This document shows positions 1 to 64,000 of a DNA stretch of 64,000 nt, piece by piece (within the stretch, counting starts at the first letter, position 1; every line of letters begins with the position of its first letter). This DNA comes from Panorpa germanica (taxonomy: Eukaryota; Arthropoda; Insecta; Mecoptera; Panorpidae): the NCBI GenBank assembly GCA_963678705.1, contig OY783214.1:6200001-6264000 (forward strand), in the 5' to 3' direction. Under the pieces are notes generated by a model. That model saw nothing but the letters and a program-made list of their open reading frames with translations, had not been told where the DNA came from and made no database searches. Both the position numbers and the translations under genes were made by a program.

Positions 1-229
1 TTGCCATCATATTGAAGATGTGTATGATTTTTTTGTCATGAAAGAGTTCATTTACAGTTCAGTTTCTCACAATCGTTCATAAGGAATGTCTATTTATCGG
101 CTACAAATGGGTAAACCACTCCACCTGTCGGAATATAAATGAAGATGAAGTTGATGCCTGCTGTAATTGGAGTGCAATAGTTATAGAAACATCACAAAAC
201 AGGACACTTCACCAAATTGTTTACTGAGT
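1..229 (+). repeat. MITE family M1 (CYCAGTAAACA ends), copy cut by window edge
   Basis: This copy shares a long stretch with copies at 21209-21418 and 41684-41915, including a TTGAAGATGYGTATGATTTT motif and the tail CCAAATTGTTTACTGAGTA. The right end reads TGTTTACTGAG, the inverse of the left end CTCAGTAAACA seen in the 41684 copy. The left end lies outside the window. No coding capacity is seen, so it is taken as a non-autonomous DNA element of unassigned superfamily. Confidence 0.6.
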
Positions 230-3150
230 ATTAATTTCGAATCGAATTTCCAATTTTTAGTTTAACTTATTGACACCACTAATTTTAATTATAATTGATA
301 TATCAATGAAATGTTCTACTTTAATAGCAATCATGTAATTAAACGTGATTATTCTTTATTAGTTCACTTCAGCTTTTCACTTCACCGTTTCATATTTTCC
401 TGCGATAAACTTATTCCGAGCTTTCCTATTTAAGCTAATTCGCTAAACCAGAAGTACTTATAAGTTCCTAACGAACTTATAAGTTCTTATGTTAAGAATT
501 AAGTCAATGTATGCTATTTCATTTTACATGAATTCTCCTACTTAGTTACTTACTTGCTTGATGTACACTTTTTAAAACTTATAATGCATTTTATTTATTT
601 TTAATTTAAAGTAATTATTATTTATAGTAGTTAAAAGTTTGCTTTATATAAACAGGGCTACCCTTTACATTTCCTTTAAGTATTTCTATTTACTCTTTTT
701 TTTACCAAAAGCTTCAGTAACTTTTGAATTAGTCTGGCCGAGACTAATTGGCAAGCGCCCAGTCTAAATAAAGTAACTATAACGAATTTAAATACAGCGG
801 GCTACACACTGGTGTCATATATTTTAATAATCATGAAATATAATTAGTATACGGCTAGGAAAACGTTCATTTATATATGCTTTTTTATTTTAATTTTTAG
901 GATATCCTAATTACTAAGATCTATCTAAATCTATCCTATATTACATCGATTCTATTATATCTATCTTATAGCTTTTATTATTCTGGTGAATTGTGTCTTT
1001 ATTCTTTTGTGTTCCAGATGGTTGTACAGTAAGCTTAACATGTTATCAAGTTTCTTAGGATCATTGGTATATTTTAGTATGAGCCTACCAATATATTTTT
1101 GCCTATACTCTTCGTTATAATGGTTTTTTATATACGCTTTATGATTATACATTCATGTAGAGTTTTTAATCTACATTAGTAGTTTTTGAATCCATTCCCA
1201 TCCCGGTACAGACTCCGCTTTGCAGGTTAGAATTAACAACCACGTGTTGCGATTCTATTATGCTGCCTATAACTATTCAATCACTATTGATAGCTCACAA
1301 TTTGTAGACATTATCTCTAACCATCTGTTGAGATCATAATCTGTAGGTTTTGACTCTGCACACATCCCGGTTCGAGTCCCAATTTGTAGGTACTTTCCAC
1401 AATTATAAGTTACAAATAACATCAGCCTCCAGTTGATGTACAATACAACAATATAGTTTCTTATGAACGAATAAACACATAATTTGGCTATTACTAGTTT
1501 AATCACTTATCAAAGTCACAATATTACATCTACATAAAGTTAATTAATCTTAATTATATTTACAACAAAATACACTAGATTAAATACGATATAGTTCTTT
1601 ACAATGTTTTACTTGTCTTTGCATTACACGCGTAATACACAGTACAATTGTCCAATAGTTAACAACACAATATTCCTAATGAAAATACACCTTAGTACTA
1701 AACATTAAATTTGCTGTCCAACTCTATTGTTTACGCTAATCACAATATCAATTATATTACACCTAGTAATTAATTCAACTATGATTTTAACACACAAAAA
1801 TAACAACCAAATGCAACTAGCATTCTTCAATCGCCATTTTTACTTCAGACTGCTTTTGCACACGACACTCTGCGTATATTTTAGCTAACGCCCTGATGTC
1901 GTCATCTTTTACAGCTAGCTAGTGAACGGCGTCCTGACCAGTTCGCTTTGGCGTTCTGCCTCGCGTTCACTTGCTTGTCTCAGCAAAGATTTACACCTAG
2001 GTTACAGTTTTCTTATTATTACTTAAAACTAAATATAATCTAACTTAATTACACCTATCTTAAAAAATAACCCCACATTCATAATAAATCAAAATATTAC
2101 AATTTTTCAAAGCGTGAAAAACTTAGATTATTATGTTTTAGCCAAAGTTGAAATGAGGTGTGTAGATGCAAAAGGATGTAAGCAACAAAAGTAAAAAACG
2201 AGTTAAAAGTTAAAATCGTATTGGCGTCTTCGTTCAGTAGGTTTTAGAATGCACGCTATATGGCAAAATCAGTCCAAGTTTTCGCTTATATCTCTGTGTC
2301 ACTACATAGTTTAGTACATCTTCTATCGTTTGCGCTGGTTATCCAAAATTTTCAACATCTGTCACTAACATCCCCTCAAATATAGATTCAAATGTATGTC
2401 AATTGAAATTACAATTACTGTAGATAGGAGATTTTGGAACTTTTAATGCGATTCTCTTAAACTTTTATCTCGGTTTCAAATTTAGAATTTTAACAATGGC
2501 GCTTCTGTAATCAAAGTTCTATATCTTATCGTATTTATACGGCACTTATAAACTATTTTATGCATGAGTCGCTGCCGAACTCTCGTAATTTGCACTATAT
2601 ACTATATCTCCTAGTTTATTTTGTACCCGTAGCTAGAGAACTAAACGTTCATTTATGTGAAAATATTTGTGTGTGAACCGACAATCATTACCAGTGCTCT
2701 AATTATAAAGTCATAAACATTTGCGAGTTATCAGATGTGATTTAAATCTAGCTTTAATTTATTCTCGTAATAACACAACAACGCATACTAATTAAGCCGC
2801 TGCAATAAAATAAACAAACCCAAATTAATTCCGTATTCGAATATCAATTTATTATGACTTTATTTTCAGGAGAACACGTATCAACAAAATTGTTGATGAC
2901 AAAAATTTATTGTTAACTGTATAGATCAGTAATTAGGTGATCTTAAGTTCTTTAAAATATGATGATGTATTGATGATTTATTAATTAATCACAATTAGTC
3001 AATTAATTATACCTTAAATAATGTTTTAGTAGTTTACCCATGCCAATATTCCGAATATTACTTTACTTATACTAATTTGAAGAAATTGAAGTTAGTAAAG
3101 TAGTTGGATTTTTTTTTGTAGGTACTTTTCCTAGAGTATTATAACATTTT
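230..3150. other. No gene recognised; AT-rich DNA
   Basis: No exon, RNA gene or transposase was recognised in this stretch. Short open frames at 961-1152 and 1273-1506 (minus) have no recognisable content. A fragment at about 2570-2595 matches one terminus of the GTTCGGCGGCGACT element at 10298-10473. Confidence 0.5.
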
Positions 3151-3174
3151 AAAATCTTGGATAGTTTTGTCAAT

Positions 3175-3475
3175 TTTTAAAGAAAATTGCCATAGTAGTA
3201 TTCATACTATTTTTTACACCACGATGAGTGAAAGTGGACTAAAAGTAACAATCTATCAAAATTTTAGAGAAAAAAATAATTTAGATTGATTTTTGTGTAA
3301 AAACTACAGACAATTTGGGATTTTTAATTGTTGTGGTGGATAGCAGTGCTACTTAGGTTGCCTATATAAAAAAAAACAGAAATATTTGAAAAATTGTGGT
3401 CATGGTTTTAAAAAACATCTTAAGGTGTGTCAATTTTCGAAAGATTTTAATTTTTTTTTGTAATTTCAAAACTCA
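3175..3475 (+). repeat. Dispersed repeat E, copy 1
   Basis: About 290 bp match 57185-57450 in the same orientation. Shared blocks include TTTTTACACCACGATGAGT, GATTGATTTTTGTGTAAAAA and AACATCTTAAGGTGT. No coding potential or clear terminal repeat is seen. The class is unknown. Confidence 0.6.
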
Positions 3476-3940
3476 TCCGATTTTAATAAACATTATAGAG
3501 CGGCGCATGATTGTATGCGATTAGATACTTTGTTCATTTTTTATTTCATGTTGTAACTTAAAATTTTATAAATAATCAATTTTATTTTTCAAACAATCTT
3601 CAATTACACAAGAAAATATTTAATTCTTTTTTCTATGTTAGTCAATACGTATTATATTTGCTTACAAGAACATATTTAGCCTCCCGGCAAAAATGCTCCA
3701 CGGAACAATTTGTTTCCCCGTAATTTTTTATATTTTGTGAAAAAAATTTAAGTAAATATATTCACAAATTGAAATTTGACTCAACAAAAAAAGTATTATT
3801 ATGCTAGTTTACTGAGGGGAGTGGTCTAAGTCCTTTAGACGAAATTATAAGATTTTGTGATAATAACATTTTTTATCTTGCTAAATTAAATTAATTAGAT
3901 TAAAACAAAATAAATTTGAATAAGACGTATTTTTATTTCA
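3476..3940. other. No feature recognised downstream of the secreted-protein gene
   Basis: AT-rich sequence between repeat E and the 3' end of the minus-strand gene. Nothing specific is seen. Confidence 0.5.
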
Positions 3941-3943
3941 AGT

Positions 3944-3949
3944 TTTATT
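3944..3949 (-). terminator. Probable polyadenylation signal AATAAA of the secreted-protein gene
   Basis: On the minus strand AATAAA occurs here, about 72 bases beyond the stop codon at 4021-4023. A second AATAAA lies at 3932-3937. Spacing suits a short 3' UTR, but the cleavage site cannot be seen. Confidence 0.5.
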
Positions 3950-4020
3950 TCAACATACAATTCACGTTTAAAGTAATACGCATAACATTTTAACAGACTG
4001 TTATAATCAGTGATTGTAGT

Positions 4021-4500
4021 TTATGCTGCTAAGCATGTTGTCACTTTTTCCTTTAGGTTATCAAGTGTCTTTCCTACCACGTCTGTAACACAAGTGGTCA
4101 CTGAGTCTGTAGCTTTAGTGGCATTTTTAGATAATAAAACTACTTGTTTAGTAATATTTTCAACAGCAGCATTTAAAGGCGTTAAATCACCTTCCTTGAT
4201 TCCCTTAGTAGCTGCATCGATGCTTTGCAGTACAGATTCCAAGATGCTTTTAATTGCATCAATTTCTGTTTTACCGCAGTCCAGAATTTTAGGAACAAGT
4301 GTGTTTTGTACCTGAGTTAACTCTTCCTTTATAGCTATCGCACATTCCTTATCTCCCAATGCTGTGACAGTAGCTATAAGTTTGTTAATAGCGTCAAGTG
4401 GATTGCTTTTAATTGATTCAAGCTCATCTAGTACACTTTGAACTGTTGCTTTGAGGTCATCGAGAACTTGTAAATCAGAATCTGATTGCGAACAATTTAT
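4021..4500 (-). CDS. Small secreted helical protein, exon 2 (last coding exon)
   Basis: This exon encodes 159 residues plus stop TAA (4021-4023) and joins in phase 0 to the signal-peptide exon at 5294-5341, giving a 175-residue precursor. The acceptor is AG at 4501-4502 after a short T-run. The mature part starts INCSQSDSDLQVLDDLKA and is almost wholly predicted helix, with heptad-like spacing of Leu/Ile/Val (KATVQSVLDELESIKS, DAIKSILESVLQSIDAATKG). Five cysteines are present, in INC, KEC, LDC and two near the C-terminus (TTCVT, TTCLAA), plus candidate N-glycosylation sites in NCS, NIT and NAT. No enzyme motif is seen. It recalls small insect secreted proteins of the DUF725/TsetseEP type, but I could not verify this, so the function is unknown. 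Confidence 0.8.
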   Translation of the reverse strand: MNCSQSDSDLQVLDDLKATVQSVLDELESIKSNPLDAINKLIATVTALGDKECAIAIKEELTQVQNTLVPKILDCGKTEIDAIKSILESVLQSIDAATKGIKEGDLTPLNAAVENITKQVVLLSKNATKATDSVTTCVTDVVGKTLDNLKEKVTTCLAA

Positions 4501-5293
4501 CTGTAAAAAAGGTGCATATCATTATTTATTACATTTTAGTTTAATGATTAATACGCTGCTGCTATAAACATGCAGATGATATTAAATAATATAAAGTTAG
4601 GAATTAATTTCGCTTGTTTTTGCATCTTTCTACTTTAAAATCAGAAATTATTTTGAAATAAGAAAATTTAATATATTTTTTATAATATTTTAAGTACAGC
4701 TTTTTTTTAAATTTCAATATAAGATGTACAAATAAATATCTAAAGAAAATTTACTGAAATTTTTTTTGAAAATGTTTGTTTTATTTATGGTTCTTTTTTA
4801 TTTACGTGAAAAAAATAATGTTAAATTTTCATTTTATTTCATAATATTTAAAATTTTAACTACGAACTTTTGTACAACACATTTTTCTCATTATCTGATT
4901 TATTTCTTTCTTAAACCTTGTAACTAATTTTGAGTTTAATTATCGATTAGAAATCTAATTATTTACTAATTTTTTATTATCTTTTCTTTAAAGTATTTTG
5001 CTATGTATTTATAAAATGAATGCGTTTACCAATTAAAGACAAAATCAATAACTAATGATTATTCTTTAAATTTATATTACGGACAAAATGCTAGTGTATA
5101 TTTAATTTAAAATAATTTAAATTATTATAAAAAATAATCATTTACTTTTAAGTTTACGAAAATAATATATTAGTATAAATTTTAAATTCTTTTATATTGT
5201 AGTTATTTTAATTAAATTTAAAAAAATCTAATGTATATCAATGTAGGTAAAGATTCACCTCCTAAGGTTTAATTAATTAAAGATTTTGCTCAC

Positions 5294-5341
5294 CTGAGAA
5301 GCACAGAGTACCAGGAGAAGTAGACTCAGTGTGGACGCCAT
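5294..5341 (-). CDS. Small secreted helical protein, exon 1 (signal peptide)
   Basis: The exon runs from ATG at 5341-5339 through 16 codons (MASTLSLLLLVLCASQ) and ends at a good donor, GTGAGC. The Leu-rich core is a typical signal peptide, with cleavage likely near the exon border. The intron is 4501-5293 (793 bp) and is phase 0. The start is supported by a TATA box about 75 bases upstream and by the lack of an earlier in-frame start before it. The gene has no close neighbour. It may be nested inside an upstream intron of the plus-strand DIP gene, but that depends on an unseen first DIP exon. Confidence 0.8.
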
Positions 5342-5413
5342 GGTTTAATAACTTTAAGATGAATAATTTTCAAAAAAAAAATTAAGTTAATGAATTTGAA
5401 GTTGATTTTACTT

Positions 5414-5423
5414 CTTATATACT
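5414..5423 (-). promoter_or_regulatory. TATA box of the secreted-protein gene
   Basis: The minus strand reads AGTATATAAG here, 73 bases upstream of the ATG. A start site 25-30 bases downstream would fall near 5390 and give a 5' UTR of about 45-50 bases. A strong TATA box suits a tissue-restricted, highly expressed secreted protein, which is inference. Confidence 0.6.
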
Positions 5424-5834
5424 GGTTTTTATCAGTATTGTACATGTGACTGTTCAGTGCCGTAGCTAAGAAAAATGTACCCCCATACAAAACTTAAAAA
5501 ATGTATTGTGTACAAGTGCTTAGAGAAGGTATGGTAAAGTATATCAGCGTTCTTACGCCACTGAATTTATATTAAACACACAATTTAACAAATTCGTTTT
5601 GTAATAATAAAAATTTGAATACTAATTAAAGGTAAACAGTAGTTAACGATATGTAATTATTGATATACTATAACATATTCAATTGACGTCATCGGACATA
5701 AATATAACCTAAAAAGAGTCATTATCATGTGACAACTTTAGCTTATTTAGAATTTCTTATTAATATTGTTACATAAAATTAAATTTAACCTTATAAAATA
5801 TAAAATTATATCCATTATATATATATAAATAAAC
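5424..5834. other. No gene recognised
   Basis: Upstream flank of the secreted-protein gene. It is AT-rich and nothing specific beyond the TATA region is seen. Confidence 0.45.
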
Positions 5835-5861
5835 ATACACTTGGAACATTATAACATAAGA
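5835..5861 (-). mobile_element. Isolated 5' terminus of the Helitron-like family
   Basis: On the minus strand this reads TCTTATGTTATAATGTTCCA, closely matching the TC-starting 5' ends of the Helitron-like copies at 16241-16888 and 63041-63663. The rest of the element is missing; the sequence runs straight into an AT microsatellite. It is probably a truncated copy. Confidence 0.45.
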
Positions 5862-6368
5862 AGAAGAAAGTAATGTTTACGGATTAACAGTATGAAGTAA
5901 GAAAAGCATTTTGCATTTTCCAAATGGAATTGTGTCCTCATTTTTTAGAGGTCGATTTTTCAATTGTTGATTGAAATTGATGTTAATAAATGTGTATTGG
6001 CGGGTCTATTTTATTAAATATCTAAATATTGACGGAGATATAGCAATTAAAAATTTGAATTGTAGTTTTAGCGCTAGAAATGGTCGGCCATATTTGTATG
6101 ACGTGAAATGCATTTTAACGTCAGTTATTTGTTGAGTAGGTCAGTGCTGTGGTAATAATGTGCCTGCTAAGGCAGACATAATATTGAAAGTTGATTGTTC
6201 CTTGAAATAGCTGTAAATAATATTTGATATTTTGATATATAAATACATATAGCAGAGATTTATAACCTGTAAGGTTGGTAACCTTACACAAGGATTGTGA
6301 AGTCACATGCACTTGGAATGTGTACAACGTTGAATCCCTTTAATAATTAAATCCTATAATCCTATAAT

Positions 6369-6401
6369 TAATATATATATATATATATATATATATCTGT
6401 A

Positions 6402-6471
<70 letters not shown>

Positions 6472-6475
6472 TATA
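6369..6475. repeat. (AT)n microsatellite
   Basis: Two nearly pure AT dinucleotide runs are interrupted once by CTGTATCT. Such long AT tracts can form hairpins and are likely polymorphic in length. Confidence 0.95.
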
Positions 6476-7889
6476 CATTTGTCAAGAAATGTGATTGAAC
6501 GAACAACGTCCACTAGATATACCACTAGTGTTATAAATAATTTAAACGATAATTTACTGAAATGGTCAATATTTCCCAGAGGGCCCCTTTACACATACCC
6601 GTATAGCACTACAGGAGGATCGTGTGTGAATAGAGAAAAAAAAATCTAATACCATTTTTCAAGTAAAGGCGGAGACTATAGACAATCCACGAACAGAAAA
6701 AGTTTGAATGTTTACCACTATCGGAATCCCATAGTGGGTCTCTAAGGACTACATAGAGTGCTATGGTAGACCCATGGGCCATATCACTATATTGGAGGAC
6801 CCTCTAATAGACCTATCATATTGTGAGAAGTAAATACTTAAAAAATGGATTTATTTTTAGATAGAGAGTGTCACGTGCTCTGTGGAAGATATTTCACAAT
6901 GTTTTAGTTTGGTGTTGTGTTGGAATAAGATTTTATGGGAACTATTATAAAAGAACATAAATAAACTCTTCATATGATACAATACAGATATATTAACTAA
7001 TTCTTAACAGTCTGCTCAAATCATGAAAGATAAATAAAAATATTATATAATGTAATTAATATATACTTAAGGAGGTACAAGACGTTAACGTCAATGATGA
7101 AAACGTTGTGAAGGGTCGATACAAATAGTTAAAATACATGCTGTCTCAAAATTTTAGAGACCTAGGGTTCATAGTTTTCTTTTTATACATGATTAAAAAT
7201 AGTCATTTTCCATACAAATCATAGTTTTTAACTCAATTTCACCACATAATATAACTTTTAACTATAAAAAAATGGTGACACGGCTTTCAAAAACTAGGTG
7301 TATATAAAATAATCTTTTCTGTAACTATTGCAAAAAGAAAACTATCAAAAGGATACCTATTTACGAAAATATTTAAATAAAACCTTTAAGAAACAGTAAA
7401 TGTAGGTTATAAGCCGGCAACGTTGCAAATGCCAATTTGAGCGGGAAATTCAAAATCGGAATAAATGTTATATAAAATATAACAATTTATTGGTGAAAGA
7501 ACCAAATTACGCATGCGTCAACACACGTAAATTTGCAGCGGTGCAAAATTTATTATTCCATTTTCAAAATATTTAATTTGTATTTAAATTGAATTAATAT
7601 AAATTTGATATTATTTATAAGTAATTTTTAATTTATTAAACTATTATATGCATAAAAAATCATTTTAACAAGCAAAAAGCAGTTTAATAGGAAATTGAAA
7701 AATTCATTTTCAAAGGTACAGTCCCAATATTTACTCGTCCCTCATGTACTTCGTATTTTGCATTTCGTATTACCGAGAGATAAATTTTTTGCATTGACGG
7801 TACGTCCTGTACCTCCTTAACACATCACTTATGAAATTTTTAATATAATTAAAAAATAAACTTCAATTTGAGAAACCAAGATTTCATTA
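6476..7889. other. No gene recognised
   Basis: Intergenic AT-rich DNA. A local tract around 6725-6790 carries an imperfect inverted arrangement of CTATRGTRGRCCC-like words. No exon or known transposon was recognised. Confidence 0.45.
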
Positions 7890-8330
7890 ACAAAAATCAG
7901 TTAAAAGGAAGAGATCCATCCAAATCATCCAAATTTAAGTAAGAAATTTGGATGAAAGTAGAAATGAGTCCCACAAAATTATATCAACTATAATCAGAAT
8001 CAAAAGTAATCATTGTAAAACCACAGCTCACCTGTACAAAATTAATATTAAATCCGACGATAGATGTCAATGTGGTGAAGAAGGAACTTTGAATGCATAA
8101 ATTATAGTTAAGAAAGGTCAAAATTCAATAGTGAAATGTTAGATGTGGTTAAAACTATATCTGTTAGTACTAAATTTTTGTTAAGTTCTTCAAAGTTAAT
8201 TAGTGAATTATTTAAATATTTAGAAATTTGTAAAATAGAATTATAAAATGTTAAATATATATAAAAAATGTTTGATGGTGGCTATGACGAATAAAAGTCA
8301 AGGCAAATAAATAAAAGAAAATTAAAAAAA
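7890..8330 (+). pseudogene. LINE family B fragment, 3' end of ORF2 plus tail
   Basis: The segment is homologous to the minus-strand copy at 60742-61190. The conceptual translation includes HLYKINIKSDDRCQCGEEG, the start of the C-terminal Cys motif (CxC...HxxxxC) found at the end of many non-LTR ORF2 proteins. Here a short deletion after GAAGGAAC removes the middle of the motif and breaks the frame. The 3' UTR contains TTTGATGGTGGCTATGACGA and ends in an AAATA-rich tail. The tail runs directly into a mariner terminal repeat at 8331. Confidence 0.7.
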
Positions 8331-8611
8331 TAACACATCACTCAATAAGTTCGTAGGATGACATATAAATGGCGCCACTACAGACAAATCTATATGACTT
8401 TTAGATAGCACCAACCTTCAAACGATATGTGTCCAAATTTCATGACATGCCAACCGTTTGTTTACGAGTTACAGTAGTTTTAGTAACGCTACTTTTGTAA
8501 TTTTCAATATAATGAAAAAAATTGAATTACGTGTGTTGCATCGATTTTTAATAACACAAAATACCATTTAAGCTAAGTAATGGCTTGAGAAGTGTTATTC
8601 GGACAGTGATA
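8331..8611 (+). pseudogene. Mariner-type transposon remnant: 5' TIR, UTR and transposase N-terminus
   Basis: The terminal repeat starts TAACACATCACTCAATAAGT at 8331 and extends to about 8362, followed by a ~150 bp untranslated stretch. From ATG at 8512 the frame reads MKKIELRVLHRFL, then, across stops, AKxWLEKCYSDSD. This fits the first helix-turn-helix of mariner transposases, which typically start MEKxEFRVLIKHxFL and continue QAKxWLDKxY. At least two stops fall within the first 30 codons, and nothing after about 8611 is recognisable. The copy is dead and truncated. Related ends occur at 44414-44445 and 60711-60742. Confidence 0.75.
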
Positions 8612-8674
8612 TATTATTAAATTTAAACTAGATTTAATTGCATTTTAAAATAATTTAGTATGTGCAACTTTGTT

Positions 8675-9411
8675 TTAAGGGGGGGGTCTGGGTTTCAGCG
8701 TAAAAAAAAACACTTTTTTTGTGATTTTTTATCTCAAATATCGATTGAGCAATTTTATTCAAACCTTCTATACATTGTTGAGCATAGTTTTGACTATGTT
8801 CTGTAAATTTTTCATGCAAAAATATTAAATCATTAGCCCGTGACAGAGCTTCCCCCAGGACGTCTTGAAAAAAAAACAATTTGCGGTGTTCACTGTAACT
8901 CGGCCGGAAATTATCAGAAAATGAAAAACTATAAAAATTTAGTTAAATTATAAACAAATCTTCCCCCCAACGTTCTCTGATTATTTTTTTTTTAATTTAA
9001 AAATTTTTGGCGGCCATCTAAAGTGTGAACCGTTCGACTAAAAGTTCCGCCATTTTGTGGGTGGGAAACACCCTTAATGTTAAAAAAAAAATTTTTACTA
9101 AACGTAGGGGGGAGGTATTTTATATGAAGAAAATGTGTACAAAGTTTGAAATGAATCGGTCGAGTAGTTTTCAAATGGCAGTGAACACGGACTTTGAAAA
9201 TGTAGTTTTGAGAAAAACGCGTCAGGACTATAGCAATGAATAAACTGTATACCTGATTAACATATAATACAATATAATATACCGGATTAATAAGACAATA
9301 ACTTCAAGAATATTGCTTAGATCGGATTAAAATTTTGAGGACATATTCTTGAAATGTTAAACAATAAGATAAAAGATTTTTCGAAAGTGAAAAACCAGAC
9401 CCCGCCCTTAA
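8675..9411. mobile_element. piggyBac-type MITE flanked by TTAA
   Basis: TTAA at 8675-8678 is followed by GGGGGGGGTCTGGGTTT. The right end reads AAACCAGACCCCGCCC followed by TTAA at 9408-9411. Inverted ends plus a duplicated TTAA are the hallmark of piggyBac-superfamily insertion. The 729-bp interior has two ORFs of 60-75 codons with no transposase similarity, and contains a CAGTGAACACGGACTTTGAA block. It is non-autonomous. A C-terminal piggyBac-like transposase fragment lies at 31081-31374, but a link between the two is not shown. Confidence 0.75.
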
Positions 9412-10296
9412 ATAGTTAAGTTTTATCTGCTTAAGTTTTATCATACTGCTTTTAATGAATACATTATTAATATGTTTCATTTATAATGAAAATGTTTAAT
9501 TAAGAACATAGAATTTTACTTACGCCTTTATAAATTATGCAGAACATCTTTAATCCTTTTATAAAAAGATACGCAACTATTTAAATCAACTGGCAAAATA
9601 GTAAGAAATATTTTATTTTATTTTTCATAACATTTTTTGTACTGTTTTGGGCAATGACTGGATTTTTCGCGTAGAAGCAAAAAAGGCAATTGGGTTACTA
9701 AAACGGTACCAAATCGGGATATTTTTATCATTGCACCAGGTCTACAAAATAGTTTCTACGACTCTGACTACTGGTTCCTAAACAATAATCATTTGTGTAC
9801 TGTTTTCCATCTGCATAAAAGTTTTGATTTGGCGAGATTTAAAACAAGAAGAAGAGCTACATTATTTTACGATCAAACTTTTACTACACCACATATTTTT
9901 TTTTTATTTTTAAAATCAAATAATATTTACATATAATATTTATTTCAAAAGAAATAACATAAAATCAAATAGGCTCCATTGAACTTTCCGGTATTAGATT
10001 TGAATTTGGTTTACATATATATTGTTTTATGGAATTGTTTATTATTGGTAAGGTCATATATAATTTTATAACATTATTTTTTATAAGTAACAATAACATT
10101 TTCCTGTTTACCACTAGAATATGTGCTGCATATAAAACTGTTTCATAAAATATTGAAAAATAAATAATTTACGATTTTACAAGTCTTTAACTATCTTTGG
10201 AATCGTGACGCTATCTGTAGCTATATAGACAAACCAAGAAATATTGGAAACACAACATTAAAACAAAATATTATACTCGTATAGTTCTAGTCACAA
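9412..10296. other. No gene recognised
   Basis: AT-rich intergenic DNA with no exon, RNA gene or transposon that I recognise. A TACGAGTA octamer (as TACTCGTA) lies near 10274. Confidence 0.45.
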
Positions 10297-10297
10297 T

Positions 10298-10473
10298 AGT
10301 TCGGCGGCGACTTATACTTAAAAGAGGTTATAAGAGCGGTATAAATCTATAATACGATAATGAATTTTATCTTATTCGTTTCTATATACAATATAGAAAA
10401 ATAAGTGTGTCAGTGCTTTTTTATCGGCAGTTTATACCCCACAACTTCTTTTACATATGAGTCGCCGCCGAAC
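10298..10473. mobile_element. Short MITE with GTTCGGCGGCGACT inverted ends
   Basis: GTTCGGCGGCGACTTAT at the left is matched by ATGAGTCGCCGCCGAAC at the right: a 14-bp perfect inverted repeat around a ~145-bp AT-rich core. One such terminus, slightly diverged, also occurs alone near 2570-2595. The superfamily is unknown and no clear target duplication is visible. Confidence 0.55.
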
Positions 10474-10489
10474 TCTCGTAATTTGAACT

Positions 10490-11170
10490 ATAATATTATA
10501 TTAATTGTTTGCCTTTCGGCTTTACAATCTACATTCTTAATACATTTCATAGAACTTGAAATTAAACTTACTATTTTAGAATTTTCTAATTCCAAAAGTA
10601 CTTTTTTGTTTCTTCTTCTCTTTACCCTCTCCCTTCATTTTCCATAGTCCTCCTTCATTCTCATTGTTTCCTCACCTCTTGTCTTCTTTGTTTCTCACTT
10701 CAGATTAAGTAGCTCTGGCGTTACTTTTCTTTACTCGTTCCTTTCCGCCATCCACCTCTTCCCTTCACTGCCTCCCTTTAATAACTGCACAATATTCTTC
10801 TCGCTCATTATTTTTTTTTCTGACATGAAAACTTAATGTGCTCCAATGTTTCAATCTCCGTTCCTCACACTCTACACATCCTTTACTCGCTATTTGCCCA
10901 GTATCGTTTCCCAATCTAAATCTGGAAATCCTTCTCATGGTTTTTGTGTATTCTTCTATTAAGTAATGTGGTATCTCTCTCTCCCAAATCCTTTTATATC
11001 TTGTGTTGTAATTGCTCTTCTCGATTTTTTCCATTCTTTTCTGTTGCTGTATCTCCCTGTCTCTTCTCCTTAGCTCCTTTTCCACACTTGTGCCTCTTTC
11101 TTTTCTTTTCTCTGCCTCCTCTGTTGCCATTCCATTCCTTTCGTAATACTTCTTTCTCTTTTTCAAATAA
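10490..11170 (-). pseudogene. LINE family A fragment 1, ORF2 C-terminus and 3' UTR
   Basis: On the minus strand, 10765-11166 encodes an open 133-residue piece with a basic helical stretch (EELRRRDxEIQQQ-like), then NYNTRYKRIWEREIPHYL and a FRLGN motif, as in the C-terminal part of the copy at 49105-50372. The 3' UTR ends with the family signature (plus strand GCCTTTCGGCTTTACAATCT at 10511). The zinc-knuckle cysteines are damaged (KGCVECEE). The 5' part is missing. Confidence 0.75.
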
Positions 11171-11999
11171 TCAAATTAATACATGATGCATGGGTAATAC
11201 ATTTAAATCCAAATCGCACAATTTTATAAATAGCTTCATAAAAAATATGTTCCTATCAAAAAAATAAATCACTTAACAAATAAATCATATTCAATATCAG
11301 TATTACTATAAAATCCAATGAATAAATGTAATATATTCAGTCAATTTACCCAAAACAGCCACCCATCTTTTTACACGCTCAGCATCACACAGAGTCATCT
11401 TACGGAGCTACTCAACATACGACTCATCATATAAGCAACGTTACACATGTATACATCTGAGCGGCACACGTCTCCACTTTATGACACCTGTTCGCTGGAT
11501 GACATGTTATGTTCTCGTACCTTTACCACCCCCTTCCCCTACTCTCTCACACCCCAGTCCTCTCACAACCCTGTGCTACACACAAACACAAATACAGTGA
11601 ATTCAGAGTAACATCGTCCGCATTTCAGCCGTTGATTCGATAGCTCTTGCTCCCTGGTGGTCCGTCTTTGACACCGTTCTCGTGTCGCACGTCAAACCTT
11701 TAGGGGAATTACAGGTATATTTCCTGGAATTGTTATACATATTCAGTATGTACCAAATTGTCAGTTAGGAGTCATGTTAACCACAGAACACGCAGGATAA
11801 TGAAAGCTTTGTTTCTATATCGTATATATTTAGACTTCCTTCTTGAGACATATTGCACATAAACGAAATAATTATGACTGATTATGTCGAAAATGATAAT
11901 CTAATAAGCAGATACGCATCCGGAACGGAAATATTTACTTATGGATCGTTAAAGAATCTATAACAACCCCGAGCTGTACTTTAAATTAAAGTAATGTTT
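11171..11999. other. No gene recognised
   Basis: Mixed-composition intergenic DNA, somewhat more GC-rich around 11350-11700. No convincing splice-bounded exon or transposon was found. Confidence 0.45.
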
Positions 12000-12485
12000 A
12001 GTTTAATTAGAATCGAGGAGAAAATAAGTGAGGAGAACGAAAAGGAGAAAAGAGTACTTTGAAAGGAACGAAGTAGCGACAAAAGAGGCAGAGAGAAGAA
12101 TAGAAAGAGGCACAAGTGTGGAAGAGGGACAGAGAGACACAGCAACAGAAAATAATGGAAAAAATTCATAATATAAATATAATGAAAGGTGAAGAGGATG
12201 AAGAGGAGGATTTGGGAGAAAGAGGTATTAGAGGGACAAGATTAATTCATACGAGAAAAAGAGACAAGGGACATAAAAGAATCGCAAGATTTAGATTGGG
12301 AAACGAAGAGAAAGGCAGCAGATACTGAGAAAATAGAGTTGCTGGAGCACATTAAGTATTCATGTGAGAAAAGGGTAAAAAGTGAAAAGAAGATTGTGCA
12401 GTTATTAAAGAGAGGTAGTGAAGGGAATAGGTGGATGGCGGAGATATAGGAAGAGCGAGGAAAGAGAAGGAAGATCAGAATATAG
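12000..12485 (+). pseudogene. LINE family A fragment 2, degenerate ORF2 C-terminus
   Basis: Purine-rich sequence parallels family A: YFERNEVATKEAERR-like start, then a frameshifted region, then RFRLGNEEKGSRY followed by a stop, and a final part resembling LKRGSEGNRWMAEI. At least two frameshifts and an in-frame stop are present. The family 3' UTR signature is absent, so the copy is broken at both ends. Confidence 0.7.
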
Positions 12486-12879
12486 AAATATATTAGTATC
12501 TCATATCTAGTAAGTGTAAGCTATTTATTTCGATTTGAATATCAGTGGCATGACTAGTAGAGTTGCTACCCTGAACGTTACCCGTGATACCACCACCACA
12601 GAATGAATACGAGATCTAATACGTACGGTGATGATAAGAAAGAGAGAGTGAGCTCATTCAAGAAACAATAAGGCTTCATTTGTCTAGTCGTTTCTCCGCT
12701 ACTGCATACTCATATAATTTATTGAAGAGATTAAACAAATAGAGATTTTTTTATTATATGACTGCAAGTTCAACAGATTATATCTCACACTATTCGTAAT
12801 ATAATTATTGTTGGTATCTTTTTAATTTGTTTACCGCTTGTAGAGTTTATTTCTTTGTCAGTCATCGAATAAATTTCTT
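12486..12879. other. No gene recognised
   Basis: Intergenic sequence in which nothing specific was seen. Confidence 0.45.
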
Positions 12880-12884
12880 TATAT

Positions 12885-12962
12885 CTCCGAGAATCGTACT
12901 CGGACTCAAGCGTAACTGAGTGTTAGAGTCTACTACCAAACTACTTCAGCCACCCAGATAGA
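12885..12962 (-). ncRNA. tRNA-like sequence with A-box and B-box words (possible SINE head)
   Basis: The minus strand reads TGGCTGAAGTAGTTTGGTA (12951-12933), close to a Pol III A box. About 30 bases later comes GAGTACGATTCTCGG (12902-12888), close to a B box, in which CGAG and CTCG can pair around a 7-base loop. An ACTCA/TGAGT anticodon-like stem lies between them, but its loop has 8 bases. No acceptor stem forms. A tRNA-derived SINE remnant is possible; a functional tRNA is unlikely. Confidence 0.3.
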
Positions 12963-14460
<1,498 letters not shown>

Positions 14461-14464
14461 GATA

Positions 14465-14660
14465 TACATACTACATTCAAGGTATATACATTCGTGTATA
14501 TTGTATATCTTATGTATATGCTGTTGTGATTTAAAATTATTAAAGTACCTGCTTAAACATTGCAGCATGTACATAGCATGTACAGTATATACATGTTTAT
14601 TTATTCTTTGTATATCCCGTATATATACATACATATTAATATACGCAGAGATGTGCGTTT
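14465..14660 (+). repeat. Dispersed repeat F, copy 1
   Basis: This copy shares blocks with 57555-57745 in the same orientation: TATGTATATGCTGTTGTGAT, then TTAAACATTGCNGCATRTACAT, then GTACAGTATATACAT-like words. It is rich in TATACA and has no coding sense. The class is unknown. Confidence 0.5.
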
Positions 14661-15825
14661 TTCAAATACATATACTCAAAATGCAAATACAAAATACTAA
14701 ATACCTATTTTCTATTTTTTATTTAAATATCTTTTAAGAGTATAGAATTTTATATTTTATTTGAAAACTTTCACAAACCTATTTCCTGTTTGAAAAATAC
14801 AAAATACTTTTTTCTAGTGTTAATCAGAAAATATTATTTTTTGAATATATTCTTAAAACCCAACCAAAATTAGCACCATCTATGATTTAAAAGTATCTGC
14901 ACAATTGTCTTAATAATTCTAATTTAAAATGATAGATGTGCCTATTTTTTTATTATCCTTCCTCTTACCCCCACCACAAGACATCTGATTTTCGTTTACC
15001 TAAATTTGTTTATCATATTTTCTCGTTCATTATTTGTTTTACTACAAGACAATCCTTACTGAAATAATATACATAAAGATATATTATTTTACCTACTACC
15101 CCCACATGCGACATCCAAAATTTATATATTTTCATTCATAAGTTGACATTATTTAGACATGAGTGTACTAAACGTGTTGTACTTATGTACAGACTAGTGC
15201 GACATAAACATGCGACACTAATAAAACCCTTACATTTGTTATTTTTAATTATTCTTGGTAGTGTTTTTATGAAACAAAAATGTTTCAAAACGAAGTCAGT
15301 CTTTATCAAAGAGTATTCTCATAATTATTAAAAAAATGACATTTATATTAGTAACATAAAGAGTATTTTATTTTCTCAAAAGTATTTTTAAAATACAAAT
15401 TTTGTGTTTAAGTACTAACATGAAATTTATTTTCTATTTTGTATTTGAAATAGGAAAATAACGAGGTATTTTCATTTTGTATTTAAATGCTTTTGAAAAG
15501 CATTTGTGCACATCTCTGAACATACAAGTATATAAAGAATATTATTAAATTATTATATTAATGAAACTTTATCATAGACATAGTGTTTACGTGTGTCTAA
15601 ATGCCCCTACCTCGTCTAACTACTTAATACAGCTCTTAGTGTCTAGACGCTTTTTATTTACATTATTAAGCGGTATACTTTACTTTTCATTAAAACCCAT
15701 TTTGAGTAAAATTCATTAATTCTTAAAGCTTACTCGAATTCTTGAAACACGTCACTTGACAAACACACTGCTTAATGACCTTGTAATTAATAACATTACT
15801 CGTTCAGTTTTCATGTTAATCCGTA
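14661..15825. other. No gene recognised
   Basis: AT-rich DNA. A pair of similar ATACAAAATACTTTT-like blocks near 14640-14820 and 15360-15510 suggests the arms of a diverged inverted or duplicated repeat: the words CAGAGATGTGCG (14646) and GTGCACATCTCTG (15505) are near-inverse. Confidence 0.4.
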
Positions 15826-16098
15826 ATGATTCCCCTGAGACAAAAGCGGTTCCACAAAGCAAAGAACATCATTGAGATCAAGTACTATTGTTTGCAGTTA
15901 TTATTGTTCGGTATTAAAAGCGCAAAAAGACTTTATGAAAGAATCGATCTCGAAATACGAATAATAACGAAGCGCGAATGGGCCGTAATCGGATTCGTTG
16001 CAGCTGTAATTTATTATAATTACCATAATAGCTTAATAATAAATATAAAGCATGTATTTAAAGTGCTACGCAATCCTGAGAGATTAAGTAAAGATTAG
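15826..16098 (+). CDS. Unrecognised 90-codon ORF with one possible membrane segment
   Basis: The frame runs from ATG to TAG. It has a basic N-terminal half (IPLRQKRFHKAKN, KSAKRLYERIDLE), then a hydrophobic stretch WAVIGFVAAVIYYNY and a basic tail. It has more CG-containing codons than its surroundings. No family is recognised, no splice partners are apparent, and a dispersed repeat (G) starts about 30 bases downstream. It could equally be part of an old repeat. Low confidence that this is a gene. Confidence 0.2.
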   Translation: MIPLRQKRFHKAKNIIEIKYYCLQLLLFGIKSAKRLYERIDLEIRIITKREWAVIGFVAAVIYYNYHNSLIINIKHVFKVLRNPERLSKD

Positions 16099-16130
16099 TT
16101 TTTATGATAATTTGGTAGCTAAAGTATAAT

Positions 16131-16235
16131 GACCATCGCTATTATAACGACACCGTGAATATCAATGTCGCTAACCGCATACCAGCTACGTCGGACTTCA
16201 TAATTTTATATTATACGTAATTGTGCCAAATATAA
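16131..16235 (+). repeat. Dispersed repeat G, copy 1
   Basis: CATCGCTATTATAACGACAC and downstream words (AATGWCGCTA, ATTTTATATTATA, TTGTGC) are shared with 50549-50660. It is followed within a few bases by a Helitron-like element. The class is unknown. Confidence 0.45.
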
Positions 16236-16240
16236 ATATA

Positions 16241-16888
16241 CTAGAGTTTACCCCCGTCGTAATGCGACGTCTTTTTGGCGTGTATGATTTGAATCCAATA
16301 AAATAATTCGTAATTCCATTTCATATTTAATTCTATTTTTAAATTTAAATAATAAACTCGCAGAATAATAAAATAATTTTTCAATTTATGTGTTATTTGA
16401 CCAACTTTTTTTCAAAATTTGGAAATTATTTTTTCGATTCGTAAATAAATTACCAAGGTTAGCCTATATACAAAATTTCAACTTTCTAACACAATTTTTA
16501 CTCTCGGCAAATTCTGCTCCCGTGCCCCCAAATAAAATTTTGAAATTTTGAATTTTTTTTATTATTAATATACTTAATTATTCTAGAATCCATAATATGA
16601 AGTTTCTCCAAAGTTTCCTACCGGGCCCCCGAATTTCTTCAACCCTTCCTTTTTCAATTTTTGAATTTCTAATTTTAGAGAAATGTTACCTTAATACACA
16701 TGCAAAATTTCAACTTTCTATCTTTTACGAATTAAAAGTAATACAGCTAAAAAGGGCTCACTTTTTATCCAGTTTTTCCAAAATTACGGGTTTCCAGGAA
16801 GTTCAGGAAAAAATCCGGGGACGCCAAAAAACTTAGAATGTAAACATATAAGAATATAAACATACAGTTGGAACATTATAATATAGGA
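16241..16888 (-). mobile_element. Helitron-like non-autonomous element, copy 1
   Basis: Read on the minus strand it starts TCCTATATTATAATGTTCCA after a host A. It ends with a CGTCG-CATTA-CGACG hairpin, a ~10-base spacer and CTAG, followed by a host T. TC and CTAG ends, a 3' hairpin and A/T insertion are the Helitron signature. The 648-bp interior matches 43719-44181 and 63041-63663 and includes repeated AAATTTCAACTTTCTA words. No Rep/helicase coding is present. Confidence 0.65.
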
Positions 16889-18440
16889 TATCTTTATCCA
16901 AAACTATATTCTATCTAGTAATAATTAAAAAAAAAACGATTTATGAAACCGGTAAACGAACTCTTCTTGTCGGGTACTCGTTGGACTTCGCTACTGTACT
17001 ACAATAACATATTCTATTTGTTGATAAGCATCTTGAATAGTTTATATACCTACTAGCAGTAAGTATATATTTATGTTTTTCCTTTTATATAGTGAATATT
17101 GCTATTGTTTTGCATATTTCACATGCACTTGACTATTCCTCTATTCCTCTATTCCACTGTTGCTCTATTGTATGAGTATGCCTGCTCATCTGCATAAAAC
17201 ATTTGTAACAATAGTGGTGACTGACACATTGGGGTTAGCATGGCGGCGTGCGGCGTACGGCGCGGCATGTGGCTGTACACCATCTCCCATAGGATCGCCA
17301 TCTAGTGTTGACAACTCAAACTATGAGGATATTCTCAACCTCATACATGTACAACTATTTACTACTTTACTATTTATATATTTTCTTTATTGTTTTTTTT
17401 TTTACTTATCTAAGTAACTTTAATAATAATAATAAAAGTAAAAAACCGAAAAATACTTTCATTCTTCATAGAATTAAAGAAATACATATAATTTTTTTTT
17501 TCTTATAAAACAGGCTTTTATTAATTAGAAATTCATAAAATAATCTAACACATCGGACTAAAGGAAAATATAAATAAAATGTTTAAAACAATTTAAATTA
17601 AAAAAATGATGTTACATAAAGCTATTCGAGAAATAAGCAACATTAAGTTATCGATTTTTTTTCTCATGTCTCACTAATAAAGTGTACGATCGATATATCA
17701 GTGGCTTGGTGCTAAAATGGCTAATTTCATAATTACAAATATGAGCCCGAAATGAACGTTTGGAAAGTTTTTATCTAACATTATTTTAATTTCAATTGAC
17801 ATAAAGTAAAATGTCTGTTTCGACTTTGGCTAAATTATAGATATCTTTACATAGAATCTGATAATGAAATTCATATTTAAAAAAAACCAAACCACAGACA
17901 CATAATAAAAAATACTTTAAAACTAAATTTTGATATTATCGCTTTTTTAATTTTTGTTTAACTTATAAATTTTCAAAGTATTAATTACTAACACAAATCT
18001 AATTATATACAGTATACTTTTTATTTTACTTTAAATAGAGTAATAACAAGTTTTTTATAATATTGTTTCTATTCATACACGCAATTTTTATTACGCAATG
18101 TAATTTATGTTATCGTACTTTAGGATCAATGTTTTTTTAGATGTTTTGTATAAAACATACGTACTCGGAGTGATATACTTGAATATGTACAGTTATAAAA
18201 TTACAACAGTATTCAAAATAATTATATGGCTGTAATCTCGATTCCATTAATAATGTTTGACGAGCACTCATTAAAACATTTAATTGATGTTGTTCTTTGA
18301 TTTATTTTGTTTAGAAAATATTGTTATGCATATTTTGTGTTTTAATGAAGTTGCTAAATGGATTCAAGCAAATTTTGTGTGGCCGCTAAACACGGTTACG
18401 TGTATTTAAGGTTTACTTAACAAAGCAAAAACTTAAATAT
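16889..18440. other. No gene recognised
   Basis: AT-rich DNA. A short GC-rich island at 17235-17310 (GGCGGCGTGCGGCGTACGG) ends in CGCCATCTAGTGTTGACA, a word pattern common in insect repeats. No domain was recognised. Confidence 0.4.
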
Positions 18441-18449
18441 AAACCTAAC

Positions 18450-18706
18450 CATAGTTACCTAAAATACAATGTTTTGTGACTTAATTTACTGCTTTTTTTA
18501 AATAAATCTACCTTTTTGTCTAAGATACATTTTAAATAATCACAAGTCAAATTAGACGAAAGATACTCTGCAGAATGCGTAAGTAGGAAGAGAGAGTTCT
18601 GAATAACAAAAGTTACCTGTTAAGTAAACAATGTTACCTAAAATATAACGTTTTGATATTTTATTGCTTTTTTTAAATTAAATCTAACTTTTTATCCAAC
18701 GATTAT
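18450..18706 (+). repeat. Local direct duplication, two diverged units
   Basis: About 75 bp at 18456-18530 recur at 18630-18705. Both share GTTACCTAAAATA, a GTTTTG word, CTGCTTTTTTTAAAT or TTGCTTTTTTTAAAT, and AATCTAMCTTTTTRTC. Two short related insertions or an old tandem duplication would explain it. Confidence 0.6.
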
Positions 18707-19405
18707 AACAAAAAATAGAGGCCAATTTTCCTGTTTGTTGTAGTTGGTTATAAAAGCTAATGTTTTACAGACAAGAAGAATTTCATATGCTCGGTATAAT
18801 AGTTATAATAAGATAGATTTACTAATGTGAAATTTCTTTACAATTAATTATACATTATGATCATAATTGGATGCATAATTGTCTTAAGTGCTGCTTGAAC
18901 AGCTTAAGTGCATTTCTGCAATTAATTGTGACCTGAAATGCAATATGGCGATTATCAGCGTTGATCTATCATGCGTTGTTGAATATCATCTCATGCATTA
19001 GTGCCTGCAAATATCTTAGATATTAAATACAAGGTGATTCTGAAGCCACTCTCCTAGTTTCTCGCTAGTTTCCACTAGCACCAAAATTTTGGTTTGTTTG
19101 GTATCAATTCAATTGATTATACGTTTACAAAAGTATAAATTTATATATCACAGGTAAAGAAACAGTAAAAAACTGCTAATATCTTGCAAAAATAAATGTA
19201 TAACCATCCGAGAAAATACACATCAAACGATTAACAAGATAGAAGGACTAGAAAAGAATAACCCAGTAAAGATTCTATATGCATACACCTCACCTGAGAT
19301 AATAAAAAAATTAAATTACTCGTCGTAATAGTAATTATCCGTTGTAATGGATGTGAAATAATTAGGTTTTTGTACTAATAATCAGGTGAAATTAAACGAT
19401 AAAAT
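18707..19405. other. No gene recognised
   Basis: AT-rich DNA in which nothing specific was seen. Confidence 0.45.
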
Positions 19406-19415
19406 AAGGGTAGAT

Positions 19416-20166
19416 TAGCTATAATTCGCATAGAGCTGAAAGTTGGTATAGCCCTTGGGGCCATTATTACAAATAAAATACTAAAAGTCCTTACCGATTG
19501 CACATCTGCATAAAAAGTTATTCAAGGTCAAAGATCAATAAAAATGGTTTTTCCAATTTTTCCGGTAAACGGTAAGTTTTATCATAAAACACAGTTATGC
19601 AATGTGATTTGAATTTATTATTTAAAGTGCAAGTTAAAATATTTTATGTAAAGCATCAATAAACTTAACAGATGTTAAGATATTCACATAATACAAGAAG
19701 ATCATTTACTTTCATTTGCTCAAGAATCTCTAGAATAAAAACCACAATAGTGGTATCTTGATTCAGTAATAGTCAATTTTTATCGCATATTATTGACATT
19801 AGCACAAATTAGATTCAAAAACAAACGAAACACTACCTCACAGGTGGTGCGGAAATGTGTGTATATTATGTAATATACTAACTTTAGAATCGCAATATCT
19901 CAGGAATGGTGATTCTTAGAGAACAATAAGAACTTATAAGAACAATTTTTGTAGATAATTTCATGATCTACAACTTTTGTCTAATGTATTTTTATGATAA
20001 AACTTACCGTTTACCACAAAAATTGGAAAAACCATTCTTGTTTACCTTCGACCTTGAATAACTATTTTTGCAGATGTGCGATCAGTGAGGACTTTTAGTA
20101 TTTTATTTGTAATAGTGTCCTTCAGGTCTGTACCAACTTTCAGCTCTATGTGAATTATAGCTAATT
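19416..20166. mobile_element. Foldback element with ~175-bp inverted arms
   Basis: The left arm (about 19416-19592) begins TTAGCTATAATTCGCATAGA. The right arm (about 19993-20166) is its inverse, ending CTATGTGAATTATAGCTAAT. Both arms carry CAAATAAAATACTAAAAGTC, CACATCTGCA and GTAAACGGTAAGTTTTATCA. Identity is roughly 85-90% by eye. The ~400-bp centre is unrelated AT-rich DNA with no ORF. The element is long enough to form a stable hairpin if transcribed. Confidence 0.8.
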
Positions 20167-21208
20167 GAAATGTTTATTATGATCGGGTTATAAGAACATA
20201 GTCATATGTCACTAACATGAATTAATATATATTTTTATTTATAGATTAGAATAAATTAAATTCGGTCAAGTGACAGTCTCTAATGTAACATTAGAATGAT
20301 CCTTCAAAACCATAATGGACATATAACCACATGTTAGTAGAAGCACAATATTAAATCAAAATCCATTCACACAATAATTCAACTTGTCGACGTCAGAATG
20401 CGGTCAACTATGTATATCCGTAACCGGAAATGTACGACAGTCCTTACATATACAAGGTTCCGTATCTAAAACAGAGGTGGCGTTAAATCTCAGTGCTTAC
20501 TAAAAAAAAAAGAATCTACCCCATAAAACGTGAGCATGTTTTGTTATACTGTTTCAAAATGTCAGATTCTAGATATCACACATTGCCTTGTTTAATTATG
20601 AGAGTACATAAAAAACGTAAAATATACACATGTAACGTTAACGCGTAGTGAGTGGGTGGGGGGAGAGGGGAGGGGAACGGAAGGGACGTAGGGATGGGAA
20701 TAATTATCGCGATACTTTGAACATTTCACTCAGTTAATAGCTCTTGTTTGTGTTGTTACATTTTAGAGTTACACAGGCGTAAAGCAATGCTTCGTAGTTC
20801 ACAGAACTTATTAGAAAATATAAAAGTTGTTCTGAGATGTTTCTGGGAACAAAATATTTCTTGTGATTCCAATAACTGAACCATATTCAATGAGGAACTG
20901 ATTTAAATTTGATTTTAAGATAAAAATTACTCACAGAAATATTTTTTGAAATGTTTAAATATTTTCTTCTATAAAAGGGGTCTTAAGTGGTACGTGGTTA
21001 CATTTAAATTAATTTAAGTTTTTAGTAATTATTTTACGAAACAGTAAAGATTTATTGCATGACTGAATTTCATATGCAGATTTTTTTTGCTCTTATCTTA
21101 GATTAAGAAACTATTTTATAGTCTTCTTTTAGTAGTCTTTCTTTTAGTCCTGCTTTTTTTCCTTTTTAAATGTCAAATTTTAAATTAAATGTCATGTCAT
21201 GAAGCTTT
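20167..21208. other. No gene recognised; contains a G-rich tract
   Basis: 20650-20695 is strongly G-rich (GGGTGGGGGGAGAGGGGAGG) and could form a G-quadruplex on the plus strand. Nothing else is recognised. Confidence 0.45.
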
Positions 21209-21418
21209 CCAGAAAACATTTTGGAACATTTTACTTTGCCATTATATTGAAGATGCGTATAATTTTTTGTCACGAAAGAGTCGTTCTCACAGTCGGTTAT
21301 ATTAAATCTATTTTATCGGCTACAAAAGTGCCTAACCACTCCACCTATCGAAATATAAATGAAGATAAAGCTGATGCGAACTATAATTGAAGATACTTCA
21401 CCAAATTATTTACTGGGT
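21209..21418 (+). mobile_element. MITE family M1, copy 2
   Basis: The left part reads AGAAAACATTTTGGAACATT and the right end ATTATTTACTGGG. The centre matches copies 1 and 3 (TTGAAGATGCGTATAATTTT, ATCGGCTACAAA, ACCACTCCACCTATC). It is about 210 bp and non-coding; the 63-codon frame across it is incidental. Confidence 0.6.
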
Positions 21419-22944
21419 TATGACCCTTCCGCACTACCCTCCTTATTAAGTCTTGTCACACTTGAAGGAACTTAACATTTTGTTACGTCAGCGATTGTCG
21501 TTTAATTTTTGTGTTCCTTAAAATTACTTTTAATTTTTAATATGTCTAATCTTTTTATTAAATATAAAATAATTGAAAATTTGAGTTCTTAATAGTCATC
21601 TTTTTTAGTATGAATTACAATTTTATGGTATTTTTAACTACGTACGATCGAACATTAAACACACGACTGTTTTAAGACAATTTTGTTTTTGTTGTAGAAA
21701 GGTAAAAACAACACCATATGAACACATTAAACAAATAGATACAACGCTGATAATTGCGTTTTAAGACAGGCTTGAAACAAATGTACTGCACTTAATAGCC
21801 ATACTATCTTAAGACAGTATACGATTTCCCTAAAAATAATTTATGACAGGTTTATCTTTAAGATATATCTCAATTAAAATGATCAAATGTAATGAAATAA
21901 CGACAAATCAAAACCAAAACTATCGTATAATTTTCCTAAATATAAAAGTATCAACGGTTTTGGTTTTAAGCAGTTATTTATTTAGTTCAAGATTGATTAC
22001 ATTACCGCTTAATTCAATTAATATGAAATGAGTCTATCATTTCTCATGTATCGTATCTCCATCTATACCTGTAGTGGTGCCAATACTTGTTCACTTTCAA
22101 ATTACCTAGTGTACAGACTATTGAATTGGGAATCAAACACGAAAACACAACGGACGGGCTGGATCGATTAGCCGCCAATCAAACTGTAAATTAATCTGTA
22201 AACCGGATTAGTGCGATCCATGTATCACGTGACCATTAACCTCTAACAGAAAGATAGTGGTTGGGTGGGCAGGGGGGAGGGGGTGGTGTGCTGGTATTCG
22301 AGTGCAATGGGGATTAGTTTGTTCTACTACTACATCAGTTTGTTTGGGTATGCCTGGTGCTATCATATCCATGCATTAGTGATGGCTTTGTACAAGAATC
22401 TAACCTCTGAATAGAGCCGACTACTACTCCTGAGTAACTACCTCTAAGTTGATTTGGCGTGTATCAAAACAGATCAGTATATTCTATTCTACTCCTTGGG
22501 GTCTTACAACTTCGTGGTCTAATACGTCTACTTCGTAACTAAGTGAGGACGTGGTGGCGTGGCAGACGCGCACGTGGACACCAACGTGAAGTTGTTACTC
22601 TTAAACTTTTCAAACTTGTTCCACATTTATCTGACTTTTTTTTGTATTTTGAGGTAAATTCTTTATAGGTTCTTTTATTTTAGTTTAGCATATATACATA
22701 TAACTACATCACGTATAATTCATACGCTCTAGATATTTTACATAATGAATAATAATCTAAATTATTGTTTCTGAGTAGAAAAAATCCTTTTTGCAGGGTT
22801 CTTACAAACTCATAGTTCACCTGTTATATTTGCTTACTAATATCTCACATGGTTCTTGCCTATTATGAAATGTTTTTTTGTATGTGTAGTGAAATTAATC
22901 ATATTCAATTAATTATAAAGTGATTCCATCAAGTGACAACCTTC
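21419..22944. other. No gene recognised; contains a G-rich tract
   Basis: 22259-22290 is G-rich (GGGTGGGCAGGGGGGAGGGG). The rest is ordinary AT-rich sequence without a recognised exon. Confidence 0.45.
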
Positions 22945-22949
22945 CATTT

Positions 22950-23045
22950 CATTTTTGTCTATTTTTTTAATATTTATTTGAGTGCATCAACTTTCAAAAG
23001 TTGTTAGCACTTATAACAATAAATATATACATTTATTAATATTAT
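22950..23045 (-). mobile_element. LINE family C, short 3' tail only
   Basis: The minus strand reads AAGTGCTAACAACTTTTGAA, then AGTTGATGCACTCAAATAAA and an A-rich end. This matches the 3' end of the LINE at 53505-54066. It is a severely 5'-truncated insertion. Confidence 0.6.
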
Positions 23046-23184
23046 TATTTATTTTAATGTTTTTGCCATTGGACACTACATTCTTCTGCCTTAACTTATT
23101 AAATTACATATCATTATGCTTAATTCACTCCTTCCAAAAGAAAAAAAAATGAAAAATAAATACAACACTGCTACGGCTATTGCT

Positions 23185-23365
23185 TCGCTCCTCCTGCTAA
23201 TCTCCCTCCTGTTTCTACTCTGCCATTCCTTCTCTTTCCTCACTCCTATTCTCTATCTCCGCCATTCACCTCTTCCTTTCACTGCCTCCCTTTAATAACT
23301 GCACAATATTCTTTTCGCTTGTTACCTTTTTCTCACATGAAAACTTAATGTGCTTCAACATTTAC
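23185..23365 (-). pseudogene. LINE family A fragment 3
   Basis: The plus strand contains the family block CATTCACCTCTTCCTTTCAC, TGCCTCCCTTTAATAACTGC and CACATGAAAACTTAATGTGC. These correspond to the ORF2 C-terminal LKGGSEGKRWMAEI region in reverse. It is about 180 bp, truncated at both sides. Confidence 0.65.
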
Positions 23366-24070
23366 AAAACATAATTTACAACTTATAGATACGAGTAAGG
23401 ATACTTAAAATAAAGAGTTTAAATTAGTTTTATTGATAAAGTCAAAATAACTATACAATTTTGTTATTATATGGATATTATTTTGATTTATAATATTTCC
23501 TTGCTTTCCGACTTTCTCTGCTTTCACACAGCCTTGTCTGTGCGACGAGTACCTATTTTTATCTTAAGTGGGCTTTTGTAACTGCATGTCAGTTAAAAAT
23601 TTCTGTTTTTAGTAATTTCAGAACGCCGTAATTAAAAGCTACGGTATGTAGAAATGTGAAAATTTAGATTTTGATGTATATATATTTCCCTGTTATGAAA
23701 TCATTTTGGCAATATTTCCACATTATCTCTGCTGCTTTAGCTTATAACTGCAGAATCTAATAAGAATTATTTCAAATAATCTTATTTTTCTTTAAATTAG
23801 TGAGTCATATTTAAAATTATAATAATGGTTTTTATCAAAACTGTAATAATTAGGTATATTGCAAATGTGTGATATTTGTTAATTTCTTAAAAACATATTT
23901 CTTTATTAAAAACCCAAGAAATAAAAGTTACCGAAGAGAATTATGTAATTCAAAAGAATTTTAAATAAAATATGATGAATATTTAAGTTTTAATACTTGA
24001 AAAAGGAAGAGGTAAAGGAGTGGTGGATAATTAGCTGTGATTAAAAATAAATTAGGAATAAATATGTACG
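23366..24070. other. No gene recognised
   Basis: AT-rich DNA with nothing specific. Confidence 0.45.
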
Positions 24071-24071
24071 A

Positions 24072-24075
<4 letters not shown>

Positions 24076-24124
<49 letters not shown>
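24076..24124. repeat. (AT)n microsatellite
   Basis: About 49 bp of pure AT dinucleotides, preceded by TACGAGTA. Confidence 0.9.
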
Positions 24125-24128
<4 letters not shown>

Positions 24129-26344
24129 CGAAGTTTGATAAAAATGTACATGGAATTTTCTTTTGTCGCTGCATGTTACGTCTGTACATCCGAGAAACTT
24201 CAAATTCTAGATTGTGTAACAACTGAGTATCTAATTAATGAATTAAAAGGACTTTGGGGCCCCGCTTTGTGGACTCGCTATGGTACCTAATTACCTAATT
24301 AACAAATCTAATAAAAATGCTTCAGAATTTGAAAAAAAAAGTTTGTCAAACATCGCTTAAAGTTTAAAAATTCAAATAATTACAAAAAAATTTTAAGATT
24401 AACGAAATAATCAAAATATTTTAATTTTGGAAATGGAATTAAAGTTTGAAAATTATTTATATTGAATTGATGTCGCTTTGCAACGTGTAAATGCTAGTAT
24501 TACTGTTTTGTAATTAGAAATAGTATTTTTATTCTTCCATAACCAATAAGAAAGTTAATACATACTCCAGACACGTAATGATAAGTGTATCAGTAACAAA
24601 GGAGTCTACTTCATGATAATAACTACGTTCAACATCAGTTCAGCGTTCAGTCTAGCGCGAACCCTATCGTATGGCGGTGTGGTGTATACATCTACACGTG
24701 GTATCAAAAAGTTTTGATATGAAACGTGAAATATTTTGATATTTATTAAAGGTAGCGGGATCATTAAATCTCCGAAACACCAATCAAAACTTCATCCAAC
24801 AACGATTAGTTCTTTAATCAATGTACAAGTGAGCAGTCTAAGCGTTATCTTTCTCCATCATGACAGAAGATCGACTCAAACTCTCTCTCACTCCATTTGC
24901 TCTATTCTACCTCATTCCAAAATCCACTTTTACCACATTATAAGTAAATAACTGAGTAACACATTTCCTGTGAGTTTTCCGCCAACTCTAAGTGATGGAA
25001 CATACCCTAAACATGCCTAGCATCCCCTGGAGAATGAGCACCAACCCCCTATGGATAGGTACTATTATAATCTCCGCGCCACTCTCAGCTAATTGATTGA
25101 GTGGCCCCGGTCGCTGGGGTTATACATCTTTGCCCATTCGTTTCGTAAGGGTCTGTAATGGTACTCGTGTTTGAGAAGAGAAGGGGTGGACTGTGGAGAA
25201 GGGTAGACCATAGAAGATCCATATATAACGGATATTGCGCTCATGAGTTTCAAAGTCATTCATCATGATCCATCGTTATCTAGTCTCCCTATGTAAGGTA
25301 TCGGCTTTTGAAAGAACCCCCGGTCTCTGGTACACGGTACATGGTAACGGTACATGGACCCTAGTACACAAACTGATGCAGTAATTCATACGTGAAGTGA
25401 TATCAAACAACATATAACTTCCAACAGGAGCACTTCAGGTCCATAGAAGATGATTTACAACTTTAAGGCTTGCTGTTTTCTATAGAAAACTTTATATTTT
25501 GCGAAACCCGGCTTATACCCTTGTAATTAAATCAAATATAAACTTTTCCAACACTTGTATTTTTAGAAACATTAAACTATGCTTCCCAGGCTTCAATCCT
25601 AGGCTTTTAAAAATTTTAAGTTTGAAGAGTAGGTTATTTATACTTTTCATTTAATATTTTAAGTAACTGACGTTTGTTGGTATGTAAACAAAAATAGGTC
25701 AACAGAAAAACTCTGCAGTGTATAAATACTGATAAAAAAAGTACATTTTCATACAGGCTGGATTAGGGGAGGGCTATCCAAGCTAATTTTTTAATCAAAT
25801 TATGTGATGAATAGTGTGTCATGTGATTATATATTTTTCAACCCAGGTAAAATGTCTTCCGTCTTAAGTCTGCGAGATGTGCTCGAACACAAGCTATATT
25901 TCATTCATTAAATTTTTAAGCAGGAAAATAAATTTTGTTCAATTAATTAGAAGCTAGTATGCTTCTTATAGAAAAATATGGCAAATTGTCTTATTATACA
26001 AACAAAGTATTTATTTATAATAGTTTCAGTGGCTTTCTAGGTCCAAATACCTTTTTGCTACTCTGTCAGTCTTGCATCCATGTAATAATTACATACAATA
26101 TTATTTATGTATGGAATCTAATGCTTTTTCAAATTTTCCCCACTTTTCTCAATAAATTTCTACAATAGAAATGCATTTTCTTCATCGGATAGGTAGCTTT
26201 TTGATCTCTTCATGGGGCAATGAAGATGGCTACCATATTAACCAATTATACACGTACCGTTCGAGCGCAGCGTCGTCTTTAAATATTTCTCATCCTAATG
26301 CCTCCATTAGTTAATCAAACATATGGTAGTTCCATGTGTGTAAT
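24125..26344. other. No gene recognised
   Basis: A GC-richer, irregular stretch at about 24960-25400 has no recognisable exon. The 71-codon frame at 24736-24951 has no family signature. Confidence 0.4.
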
Positions 26345-26815
26345 GCCGCTACCAAACGATGCTACGAACATCAACGTTGGATGCATCGAGTGGTCGATGC
26401 TGGAACTAAATGTCCAATGCCATGTGCTCAACTTTCACGTTGGAACCAGTTCGGACTGATGTCGGTCTTTTGACCCGCGTCAAAAGGGATTTTTCTACCC
26501 CCATCACACACTTGATCCACATGTCATGCACTGCTGCACGAATCGTCCAACAAGGGAAGGTTTTATACTTGAAGTTTTATTTATTTACTTGAAAGTTTTT
26601 GTTAAACAGTGTCAATGTCAGTGTTAAATTAATAATTTCAAAACAATTAATAAAATAAATAAATCATTCGAATCAAACATTCGTTTACACACACGTTGGT
26701 ACACACACTTTGTACACCGTGTAGTAGGAAACTTGCCATGTCAATCTTCCAATATTTGACTCACACGGTGAAGTCAAACACTTGAATCAAACGTTGAACG
26801 CATTGTTTAGTGGCG
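26345..26815. mobile_element. MITE family M2 (GCCGSTACCAAACGATGC ends), copy 1
   Basis: It begins GCCGCTACCAAACGATGC and ends GCATTGTTTAGTGGCG, the diverged inverse. The interior (GTCTTTTGACCCGCGTCAAA, CTTGATCCACATG, TTAAACAGTGTCA, CTTCCAATATTTGA) matches copy 2 at 29340-29755 throughout, in the same orientation. It also contains CGTTGGA/TCCAACG words that pair across the element. No transposase; no clear target duplication. Confidence 0.7.
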
Positions 26816-27985
26816 ATTTAATTCTGGTAATTTAGTGAGTTTATCACGAGTCTTAGGCCGCCTGTATGCTTCCGCGCGTTGTCGTGCAGAAGCAGGACAT
26901 CTAAATAACTTTACGTACAAGCTATTGTAGGTAATAACAGTGTAGAATAGTATCTAATATCTAATATCACGTTCCCACGGGCGTGCGTAAAAGATTTGAT
27001 AGATAACAACGAATGAAACACTTTCTATTTGGTGTAAATATTTCACAGATCTCTTTTTACTTAGTAAATTTTTACCCCTACCTACGGATGCCTATGGACA
27101 TACGTATAAGTCTATTGTAATACATCGGTAGTGTCTCGCGTGTTTATTTATATCAAATTTTCAATGTTATGGCCATTATATACTCGTTTTATACTTTTAG
27201 TTTCTTAGTAGTTTACGTGAATTTATATCAAGTTAGATTTATTATATTAAAGGTATAATATAATTGTAGTTTTATTTTCTTTGAAAGAAACAATAACACG
27301 CCATTTGTCAACTTAGAGTCACGATTTGCTGCTATCCGTGCTCCTCATACCAACCACGTGCCCATGCATATATCCACACACGTTGAATTGCACGTTCGCG
27401 ACGCGAAACCAGCCACAGCAAAATGATTATCGTTTCTACAGGGGTGCCATAACCACAATTATTAACCTCAAACATATACTGCCATACTGCGAGTTTCAAC
27501 TTTTAACTTCTTTTTATAATTATAAACCTAACGAAAAAGAAGATAAAATCATTATACTCAACTTTATTAGAGACCACTCTCTGTTTTTGTGCCCTTTTAC
27601 ACAGATAAAGGTATGACAAAGAGACAGAGCTTTAAGCTTTAACGTTGGGCTGCTGTATTTTTGGGTTTGTCTTTCAAAACAACGATATATACGAAATGCA
27701 ATTATTCTATTTTTAGACAACCGTTTACCAACATGATCATAATCAAAAATGGGAACGATTCCAAAAATAGTGCTTCCAGTTTCTTCAATAAATATTTGAA
27801 AATTTTGACTGGATTAAATATCTTATGAGAAGTCTTAACATCCTTAGATAATATTATATTTTTATTAACTTTATGTACTCTTATATATATATGGTATATA
27901 CAAATTTATTTAACATTAACTTCATCTCATTATTAAATTAAATTTAAAACTATTCTAAAATTTTAATACATATTGAAACTAAAAC
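26816..27985. other. No gene recognised
   Basis: AT-rich DNA with nothing specific. Confidence 0.45.
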
Positions 27986-27989
27986 TACA

Positions 27990-28235
27990 TTGCTCTTTAT
28001 TCTTCTCGTCACGTAAACTTTTTCTGTGTTGTACTCCTTGTTCCTACCGTTCTTTATTTTCCTCTTTCCTCCTCTGCATCTTCTTTTCTGCAATTCTTTT
28101 TCAATGTCTATTTTCCATTTGCACTCCTTCTTCATATGTTCAAAGGTCTTCTTTGCTCTCTTACACACTGTACGCACTCTTCCATTTCCTTTTCCTAGTA
28201 TCTATTTCTCTCCTCATTGCTATTCTTCATGTGTC
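27990..28235 (-). pseudogene. LINE family A-related fragment 4
   Basis: The minus-strand translation includes RTVCKRAKKTFEHMKKECK and then KELQKRRCRGGKRKI. This aligns with the zinc-knuckle and tail of family A (CRMCGAEDETLEHIKFECK, then LLKGGSEGKRWM). It is a more distant relative with no 3' UTR signature. Confidence 0.55.
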
Positions 28236-28239
28236 TTCT

Positions 28240-29339
28240 CCGATATTATATAAGTTCTTTTTTTTCGTCGGTTTTCTATTATGGTACACAACAATAGAAA
28301 GTTATTTTTTTAATAAAGTGCAAAAGGAAAAACAGGCGGAATAATTTCGATTTTAAGTCGCTAATTTGAAGAATTTAAAATAGCTTCATCAATATTTCAT
28401 CGAAACAAGTAAGCATTAAGCCAGTGTACCTAATTTATTAATAGAATAAATCCAAAATCACGTGAGTGTGTAAAAATAAAACCAAAATATTTGAATAATT
28501 TTAACCACATCGGTATGCAGACGAAATTCCTCTGTTAAAATCATCGCAGGGTTTCTATCGTCAACCCTTGCATTCTTCAGACACCCCCATAATGTGTTGA
28601 GCATGTAACCAACAACTAATTCACTCCCCTTCACCTCAAATTCTAACTAACACGCAAATGGACATGTCGACAAGATTATAATTGTATTATAAATAAGTTC
28701 AACAATTCATAAACAAAAATCACGTTCGGTAATAAAGCTGTTATAGCCGAATTGGTCATTATGACAGAAATAAAATTTAATTCTTTTTTTATATTTTTTT
28801 ATTTCTTGTTGCGTGTCCATTCTTTTTAACCAGTAAAGTTTTTATAGCAAATGCACATTTCAATAATTATTCAAAGTTTATAAATTCTGAAAAGTAATAA
28901 TTTAGGAAAATTTATTAGTTCATTAACATTTGATGGGTGGTATACTTTTAACAGAAAGCTGTATGTTAAATACATCATTAATTTATTCAACACGAGCCAA
29001 AATTTAGCTCATCATTAGGGCATCAACTGAAATACTAGACGCGCTGAACAGATATGTTTCTGTCCTTTTTCTGTTTATTTTAAATTTTAATTACTCTGTA
29101 TAATTCTCATTTGATTGATATTCTAAGCCGGATTACGTCAACACTTCTACAAACAAGTTTAATTACAGCAACGTTTGTCAGTTGTCTATTGCAACTAATT
29201 ACCTATCTCTAATTTAATTACATATGTCGTAATTAACGTGAATTGTTTTCGAATAAGGCGTCGATTCATGTTCTATTGCAGCTCATATAATTCTAGCATT
29301 ATTTATGATTTGCTCGTGACGTCATGACCTTTAACTTAA
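28240..29339. other. No gene recognised
   Basis: AT-rich DNA with nothing specific. Confidence 0.45.
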
Positions 29340-29755
29340 GCCGGTACCAAACGATGCTACGAACAGCTCGCAATGTTGGACTCGTTGTGTGATCGATGCT
29401 GTAACTGAGTGTATCCATTGGCATGAAAGAAGTTCGGGCTGTAGTCAGTCTTTTAACCCGCGTCAAAAGGTATTTTTCTACCCCCACCACACACTTGATC
29501 CACATGTATGCTGCATGAATCATCCAACATTGAAAGGTTTTATACTTGAAAGTTTATTTATTTACTTAAAAGTTTTTGTTAAACAGTGTCAGTGTCAATA
29601 ATATCAACAAATTAATAAAATAAATAAATAATTTGGACCAAACATTCGTTCCACCATGTAGTGGGAAGTTGTCATGTCAATCTTCCAATATTTGATTCAC
29701 ACGTTGGAGGCAAGCATTTGAATCACGCAACGTTCACCGCATCGTTTGGAGCCGG
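29340..29755. mobile_element. MITE family M2, copy 2
   Basis: The ends are GCCGGTACCAAACGATGC and GCATCGTTTGGAGCCGGC, a near-perfect inverted pair. The left flank ends TTAA and the right flank starts TTTAA, which hints at a TA-rich target but is not an exact duplication. The interior matches copy 1. Confidence 0.75.
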
Positions 29756-31080
29756 CTTTAAACAAGAACATCTTGCATCCTGAACATTCCTTTGTTTATC
29801 AACTACATGTAATATTTCATTTAGCATTGGCTTGTTTCTCAGTGCAATGTAAGTTCTGTCTCACACTGCAATTGACTACTTGCGACGCTGACTTTTCAAA
29901 TAGGGTGTATTCGAGTTGTTTAGCATTAGTACAATTTATTATGAGATTAACTTTATACTTTATTATGTAATAATATATCACTGTAGATCTGTACTGCTCT
30001 GTCAGCACTGTTCCAGCATCTTGTTCCTAAATACAAAAGACACCACTTTGGTACAGCTCACGTTTTGTATGAATATGCATGTATCCCACTATGACCCGTA
30101 TCTATGCGACATCAGGTATAAAGTAGTACTGTTGTTTGATGTTCAGTATGAGTCATATTATGGTAAGCGTCTATGGTTTAGCACGGAAAACAGTCAACGC
30201 ATTATGTTTAATGAATTAAAAATAGGAGATAAACGAAGCATAAGTTTATAAAGAAAACCAAAACGTTTGAAACAGTCAACGGTCTCGAGTACCGAGTTCT
30301 GAATCTAATGAATAGGTAATTTCAAATCTCTATATAATTAGTTTTACAAATTTAAATGGATGCGTGTATTCAAAATAAATAATAGCATTAACTATGCAGA
30401 CGCTTTTCCGTGTGCAGCGAACGATGCCAATAAAATGAAACCAATCTAGTTTGTATTTTGTTCAAATGTGGAAATATACTTACACATTTAATCTGGATAC
30501 ATGCAGCCACATTTCTGTTTTGTTACAAAACAATATAATGCTAATTGGAAATGTATATACTAACAATTACTAGTTTTATTTGTTTTTGTTATATTTTGTG
30601 TAGGAGTGATATTATAGAATATTTATATTTCAATTTGTAATAAAATCGAGTACATATCACACGTGTATAAATGCGGTTTAGAAATTTAAATAAGGGGCCA
30701 TCCATTAATTACCAAATGTGTCCCCCAAAGTGTGATAAGACGTGACGAAGGAAGGATAGAAGAGTCATAAGCATCGTGACGTCACATCTAATTTAAAAGG
30801 CTTTCAAAAAAGAAAAAGAAAACAAAACAATAGGGCAAGAAAATGTATACCGGGGCAATGTTTTATATACGATTATCGACGAATGATATGTGTGTAATAA
30901 TGAAAGTGTATTAATGAAATTTGTTAGAAACATCTTAATAAAAGAATAGGAAACATAGGTTTAATACAAGATATTTACACCTTGTTATTACCCACAAGAA
31001 AAAACTGACTGACCGTTTGAAAGAAGGAAATTTATGATTCTATTAATTCGTAAATATATTAGGTAATATATTTTACATAA
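29756..31080. other. No gene recognised; one repeat-like word cluster
   Basis: 30694-30790 begins GGGGCCATCCATTAATTACC and has GTGACGTCACATC near its end, resembling a word pattern common in arthropod dispersed repeats. The rest is plain. Confidence 0.4.
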
Positions 31081-31374
31081 AAGATAATTTTTCCATGTGA
31101 AGTAAACCTTAACAAGAAAAAACGAGTGCCTCAAAAAGACTTCAATCGTTCTGTGGCAAAAAAGCTACTGCTGACACCAAATATCAAAAATGATTTTCTT
31201 TTTGATGGTGTAACGGATAAAGATTTTAATGAATTCAACCTACCTAAAGTATCAGGTCAACATGTTTTTATACATCAGAAAGAAAAGAAAGTTCGTCGAT
31301 GCAAATTAAGTGGTTGTGGAAAACCTACGTATTCTATGTGCAAAAAATGCACACAAAATGCTTTGATATCATGA
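31081..31374 (+). pseudogene. piggyBac-like transposase, C-terminal fragment with zinc ribbon
   Basis: An open frame from just after TAA (31078-31080) runs to TGA after ...QNALIS. It contains VSGQHVFIHQKEKKVRRC, then CKLSGCGKPTYSMCKKC. This pattern (short basic lead, then RRCxxxxC...T.YxCxxC) matches the C-terminal Cys-rich domain of piggyBac-type transposases, usually preceded by G.HFPxFI.P. The catalytic DDE core is absent upstream, where only AT-rich sequence is seen. The BEL/Pao element inserted 144 bp downstream. A captured 3' exon cannot be excluded. Confidence 0.5.
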
Positions 31375-31517
31375 GAAAAATTTATAATATCAATAAAAAA
31401 TGTTAATTTAATTTGTAATTAATAATATTTTGATAAATATATAAAATTACGATAATTTTTTAATAAAAATAAACAAATATCTTAAAAATTCTTTAAAAAA
31501 AAGAAAAATGCTAAATA

Positions 31518-31522
31518 GTTGC
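31518..31522 (+). repeat. 5-bp target-site duplication GTTGC (left)
   Basis: GTTGC precedes the 5' LTR here and follows the 3' LTR at 36335-36339. Five-base duplications are usual for BEL/Pao integrase. Confidence 0.9.
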
Positions 31523-31981
31523 TGTTCCGTCCTATATACGAGTAGCAATACACATAAGTTTTGTAATTTTAATTTTGTTTTGTTGTTAGAATAGTCAATT
31601 GATTATAAATTTTTATTCATTCTTAGACCCGGCTTGTGCTGGTTATTTTACAATTTTGATTCCATTGTTTTTATGTTTATTTTATAATTTTGACTCCATT
31701 GTACTTATGTTTTATTTTATAATTTTGATTTCATTGTACTCATGTTCTATTTAAATTAACTGTTAACTTAACTATTATATTTAAGGAAAAGGTTCATTCA
31801 TTCGTTCGTATTCATTCGTTTAGCTCAGTTGCTTGTAGTTGATAGTTCTCAATAAATCACTTTAATTTTAAACGAAAAAATATTCGTGGTTTTCTTCACA
31901 TAATTCGACATCATCGCACAATATCACACCATCATACATCCTCGCATCATAAATCGCGGTAAACTAATCGCGATTCAAACA
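31523..31981 (+). repeat. BEL/Pao element, 5' LTR (459 bp)
   Basis: It starts TGTTCCGTCC and ends GATTCAAACA, with TG/CA ends. I see no base difference from the 3' LTR at 35876-36334, which implies a recent insertion. Within it, a ~36-bp AT-rich unit (AATTTTGAYTYCATTGT...TTATTTTAT) is repeated three times (about 31651-31755). Promoter-type TATATTTAAG lies near 31777 and AATAAA at about 31850. Confidence 0.95.
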
Positions 31982-31982
31982 T

Positions 31983-32000
31983 TGGTCCTTCGAGCCGGAT
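31983..32000 (+). promoter_or_regulatory. Primer-binding site, complementary to tRNA-Tyr 3' end
   Basis: TGGTCCTTCGAGCCGGAT starts two bases after the LTR. Its complement reads ATCCGGCTCGAAGGA plus CCA, which as I recall is the 3' end of insect tRNA-Tyr (acceptor strand TCGAAGG, discriminator A). All 18 bases match that model. Confidence 0.75.
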
Positions 32001-32122
32001 AGTGAACAGTGAACCGTGATAGTAATCAGTTCATTTGTGTTACCTGCAATTGCGCAGTCATTATCAATAACTACAACAAGTGTGTATTCTCGTGAGCAGA
32101 ATAATCAGGTAGTAGAAATAAC

Positions 32123-32890
32123 TCTATTATTCGCCACCAATCAGCGTGGAATCATCTACAAGCGTTGGATCACATATATCCAGTCTATTATTCGCCACCA
32201 ATCAGCGTGGGATAATCTACAAGCGTTGGATCATATATATCCAGCCTATTATTCGCCACCAATCAGCGTGGGCATAATCTACAAGTGCTGAGATCATACA
32301 TATCCAGTCTATTATTCGCCACCAATCAGCGTGGGATAATCTACAACCGCTGGATCATCACGCATCCTGCCTATTATTCGCCACCAATCAGCGTGGAATA
32401 ATCTACAAGCGTTGGATCATATATATCCAGCCTATTATTCGCCACCAATCAGCGTGGATAATCTACAAGCGTTGGATCATATATATCCAGCCTATTATTC
32501 GCCATCAATCGGCATGGCATAATCTAGAAGCGTTGTGATCATTAAGCATCCAGCCTATTATTCGCCACCAATCAGCGTGGGATAATCTACAAGCGTTGGA
32601 TCATATATATCCAGTCTATTATTCGCCACCAATCAGCGTGGGCATAATCTACAAGCGTTGGATCATATATATCCAGCCTATTATTCGCCACCAATCAGCG
32701 TGGGATAATCTACAAGCGTTGGATCATATATATCCAGCCTATTATTCGCCACCAATCAGCGTGGGTATAATCTACAAGCGTTGGATCATCACGCATCCAG
32801 CCTATTATTCGCCACGAATCAGCGTAGGCATTATAGAACAGCGCTGGATCATCACGCATCCAGCCTATTATTCGTCATCAATCGTCATTT
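32123..32890 (+). repeat. Leader minisatellite of the BEL/Pao element, ~12.5 units of ~61 bp
   Basis: The unit is CTATTATTCGCCACCAATCA, GCGTGGGATAATCTACAAGC, GTTGGATCATATATATCCAG. Twelve full units and one decayed partial unit lie between the primer-binding site and the ORF. Each unit can fold into two small hairpins: CCAC/GTGG around CAATCAGC, and (C)TGGAT/ATCCA(G) around 7-8 loop bases. The loop of the second hairpin varies (CATATAT or CATCACGC) while the stem is largely kept. In the unit at 32490-32550 the first stem is CCAT/ATGG, a paired change. Frames read through the array are incidental. Confidence 0.9.
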
Positions 32891-33219
32891 GCAACATTGG
32901 AAACTATTCATCTTGTGAGAAACAACTACATCAATCGTGTGCAATCAAACATTTTTTATGCAAAGAATTATACAAATAGCACATCATCAATTGTATAATC
33001 ATAACCGGAGTGACGTTCTTCATTGAAACTTCAAATCGTCTTCACTGCGGATACAGAACAATACATCAACGTGATCAAGTAAGTCAGGTGATTCACCAAT
33101 AATCCTTGGCAACTTATTTAATTCCGAACAATTACTCCTCCTATTTTCCCAATTCGCCAATTATCCTAGCATTTGGTCGTACATCTTTTTACTTTTAACA
33201 AAATTCCCATTATTTAATA

Positions 33220-35838
33220 ATGGCTGAAGGGCAAGTTAGACTTTTAAAGATCAAACGCGCGACTGCAAAACGAGCTCTAACATCATTCGTGAACCTTCTT
33301 AATAATGATTCGGAAGAGTATTCTTGTATGTTAAAAAGTATATACGACGAGATAAAGCAAACGCGTGAAAAATTATTAGCATATCAAGACGAGATAGACT
33401 TATTGGTAGCGGATGAGGAAGGATGTGTTCCGGAGGAACAGTATCAATATAGGGATGAGTTTGAGGATCAGTATTGGAAAGCATGCGATAAGGCCACTAG
33501 AATTTTAGATTCGCGAAAAACAAATTCTCCCAACCCATCTGGTTCTAGGGTATCCACTGCTAGTAGTATTATGGGAACACCGGTATTATCAACGTATAAT
33601 CAAGGCCTAGAATCATTGAGCAACAGTCCTCAGACCCAAAATCAATTGAATAGTTCACCACCCGTGCATAGTAATCAATTAGCCGGGCACATTGATACAC
33701 CTACATCACCTGCTAATGATATTGATACAGAATCAGTATCTCACTCGGAGATACCTGAATTTAACCACAACTTACAGACTCGCATACCTGTCGAAACCTT
33801 ATTAGCTACTGCCATAGTGGATCTTACAAATCCGGAAGGTATCGCAGAAACTCATAACAAGGTTGCTTCAGACGTTGGCTCTCAGGATCGTTCTACAACT
33901 GAAGTCACGGCTAAGGTTTTAAGGCCTGACCGAACTGAAGTTACCATTTCGGTCAGCGGCAATAATATAAAATATAGCACTCCTGCTGCTATAAAATCAT
34001 TAGGTAATAGACCTCCATTTTTCGACAACTCACTTGAGTTTTATTTTGATCAAGAATCGCTACGGTTCAAGCGCTGCATCACGGTAGCCGAACCCAAAAA
34101 TATTCCTTTACATAATATTTGTGATACAGGCCAGAAAGCATATGGCGCCTGTAGTTACCTACGATCTGTAGATAAACATGATAAGGTTCGTGGTCATTTA
34201 ATTTGTTCCAAATCTCGTGTGGCTCCCGTGAGCTCCATTTCATTACAGCGTCTAGCGCTCCGCGACGCCCTTCTGTTTGCTCGATTTTTTACCGTAAAAA
34301 TCACGCTATTAAATACTAGTGACTACCTTGTCTTGCGGTGTAATTCTACTCTAGGATTACATTGGTTCAAAACTTATCTACATCGCACACAACCATTTGG
34401 TAATAAACACGTCGCCAAACTACAGCGACTAACCGCCACGTGTCCTTGTCAACACGTTGCGTCACTCAACAAACCCGCGAATCTAGACTCTCGCGGTCTG
34501 TTTCATTCGGAATATATTGCAGGAAAACTATGGCGGCATAAACCTCCGTGGCTATTAAGGCCTCAGAGTCCATGGCCCAAAACAATTTTATCGAGCATTG
34601 AGCTTCCTGCTTTAAAAACATACGAACTTCCTAATTCCAACTACCTAAAGGTACAATCGCGAGTATTAGAGCCACTTGAAAAATATTCAGCGCTGGACAA
34701 ACCTACCCGTATTGTTACATACCTCAATCATGTCATTAATAATCCGCGATGCTTTAATTCACAGCGAACTAATAGCATTTTATCGTTTTCGGGAAAGGTA
34801 ACAGTCCGCTATACTATTATTAAAATAATACAATTATCCGCCTTTTCAGCGAAAATAAATCAATTACGCAAGGGGATACCTATTCCTGAAAACAGTCGTT
34901 TAATGCCGATTAACCCGTTTTTCGATGCTACGGGTAGTAGTCGTGTAGGTGACAATTTTACTCTCGCTGGTTTACCTGATATTCATCATTCACATATACA
35001 TATTTATTCATATACTATCACGCAAACTATTATACGACCGGAGCATGTTCAGCTCAATCATGCCGGTATTCCAACAACTGTATATTCCGTGCGTCAAACT
35101 CCTTGGCCTCAGGACCGTCGTAGCATTACGCGAAAAATCATACACCAATGTGTGATCTGTTTTCGAGCCAAGCCTCGTCTCACACACCACATTATGGGAG
35201 ATCCTCCGCCATACCGATTAACACAAACCTGTCCGTTGCTTCGCGTCGGGTTCAAACATACTAAATCGTTGCATATTATAAAAAGACGACATCGTCATCG
35301 TCAGAGCTTAAGTGTTTATAGGGCAAATCACGAACTCAATGAAGCGCATTTTAAGAAACACTTGACGCTCACCCTAGGTACTACTCATTTTCCGTATGAG
35401 CCATTAAATACTTATGCAGTTGAGATCCAAGCCATATTAAATTCTCGTTCCATATGTCCCTTGGCTCCTGACCCGCATAATATTGTTCCTTTTACACCAT
35501 ACCATTTTCCTATTGGTGGTCCACTGACAAGCTTTCCTCAAACTGATTGGACTAGCACCAGCTCCAGCTCCAGCCAGATGCCTGTTTTTCAACACGCACA
35601 GCAGATCACGCAACATTTTTGGAAGCAGTGGTACCTTTGTCAATTAATTACGCGGTCATCTCAGCAATGGAAATCACCGAATCTAACGGTCGGCAAACTA
35701 CTCTTGATTGGAGAAGACACACCTCCTCTCCTTCAATGGCTGCTAGGACGTGTAATTAAAATTCATGCAAAATATATGCTGCAACACTTAAACTGCTTCA
35801 ATGGGAAATTGCATCGCAACAAAGGACTCCACAAATAA
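33220..35838 (+). CDS. BEL/Pao-derived fused ORF: Gag-like N-terminus joined to decayed RNase H and integrase; no reverse transcriptase
   Basis: One open frame of 872 codons. Residues 1-100 are Gag-like and helical (LKIKRATAKRALTSFVNLLN is a typical Pao-group start), and about 100-190 is Ser/Pro/Asn-rich. No protease or reverse-transcriptase palm motif (YxDD) is present. From about 300, DTGQKAYGACSYLRS and LICSKSRVAPV match the RNase H domain; its Glu region is LALRDALL (usually LELxxALL) and the Asp region is CNST (usually xDST), so two catalytic acids are lost. NPFFDATGSSRVG (near 567) and HAGIPTTVYSVRQ...CVICF (614-648) match the integrase linker and HHCC region. The DDE core is mostly missing. 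LNSRSICPLAPDP (740) and LTVGKLLLIGED (822) match the C-terminal part. Probably made only as a Gag-like protein and mobilised in trans. Confidence 0.85.
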   Translation: MAEGQVRLLKIKRATAKRALTSFVNLLNNDSEEYSCMLKSIYDEIKQTREKLLAYQDEIDLLVADEEGCVPEEQYQYRDEFEDQYWKACDKATRILDSRKTNSPNPSGSRVSTASSIMGTPVLSTYNQGLESLSNSPQTQNQLNSSPPVHSNQLAGHIDTPTSPANDIDTESVSHSEIPEFNHNLQTRIPVETLLATAIVDLTNPEGIAETHNKVASDVGSQDRSTTEVTAKVLRPDRTEVTISVSGNNIKYSTPAAIKSLGNRPPFFDNSLEFYFDQESLRFKRCITVAEPKNIPLHNICDTGQKAYGACSYLRSVDKHDKVRGHLICSKSRVAPVSSISLQRLALRDALLFARFFTVKITLLNTSDYLVLRCNSTLGLHWFKTYLHRTQPFGNKHVAKLQRLTATCPCQHVASLNKPANLDSRGLFHSEYIAGKLWRHKPPWLLRPQSPWPKTILSSIELPALKTYELPNSNYLKVQSRVLEPLEKYSALDKPTRIVTYLNHVINNPRCFNSQRTNSILSFSGKVTVRYTIIKIIQLSAFSAKINQLRKGIPIPENSRLMPINPFFDATGSSRVGDNFTLAGLPDIHHSHIHIYSYTITQTIIRPEHVQLNHAGIPTTVYSVRQTPWPQDRRSITRKIIHQCVICFRAKPRLTHHIMGDPPPYRLTQTCPLLRVGFKHTKSLHIIKRRHRHRQSLSVYRANHELNEAHFKKHLTLTLGTTHFPYEPLNTYAVEIQAILNSRSICPLAPDPHNIVPFTPYHFPIGGPLTSFPQTDWTSTSSSSSQMPVFQHAQQITQHFWKQWYLCQLITRSSQQWKSPNLTVGKLLLIGEDTPPLLQWLLGRVIKIHAKYMLQHLNCFNGKLHRNKGLHK

Positions 35839-35857
35839 TAAACTTTGAACTACAGAT

Positions 35858-35875
35858 AGTTCAAGGCGGGCTGTA
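35858..35875 (+). promoter_or_regulatory. Polypurine-tract region of the BEL/Pao element
   Basis: AGTTCAAGGCGGGCTGTA lies directly before the 3' LTR. AAGGCGGG is the most purine-rich word and sits where plus-strand priming is expected. It is short and ends in CTGTA, so the exact tract is uncertain. Confidence 0.45.
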
Positions 35876-36334
35876 TGTTCCGTCCTATATACGAGTAGCA
35901 ATACACATAAGTTTTGTAATTTTAATTTTGTTTTGTTGTTAGAATAGTCAATTGATTATAAATTTTTATTCATTCTTAGACCCGGCTTGTGCTGGTTATT
36001 TTACAATTTTGATTCCATTGTTTTTATGTTTATTTTATAATTTTGACTCCATTGTACTTATGTTTTATTTTATAATTTTGATTTCATTGTACTCATGTTC
36101 TATTTAAATTAACTGTTAACTTAACTATTATATTTAAGGAAAAGGTTCATTCATTCGTTCGTATTCATTCGTTTAGCTCAGTTGCTTGTAGTTGATAGTT
36201 CTCAATAAATCACTTTAATTTTAAACGAAAAAATATTCGTGGTTTTCTTCACATAATTCGACATCATCGCACAATATCACACCATCATACATCCTCGCAT
36301 CATAAATCGCGGTAAACTAATCGCGATTCAAACA
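35876..36334 (+). repeat. BEL/Pao element, 3' LTR (459 bp)
   Basis: It has the same length and, by direct reading, the same sequence as the 5' LTR. It ends AAACA and is followed by GTTGC (36335-36339), the right copy of the target-site duplication. Confidence 0.95.
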
Positions 36335-36339
36335 GTTGC

Positions 36340-38845
36340 CAATGTTCGAAAAATCGAACAGTCGATTTCAGGAAAACTAGCGTTCGGAAATTTTTTCTAA
36401 TATAAAATTTGAATTCTGTAGGTATACTCATTAGCCTATAAACCATATTAGTTCTTCCAACACAGACTTTAAATTTTTTGCGGTAGAAAATGGGTTAAAA
36501 ATACCTTATTCAATTATAATTTATATTGTGCAATGTCAAAATAAATATGAATTGAACTGCTTGAATTATAAAGCAAGCAATTAAATTGGTTTAATGGCAG
36601 AGTATTTAGTTGTGGTTTTATAAACTGATAACAAATCTTATTTTAATACCATGTCTGCAATACTCGTACAATGAGTTTATTTTCTATGGTTAATGATGTC
36701 TTGAATTTTATTTTTAAACTCTTTAACGATTATATTTTTTTATACTATTTGCTTGAACAAATTATTTCGTGTTCTATTTGCATAGTTGCTTTAATATATA
36801 AATAGTAATTGATTTATAAAGTATATTCAACCGTCTGCATCAGTGGTTACCAACCTAGTGTCCCCGCTACCCAGTAGATATGAGTATCTAGAATGTTTTG
36901 GTTCACAGTATTGGACTAAAAGTATTCCAGTTTCAAATTAATTTTTTCAATTAATGTTTTCCTGTTTTTTTATACTTGTTCTAATCACGGATAATTCCCT
37001 AATAAATTGACAGATTTTACGGTTTAATTTAGTGAGATATCTCCGAAGAAGCTAAATTTGTGTTGAGTATGCAGTTATATGTAAAATTGTTCTCTCTATC
37101 TCATATAATACTCAGATAACTTATATACGAGTATGAATTAAGGTAGAATGTTTGTCAATATTCGGAGTTATTTCACTAATGAACAGTTTAGGCAATATGC
37201 GTTTGAACGAGGGATAGTGTTTTTGTCTAAGGACTGCTTGCCAATCTTCAGTTTACATAACCGAAGTTCAAATAATGTGTTCTTCAATTCTGGTTTTGTC
37301 TATCATGGATCCCAGCTAACTACAGTTCTGGCATAACTGAGATATTTAAAAAAGTATGTTTTTTTGAGTTCTAATTTTGTCAAAGTTTAACAACAGTTAG
37401 TTAATTAAGAAGATAACCGACTTATTTTGCTTAGTTAAACTATAATTATGTTCGGTTGAAATAAAAATGGGAACAGATGAACAAAGCAATAATCATAATT
37501 TCATAATAATCGTTAGTTAATTGAAACGTTAGAATTGAAACATCTGTACTAAATTAGTGTATCGTACAGAAGTCTAATGTGCTAAATATTGCCAGTGTAT
37601 ACTCTTAATAAACCTTAATCAATTTTTGGAATATGTAGTTGTGAACTATATTTTAAAACTAGGAATTAAAACAAATTAAGATCTAGGTCTATTCATTTTC
37701 ATAACATTTGAATAACTGGTTCTTAATTTTAATACGCATTTATCTATTTAATTTGTGTTAAAATTAAGAACATTTTTGAAGTTGGCCAAGATTTTTAATA
37801 GACTTTTAGACTAGATTGGACAGTTTCTTTAGCCTGTAATTAATTCAACTATTAATTTGACGCCTCAGTTGTTTCTACCCTAGATATTTGCCTAGTATTT
37901 TAACAGCACGCTTTACAAAGGTTGGCTACATCTGTGTTACGTAAAAGCTACGAACTTTGTTTGACTGAATCATGCAGCACGAGTCGATGATCCGTGTAAA
38001 GAAAGTTTTCAGATTCGGTACAATCATTAATGAGCCACTTCATACTATAAACCGAAAGCGGCCGAGATTTGATGAAGAAACAAGCTTTTTACAACGAAAA
38101 GCTTTAGAAAGCTTTAATTAAACTTTTAAGAATATACTTCCGTGCTTATATAAGCATATAAACCGCACTGAATATTGCTTTGAACGGTAATAAAGAAATA
38201 CTTAGAACATTTTGCTGTTACCTACTTTGAAGAAATGAACTAAATGAACTAATTAATGACAAGGCTATATGAAACAGTTCTATTGGATTTCTTTGAAGAG
38301 CAGCTGTAGTTTAAACGCAGTTTATAGCAATGAAAAGGTCATAAATATGATATTTAAATTTGTAATTTCAAAACAGCACGAAAGATTCCAATCTGTTTTG
38401 AGTTTTATTAATATCTTTCTACAAAAATAAGTGCTTTTTAAAGATGCATTTTATATCTAAATCAAAATCATTTTATACTTCAATTAAAATGCGTAAAACC
38501 AACATTTTATTGTTATTGTATATGTTTTAACTTTTGTTTTACTGCTCGTAAAAGTTATAATTAATTAAAACATTGGTAACTGATTAAATAAAAATGTTTA
38601 ATTATTCTTGTTTCTTCACCGTATTTTATTAGAGTTGAATTCCTGAAATACTTTTCGATTATAAATAAGTCTTCAATAAACCTGGTAAATGTGCACACGA
38701 AAATTTAATCTTCATAACACAGTCGCTGGATTTGAAATAGTGCTGCGGATCCGATAAAGAAACATTCGGCTAAGATCAATTTTTCCAAATTAACTACTAA
38801 GAAATTTTTAAGGTGTGTAATTAAAAATGGAAATATATATATAGA
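36340..38845. other. No gene recognised
   Basis: AT-rich DNA right of the BEL/Pao insertion. The 62-codon frame at 37148-37336 has no recognisable domain. Confidence 0.45.
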
Positions 38846-38849
38846 AAAA

Positions 38850-39255
38850 AATGTAGGAATATTGGCCAGCTATTAAAGGGAGGCAGTGAAGGAAAGAGGT
38901 GGATGGCGGAAATAGTAAAAAGGAAAGGAAAAACAGGACAATAAATAAGCTGGTGGCTGGGTTGCACAAGGAACAGGAAGAGAGAGGAAGTACTAAAAGA
39001 AGCAGTGAAGGGAAGCAGGAGAAAGAATGAAGTAGCGAGGAAACAGTTAAACTTCAGTCCAGAAAAATAGACTAGGGAATAGACCAGTCCAGAAGGAAGA
39101 CTATGGAAAATGAAGGAAGAGGGTCAAGAGAAGAGGAAGCAGAAAGTACTTTTGGAAATAAAAAAGGTCTAGAATAGTTTAAATTTAATTGTAAGTTGAA
39201 GTATATGAAATGTATTAAGAATGTAGATTGTAAAGCCGAAAGGCGAACAATTATT
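38850..39255 (+). pseudogene. LINE family A fragment 5, end of ORF2 and 3' UTR
   Basis: Begins with NIGQLLKGGSEGKRWMAEI and reaches a stop after GKTGQ. A purine-rich 3' UTR follows, ending AGATTGTAAAGCCGAAAGGC, the family signature on the plus strand, and then a short AT tail. The zinc knuckle and everything upstream are lost. Confidence 0.8.
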
Positions 39256-41325
39256 AATATTAAATTTGTACTCTATCTAATGCAGAAATACTTTAAAATA
39301 CTAGTAAGCAAGGAAGCATATCGCCTGTATATCCAGTGTAGATTTATCGCAGTGTAAATCTATTCCAGGTCCAATTAACTATAATTAACCAATATAGAAC
39401 TACGACAAATTCAGTCTATTCAGTGCAAATTTATCCTGGATTTCATTAGGTTCAGTGCAAATCTTCTATAATCGAATGTGAATGTATTGAAAATTACAGT
39501 TATCTATTTCTCATATGATACCGTACTTTAATTTGGGTTGTGGAGAATGTTTAAAATTTTAAAATGTATACAAATGTGATTTGTTTCAAATTAACGCAAT
39601 CAGAATAAATAAATGGGCAAAGCTCTTCAAAAAATTAAGGAACATTTAATATTTCCCTGCACCTTAGTTAATTATCATTTTATTTAAATATTTAAGTAAA
39701 GTAAATAGAAATTTAATTTCTTCACTCTGCGGAGTTCAAGCTGGTGTCGGAATTAGAACATTCATTTCGATATCGACTCCTCTGAAGAGAAATTTCTTCC
39801 GATTCCAACTTCGACTGTACAACTTTGAATTGAAGACATGCTTACTATTGCCAACTATGAAACATTCATTAATTTAAAATATTTAAATGACATGTTATAT
39901 AGCCCGAGGGAATAACAGCTGTTGTATTGAAAGATATTTTGTATAATAAAATGCTAATAACATTATTTTTAAAAATTATACTTATTCATAAAATTTATTA
40001 AACACATGAAATAACAAACAATAGCTAAATAAAACGCAATAAAATATGAATATATCAAATACGAGTATGTTATCTTATATGTAAATAATTGTTTATTAAT
40101 GCTACAATTACGTCAAACAGTTCTGTTTCTTATCTTCCAAAATATTCCATTCGTTTACAGGTTAAAATACTTATAAATTAAATTATAGCATAAATTATTA
40201 TAAAATTTAGTGGAATTTTATTTCATTATTGAATTTCCAATGATTAACACTTATCTAAAAATTAGAACGATAGAACACAGTCCAAAGAATCCATTCCCAC
40301 TCAATGTTTTTTATTTTAATTTAAAGTTTTAACCTCAAATGTATTTTAACTTGTGAAATCATGTGTCATGCATCAGTAATATACATTAGTTTGAAATAAT
40401 TACTATCATTATTTAATATAATTAATTTTATTTCTTTATATTTCACAAACTAAATTAACATTTTAGGTTAAAACCTTTAACACTATTTTTATTACTATTA
40501 CTTACACTATTAATTAACACTAAAACTCAGTGAGTAGGAGTAGGCTTAAGGCAAGGTTGTTTTACTTGGTACTGCAATAAAAGGTTTGATTACTAAACCA
40601 TTTCTGTATTTTCTAAGTTTATTATTATTTCGCTAAATTGATTATTTGTTCTAATATTCGCTATCGTCGCAGATAGGCATTATATAACCAACTGTCATTT
40701 ATTTTTAATGGTGTGTATTACCAGGTGTGGATATATATATTATTCCAATATTAGAAAACTCTGCAGTGGAAACCATTGGACTAAAAAGTAATTTTGAAAA
40801 GAAACAAATATCTAAACCCACTGCGAATAATAGCTCCTGAAATCATAAACTACTTTTTCTAGCAATCAGCAATCTTTCCTTGCTGCGGCATGACTGAGAA
40901 CTAACTCTAATATTGTCGCTTAACACGCGATGGCGTCTTTATTAGTGTAGATGTCATCATGCCGCCAGCCGACCACCCCCGCCACTAGTCACCACAGTTA
41001 TTACCACAGGCTCATATACCTACCGATGCTGTGTACGTATAAGGTGTATAAGATAAATGACATTCACGCTTTAAATGCCTAGTCGACCGATTTATCACTC
41101 GTTTGCACAATAAATGCCATTCTTTTTTTTATTTAAAATGAGATACAAAACTTTATTTAAATATGCATGTACATTTTAGGTAAGATTATAAAGGTGTGTT
41201 TTTATACCATATATGTATGTCACCTAAGCTGAGATCAGATGCAATAGATCACTGTACATCTGTACTATACAAGTATATCATTATCCTTTTCCGTTCTTAT
41301 CGTTTCGCTCCCACTTGGTGCAGGT
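39256..41325. other. No gene recognised
   Basis: AT-rich DNA with nothing specific, apart from a short GC-richer patch at 40930-41030. Confidence 0.45.
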
Positions 41326-41329
41326 CACA

Positions 41330-41990
41330 TTATGTTTTAACCTTTCCATCCATCCTACATGTTTTCTTTTCCTCTCCACCTCAATACCTGCTTCCTCTCT
41401 TTTTGTTACCTAATCTATATTTGGCGATCACTTTAGTTTTATTACTTTCCTGTCTTTTTAGGTGCTGCGGTATCTCCCTCGTACATAACTGTCTGTATCT
41501 TACATTGTATCTCGATTCTTCCATCTTGTACATATCTTGGTGCATTTCTACATCCTATTCTCTTATTATCTCCTGCTTCCTTCCCCTCTTCTCTGTTATC
41601 CTTTCAATCTCTACCACCATCAGTGTTTTCTTCTATCCATCTACTATTTCTTGATCTCTCCTTTCCTATTTTGTTCCTTACCACTCAGTAAACATATTGG
41701 AGTCACTTTGCCATCATATTGAAGATGCGTATGATTTTTTGTCATGAAAGAGTTCATTTACTGTTCAGTTTATCACAGTCATTCACATGAAATGTCTATT
41801 TTATTGGCTACAAATGGCGAAACCACTCCTCCTATCGGAATACAAATGAAGATAAAGTTGATGCGAACTATAACTGAAGTATAATTGATAGAAAAGTCAC
41901 CAAACAGAACTTTTGCGAACTTTCGTCTTTTTTCTTGATTCTTCCTTTTTCATTCCTTTTCTTTTCCTCTATTATCTAGTATCCCGGTGT
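41330..41990 (-). pseudogene. LINE family A fragment 6, interrupted by MITE M1
   Basis: The minus-strand translation has YNVRYRQLCTREIPQHL and then KYRLGNKKRGSRYW, parallel to NYNKRYKRLWENNVPQYL and RFRLGNEEKGNRYW in the other family A copies. The pyrimidine-rich plus strand is broken at 41684 by MITE M1 and appears to resume at about 41916-41990, so the MITE inserted into the LINE. Confidence 0.6.
41684..41915 (+). mobile_element. MITE family M1, copy 3, nested in a LINE
   Basis: It starts CTCAGTAAACATATTGGAGT and continues with CTTTGCCATCATATTGAAGA, the start shared with copy 1. The right end stops near CACCAAACAGAAC and lacks the TGTTTACTGAG terminus, so it is slightly truncated or diverged. 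Confidence 0.65.
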
Positions 41991-43134
41991 GTATTTATCT
42001 GCCCAATATACAGTTCTATGTAAAGGAATACCTTCTATCTGATTCAGTACTCAGATAAGATTGAGATGTCTGACTAATGTATACGACGATCGACGTGCGA
42101 GTATATCTTATGTTAAATTCTGGAAATCAAAGAATGTGTGACTCAGACCGTTGTACTTTAATCCCTTTATATGCGAGTATACGAGAAGATTGATAAAATC
42201 CTAATTCCTTATGACTTAATACGTAAAGTTTGCAATGATTGGGCGATCGGGTTGGGTCGGGTCTAGTCGGGTCGTTGCGGCTCTGGTGGGTAGTGTGTCC
42301 TGTATCATATATCAGTATATCTGGTTTAATATTCCGCGTAGTGTTCCGTGTAATATCACATGACATTTACGCTTTCACGTATATTATTATTATACGCATA
42401 TTCATATAAAATATCAGTTTGTTTAATACTACTAAACAACCCTCGTTCGTTCATACAAGGGAGAAAAATTACCAATATTTCCCAACACCTTATAATTTAA
42501 CTACATTTAAACAAGATTTTGTATTATTTGAGAACCTTTGCATTTAGCAAAATGTCACGTCAGCATTTTATTCACCACCCTAATTCGTACTTTGCATTTC
42601 CAAAATTACTATATAGAGGGGTTGGCGGGGGTGGCGTATAATTGAAACGATACAGTAATCTGAATTAACCGAGGTGGGTCTGCCGAGGAGACTACGAAAC
42701 AGACTTCTGCGCGGTCTCCAGGGTCGCCACTTTGTTTGCTAAACCTCGGCATTTTGGCCAGAGTACCAGACCCCTCCCTTAACCCCTCCACCCCCTGTCT
42801 TATTCATATCTCGTAAAAATTCAACGAGTGTTCCTTTTTAAATACGAATTTCAGCAAACGTTGAAATGATAATGCAGCTATTTATACACTTAACTAATTT
42901 TCTTTAAAGCTTTATTTTATAAAATAAGCAAAAATAATACAAAAAATATCTTTCTCTCTTCCTTTATTATACTTAAATAATAAAAAAAAAGTATACCTAG
43001 TAATCGTTTATATAAAGCTTTTATTAAAATATAATGTTATTCAAATCCCAGATCCCAGAAGCTTTAGAGGCTTTTAATTTTTAATAAATAACTTTTAACA
43101 AGTTTTTACTAACAGGCTTAATGTTTGGTTCCAG
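41991..43134. other. Intron sequence before DIP exon; two GC-rich patches
   Basis: 42238-42280 has repeated GGGTTGGGTCGGGTCTAGTC. 42610-42800 is GC-rich, bounded by GGGGTTGGCGGGGGTGG and CCCCTCCACCCCCTG, which are roughly inverse. The 60-codon minus frame there has no domain. It could be a small unrecognised element. Confidence 0.4.
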
Positions 43135-43232
43135 CTGATCCAAAGTTCAGCGCTCCCATCACCAATGTCACCGTCCCGGTTGGTAGAGAAGCCGTCCTCA
43201 CGTGTGTGGTGCAAGACCTGTCGGCGTACAAG
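43135..43232 (+). CDS. DIP: DIP-family immunoglobulin receptor, exon for the first half of Ig1
   Basis: The exon follows TTTGGTTCCAG and ends at the strong donor AAG/GTAAGT. After two bases completing an upstream codon it encodes 32 residues: DPKFSAPITNVTVPVGREAV, then LTCVVQDLSAYK. This is the A-to-B strand part of a Dpr-interacting protein Ig1, with the first disulfide Cys in LTC. In insects DIPs are GPI- or membrane-anchored neuronal surface proteins that pair with Dpr proteins and specify synaptic partners. The motif resembles the DIP-epsilon/zeta/eta/theta/iota group more than alpha or beta, from memory. The lower-coordinate neighbour exon (signal peptide) was not found. Confidence 0.85.
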
Positions 43233-43716
43233 GTAAGTTCTGAAAAGTTAACGGTAACTGGAAATAAATGACTTTAGCATGAGAAGTTGGATATCGTATT
43301 CCGACACTGTTCTTAGCAGTAGATATGTATAACCAGCTTACTTGACTTTTTAATAATGTGATAGTTAAGAAAAGCCCAATACCGATATTACGTAGAGAGC
43401 TTTCTCCAATTATATTTTATTAATTGAAGTAATCTCAATAAGTAATTTATATTTAAACTATTTTATAATAAACTTATATTAATTTAAAACTATATTAATG
43501 TATAACTCGCAAACACTGTTGGTTCATTGCTGTCTAAGTAAATAATTCTACTAAAACAACAATGATGCGATGTGCTACTACACAGCGTTTACGATATCGC
43601 TACTAGGGATAAAGAACTATTGTTACAAACTATAAGTTTTTAGCAATAGAGTTTTTTTTCTAATTTATTAAAGTTTGGCCTAGACAGTCATCTTGCCATC
43701 TTAAAATTTATAGTTA
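43233..43716. other. DIP intron, 5' part
   Basis: This is the start of a 19,443-bp intron (43233-62675). Nothing is recognised before the Helitron-like copy. Confidence 0.6.
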
Positions 43717-43718
43717 TA

Positions 43719-44181
43719 CTAGAATTTACCCCCTTCGCAAGCGACGATTGTCTTTTGTGTGTGAATTGAATTTCATTTTCCATTATAAATTGAAATATAT
43801 TATCGTTCCATATTTATTTTACATATAACAAAAAATAATTTTTTATATAAACTGACAAAAAAAAATTTTTTTTCAATTTGTTTATTATTTGGCCAACTTT
43901 TTTTCAAAATTTGGGAATTTTTTTTTCGATTTGTAAATTATCTACCAAAGTTAGCCCATGTACCAAATTTCAACTTTCTAGCTCAATTTTTAATCTCGGC
44001 TAAACTCGCCCCTGTGCCCCCATCATATTCAAATATTACACCCTCCAAAATTTGAGTTTTCTTCAAAGTTTCCTACCAGTCCCCCTAATTTTCTCAACGC
44101 CCTCCTTCAATTTCTAGTTTTCAAAAAATGTTAGCATTGAACACCGTAATACATGTGCAAAATTTCAACGTTCTATCAACA
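43719..44181 (-). mobile_element. Helitron-like non-autonomous element, copy 2 (3' part)
   Basis: On the minus strand the end reads TCGCTTGCGA (a 4-bp stem), then GGGGGTAAATT and CTAG followed by host T. The interior matches copies 1 and 3 (TTTATTATTTGGCCAACTTT, CAAATTTCAACTTTCTAGCT). It stops at about 44181, where mariner sequence begins, so the TC end is missing. Confidence 0.6.
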
Positions 44182-44445
44182 TCAATATAGGATAAATTTA
44201 CGCTACCATTCAAGCAAAGCAATGGCTTGACAAGTATTCTATAAACTCGGTATTTTTCCCATCAAAAAGCAATGATCATTATTTTAAAAATTATAAAAGT
44301 AGCGTCATTGAAATCAATAGAACTCGTAAACTAATGGTCTAAATGTTACGCAATTTTGACACATATCGTTTGAAATTTGGATCTTGATTTGTCAATAGTG
44401 GCACCATCTATATGTCATCCTGCGAATTTATTGAGCGATGTGTTA
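44182..44445 (-). pseudogene. Mariner remnant with an internal micro-inversion
   Basis: The TIR reads TAACACATCGCTCAATAAAT on the minus strand (from 44445), then an untranslated region like that at 8362-8511. A start region at about 44279 is followed by FLMGKNT, a mariner transposase motif. The next expected motif, IQAKQWLDKY, is instead on the plus strand at 44200-44240. A segment of roughly 50-65 bp is thus inverted relative to the rest. No further transposase sequence follows. Confidence 0.65.
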
Positions 44446-45018
44446 CTATGAAAGTGCTGATATGTAATATACATACATAGTAGTATCATACTCAAAGAAA
44501 GCTTTAATAAGCTCATTTCAAATACCCCGTGGTAGCTTTGGTAGTGTCAATAACTAATAATTATTCGTACCGCGTCAATGATGATTGCATGATTGCTATA
44601 TTGATGATTCAGTCATGATTAGTCATTTAATGAGCTAAATTAATAACTGTGATAGTATGTACAGTGTACACATACATATTGACTGATGTCGAGGCTTTAT
44701 TATCAGATATTAGTTAATAATGAACCCTTAAATTCACAAGGGTATTGTGATAAAAATAAAATGGGGTGGAGTGGTGTGCTCTTATAAGCTTTAGTTCGAG
44801 TAAATCCCAAGTGGTGGCACGATGGCTGACAGGTGCAACTAAAAATACTTGATCATATTCTACAGGTTTTCATTTTAAATAAACGGAGTAAATATTTGCT
44901 AGTGCGGTAGGTGTTGCAATTATTTTCGTTAATTGAATTCAGTTCTGTTGTTACCAATAAAAGAAAATGATAAAATTTGTCGCGCCTGTACCTTGTAAAT
45001 TATAAATAATAATATAAT
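44446..45018. other. DIP intron, no feature recognised
   Basis: AT-rich intronic sequence with nothing specific. Confidence 0.5.
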
Positions 45019-45366
45019 ACCCAGTAAACATTTGTGTGAAATGGTTTTTTTCACTCAGATTTCAAATAGATATTTATAAGAATATTCTTTCTCTTTCCAA
45101 CATCATACAATTAAATGGAGATAAAGTTGTTGTCTCTTTTACATTTGAAAATATCTATTTTAGTATAAATAAAATTCCACATATAAAGAAACAAGATATA
45201 TCTGTCTCTGTTACACTTTAATGATTTATTTGCAACTTCATAATGTTGTTCACTATTTCACTAACATTTCCTTGAACGAGTGAAATTAAATTGAATTGTT
45301 TCATGATAATAATATCGTACGCATCTTCAATATGATGTCAAAGTGACTCTAAAATGTTTACTGGGT
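45019..45366 (-). mobile_element. MITE family M1, copy 4, complete
   Basis: It begins ACCCAGTAAACATTT and ends AAATGTTTACTGGGT, an exact inverse over 15 bases. Read on the minus strand it continues AGAGTCACTTTGACATCATA and TTGAAGATGCGTAC, as in copies 1-3. It is 348 bp and non-coding; the 61-codon frame at 45036-45221 is incidental. This copy defines the family's ends. Confidence 0.8.
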
Positions 45367-46873
45367 GAAGTTGAATAAGAGTATGCAGTTACCTGCAGAT
45401 ACGAATCTTCAAGATCACTCCATGTCTTATTTGGTTACGGAAATACCTCCTTAATCAACCCACGGTATTATGTTTATCTTAATTTAATCTCAAAATAGAA
45501 TAAAAGAGTAATTTACGAGTATGTTATATTTATAAGCAAATTTAACATTATTATAAAATCAATCTTTTTAGGACTGCGTCGATACAAATTAATTAAAAAT
45601 CACAGATCAAAAGAGAAATTTTCATTGACAGAGTTCTTGAAATTTTCATCATTATAAATCAACACATTTCTAGAAATTACTATATTTCTAAAGGAGACAA
45701 ATGTTTGTTTTTTCTAATAAAAGTATTTAATGTCAGCCAATTTCCGATTCTATAACTATCAGTAAAGAATTCGTAATATTTTTGTTAGTTTCAAGAGAAT
45801 ATTTATATCATAACGGGTCCCTGTGACATATGCGGATATCTGAAAGAAAAGGAGCACCTACTGTAAAATAATTTCGCAGTAGTGTATTCTTCGACACATC
45901 CTTGAAATACTCTTTATTCGTAAGGGGGGGGGGGGGGGGGTAGTAGTATATCATTATCTCCCATCAACAATAAATCATTCATAACGTTTCATACATGAAA
46001 CTACATCACTGCCTAATAAGTTTATTAGGTCTACAAGTTCTACTCGTATAGTATCTTGCATGTAATCTAATAAATAAAATGATGGTGCTAGTCTCGAATT
46101 AAACACTTAGGGCCAATTGTTCAAGTCATCGTAATCGCAATAGGTAGTTAACACGGCGAGTTATATAGCTGTAAAGCTATCGTCTGATCCTTTATCTATT
46201 ATAGGATATTCTCCAGGACTGTGTAAAAATCACAAATCAATAGAGAAATTTTCAACATTTGAAATCAACACATTTCTAAAATAAATCAACTCAGCTCTTT
46301 CAGGTAGGTATAAATCTCTCGCATAAATATCTAAAAATACCGGCTGTACTATGAGGTTGTGGGTTTGATATTTTATTATTCAAAGCAACGTAAAGATATT
46401 TCTCGCTGTGTATAAATAAAGTTACACTATAGTTACGTTATGATATAATTCAAAATGCTGAATGCATTTAAATAATTCATTATCTTCTTCTTTTAACGAA
46501 TGAAACTCTAACACGTGCGGCAAACAAAATATAATTTCTGCAATACAAATTCACGACATGTACGGCGCATGCGCAATCGTTGCTTCTGAAATCACCATAC
46601 CCCAGGTGACATATTTTTTTAATGTTTGTAAATAGTTTAATTTGTTTTGTTTAAATAAGTAATTAGCATATGTTACAAATAGTACAATAGTTACAATAGT
46701 TCCATCTATTATATTTGGATAAGTCATCGCAGAAGTTCTATGTAAGTTGAAGGTGACTGGTGCTCCGGGAGAAGTTGTCAGATTCGGGGAAAAAAATTCA
46801 GATTCCATTTTATCCAGTTACGGATTCTGAATGTACGTTATTCTAAATGTAAATTTCTATTTTTTTCAGCGAT
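45367..46873. other. DIP intron; poly-G run at 45924-45940
   Basis: It holds a run of 17 G and two similar ACAAATCAAWAGAGAAATTT blocks near 45603 and 46232. The 85-codon minus frame at 46551-46808 has one hydrophobic stretch but no recognised family. Confidence 0.45.
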
Positions 46874-46875
46874 TT

Positions 46876-47042
46876 TTCCTTTCACTGTGGTAATACATAG
46901 TAAAAATTACTGTGATTCCTATGTAAAATATAAAAATTACTATGACTATAGCATTGATGCTATAGAAATTGTTCCATAAAACCATTATAGCACCCTTGTA
47001 CTATGCTACATAGTAATTTTTACTGTGTTTATGTTACAGTGT
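46876..47042. mobile_element. 167-bp MITE M3 with CACTGT ends
   Basis: The left end CACTGTGGTAATACATAGTA and the inverse of the right end, CACTGTAACATAAACACAGT, are both followed by AAAAATTACT. The ~35-base inverted ends have several mismatches. The core GACTATAGCATTGATGCTATAG also contains a palindrome (CTATAGCAT/ATGCTATAG). No coding. Confidence 0.6.
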
Positions 47043-49079
47043 AGTTTTAGGATATATCTATCTCTAATTAAATAACAACTAAGATTGACAGCCGTTCGGC
47101 TATCTATATGGAACAATGATAACACATTTATACGACTTACTGTATAGATGCCAATAAAACTTTTAGTACTCGCTGCATACGTCTTTCCCCTGGCTGTTTT
47201 CTTTTTCATGTTCCATATGATAAACGCAATGCGCTTGAAGCGAGCTATACATATCTGCGGACGTTTTCTTTAAGTAAGAAAATAGTTCAGTCTTGAAATT
47301 TCTTCTCGAATGTTGTATTATTTCACAGATGGTTGCATATATTTTCCAAGTATGCAAGTACATGTATTGCATTGTACTCTATAGTATTAAATGAATGTTT
47401 ATGTAACTACCAAATTAACTATCAACACTATTAACCCACTCAGCTCAGCAAATTCTCATATTTAATTGTATCCAGTGTAAAATTTATATTCAGCGTGATT
47501 CGTTACAGATATAATTTTATGCAATATAAATTTGTCATTCCATCTTGCCCCAACATATCTCACCTTTCATCACGCCTTCTATTGCACCAATTTCTTCAAA
47601 GGGTAACAACTACCAAAGATTCCAAATATAATTGTTTAAAATAAATGTAGCTGTCAGGCAATCAAATTTATAAAGCATCACCACGAACATTTCTTAATTT
47701 TTCCCTAATCCCTCATTTAGTTACAATGAAGTGATTGAAACATAAAATATGTACTATCGTAAAACACCATCAGTGAAGACGCTCCATTACAAACCAATGT
47801 TTATATAATTGTAATGAAATATACTCGTATTTAGCTGACTCTACCACTCTCTCGAACTCTTTGTATAATTAACACTTTATTCCAAAGCGATTAAACGAAG
47901 TAACTTTTATTGCTACAGAGTAACCAATCCCCGTTAGGCCAGTAATGAAATTGTAGTTATACCTATATATAGAAGTTACACTATATCGAATACTCTGTAG
48001 TCACTAGTGTCTGCATTGTATATCCACCTGAAAACATAAAGTACACACAACACCTTCCCTTCTATACTGTACTCCCCCCCCCATCTCATTCCGTTTGGGT
48101 GGTACAGGCCTATACTCACATATACACACTTGCATAACTACATATACCGGTTAGAGCGAATTGTGTCACGTGATACCGTTTCTCGGCGATACGACGAGCG
48201 TTTTAGTACCCTGAGCTTTTCTTCACAGACGTTATCTTTCGTTGGGCGTCGTTAGTCGCGTGACTATATGAGATAGCGGTACCTTTACTTGAAAAATATA
48301 ACGCTTGTATAAAGATTCATATTGTTGAACTTAATACAACTGTATATTTTAGTTTTATTTCAGAGTTCGTATTATATCTTCAACGAAGAGACAAAGTTCA
48401 CCTGTTTGTTGAAATGCATATAACGAATAGACGAGCCAGAAAGTATGGTATAACTATTTGTTTACGAATTGCTATGAGATGTTGATATCGTATACTTGAA
48501 TATTGTGAAAGTTTAATTTTATATGTACATTACCGTCGACTCCTGTACCACCTGTACTGACTCTACAGTGCGATGCCAAGTGAACTTGTTATGTTTGGTT
48601 CAGGTATTCGGTCTATTTTATTATCTTCTGGCCTTCGCATCTGATTCATAGTGTAACCTTTATATATTTATTATATAGGTATATACGTCGTATATACCTA
48701 CGGGTAGGTATACATTTCCGCAGAAATAGAAAATAGTAACAACGGTACAACTCATAGAAAACTTTAAACTACACATTTTCAAGATTGATCGAGTATGCTC
48801 AATGGCATTTATTAAATTTATTTTAGTATTTATACTTAATTTATTAATTGGGTAGATTGTGATATGCCTAATATAACTGTAAATCTTTCATAACACTTTT
48901 AATTATTAAATTTCTTCTAAACCAGCTTAAAGCTTTGGGGATGTACTCGAACATATAACTTCAAGTTTCCATAGTTTATGTGAGTTTAAGAACTGTGTAT
49001 GAATTTCGTAATTTTTACAAATCAACACCATACTTTGATTAATAATTAGTCGAACTACGTATTAAGCTTAGAACATATA
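47043..49079. other. DIP intron, no feature recognised
   Basis: AT-rich intronic sequence. Minor points are a C-run near 48076 and a TATATACCTA/TAGGTATATA palindromic cluster at about 48676-48712. Confidence 0.45.
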
Positions 49080-50372
49080 TATTATTTATTTATTTATATA
49101 TTAATTGTGTATGCCTTTCGGCTTTACAATCTACAGTATTATATTTCTAATACATTTCATTCCTATATGCATTCCAAACTTAAAACTAAACTTAAAATAA
49201 ACTTAAAATCTTCTCGACTTTTACTACTTCCAAAAGTGCTTTCTGCTTCTTCTTCTTTTGACCATCTCTGTTATTCTCCACCAGCTTATTTATTCTCCTG
49301 TTTTTCCTTTCCTTCTTACTATTTCTGCCATCCACCTCTTTCCTTCACTGCCTCCCTTTAATAGCTGGCCAATATTCCTTTCGCTTGCTACTTTTTCCTT
49401 ACACTCAAACTTAATGTGCTCCAGTGTTTCGTCCTCTGCTCCACACATTCTACACTTTCTTTCCTCACTCTTTTCCCAGTATCTGTTTCCTTTTTCCTCA
49501 TTTCCCAATCTAAACCTTGCTGTTCTTCTTATGTGTTTTATGTCTTTTTCTATAAGGTACTGAGGCACATTATTTTCCCATTACCTCTTATATCTTTTAT
49601 TGTAGTTACTTTTTTCTATTTTTCCTATTCTCTCCTGCTGTTGTGTCTCCTTATCCCTTCTCCTTAGCTCCTCTGCCACACTTGCGCCACCTTCTCTTCT
49701 CCTCTCTGCCTCCTCGATCGCCATTCCATTCCTTTCAAAGTATTCTTTTCTCTTTTTTGGACTTCCTCCCCCCCATTCTTTATGTAATCCTCTCTTATTT
49801 TCTTTAAGATTTTGCTTTCCGCTCTGTTTTCTCCTCGTATTTTACCGCTCTTTCCCCTGTTTTAATTCGTATCTTATCCCTCTTTAGCTCCTCCATCACC
49901 ATGTATCCTGGCGTGCACCTGTCCAGCCCTAGTACCCATTTCATATATCTCACCTGTATTCTTTCCAACTTTTCTTGTTCCTTCCACCCCCAAACCTCTG
50001 CTCCATACGACATCATACTGGCTATCAGTCTCTCGTATATCCATATTCTCTTTTGTAGGTCCCCCCCAAATACCTTCCCCTAGTCCCAATACCCGTCGCA
50101 TTGCTTGCTCTGCCTTCTTTGCCACCTCCCTTATATGCGCCTCTTCTCCATTATTCTTTTTAAAAGTGTAGCCCAGATATTTAAATTCTTCAACTTCCTC
50201 AATGTCCTCTGTCTTGTATTTCCTCCTTTTATGTCTCCTTTTCCACCCCCTTTTTTAAATACCATAATTTTTGTCTTTTCCACGTTTAACTCTAGTCCTT
50301 TCCTGTCTATATACCTCCCTAGCCGGTGTGCCATCTCCTGCAGTTCTCCTTCCCTTTTTGCCAACAGGACTA
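49080..50372 (-). pseudogene. LINE family A fragment 7, longest copy: RT thumb to 3' end
   Basis: Read on the minus strand from about 50372: LLAKREGELQEM, then GLELNVEKTKIMVFKK (the segment that follows the YxDD motif in RT), then SYGAEVWGWKEQEKLERIQ, YMKWVLGLDRCTPGYMVME, a basic region, NVPQYL-like and RFRLGNEEKGNRYW, the zinc knuckle CRMCGAEDETLEHIKFEC, and LLKGGSEGKRWMAEI. These occur in at least four frames, so several frameshifts are present. The copy is truncated just after the RT catalytic site. The 3' UTR carries the family signature. It lies in the DIP intron, antisense to it. Confidence 0.85.
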
Positions 50373-51714
50373 GAACATATATATATGGAGAGTGAATAGT
50401 CCATATTTCCTATAGAGTAAAAGTGTGTCGAAAATGTGTGCGGGAAAGAGAGGTATATGTTCCTATTTGTTCTCTATGCGCATGCGTCGTTATGAACTTT
50501 TAGTTCAGTTAAATTTCTACAAGTTAAGGTCTTCCGGGCAAGTGATATTCCATCGCTATTATAACGACACCGTAAACAGCAATGACGCTATACACATACA
50601 GGTCCCATACTGAGTCTCATTTACCATTTTTATATTATATGTGCAGTAGTTGTGCTATATCAAGGAAGAAGACGAAGAAATATGTACGTTCTTAAAGCAT
50701 TAAAAAACAACAACAGCGTTATGATTTCAACTATACCTTCGACTAAGACGTAACACCACTACAATCATTCATAATTCGGCATATACTGATATATTGTTAT
50801 TTCTAAATATTTCTTATTTTCGATATCTTAGAGTTTATAAAAGAAAAACTTCAAAGAAAATATCAGGAAAATAACGACTTATTCTAATCTCATGAAAACG
50901 TAAATATTTCCTTACATTTCTGAAAAAGATAACTCGTATTATTACGCCGTAACATATATGAACATATTTCATAGATAAAAACAGTACAGTAGGTAAGTAG
51001 TAATATATTATTTTGAGTCAGAGAAGTAAATTCTTTAGATATCAATGCAGTGCTTTCATGATGTGTGTTGGGAATATACGCGTATAGGAATTGTGGGTGA
51101 CAAATATGATAACACTGCGGCTACGCGCAGAGCTGGATTAGGACACTGTACGCAACGGGACGATACCTGTATTTACAAATAACCATTTTTTGGTATAACG
51201 TTTAATAAAGGTAAATTCTATTACCCTTTCCTTAATTATCCGTCGTTCAGAAACCAATGCGGTTAAGTCCATTCTTTTATATTTTCCGATTTTTATAAAT
51301 TTGAATGAACTATAATAATTTTCTTTTCAGTTATCAAATGACTTCTTGCCCAATATGATTTTTTCTTCTCTTGTTGATTCTTCTCTTATTTTCTCGATTA
51401 TCCTTTTTATCATTGACCACATTGGTTTCTGAGGTTTACTTTAATTGGCATGGTCGCTTTTAAGCTATAGGCAACAACAAAAAATTAGTAATAATAATTT
51501 TACATTTTTGGAATAAATTACGTTTTTTAGGTCTCATGGAAATTTTTTTTAAAACAAGTGATGAATTTGTAAGTTTTTGAAGAAATCACTTTTTTAAGTT
51601 TTAGACACGATTGTTTGTAGACGAATTATACAATTTGTAGACGAATTATAAAACAGATTTTCGAACGACATTAACAAACAAATACAAGAAGAATTCTTAA
51701 TTCCTTATATTATT
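50373..51714. other. DIP intron; includes repeat G copy 2 (about 50549-50660)
   Basis: CATCGCTATTATAACGACAC and following words match 16131-16235. The remainder is AT-rich with nothing specific. Confidence 0.45.
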
Positions 51715-52330
51715 ATTTATTGTTTATTGTTCGCCTTTCGGCTTTACAATCTACATTCTTAATACATTTCATATACTTCAAATTACAATTAAATTTACAT
51801 TATTCTCCACCAGCTTATTTATTCTCCTGTTTTTTCTTTCCTTCTTACTATTTCCGCCATCCACCTCTTTCCTTCACTGCCTCCCTTTAATAGCTGGCCA
51901 ATATTCCTTTCGCTCGCTACTTTTTCCTAACACTCAAACTGGCTCTGTTTGGTATCTGTTTCCTTTTTCCTCATGTCCCAATCTAAACCTTGCTGTTCTT
52001 CTTATGTGTTTTATGTCTTTTTCTATAAGGTACTGAGGCACATTATTTTCCCATAACCTTTTATATCTTTTATTGTAGTTACTTTCTTCTATTTTTCCCA
52101 TTCTCTCTTGCTGTTGTATCTCCTTATCCCTTCTCCTTAGCTCCTCTTCCACACTTGCGCCACCTTCTCTTCTCCTCTCTGCCTCCTCGATCGCCATTCC
52201 ATTCCTTTCAAAGTACTCCTTTCTCTTTTTTGGACCTCCTCCCCCCTATTCTTTATGCTATCCTCTCTTATTTTCTTTAAAATTTTGCTTTCGCTCTGTT
52301 CAATTTCTCCTCGTATTTTACTGCCTTAAT
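51715..52330 (-). pseudogene. LINE family A fragment 8, internally deleted
   Basis: The plus strand starts with the 3' signature GCCTTTCGGCTTTACAATCT. The minus-strand frame 51934-52197 encodes EEELRRRDKEIQQQERMGKI, NYNKRYKRLWENNVPQYL and RFRLGHEEKGNRYQ. Relative to fragment 7, the zinc-knuckle region is deleted (CTCAAACT runs straight into GGCTCTGTTT) and the 3' UTR is shortened. The two copies are otherwise very similar, so family A was active fairly recently. Confidence 0.8.
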
Positions 52331-53490
52331 TCCTTATATAAATTCGGTAAAAGAATTCTGTGAATTGCTTTACGTAATATTTCACAACGTTAGTTTCATA
52401 AATCTAGTTTTGTAATATTCCAATATTGCATTCAGTTCAGTTCTGAAGTATGAAATTCAATATTAAATTCTATAGATACAGACTTGGTACGAGTATTTAT
52501 TGTAATACAAAATATTCAAGTACATACAGGCGAAGACATGTTTCAATATAAAAAGTTAAGTTTCAAGAACTCTCGTATAAAGATTACATCAGATAATAAA
52601 AAAGGAAATAGATATTTTTAATGGAGATTTCAATAGTCGAGACGAAAGCAAACTTTTATGTTCTGTACTTAGATTCAAGAATGTTATGTAAGAAATGATA
52701 AAAAGAAGTTAATACCAGACAATAATGTATTTCTTTTTTCTAGAAGTTTTTAGCGAAGGTTGCACAGTATAAAACATAGATAAATATAACAGCTATATTA
52801 ACTGATCCAATTTATTTTATAATAGTAAATTTGACTAGTGTTATTTATGGTAGTATTAAATATTATGGAATAAATATATTCTCGATAAATTCTCATTATT
52901 TACCTTCACTAAGCACTGCCTAATATTGCAGAATAATTTAGGGTTTTTAATTTAGAAATCTTTGTGCTCGCAAAACTCGAAAAGTAGTCTTGACTTGAAA
53001 TTTTGACACAACATTACATTCGAATGTGACTCAGCCACAGCGAAACTTAGCCAACGTTATTAAAGTAATAAAAACAGTTATACAATATAACACAAATTTA
53101 CAAATTAAATCACACAAATCATCCATTAGTTTATCCAACATTAAATTAAAATTACGCCTTAAGGTGAAACGATACCTGGCCATTTTTTCTCGCGAAATAT
53201 AGAAGGCGATACTATACAGCAGGTTAAATATTATCAAAAAAACCATGTTTTTTTTAAATTTAAATCGTTTTATGCAATTAGTTAAATGAATAACGTATCT
53301 ACATTTTAATCCTTCTTCCTCTGACTTTTAATGAGTTGGAACCGCAAAAATAACTTTTGAAAATGAATATTAAATTCCAATTTTTATATAACTGATAACA
53401 TTTCTAAAGGTTTGTCATAAATGTTATAACCTTTATTATGGTTCTCAAACTTATGCTTAAGACTTAAAAATATATAGAGTATTCGATAAT
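52331..53490. other. DIP intron, no feature recognised
   Basis: AT-rich intronic sequence with nothing specific. Confidence 0.45.
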
Positions 53491-53504
53491 ATCCCAGTCA
53501 TGAA

Positions 53505-54066
53505 ATGAACAAGTTGATAATTATGCTAAAGAAGCAAACAACAATTGCATGTTCAGATCTAAAGAACAAAATCAAAAATATAATAAATTGTTCATGGAAA
53601 AAAGAATGGAGTGAAAAAAGTGATAACAAATTAAGGGAAGTGAAGCCATTAATTTGCAAACAAGAGTTACGAGACGGAATAAATAGAAGGCTGGAAGTAG
53701 TAATATGGAGACTCATGATAGGCCATACAAATTATACTCATACCTACTTATTTAAAAGAGAACCACAACCAATATGTGAACAATGCAATAACCTACTAAC
53801 GGTAAAGCATATTATTTTCCATTGTTCAAAATACTCGGCGCTCAGGAATATAGGCTGATATATAAAAGCAAAGAAAATCTGAAAAACCTTATTGAGTTTA
53901 TAAACAAAACAAACTTAATTTCTTTATTTTAAATATATTTATAAGTTGCAAATTATGAATTATGAATTGCTAATGATGTATTGTAAATGTTTGCAAATAT
54001 ATATATGCTTTTTAAGTGCTAATAACTTTTAAAAGTTGATGCACAAATAAAATAAATATTAAAAAA
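53505..54066 (+). pseudogene. LINE family C fragment, ORF2 C-terminus with one frameshift
   Basis: The frame encodes ELRDGINRRLEVVIWRLMIG, then HTNYTHTYLFKREPQPICEQ and CNNLLTVKHIIFHCSKY. This is the RxxIGHTxxTHxxL and CxxC...HxxxxC block that follows RNase H in I/Jockey-related LINEs. After SALRNIG a one-base shift gives YKSKENLKNLIEFINKTNL and a stop near 53932, matching the usual end. The 3' UTR ends TTTTAAAAGTTGATGCACAA plus an ATAAA-rich tail. A short tail-only copy is at 22950-23045. Confidence 0.75.
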
Positions 54067-54679
54067 AATATATATTTTAATTATAAACAATTTTAGAATT
54101 AATACTTTTTGATAGGGTTGGTTGTAAAGTTACCAATAAAAATTCTTAAGCTACAATTACAACTAAATTTAATCATATATTTAAATATCTACAAAAGTAT
54201 TTCTCACTTATTATTTTCAATTAACCCTGTGATAAAATAGAAACATCAGAAAGTTATGACCAGTTAAAAAGTGTATACAATTTTTTTAGACACCCTGTCT
54301 ATAAACTCACTTATCATTTCAATGATTTCTCTGAACATGTGTGATCCTTCTTACTTATTCCTCATGTTAAATATAAGCACTAACTAATTACTGTTTGATC
54401 TTGAATTCAATGACCTTAAAGAAGAAACTCTCACTAGTTTCAAAGTTCTGTGTTAAATACTAAGATCTGTACAACTCAATTCAAAGACTACAATTTCAAA
54501 GAGATTCCGCAAGTAGCTCTGGACTTACTTATGCTATATGAAAATAGTTATTGATTGAGTCTACAAGTAAACTTAAATAATACACCTATTTAATAGACTG
54601 TGGTAGCTTAGAATCTATTCTATTAAAGAATCGTACGTTTAATTATAGATGTGGTAATTTGCTATGATAGACTAATTTA
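54067..54679. other. DIP intron, no feature recognised
   Basis: AT-rich intronic sequence with nothing specific. Confidence 0.45.
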
Positions 54680-54680
54680 A

Positions 54681-54965
54681 ATGTATCGAATTGAAGAGGC
54701 AGACCCTGACCACATTCTGTGGCAATGTAAAAATACATCAATGGCAAGAAATGGACTCCAAAGGGCGGTGCTACAGACTTCGCAGACGCTTCCTGTTAAC
54801 ACCGCTTTTTTGATTGAGAAACCGAGATTTATAACTGCAGTAGCCATGAATAGATCATTCTTGTTATCTGGGTATAATATATAAGAAGAGGCAGAATAGT
54901 ATTAGGGGCGATAACAGGCTACGTGCCTACGAAGCCCGAGAAACTATATTTAAAAAAAAAATGTA
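54681..54965 (+). pseudogene. LINE family D fragment, extreme ORF2 C-terminus
   Basis: The frame 54681-54884 encodes EEADPDHILWQCKNTSMARN, then FLIEKPRFITAVAMNRSFLL. DHILWxC is the second half of the C-terminal Cys/His motif of R1/I-like LINEs. The stop comes early compared with the copy at 59225-59420, which stays open further. The tail reads CTACGAAGCCCGAGAAACTA followed by A-rich sequence. Confidence 0.7.
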
Positions 54966-57165
54966 TCGAATTTACTGAAAGTACCTATAATAGGTTGTAC
55001 TGCAGGATACTAAATGTTAAGCGATGATTACATTAAAGGTTGAAAATACTTTTCACGCGTTTTAAAATAACGACGGTTCATACTTATTTCTATGAGCAGT
55101 AAAGCCCCACTGGCTTGCGATGATTAATTGACCTGTAGCAACACAAATACCAACTTTACTTCTCGTGATCACATTTTTCAATTAAAAACTTTGAAGGTTG
55201 AATAAATACAGATATTTCGTAAACAATCGAAAATTATTTTTCGTATAAATAACATATTTATTTTACCATTTTTATTTTTTAATGTAATTTATTTTATTTT
55301 TTCAATAAATCTGTATTTCGAAATGTAAATTAATTTTCATGCTTGAATGTTATCAAACAAAACATGTTATAATTTAAAAAAATGGAAATGAGCCTGTAGA
55401 TTTTGAAGTGCTACGTTTCGTACATCTCAATAGTTATATCTCTACGTGACGTAGACCATACGAATACGAGTACAACGCAGGTCTGCTACGTATTTATTAT
55501 CTGCTACGTCTGGTGTTATTTTAATTTAGACATCACGAATTTGTATACCGTATACATATGTGAACAAACATATGGATTTCCATTAGATTGTTTATATTCA
55601 ATCAAAAATATTTTATTATTTTTACTATGATATTTGAGAATATTCAAACAAATAAACATTCGCAGAAAACATGGAAGGCGTTTAAAGGGCTGTTTGCTGA
55701 GATCGAAACGAATTTATTTAGGTCTGTGTTTTTCATATAACATTTAGTCTAAAAAATATTAATTAAACAACCATTAATAATTAAAAGAAAATACTATGTT
55801 GTGTATATGATAAATTCGTTCTGAATTTCCAACCCCAGATTATTAGCAGTGGCTGCTGCCGGCTACTATAACTGGTATGACGCGTCACATGTCACAAGCC
55901 CCAGTAATCTTCATTCTCGTGCGGTGCATGGATCACCGCCAGATTCTTCATATAGTTTGCACTGAGTAAATTCTGTCTCACGGGCTAGGCGATGTATCGC
56001 ATATTCCGTAGTTATATTGAGCGCACGGGGAAAATTTCTTGGAAAGAAAATAAGTTTTAATTAATTCAGCATAAAGGTTAGGTCGATTTCTAGCTAGTTA
56101 GTTTTCTTTTGCTAGTTATAAATATTTGGTGCACTTAAGGTACAGCCGCCCCTTATTATTAGTAAGACATTTGCGACATACAACATATACTGAATACATT
56201 TAATGTTTTCCTCAGAGTTCAGAGCTTAAGAATAATTGAAAAGCCTCCTTTTTAATTGTTAGATCTTAAAAACAAATTCCTTTATTTATTCAACAAATGT
56301 ACAATAAAGAAAATCAGCTTCGTAAATATTATTCGAGTTTAATTAACTTCTTGTTTTCCTACAACATAATTTTTTGAAATTGATTTCAATTTAAATAGTA
56401 TTATGTGATACAAAAATAAGTGCAAGGGGTTGACCCCATTTCACCCCCACATCTCTCTACGGCGTAAAACAAGGAATACACAACTGATAGAAGGGGTAGT
56501 GTATGTGGCAGAGGCAGAACGTGATATGTTGAAATCCCAGGAGACTCGCATCACATTCACAGGATCAGTTGTCCCTTTGGAACTCTCTTCAGATCCAACA
56601 TTCCTTCGGCTCGGTTTTACTTTTATGGCTTGTGATCGCGGTCGTTTGAGTCCTTCAATGTTTCTATATGCATGCATACTTCAGCCATAGCTAGTGGTTT
56701 GAAGAATATCAATATTTATGAAATGCATTTTATACATAAACCATTTTTTTAATATACTTTATGTTTCTATTTTATTCAACTTCTATTATTCATGAACTAA
56801 TGATTTATACTGCATACAAACATAAGACGAATAAAGTAATGTTCTTATTGAATAATCACTTTAGGAATCCACCAATATCAATTACTTAACGATATCGGCT
56901 TTGCTGACCACAACAGTTATTGGTAAATATAACATAAGTCAAAAGAATCAGGTTTCATTTCTTATACTTCTGCTTTTATTTTAATAGTCTATTTGTATTT
57001 GTTCTAAATTTTTATTGTGTTATATTATATTAAATCCGCTAGTGCACAATATTTGTGGCAAATATTTGTGTTGCCTAAATGAATTTATAAACACTTACAT
57101 ACAATTTTACCCAGTATACTAATTCTAAGTTAATATTCGGTTTATATATAACGTCCAATTGACGA
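54966..57165. other. DIP intron, no gene recognised
   Basis: Mostly AT-rich. A GC-richer patch at 56425-56690 has overlapping 78-86 codon frames on both strands without a recognised domain. Confidence 0.4.
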
Positions 57166-57184
57166 CGTGTGATGCAAAATTTGT

Positions 57185-57450
57185 TAAAAAAACTTGCCAT
57201 AGTAGTGTTCATTCTTTTGTTTTACACCACGATGAGTTAAAGTGGATAGAAAGTAAAAAATTTTAGGGAAAAAAATAATTTCGATTGATTTTTGTGTAAA
57301 AACTACTAGCATTCTGGGATTTTTAATGGTTGTGGTGTATAGCAGTGCTATTTATATTGCCGATACAAAATCAGTAATATTTGAAAAATTGTGGTCATTG
57401 TAGTTAAAAACATCTTAAGGTGTTTCAATTTTCGAAATAATTTTTTTTTT
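57185..57450 (+). repeat. Dispersed repeat E, copy 2
   Basis: This copy matches 3175-3475 in order and orientation, with shared ACACCACGATGAGT, GATTGATTTTTGTGTAAAAA and GAAAAATTGTGGTCAT. By eye it is roughly 80-85% identical. Confidence 0.6.
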
Positions 57451-57554
57451 TTTAAATCCTAAACAAAATGAGATAATTTTTTTTTTCTTTTTTTCTTGTG
57501 TAGTCATGAGCAGGACCACCCTCTGGTGCCGGCTTATCGTTGAATATTGGGACA

Positions 57555-57745
57555 CTCTGTATACTATATTCAGAGTATATACAATCATGTATATGCTGTT
57601 GTGATGTATATATCATATAGATGTGCAAATATATATACCTTTATGTGTATATTTAAACATTGCTGCATATACATAGTATGTACTGTCATATTTTTTTTTT
57701 TGATGAATATGCAATGTATATACAGAATATTATTTTCACATTCTG
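57555..57745 (+). repeat. Dispersed repeat F, copy 2
   Basis: This copy shares TGTATATGCTGTTGTGATRT, then TTTAAACATTGCTGCATATA and CATAGTATGTAC, with 14465-14660. Copy 2 is preceded by GAATATTGGGACACTCTGTA, which may belong to a different unit. Confidence 0.5.
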
Positions 57746-58740
57746 GTGCAAATATGAATATACATACAAGGAATATCAAATGTTAAATGAGTATTATCTC
57801 ACAATATTCGTTTTCCTCTTAGAGTGCACTTATGTACTTACAAAACAATCACTTCTTCCTAGCCTAGAGCGCCACAAATCGAAAAAGCGACTCTGATAAA
57901 TACTATAGTGTTTTATATAAAGTAATGAATTCCATGTATTAATTAAATTTACCATTCAGATATAATGAATGCCTATACTCGCTTCACTATATACTCGTAC
58001 AATGCTATAACTATGTACGTGTACATAAATACAATTTATTTAAAATTCCAATACTGATTTCACGTCACGATTTCATTTACAAATTAATTAAAATTCTTGT
58101 TAAATATTCAATTGTATTTACATAAAGCGTAATTTTTCCAATTATTCATTTATAATATAGGTTTGTTGTCAGCTTAACACCCTCACAAATTAATTAACTA
58201 GAATAATAAATCAAAAACAAAACAACGACTCTGTTACCCTCCAAGAATCATGTTTTAATTAGCAGTTATAGAGTAAAAGTGAGAAAGTGATAAAAGAAGA
58301 AAGCAATGAAAGACAGAGACGGTTATATATAAGATAATTTCTTTGTTTATTTAAATTACATTGTTTTTTTTTTCTTTATGTTGATTAAAATATTAAATAA
58401 TTTAATAGATTAGCCGTATTATAAATGAGCATTAGGAGGCAATAATGCTTCAACTAGGTATAACTCCGGTTAACTTTGATAAGGTTTCAACTTTTTTTTA
58501 TATATATTTATATTATTGTACGACATATTAAGTTTATTGTGTAAAAATTTGAAGTTAATTGGAGTAAAACTGTCGGAGATATAGAGTTTTAAGTCTTCAC
58601 CTCTCTGGTTTGCTTTCGTGTTACTTTGAAACTTTTAAATGCGGTTTCTCACACTTAGCTTTTTCAGAGTCGGTGCCCTCTCTAGCTCAAAATCTACTAG
58701 ACCGAATTTTTTGAAATTTTGCACACTTTTTCTTTACATA
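57746..58740. other. DIP intron, no gene recognised
   Basis: AT-rich intronic sequence. From about 58490 it has the monotonous word content of an old repeat (GTCGGAGATATAGAGTTTTA, CTAGACCGAATTTTTTGAAA). Confidence 0.4.
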
Positions 58741-58747
58741 AATGCCG

Positions 58748-58904
58748 AGGTAACGCTGTCGAATTTTTTTAAATTTCTTAATTTAAATGTATTTTAAAAT
58801 AACAAAGTTTCTGATTTTTTTCATGAAAAATCGGTATTTTGACTTTTAAGTGCTGTCAAAAATTGAAAGAGCAATAAAAAGATAAAAACTCGACAGCGTT
58901 ACCT
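58748..58904. repeat. 14-bp perfect inverted repeat within a diverged element
   Basis: AGGTAACGCTGTCG (58748-58761) and CGACAGCGTTACCT (58891-58904) are exact inverses 129 bp apart. They sit inside a longer repeat-like stretch (about 58490-59020). They may be sub-terminal repeats of a DNA element. Confidence 0.5.
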
Positions 58905-59224
58905 GGTAAACTAATCACCTAATGAAATCTATTTGGTTTTTCGATTTCAGAAAATCAGTGGCAGCGCAATGTTACTTTTTTTTGTAACGTCTGCGGAGAT
59001 TCGCTGTCAATGCCTCATTTCTAGATATTTAGTTATGAAAATTTCAAAAAATATTCTTCAAATGTCATTTTATCATGTAGTAATTATAAAAACAATTATA
59101 TATTAACTGTGTCGTCAAAAAATATTATCGAAAATATGCTTCATTGTTGACCTAATCCATTCAAAATACATAACTTTGATGTTGCTTTAGTGGGGACAGT
59201 GCTCAATATACATCTAACATGGTG

Positions 59225-59420
59225 TTATACATAATATATAGTTTTTTTTATATATATATAGTTTCTCGGGCTTCCTGTGCACGTAGCCTTTTATCGCCCC
59301 TAATATTGTTCTTCTTATTCTTATACGTTATATCAGACAACAAGAATGATCTATTCATGGCTACTGCAGTTATAAATTTCGGTTTCTCAATCAAAAAGGT
59401 GGTGTTAACGAATATAATAT
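59225..59420 (-). pseudogene. LINE family D fragment, second copy
   Basis: The minus-strand translation includes FLIEKPKFITAVAMNRSFLL, then RGDKRLRAQEARETIYI, the same C-terminal tail as 54681-54965 but open for longer. It is 5'-truncated and ends in an AT-rich 3' tail near 59225. Confidence 0.7.
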
Positions 59421-59424
59421 ATAG

Positions 59425-59487
59425 TTAAGTCTAAGGACTATGTTGCTTTTTTAAGAAATAAAGTGCTTATTCAAAAAAAAAAAAAAA
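59425..59487 (+). mobile_element. Short A16-tailed sequence with AATAAA (possible retro-insertion)
   Basis: AATAAA near 59457 is followed about 15 bases later by an uninterrupted run of 16 A. That is the 3' end structure of a polyadenylated transcript copied into DNA, but only ~45 bp precede the tail and no source is recognised. Confidence 0.35.
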
Positions 59488-60660
59488 ATCACTGAATTAT
59501 CAATACACCCTCGTATTTAAATATTGTTGAATTTATTTGTATATATATACAATGTAGTATATTTATGTGTGTGTATATAGATATAAGTAATTAATGAAAT
59601 CTGTACAACGTGATTATTAATGTCACTCATTAAACAAAGTGTACATTTAATTGACTCATTATTTATAAAAAATAAATGGTGTATTTCACATTATTTTCAT
59701 CACTAAAGTAATACAAAAGGTACTCGTACCCTTCTATTCTTTATATTCTGAGGCTGTGGCATAAGCTCTGCGTTACAAAAAGCAAGGTTTTGTTGTACGG
59801 ACAGAGACACATCTTGTCATTCCGCATCGCAACTACCCTCACATCCTACCACCCCCGTCCTGCCACCCATAACCTCGTATAACGCTTGTAGGTACATCTA
59901 TAGCGTGATTGAGGCCAGCAATAAAATGTTTATCACCAATTGACGCCATCGACGAGCTTTTGTATATTTTACGAATTGTTGATAGTTGATAGTATAAGCA
60001 TAACACACACATACACTCAAAGAAACATGTATTTATTATACACAAATACTTTTATATACAGATTATAGGATATTTTTTATTAGGCATTCTTGTTAATCAA
60101 TAGTTGAAGATAAAGTTTAATGTGGAAGATATTAAAATATGTTTTTGAGCTTTTGCTCTTTTTAACAAAATATCTTTGGTTTTATTTGGATTTTGAATAG
60201 ACTATATGTTCTATAGATATTTATCTCATAAGGTATTTTTTAGACGAACAAATTAGATCTTGAAATCTAACAGAAGATTCTGCTTATAGTTTCAGATTCA
60301 GATCCGCCGGTCAGATTGTATTTTTCACTATTACAAGAGGTCTAAAGAGAGTTTGTCTAAATCTGAAACGAATTAAAGATCTGATTGTTTAAAAAACCCA
60401 TAATATATAAATGAAACAGAGTTTTAATTTATATTTGTGTGAATTAATTTATTGTTTACATAATAAATTTAATTATATGTCAGCTCAATCGATAATTAAT
60501 TAAAAACATATTTGAAATTATATATTACTGAAACATAATATTTACTGTTATTTTTTGGTTCGTTAATTCAGTTATGATTTTAATTATAAAGAGTAATATT
60601 ATAAAATGAAAACCAATACTCATCGATCATACAGTTCATTAGTGAGACAACTGCAAACGA
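59488..60660. other. DIP intron, no feature recognised
   Basis: AT-rich intronic sequence with nothing specific. Confidence 0.45.
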
Positions 60661-60710
60661 AAATAAATTCGTGTCAAATAAAATCAAGTTTATGAGCCAT
60701 CTAAAAAAAA

Positions 60711-60742
60711 TCATCCTACGAACTTATTGAGTGATGTGTTAT
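60711..60742 (+). mobile_element. Mariner 3' terminal repeat, remnant
   Basis: TCATCCTACGAACTTATTGA followed by GTGATGTGTTA is the exact inverse of the 8331-8361 mariner end. Left of it is a run of A and sequence unlike the 5' UTR, so this is the opposite end of an element whose body (below 60711) is too decayed to recognise. Its outer edge touches a LINE family B tail. Confidence 0.65.
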
Positions 60743-61190
60743 TTTTTATTTATTTATTTGTCTTGACTTTTATATGTCATAGCCACCATCAAACATTTTT
60801 TATATATATTTAACATTTTATAATTCTATTTTACAAACTTCTAAATATTTAAATAATTCACTAATTAATTTTGAATCACTTAACAAAAATTTAGTATTAA
60901 TGGAAAAGTTTTAATCAGATCTAATATTTCACTATTGAATTTTGATCTTTCTAAACTATAATTGATGCATTCAAATATAATATGATCCAAATTTCCTTCT
61001 TCACCACATTGACATCTATCGTCAGATTTAATATTAATTTTGTACAGGTGAGCTGGAGTTTTACAATGATTACTTTTGATTCTGATTATAGTTGATATAA
61101 TTTTGCGGGACTCGTTTCTAAACCATCTTTTCTTATTTAAATTTGAATGAAACATATAATAATCTCTTCATTTTAACTGACTTTTGTAAA
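60742..61190 (-). pseudogene. LINE family B fragment, second copy
   Basis: The minus-strand frame 60880-61155 encodes RWFRNESRKIISTIIRIKSN, HCKTPAHLYKINIKSDD, then RCQCGEEGNLDHIIFEC, an intact CxC...HxxxxC motif, and a 25-residue tail ending LILNFC. Family B copy 1 (7890-8330) lacks part of this motif. The 3' UTR and (AAATA)n tail end exactly at the mariner TIR. Confidence 0.75.
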
Positions 61191-62170
61191 TTACAATTAA
61201 ACTTAAAATATAGATATGTCTTATTTATCGTTATATGTAAGATAACCTTTTAGAAATGAACTAACTCGAATGAGAATATAAAACAACAGAAGGCGGCTAG
61301 AACACTCAACTTTGAGGGGATCTATTCAGCTATTCTGCCATTATAACATCCAATCAGGGGCGCAGAAAATTTATTAGGTGTGGTTCAAACAAATCCATTG
61401 TCAAATTAGTCATAAAATTAACTATATCCGGTTTAAGTTTTAATCGTTATCCAATGCCTTGAGTTGCGTGTGGAATGTGGAGTGACAGAGAGGGGGGGGA
61501 TCCTACGTTCCATTCGGACGCCCATGCATCCAACGTCTAGCGAGTACCAACCCCACACGGAGTGACACATTGTAGTGCTCTGTTTCCTCGCTAGAGGGGT
61601 AATTGGGTGAACCAAGGATAATTGTCCTCGAAGTGGGAATTGTACAAGCGTAATTAGTGACTGCGGGCGGTCACGCTTTGTTTGATAGAAACTAACAAAA
61701 GATTTTGTTACCTTCAATTACTTAGTTTGTGGAAGAATATGTAAACAAATATGTATACAACACACACACCCGTATATTATCATATGATACATACATACAT
61801 ATATGACTATGTTACATTTAGAATAATGATATGTTTTAAAATAAAATTTGTCATTTCTTGAAAATGTGTTAAGTGGATAAATAAAAGCTTTCATTAGTTT
61901 TTAATTAGTTTTCAAGTTGTTAATACAGTAATCAATAACTTTTCTTTTAACTTAAGTCTTATTAAAGTTATACTATAAGTCTTAAAAACTTTTCTTTTTC
62001 TTGTTATTTTAAATTGAATTTTTTTCTGATGTTGACTCTCATTACTGATGACTACCTACTATATTGGCATTTCTATGGTGTCGTTGCCTCATATATGTGT
62101 GCTTGACCGCTGCCGTATAAGTAAATATATATTTGGATGGATGGAAATATCCAAAGCAGCTAGTTATAGG
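61191..62170. other. DIP intron, no gene recognised
   Basis: 61430-61690 is GC-richer and has a 94-codon minus frame without a known domain. The rest is AT-rich. Confidence 0.4.
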
Positions 62171-62175
62171 CTTAA

Positions 62176-62596
62176 CATCGGTGAAGTGAGCAGTCGATTC
62201 GGACGTGTGGTGTCAAGCAAACGTAATTCGGTATTTAATCGAACTTTAAATTACATAGCTAATCAGAACATTTAAGCAAATATTCAAATGATATTAGACT
62301 GTAGAAGTATTAAGTAACTTAAATATTATTATATAATATATAAATTTATTGATTAGTGTTCTATATTACTGTTTTAATATAGGAAAATAAAACGCGAACG
62401 AACATCTAAAAGCTCAATATTTAATCAAATGTTCTTTTTAGAAGTAGGTTAACTAATATGTCTCTTAAATAATTACTACATTTCAGCCGTGATTAATTTT
62501 TATTTACTTCAAAAATTATAATTTATTGAAACCATGTACAATGACAGCTCTTTCGCATATGCCACAAGTCCGAATCGACTGCTAACTTCACCGACG
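62176..62596. repeat. Inverted 38-bp arms just upstream of the DIP exon
   Basis: The left arm 62176-62213 reads CATCGGTGAAGTGAGCAGTC then GATTCGGACGTGTGG. The right arm 62559-62596 is its inverse with about four differences. Read inward, both arms translate as GEVSSRFG with changes at third positions or in flanking codons. They bound ~345 bp of AT-rich DNA and end 79 bp before the exon acceptor. They are probably element ends, but no family is recognised. Confidence 0.6.
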
Positions 62597-62675
62597 TATA
62601 GGCGACGTATATTTAAAGATAGATTTAAATTAAACGTAAAACGTATATTAAACTTATTGTTTATTATTATTTCAG

Positions 62676-62883
62676 GTTGCATGGCTTCGAGTAGACACCC
62701 AGACAATTCTAACAATCCATAGTCACGTGATAACTAAAAATCATCGCATCGGAGTGACACACAGCGAGAAGAGATCATGGTTACTACGAGTTCGTGACGT
62801 CAGAGAGTCGGACCGTGGATGGTACATGTGTCAGATCAACACCGACCCCATGAAGAGCCAGGTGGGGTACCTGGATGTCGTGG
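62676..62883 (+). CDS. DIP: DIP-family immunoglobulin receptor, exon for the second half of Ig1
   Basis: The exon follows TTATTATTATTTCAG and ends at GTGG/GTAAGT. In phase with the 43135 exon it encodes VAWLRVDTQTILTIHSHVIT, then HRIGVTHSEKRSWLLRVRDV and RESDRGWYMCQINTDPMKSQ, VGYLDVV. It supplies the Ig-fold Trp (VAW), the Dx(G)xYxC motif (DRGWYMC) with the second disulfide Cys, and the NTDPMKSQ loop typical of DIPs. The exon is 208 bp and ends in phase 1; the next exon (Ig2, expected PPDI-like start) is not in the window. The closest relatives in memory are insect DIP-theta/eta/iota-type or lachesin-annotated proteins. Confidence 0.9.
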
Positions 62884-62924
62884 GTAAGTCAATTTTCATC
62901 ATACAAAGTCATAAAGTCTTAGTT

Positions 62925-62999
62925 CTGACGTCAGAGAATTTAATCGTGGATGGTACATATGACGGATCGACAGAAACCCCATGAAGAACGAGTGGATAC
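62925..62999 (+). pseudogene. Degenerate duplicate of the end of the DIP exon, in the next intron
   Basis: CTGACGTCAGAGA, then TCGTGGATGGTACATATGAC, CCCCATGAAGA and GTGGATAC follow the same order as exon bases 62793-62871, about 131 bp upstream. The copy has a one-to-few-base indel pattern, the Cys codon of WYMC is TGA, and no splice sites flank it. It starts 41 bases after the donor, so it is a local tandem duplication that decayed, not an alternative exon. Confidence 0.75.
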
Positions 63000-63040
63000 G
63001 AAACGAGTACATACTTGTATACGTCATATAGGTGAAACGA

Positions 63041-63663
63041 TCTTATATTATAATGTTCCAACTGAAAGTTTATATGTTTACGCGATTCGTATGGTGGCTC
63101 GAAAACGGCTCCGTGAATTTTCTTGAAAATTATCTATTTCGTAGAGGAAAAATTCTAAGAATTTGGCGTCCTCGGGATTTCCCCTGAATTTCCTGGAAAC
63201 CCGTAATTTTGGAAAAACTAAACAAAATATTTTTACTTTTTGCTCTATAACTTTTAATTCATAAAAGATAGAAAGTTGAAATTTTGCATGTGTATTACGG
63301 TGTTCAATGCTAACATTTTTTGAAAATTACGCGGGGCGCTAGGAAACCTTGGAGAAAACTCAAATTTTGGAATACATAATAATGAAATATGTTATTAAGA
63401 AAAAAAAAATTAAAAATTCAAAGATTTTATTTGTGGACACGGGGGCGGTTTTTGCTGAGGGTAAAAATAGGGCTAGAAAGTTGAAATTTTGAATATATAG
63501 ACTAACTTTGGTACCTAACTTACAAATCGAAAAAAAACCCCAAATTTTGAAAAAAAATTGGTCAAATATTGAACAAATTGGAAAATATATATTTTAAAAT
63601 TTGAAATGAAATTCAATTAACACACAAAAGACAGTCGTCGCTTGAGACGAGGGTAAACTCTAG
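63041..63663 (+). mobile_element. Helitron-like non-autonomous element, copy 3, complete
   Basis: It begins after host A with TCTTATATTATAATGTTCCA. It ends with the hairpin TCGTC-GCTTGA-GACGA, the spacer GGGTAAACT and CTAG, before host T. It is 623 bp, homologous to copy 1 in inverse orientation. No Rep/helicase coding. It lies in the intron after the Ig1 exon. Confidence 0.7.
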
Positions 63664-64000
63664 TATATATAGATACCTAACGTCATAAATACTAAGTTTT
63701 CCATAAAAACTAACTGTATTTTTTCAAAATTTCAAAAAAAATAATTCTGCTCTGAAATGATCATTTAAAACAAAATCATTATTTTGTACGTATATTATTA
63801 AGTGTACGACTATAAAATAAGTTTTTTATCGGAGCACATTTTTCTATTTTATTATGTAATATTAATTTTGATTCTTTTTTGGAAATTGTACAATAACCTA
63901 CAATTTAGTGCGTTAAGGATCTCCGAAACATGTTAGCAACTAAGTGGTCCATATCTCAGCGATTACCATTCAATTTATCTCTTCACGCCCTCATATTTCA
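63664..64000. other. DIP downstream intron, no feature recognised
   Basis: AT-rich intronic sequence to the window edge. No further DIP exon is seen. Confidence 0.5.

Follow-up and report, generated by a model that had tools for sequence, protein, structure and literature searches.

An RT-less BEL/Pao element of Panorpa germanica in which selection appears to see the open frame more than its amino acids

Introduction

Why should a retrotransposon that has lost reverse transcriptase (RT) still keep one long, uninterrupted reading frame? This question is raised by a BEL/Pao element in a stretch of 64,000 nt from Panorpa germanica (GCA_963678705.1, contig OY783214.1, 6,200,001..6,264,000, forward strand), which is referred to below as the window. 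Non-autonomous LTR elements that retain a Gag frame occur in plants as TR-GAG elements. Unlike these, the insect element has only the first 157 amino acids of Gag, fused to pol remnants.

Results

Structure of the insertion

At 31523-36334 the window carries a complete BEL/Pao insertion, very recent and without RT (Table 1). A sequence-only reading of the locus had noted two LTRs without difference, a GTTGC duplication on both sides and a primer-binding site (PBS), and all three were recovered. LTRs, 5-bp target duplication, PBS and polypurine tract are present together with the Pao-type domains Peptidase_A17 and DUF5641, and the element is homologous to a relative that encodes Gag, protease, RT and RNase H. 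As to autonomy, for which RT and an integrase catalytic core are needed, the Pfam scan returned no RT, and both RT and the DDE core lie in segments deleted relative to the RT-bearing relative L051. On its sequence, the element is a non-autonomous BEL/Pao derivative.

Table 1. Features of the insertion, in window coordinates
Feature	Position	Strand
5′ target-site duplication GTTGC	31518..31522	n/a
5′ LTR, 459 bp, 0 differences from 3′ LTR	31523..31981	+
Leader, 1238 nt	31982..33219	+
Primer-binding site TGGTCCTTCGAGCCGGAT	31983..32000	+
Tandem array, 61-bp unit × 12.3	32124..32883	+
Open frame, 872 codons including stop	33220..35838	+
Gag N-terminal part, aa 1-157	33220..33690	+
Protease-region remnant, aa 158-274; directly 5′, in-frame loss of capsid and zinc knuckles	33691..34041	+
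RNase H to integrase N-terminal part, aa 279-704; directly 5′, in-frame loss of RT	34054..35331	+
Integrase C-terminal part/DUF5641, aa 711-850; 5′ of it, in-frame loss of DDE core	35350..35769	+
Polypurine tract AAGGCGGGCTGTA	35863..35875	+
3′ LTR, 459 bp	35876..36334	+
3′ target-site duplication GTTGC	36335..36339	n/a

No other frame in the 64 kb comes near the 872 codons of this one, the second longest having 152. The Pfam scan detected Peptidase_A17 at aa 276-359 (E 6.6e-15), DUF5641 at aa 790-850 (3.3e-11) and, under its Pfam cut-off, Integrase_H2C2 at aa 601-653. A Protein Data Bank search gave no credible match (best E 0.15). The sequence-only reading had also joined a Gag-like start to RNase H and integrase remnants. 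The fused frame is there, but a protease-region remnant intervenes and the Gag part lacks capsid and zinc knuckles. The four deletions read against L051 and L055, both RT-bearing, all preserve the frame.

Compared with L051, three of the four RNase H acids are replaced and the first Asp is retained. The replacements in the window copy are Glu→Ala at aa 346 and Asp→Asn at aa 375, both recognized from the sequence alone, and Asp→Asn at aa 421, which had been overlooked. The changes at aa 346 and aa 421 occur in 18/18 open copies; seven older copies have Ala (six) or Val (one) at aa 346, and the five of them readable at aa 421 all have Asn there. At aa 375, Asn is found in 12 of the 18 open copies and Asp in all six readable older copies, indicating that this change is younger than the other two. 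In the integrase of the window copy, as read by alignment with L051, the first Asp of DDE is replaced and the second Asp and Glu are gone with the deleted core, which had rightly been called mostly lost. The HHCC ligands persist, all of them in the window copy and in 18/18 copies except for the first His (17/18). Because the catalytic changes are common to several loci, they are not assembly errors.

Copies in the genome

No fewer than 20 complete copies flanked by perfect 5-bp duplications are present in the assembly; 19 of them have an open frame, and none retains capsid, zinc knuckles, RT or the integrase core. These numbers are minima, since 40 of the 178 LTR candidates were scored (matches of ≥88% identity) and, in the ORF search, 52 of 2060; L050, internally deleted and with one LTR, was left out of the count. 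Each of the 40 scored LTR matches belonged to an RT-less copy or to one copy with an internal deletion, so the possibility of intact copies with the same LTR was not borne out among them. Of 19 LTR pairs, nine are identical and six have one differing column. Across 2616 bases, 24-46 differences (94 in L046) separate the ORFs of the remaining complete copies from that of the window. The frame of one complete copy, L044, is broken by a 166-nt deletion, and L060, whose LTRs are outside the 40 scored, has two stops.

Older decayed copies have the same deletions where read, indicating that the RT-less lineage is old; its structure predates copies that are 5-9% diverged. The proposal of a non-autonomous lineage keeping an open fused frame, rather than a single-copy oddity, therefore holds. 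Recent multi-copy transposition without enzymes of its own is as expected of an element mobilised in trans.

Leader and primer-binding site

The leader contains 2 ATG, where base composition predicts ~18 and a first-order Markov model ~25. It also carries the 61-bp array, which the sequence-only reading had missed. Wherever the leader of an RT-less copy was read the array was there, and it was missing from the two RT-bearing relatives read. Folding of single 61-bp units was at most weakly better than that of shuffles (z +0.1 to -2.0), and of two small hairpins one has a pair with a compensatory change, which is insufficient for an RNA-structured packaging signal. A host satellite was likewise rejected: at least 259 matches occur at 39 candidate places, and those listed are RT-less loci except two, C135 (L064) and C1:5359 kb (L065), where an LTR, the array and a Gag start were seen in the 2 kb read at each.

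In 18 of the 20 copies, and in two RT-bearing relatives read, the PBS is the variant TTGGTCCTTCGATAGCCA instead of TGGTCCTTCGAGCCGGAT. The source is presumably tRNA-Tyr; a two-ended pattern search for it gave 0 matches. A 16-base pattern occurred at 78 sites, of which two inspected resemble PBSs of other BEL elements and six, scanned with a program set for bacterial genes, gave no tRNA.

Selection on the reading frame

L044, with its broken frame, and L049, for which the first list had a single LTR, are absent from the 18-ORF tests but included in the 20-copy test. The 18 open ORFs showed 153 changes, comprising 112 missense, 41 silent and 0 nonsense. With transitions weighted 2, the observed missense share of 0.73 matched the neutral expectation of 0.73, whereas 7.0 nonsense changes were expected. 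Counted in other ways, the same ORFs yielded 116 N : 37 S or 108 N : 36 S; in the first count the pol remnant had 106 N : 40 S, equal to neutral expectation. The pairwise (NG86) average dN/dS, a cruder estimate, was 0.75, below 1. Stop-changing events numbered 9, 14, 21, 16 and 18 in the other five frames and 0 in the true frame, against 6.7 expected. All four ORF indels in open copies are of 6 nt, while seven of nine LTR indels are not multiples of 3.

Five old decayed RT-less copies (L052 and L059 left out) showed 142 N, 72 S and 15 stops (15/229 nonsense), compared to 112 N, 39 S and 0 stops in 20 young copies (Fisher test of stop counts, P = 0.0006; L060 is left out, and including it gives 124 N, 43 S and 2 stops). 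N:S in the young copies was not below that in the old ones (P = 0.13). Few differences between young and old copies are fixed (13 N : 4 S), and 73 columns are ambiguous. Because copies are related and mosaic, the changes are not independent.

Since the split from the RT-bearing family, 62 unique residues have arisen on the RT-less side and 10 on the RT-bearing side, from which arithmetic gives an omega of ~0.8 and 0.13, respectively, the branch split using one distant outgroup with 246 columns uninformative. The RT-less branch has 0 stops against ~11 expected (6.6 with missense split evenly). Amino-acid constraint is hinted at in two segments, aa 279-331 (4 N : 5 S among copies, P 0.06; ratio 0.16 vs L051) and aa 597-649 (ratio 0.34 vs L051, yet 8 N : 2 S among copies). 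The parts of the ORF were also measured separately, as the sequence-only reading had suggested: the Gag N-terminal part, 96% identical in DNA to L055, has a dN/dS of 0.20 against it, and the pol remnant is near neutral among copies. Selection on the protein, which had been offered as a reason for the open frame, is thus poorly supported, given amino-acid changes that are near neutral, at 0.75 on the pairwise average. Since missense is neutral-like and stops and frame-breaking indels are avoided, selection appears to act mainly on the frame, and from these counts it sees openness far more than amino acids.

RT-bearing relatives and possible mobilisers

RT-bearing relatives with ~59% aa identity in the pol remnant are present. 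Of 955 candidates, 150 were scored and two copies were read; among those listed, no close RT-bearing relative had a full-length frame. The two LTRs of L051 match at 92% and the element is interrupted by an insertion, L055 lacks its 3′ end, and the close family looks dead in these two copies. The mosaic comparison showed that the leader and Gag N-terminus were re-acquired from the RT-bearing family. Recombination tracts are common to RT-less copies and RT-bearing relatives, implying past co-packaging.

The sequence-only reading had the element moved by an intact relative; we infer that a BEL element supplies RT and integrase in trans. Quite possibly the mobiliser is an unrelated active BEL family rather than the close relative, which seems dead: that family (~48% RT identity) is represented by many copies whose frames are open over 1699 codons, and one copy has LTRs 99.85% identical and the PBS of the window copy. 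However, two stretches compared showed no DNA similarity to the element outside the PBS region, and the past recombination partner was the close RT-bearing family.

Discussion

The element is probably a trans-mobilised BEL/Pao parasite whose RNA needs its own translation through the long frame for good copying, an explanation compatible with either mobiliser. BEL enzymes made elsewhere in the genome would move the RT-less family in trans, and the element RNA would itself have to be translated through the frame to be copied efficiently, an effect that would operate in cis. An early stop might expose the RNA to nonsense-mediated decay, or the nascent Gag N-terminus might tether the translated RNA to assembling particles. 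We suggest tentatively that openness alone is selected, with ribosome transit of a long frame following the Gag N-terminal domain as the trait and the downstream polypeptide as ballast. Against the explanation as a whole stand the broken frame of the complete copy L044 and the stops of L060, the lack of a full-length cognate helper among the candidates listed, and an NG86 average of 0.75, not 1.

The protein itself could matter: fused to a long tail, the Gag N-terminus would serve as a structural co-factor that enters helper particles to the advantage of the RNA encoding it, and little would be asked of the tail beyond general traits, for instance its length, its solubility or a zinc-finger core. 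The low dN/dS of a Gag N-terminus re-acquired with the leader, the nearly complete HHCC ligands in 18 copies, the low ratios against L051 in two segments and the pairwise average all point this way. We nevertheless consider it unlikely, as the N share of the pol remnant equals neutral expectation, N:S in young copies is not lower than in dead ones, and the HHCC stretch itself has 8 N : 2 S among copies. Less probable still is an incidental open frame, with young copies that stem from a few masters too recently for stops to have arisen. The copies are indeed close to the window ORF and related via recombination, but 153 distinct changes include 0 stops where the other five frames serve as an internal control, the RT-less structure is older than the 5-9% diverged copies, and the branch since the split should hold ~7-11 stops. 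Lost catalytic residues in an open frame would also suit a host-captured gene or restriction factor retained by the insect. This is very improbable: amino-acid change is near neutral, and the element sits at 20 or more scattered sites with target duplications, mostly with near-identical LTRs.

For the preferred explanation, that the element's RNA requires its own translation, the nearest precedent is the mouse IAP IΔ1 element. There, an internal gag and pol deletion leaves one fusion ORF, Gag and Pol are required in trans, and the fusion protein is described as helping in cis (PMC6466679, PMC7411935). By analogy, a need for translation of its own RNA in cis would be the best reading of the P. 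germanica element, which likewise keeps an in-frame fusion ORF open. IΔ1 is, however, an endogenous retrovirus, whereas the present element is an insect BEL/Pao with four separate in-frame losses on alignment, capsid included, a 61-bp leader array, and amino acids that drift nearly neutrally while stops are excluded.

A literature search for stop-free yet neutral BEL frames brought up, among the records listed, Bel-21_AG of Anopheles gambiae alone as near; passages of PMC3442997 added nothing of use. A precedent for frame selection in defective interfering RNAs was also sought, and the matches listed offered reference titles alone, on which nothing here is based. As reported, Bel-21_AG (cluster 185) is non-autonomous and expressed, with three sequences of 3803 nt, identical LTRs, a 927-codon ORF reported without conserved domains, and dN and dS that do not differ (PMC3212995). 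It looks like a parallel, sharing a non-autonomous BEL nature, identical LTRs and a long neutral frame, and it differs in lacking the conserved domains, here Peptidase_A17 and DUF5641.

What appears to be new here is the exclusion of stops together with near-neutral missense change in an RT-less BEL frame. It suggests that being translated, not one particular protein, aids the spread of the element. Selection for translation can be separated from selection for protein within one gene family with built-in controls, namely the other frames, dead relatives and the RT-bearing lineage. The family thereby offers an invertebrate, non-retroviral case alongside mouse IΔ1 and makes it testable why defective retroelements retain long fused frames. 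If openness alone is what is selected, the length of translation would act in cis as a signal for replication, and non-autonomous elements whose long frames evolve neutrally, in P. germanica and perhaps Bel-21_AG, would form a recognisable class.

Structure and copy number of the RT-less element

Searching of the assembly (464 Mb, 249 contigs; the window is C11:6200001-6264000) revealed at least 20 complete copies of the element, each with perfect 5-bp duplications, of which 19 have an open frame. In the LTR search, 40 of 178 candidates were scored, comprising both LTRs of 19 copies and one each of L049 and L050. These 19 copies are 4.6-5.4 kb long, and their LTR pairs differ at no column (nine copies), one column (six) or 2, 4, 6 and 18 columns. 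In the protein search, 20 rows spanned aa 1-872, 19 of them without stops. As results against openness, the one complete copy that is not open, L044, is frame-broken, and L060, which lies outside the 40 scored LTRs, has two stops.

Features of the element copy in the window
Feature	Position	Description
BEL/Pao element	31523-36334	two identical 459-bp LTRs; GTTGC duplication; PBS; PPT
PBS	31983-32000	TGGTCCTTCGAGCCGGAT in window copy and L037; TTGGTCCTTCGATAGCCA in other complete copies
Gag N-terminus	first 157 aa of frame	comparison with L051, L055
Protease-region remnant	aa 158-274	comparison with L051, L055
RNase H to integrase N-terminus	aa 279-704	comparison with L051, L055
Integrase C-terminus	from about aa 711	comparison with L051, L055

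The 872-codon frame, the longest within the 64-kb window, lacks capsid, zinc knuckles and RT and has lost three of the four RNase H acids. Read against the frame of L051, an RT-bearing relative, the integrase core is gone through two further in-frame deletions; against the RT-bearing relatives, in-frame deletions total four.

Two complete copies with perfect target duplications have 5′ and 3′ LTRs that are clearly unlike: L044 (18 differing columns) and L049 with L072 (82-85% versus 96% identity to the window LTR; AATAC duplication, the 82-85% LTR of L049 being additional to the one scored above). Their mismatch suggests either gene conversion or an unusual strand transfer. A segmental tandem duplication is the probable origin of four similar RT-less fragments that lie 5.7-6.1 kb apart (C5:16250795-16269534). 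Directly upstream of the window copy, an 82-aa frame (31126-31374) resembles a DNA-transposon transposase end, which we take to be piggyBac-like; its only Pfam match was Tc5 C-terminal, below cut-off. The assembly has 145 odorant-receptor (7tm_6) matches, many within one block on C11, a pattern read as that of an insect genome, probably hymenopteran.

The frame is kept open while its amino acids are nearly free

The analysis showed that the element is mobile without its own enzymes and that its frame is kept open with amino acids nearly free. The changes among 18 open ORFs were 112 missense, 41 silent and no nonsense; the missense share of 0.73 equals that expected (0.73, transitions weighted 2), and 7.0 nonsense changes were expected. 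Stop-altering events in the true frame numbered 0 versus 6.7 expected, and the same changes gave 9, 14, 21, 16 and 18 in the other five frames. Nonsense made up 15 of 229 private changes in five old copies versus 0 of 151 in 20 young copies (Fisher P = 0.0006), and the missense:silent ratio of young copies was not below that of the old (P = 0.13). All four ORF indels in open copies were of 6 nt, and two of nine LTR indels were multiples of three. The RNase H-integrase part gave dN 0.258 and dS 0.544 against L051. With the outgroup L061, 62 unique residues were assigned to the RT-less lineage and 10 to its RT-bearing counterpart, corresponding by our own conversion to omega values near 0.8 and 0.13, respectively. 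The RT-less branch would then be expected to have gained about 11 stops, or 6.6 with missense split evenly.

Some results hint at amino-acid constraint. Mean pairwise pN/pS of the 18 ORFs fell short of 1, at 0.74 for Gag and 0.76 for the remainder. The ratio against L051 was 0.16 for aa 279-331 (4 missense : 5 silent among copies, P 0.06) and 0.34 for aa 597-649. For the C-terminal part as a whole, the ratio against L051 was 0.26, yet copies showed 13 missense : 3 silent among themselves. The Gag N-terminus had a ratio of 0.20 against L055, another RT-bearing relative, its seven changes among copies being too few to judge.

The 19 leaders measured contain 2-4 ATGs each versus 15-26 expected from composition, and 11 of 112 units of the 61-bp leader array (12.3 units in the window copy) contain ATG. 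This depletion is only suggestive because the array amplifies an ATG-poor unit. An old relative (L063 57-4053) carries a leader array some 4 kb long, in which a 63-bp unit is repeated 63 times.

Recombination with RT-bearing relatives

Over four leader and Gag tiles (element 1512-2111), the window copy is 94-99% identical to the RT-bearing relatives versus 72-81% to the older RT-less copies L053 and L054; over the pol remnant, the values are 69-81% (last tile 86% over 44 bases) versus 89-98%. Judged from these identities, the leader/Gag stretch is a recombination tract with RT-bearing relatives, implying that RT-less and RT-bearing RNAs were probably co-packaged. The window copy is also mosaic: element 2298-2897 is identical to many copies, and element 3198-3497 has one difference to L048 versus 26 to those copies.

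Five older loci (L053, L054, L056, L057 and L058; 91-95% identical to the window copy over the compared part, with 1-5 stops and indels each) continue across the Gag and RT junctions as the window copy does, which marks the RT-less lineage as old. In L052 and L059 the same pol remnant is preceded by a longer helper-like Gag piece, suggesting that the remnant was joined to RT-bearing Gag more than once.

Candidate mobilisers

With a 166-aa RT query, at least 21 loci (22 rows) reached the 80% level along the whole or part of the query; 150 of 955 candidates were scored, and the copies read were L051 and L055. L055, which lacks its 3′ end, has the longest open frame among the matches listed (1390 codons), with DUF1759 and full Peptidase_A17 above the Pfam cut-off and RVT_1 (28.5 bits versus 29.6) and DUF1758 (18.7 versus 22) just below. 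L051 has the RT motif YVDD (read from frame), LTRs 92% alike and an insertion inside; a 307-aa frame within it, at 4094-5017, looks like a Helitron helicase-like domain. Another BEL family, unrelated to the element and with many 1699-codon open frames, looks active and could be the present-day mobiliser. Its PBS is identical to TGGTCCTTCGAGCCGGAT, the sequence carried by the window copy and L037, where the tRNA primer may have served as template for a new copy of it.

Among the published elements compared, the nearest BEL case is Bel-21_AG of Anopheles gambiae (PMC3212995), and the nearest precedent for the proposed mechanism is the mouse IAP element I-delta-1, whose fusion protein is reported to help in cis (PMC6466679, PMC7411935). 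Translation of the element RNA would act in cis, either by an open frame letting the RNA escape nonsense-mediated decay or through tethering by the nascent chain.
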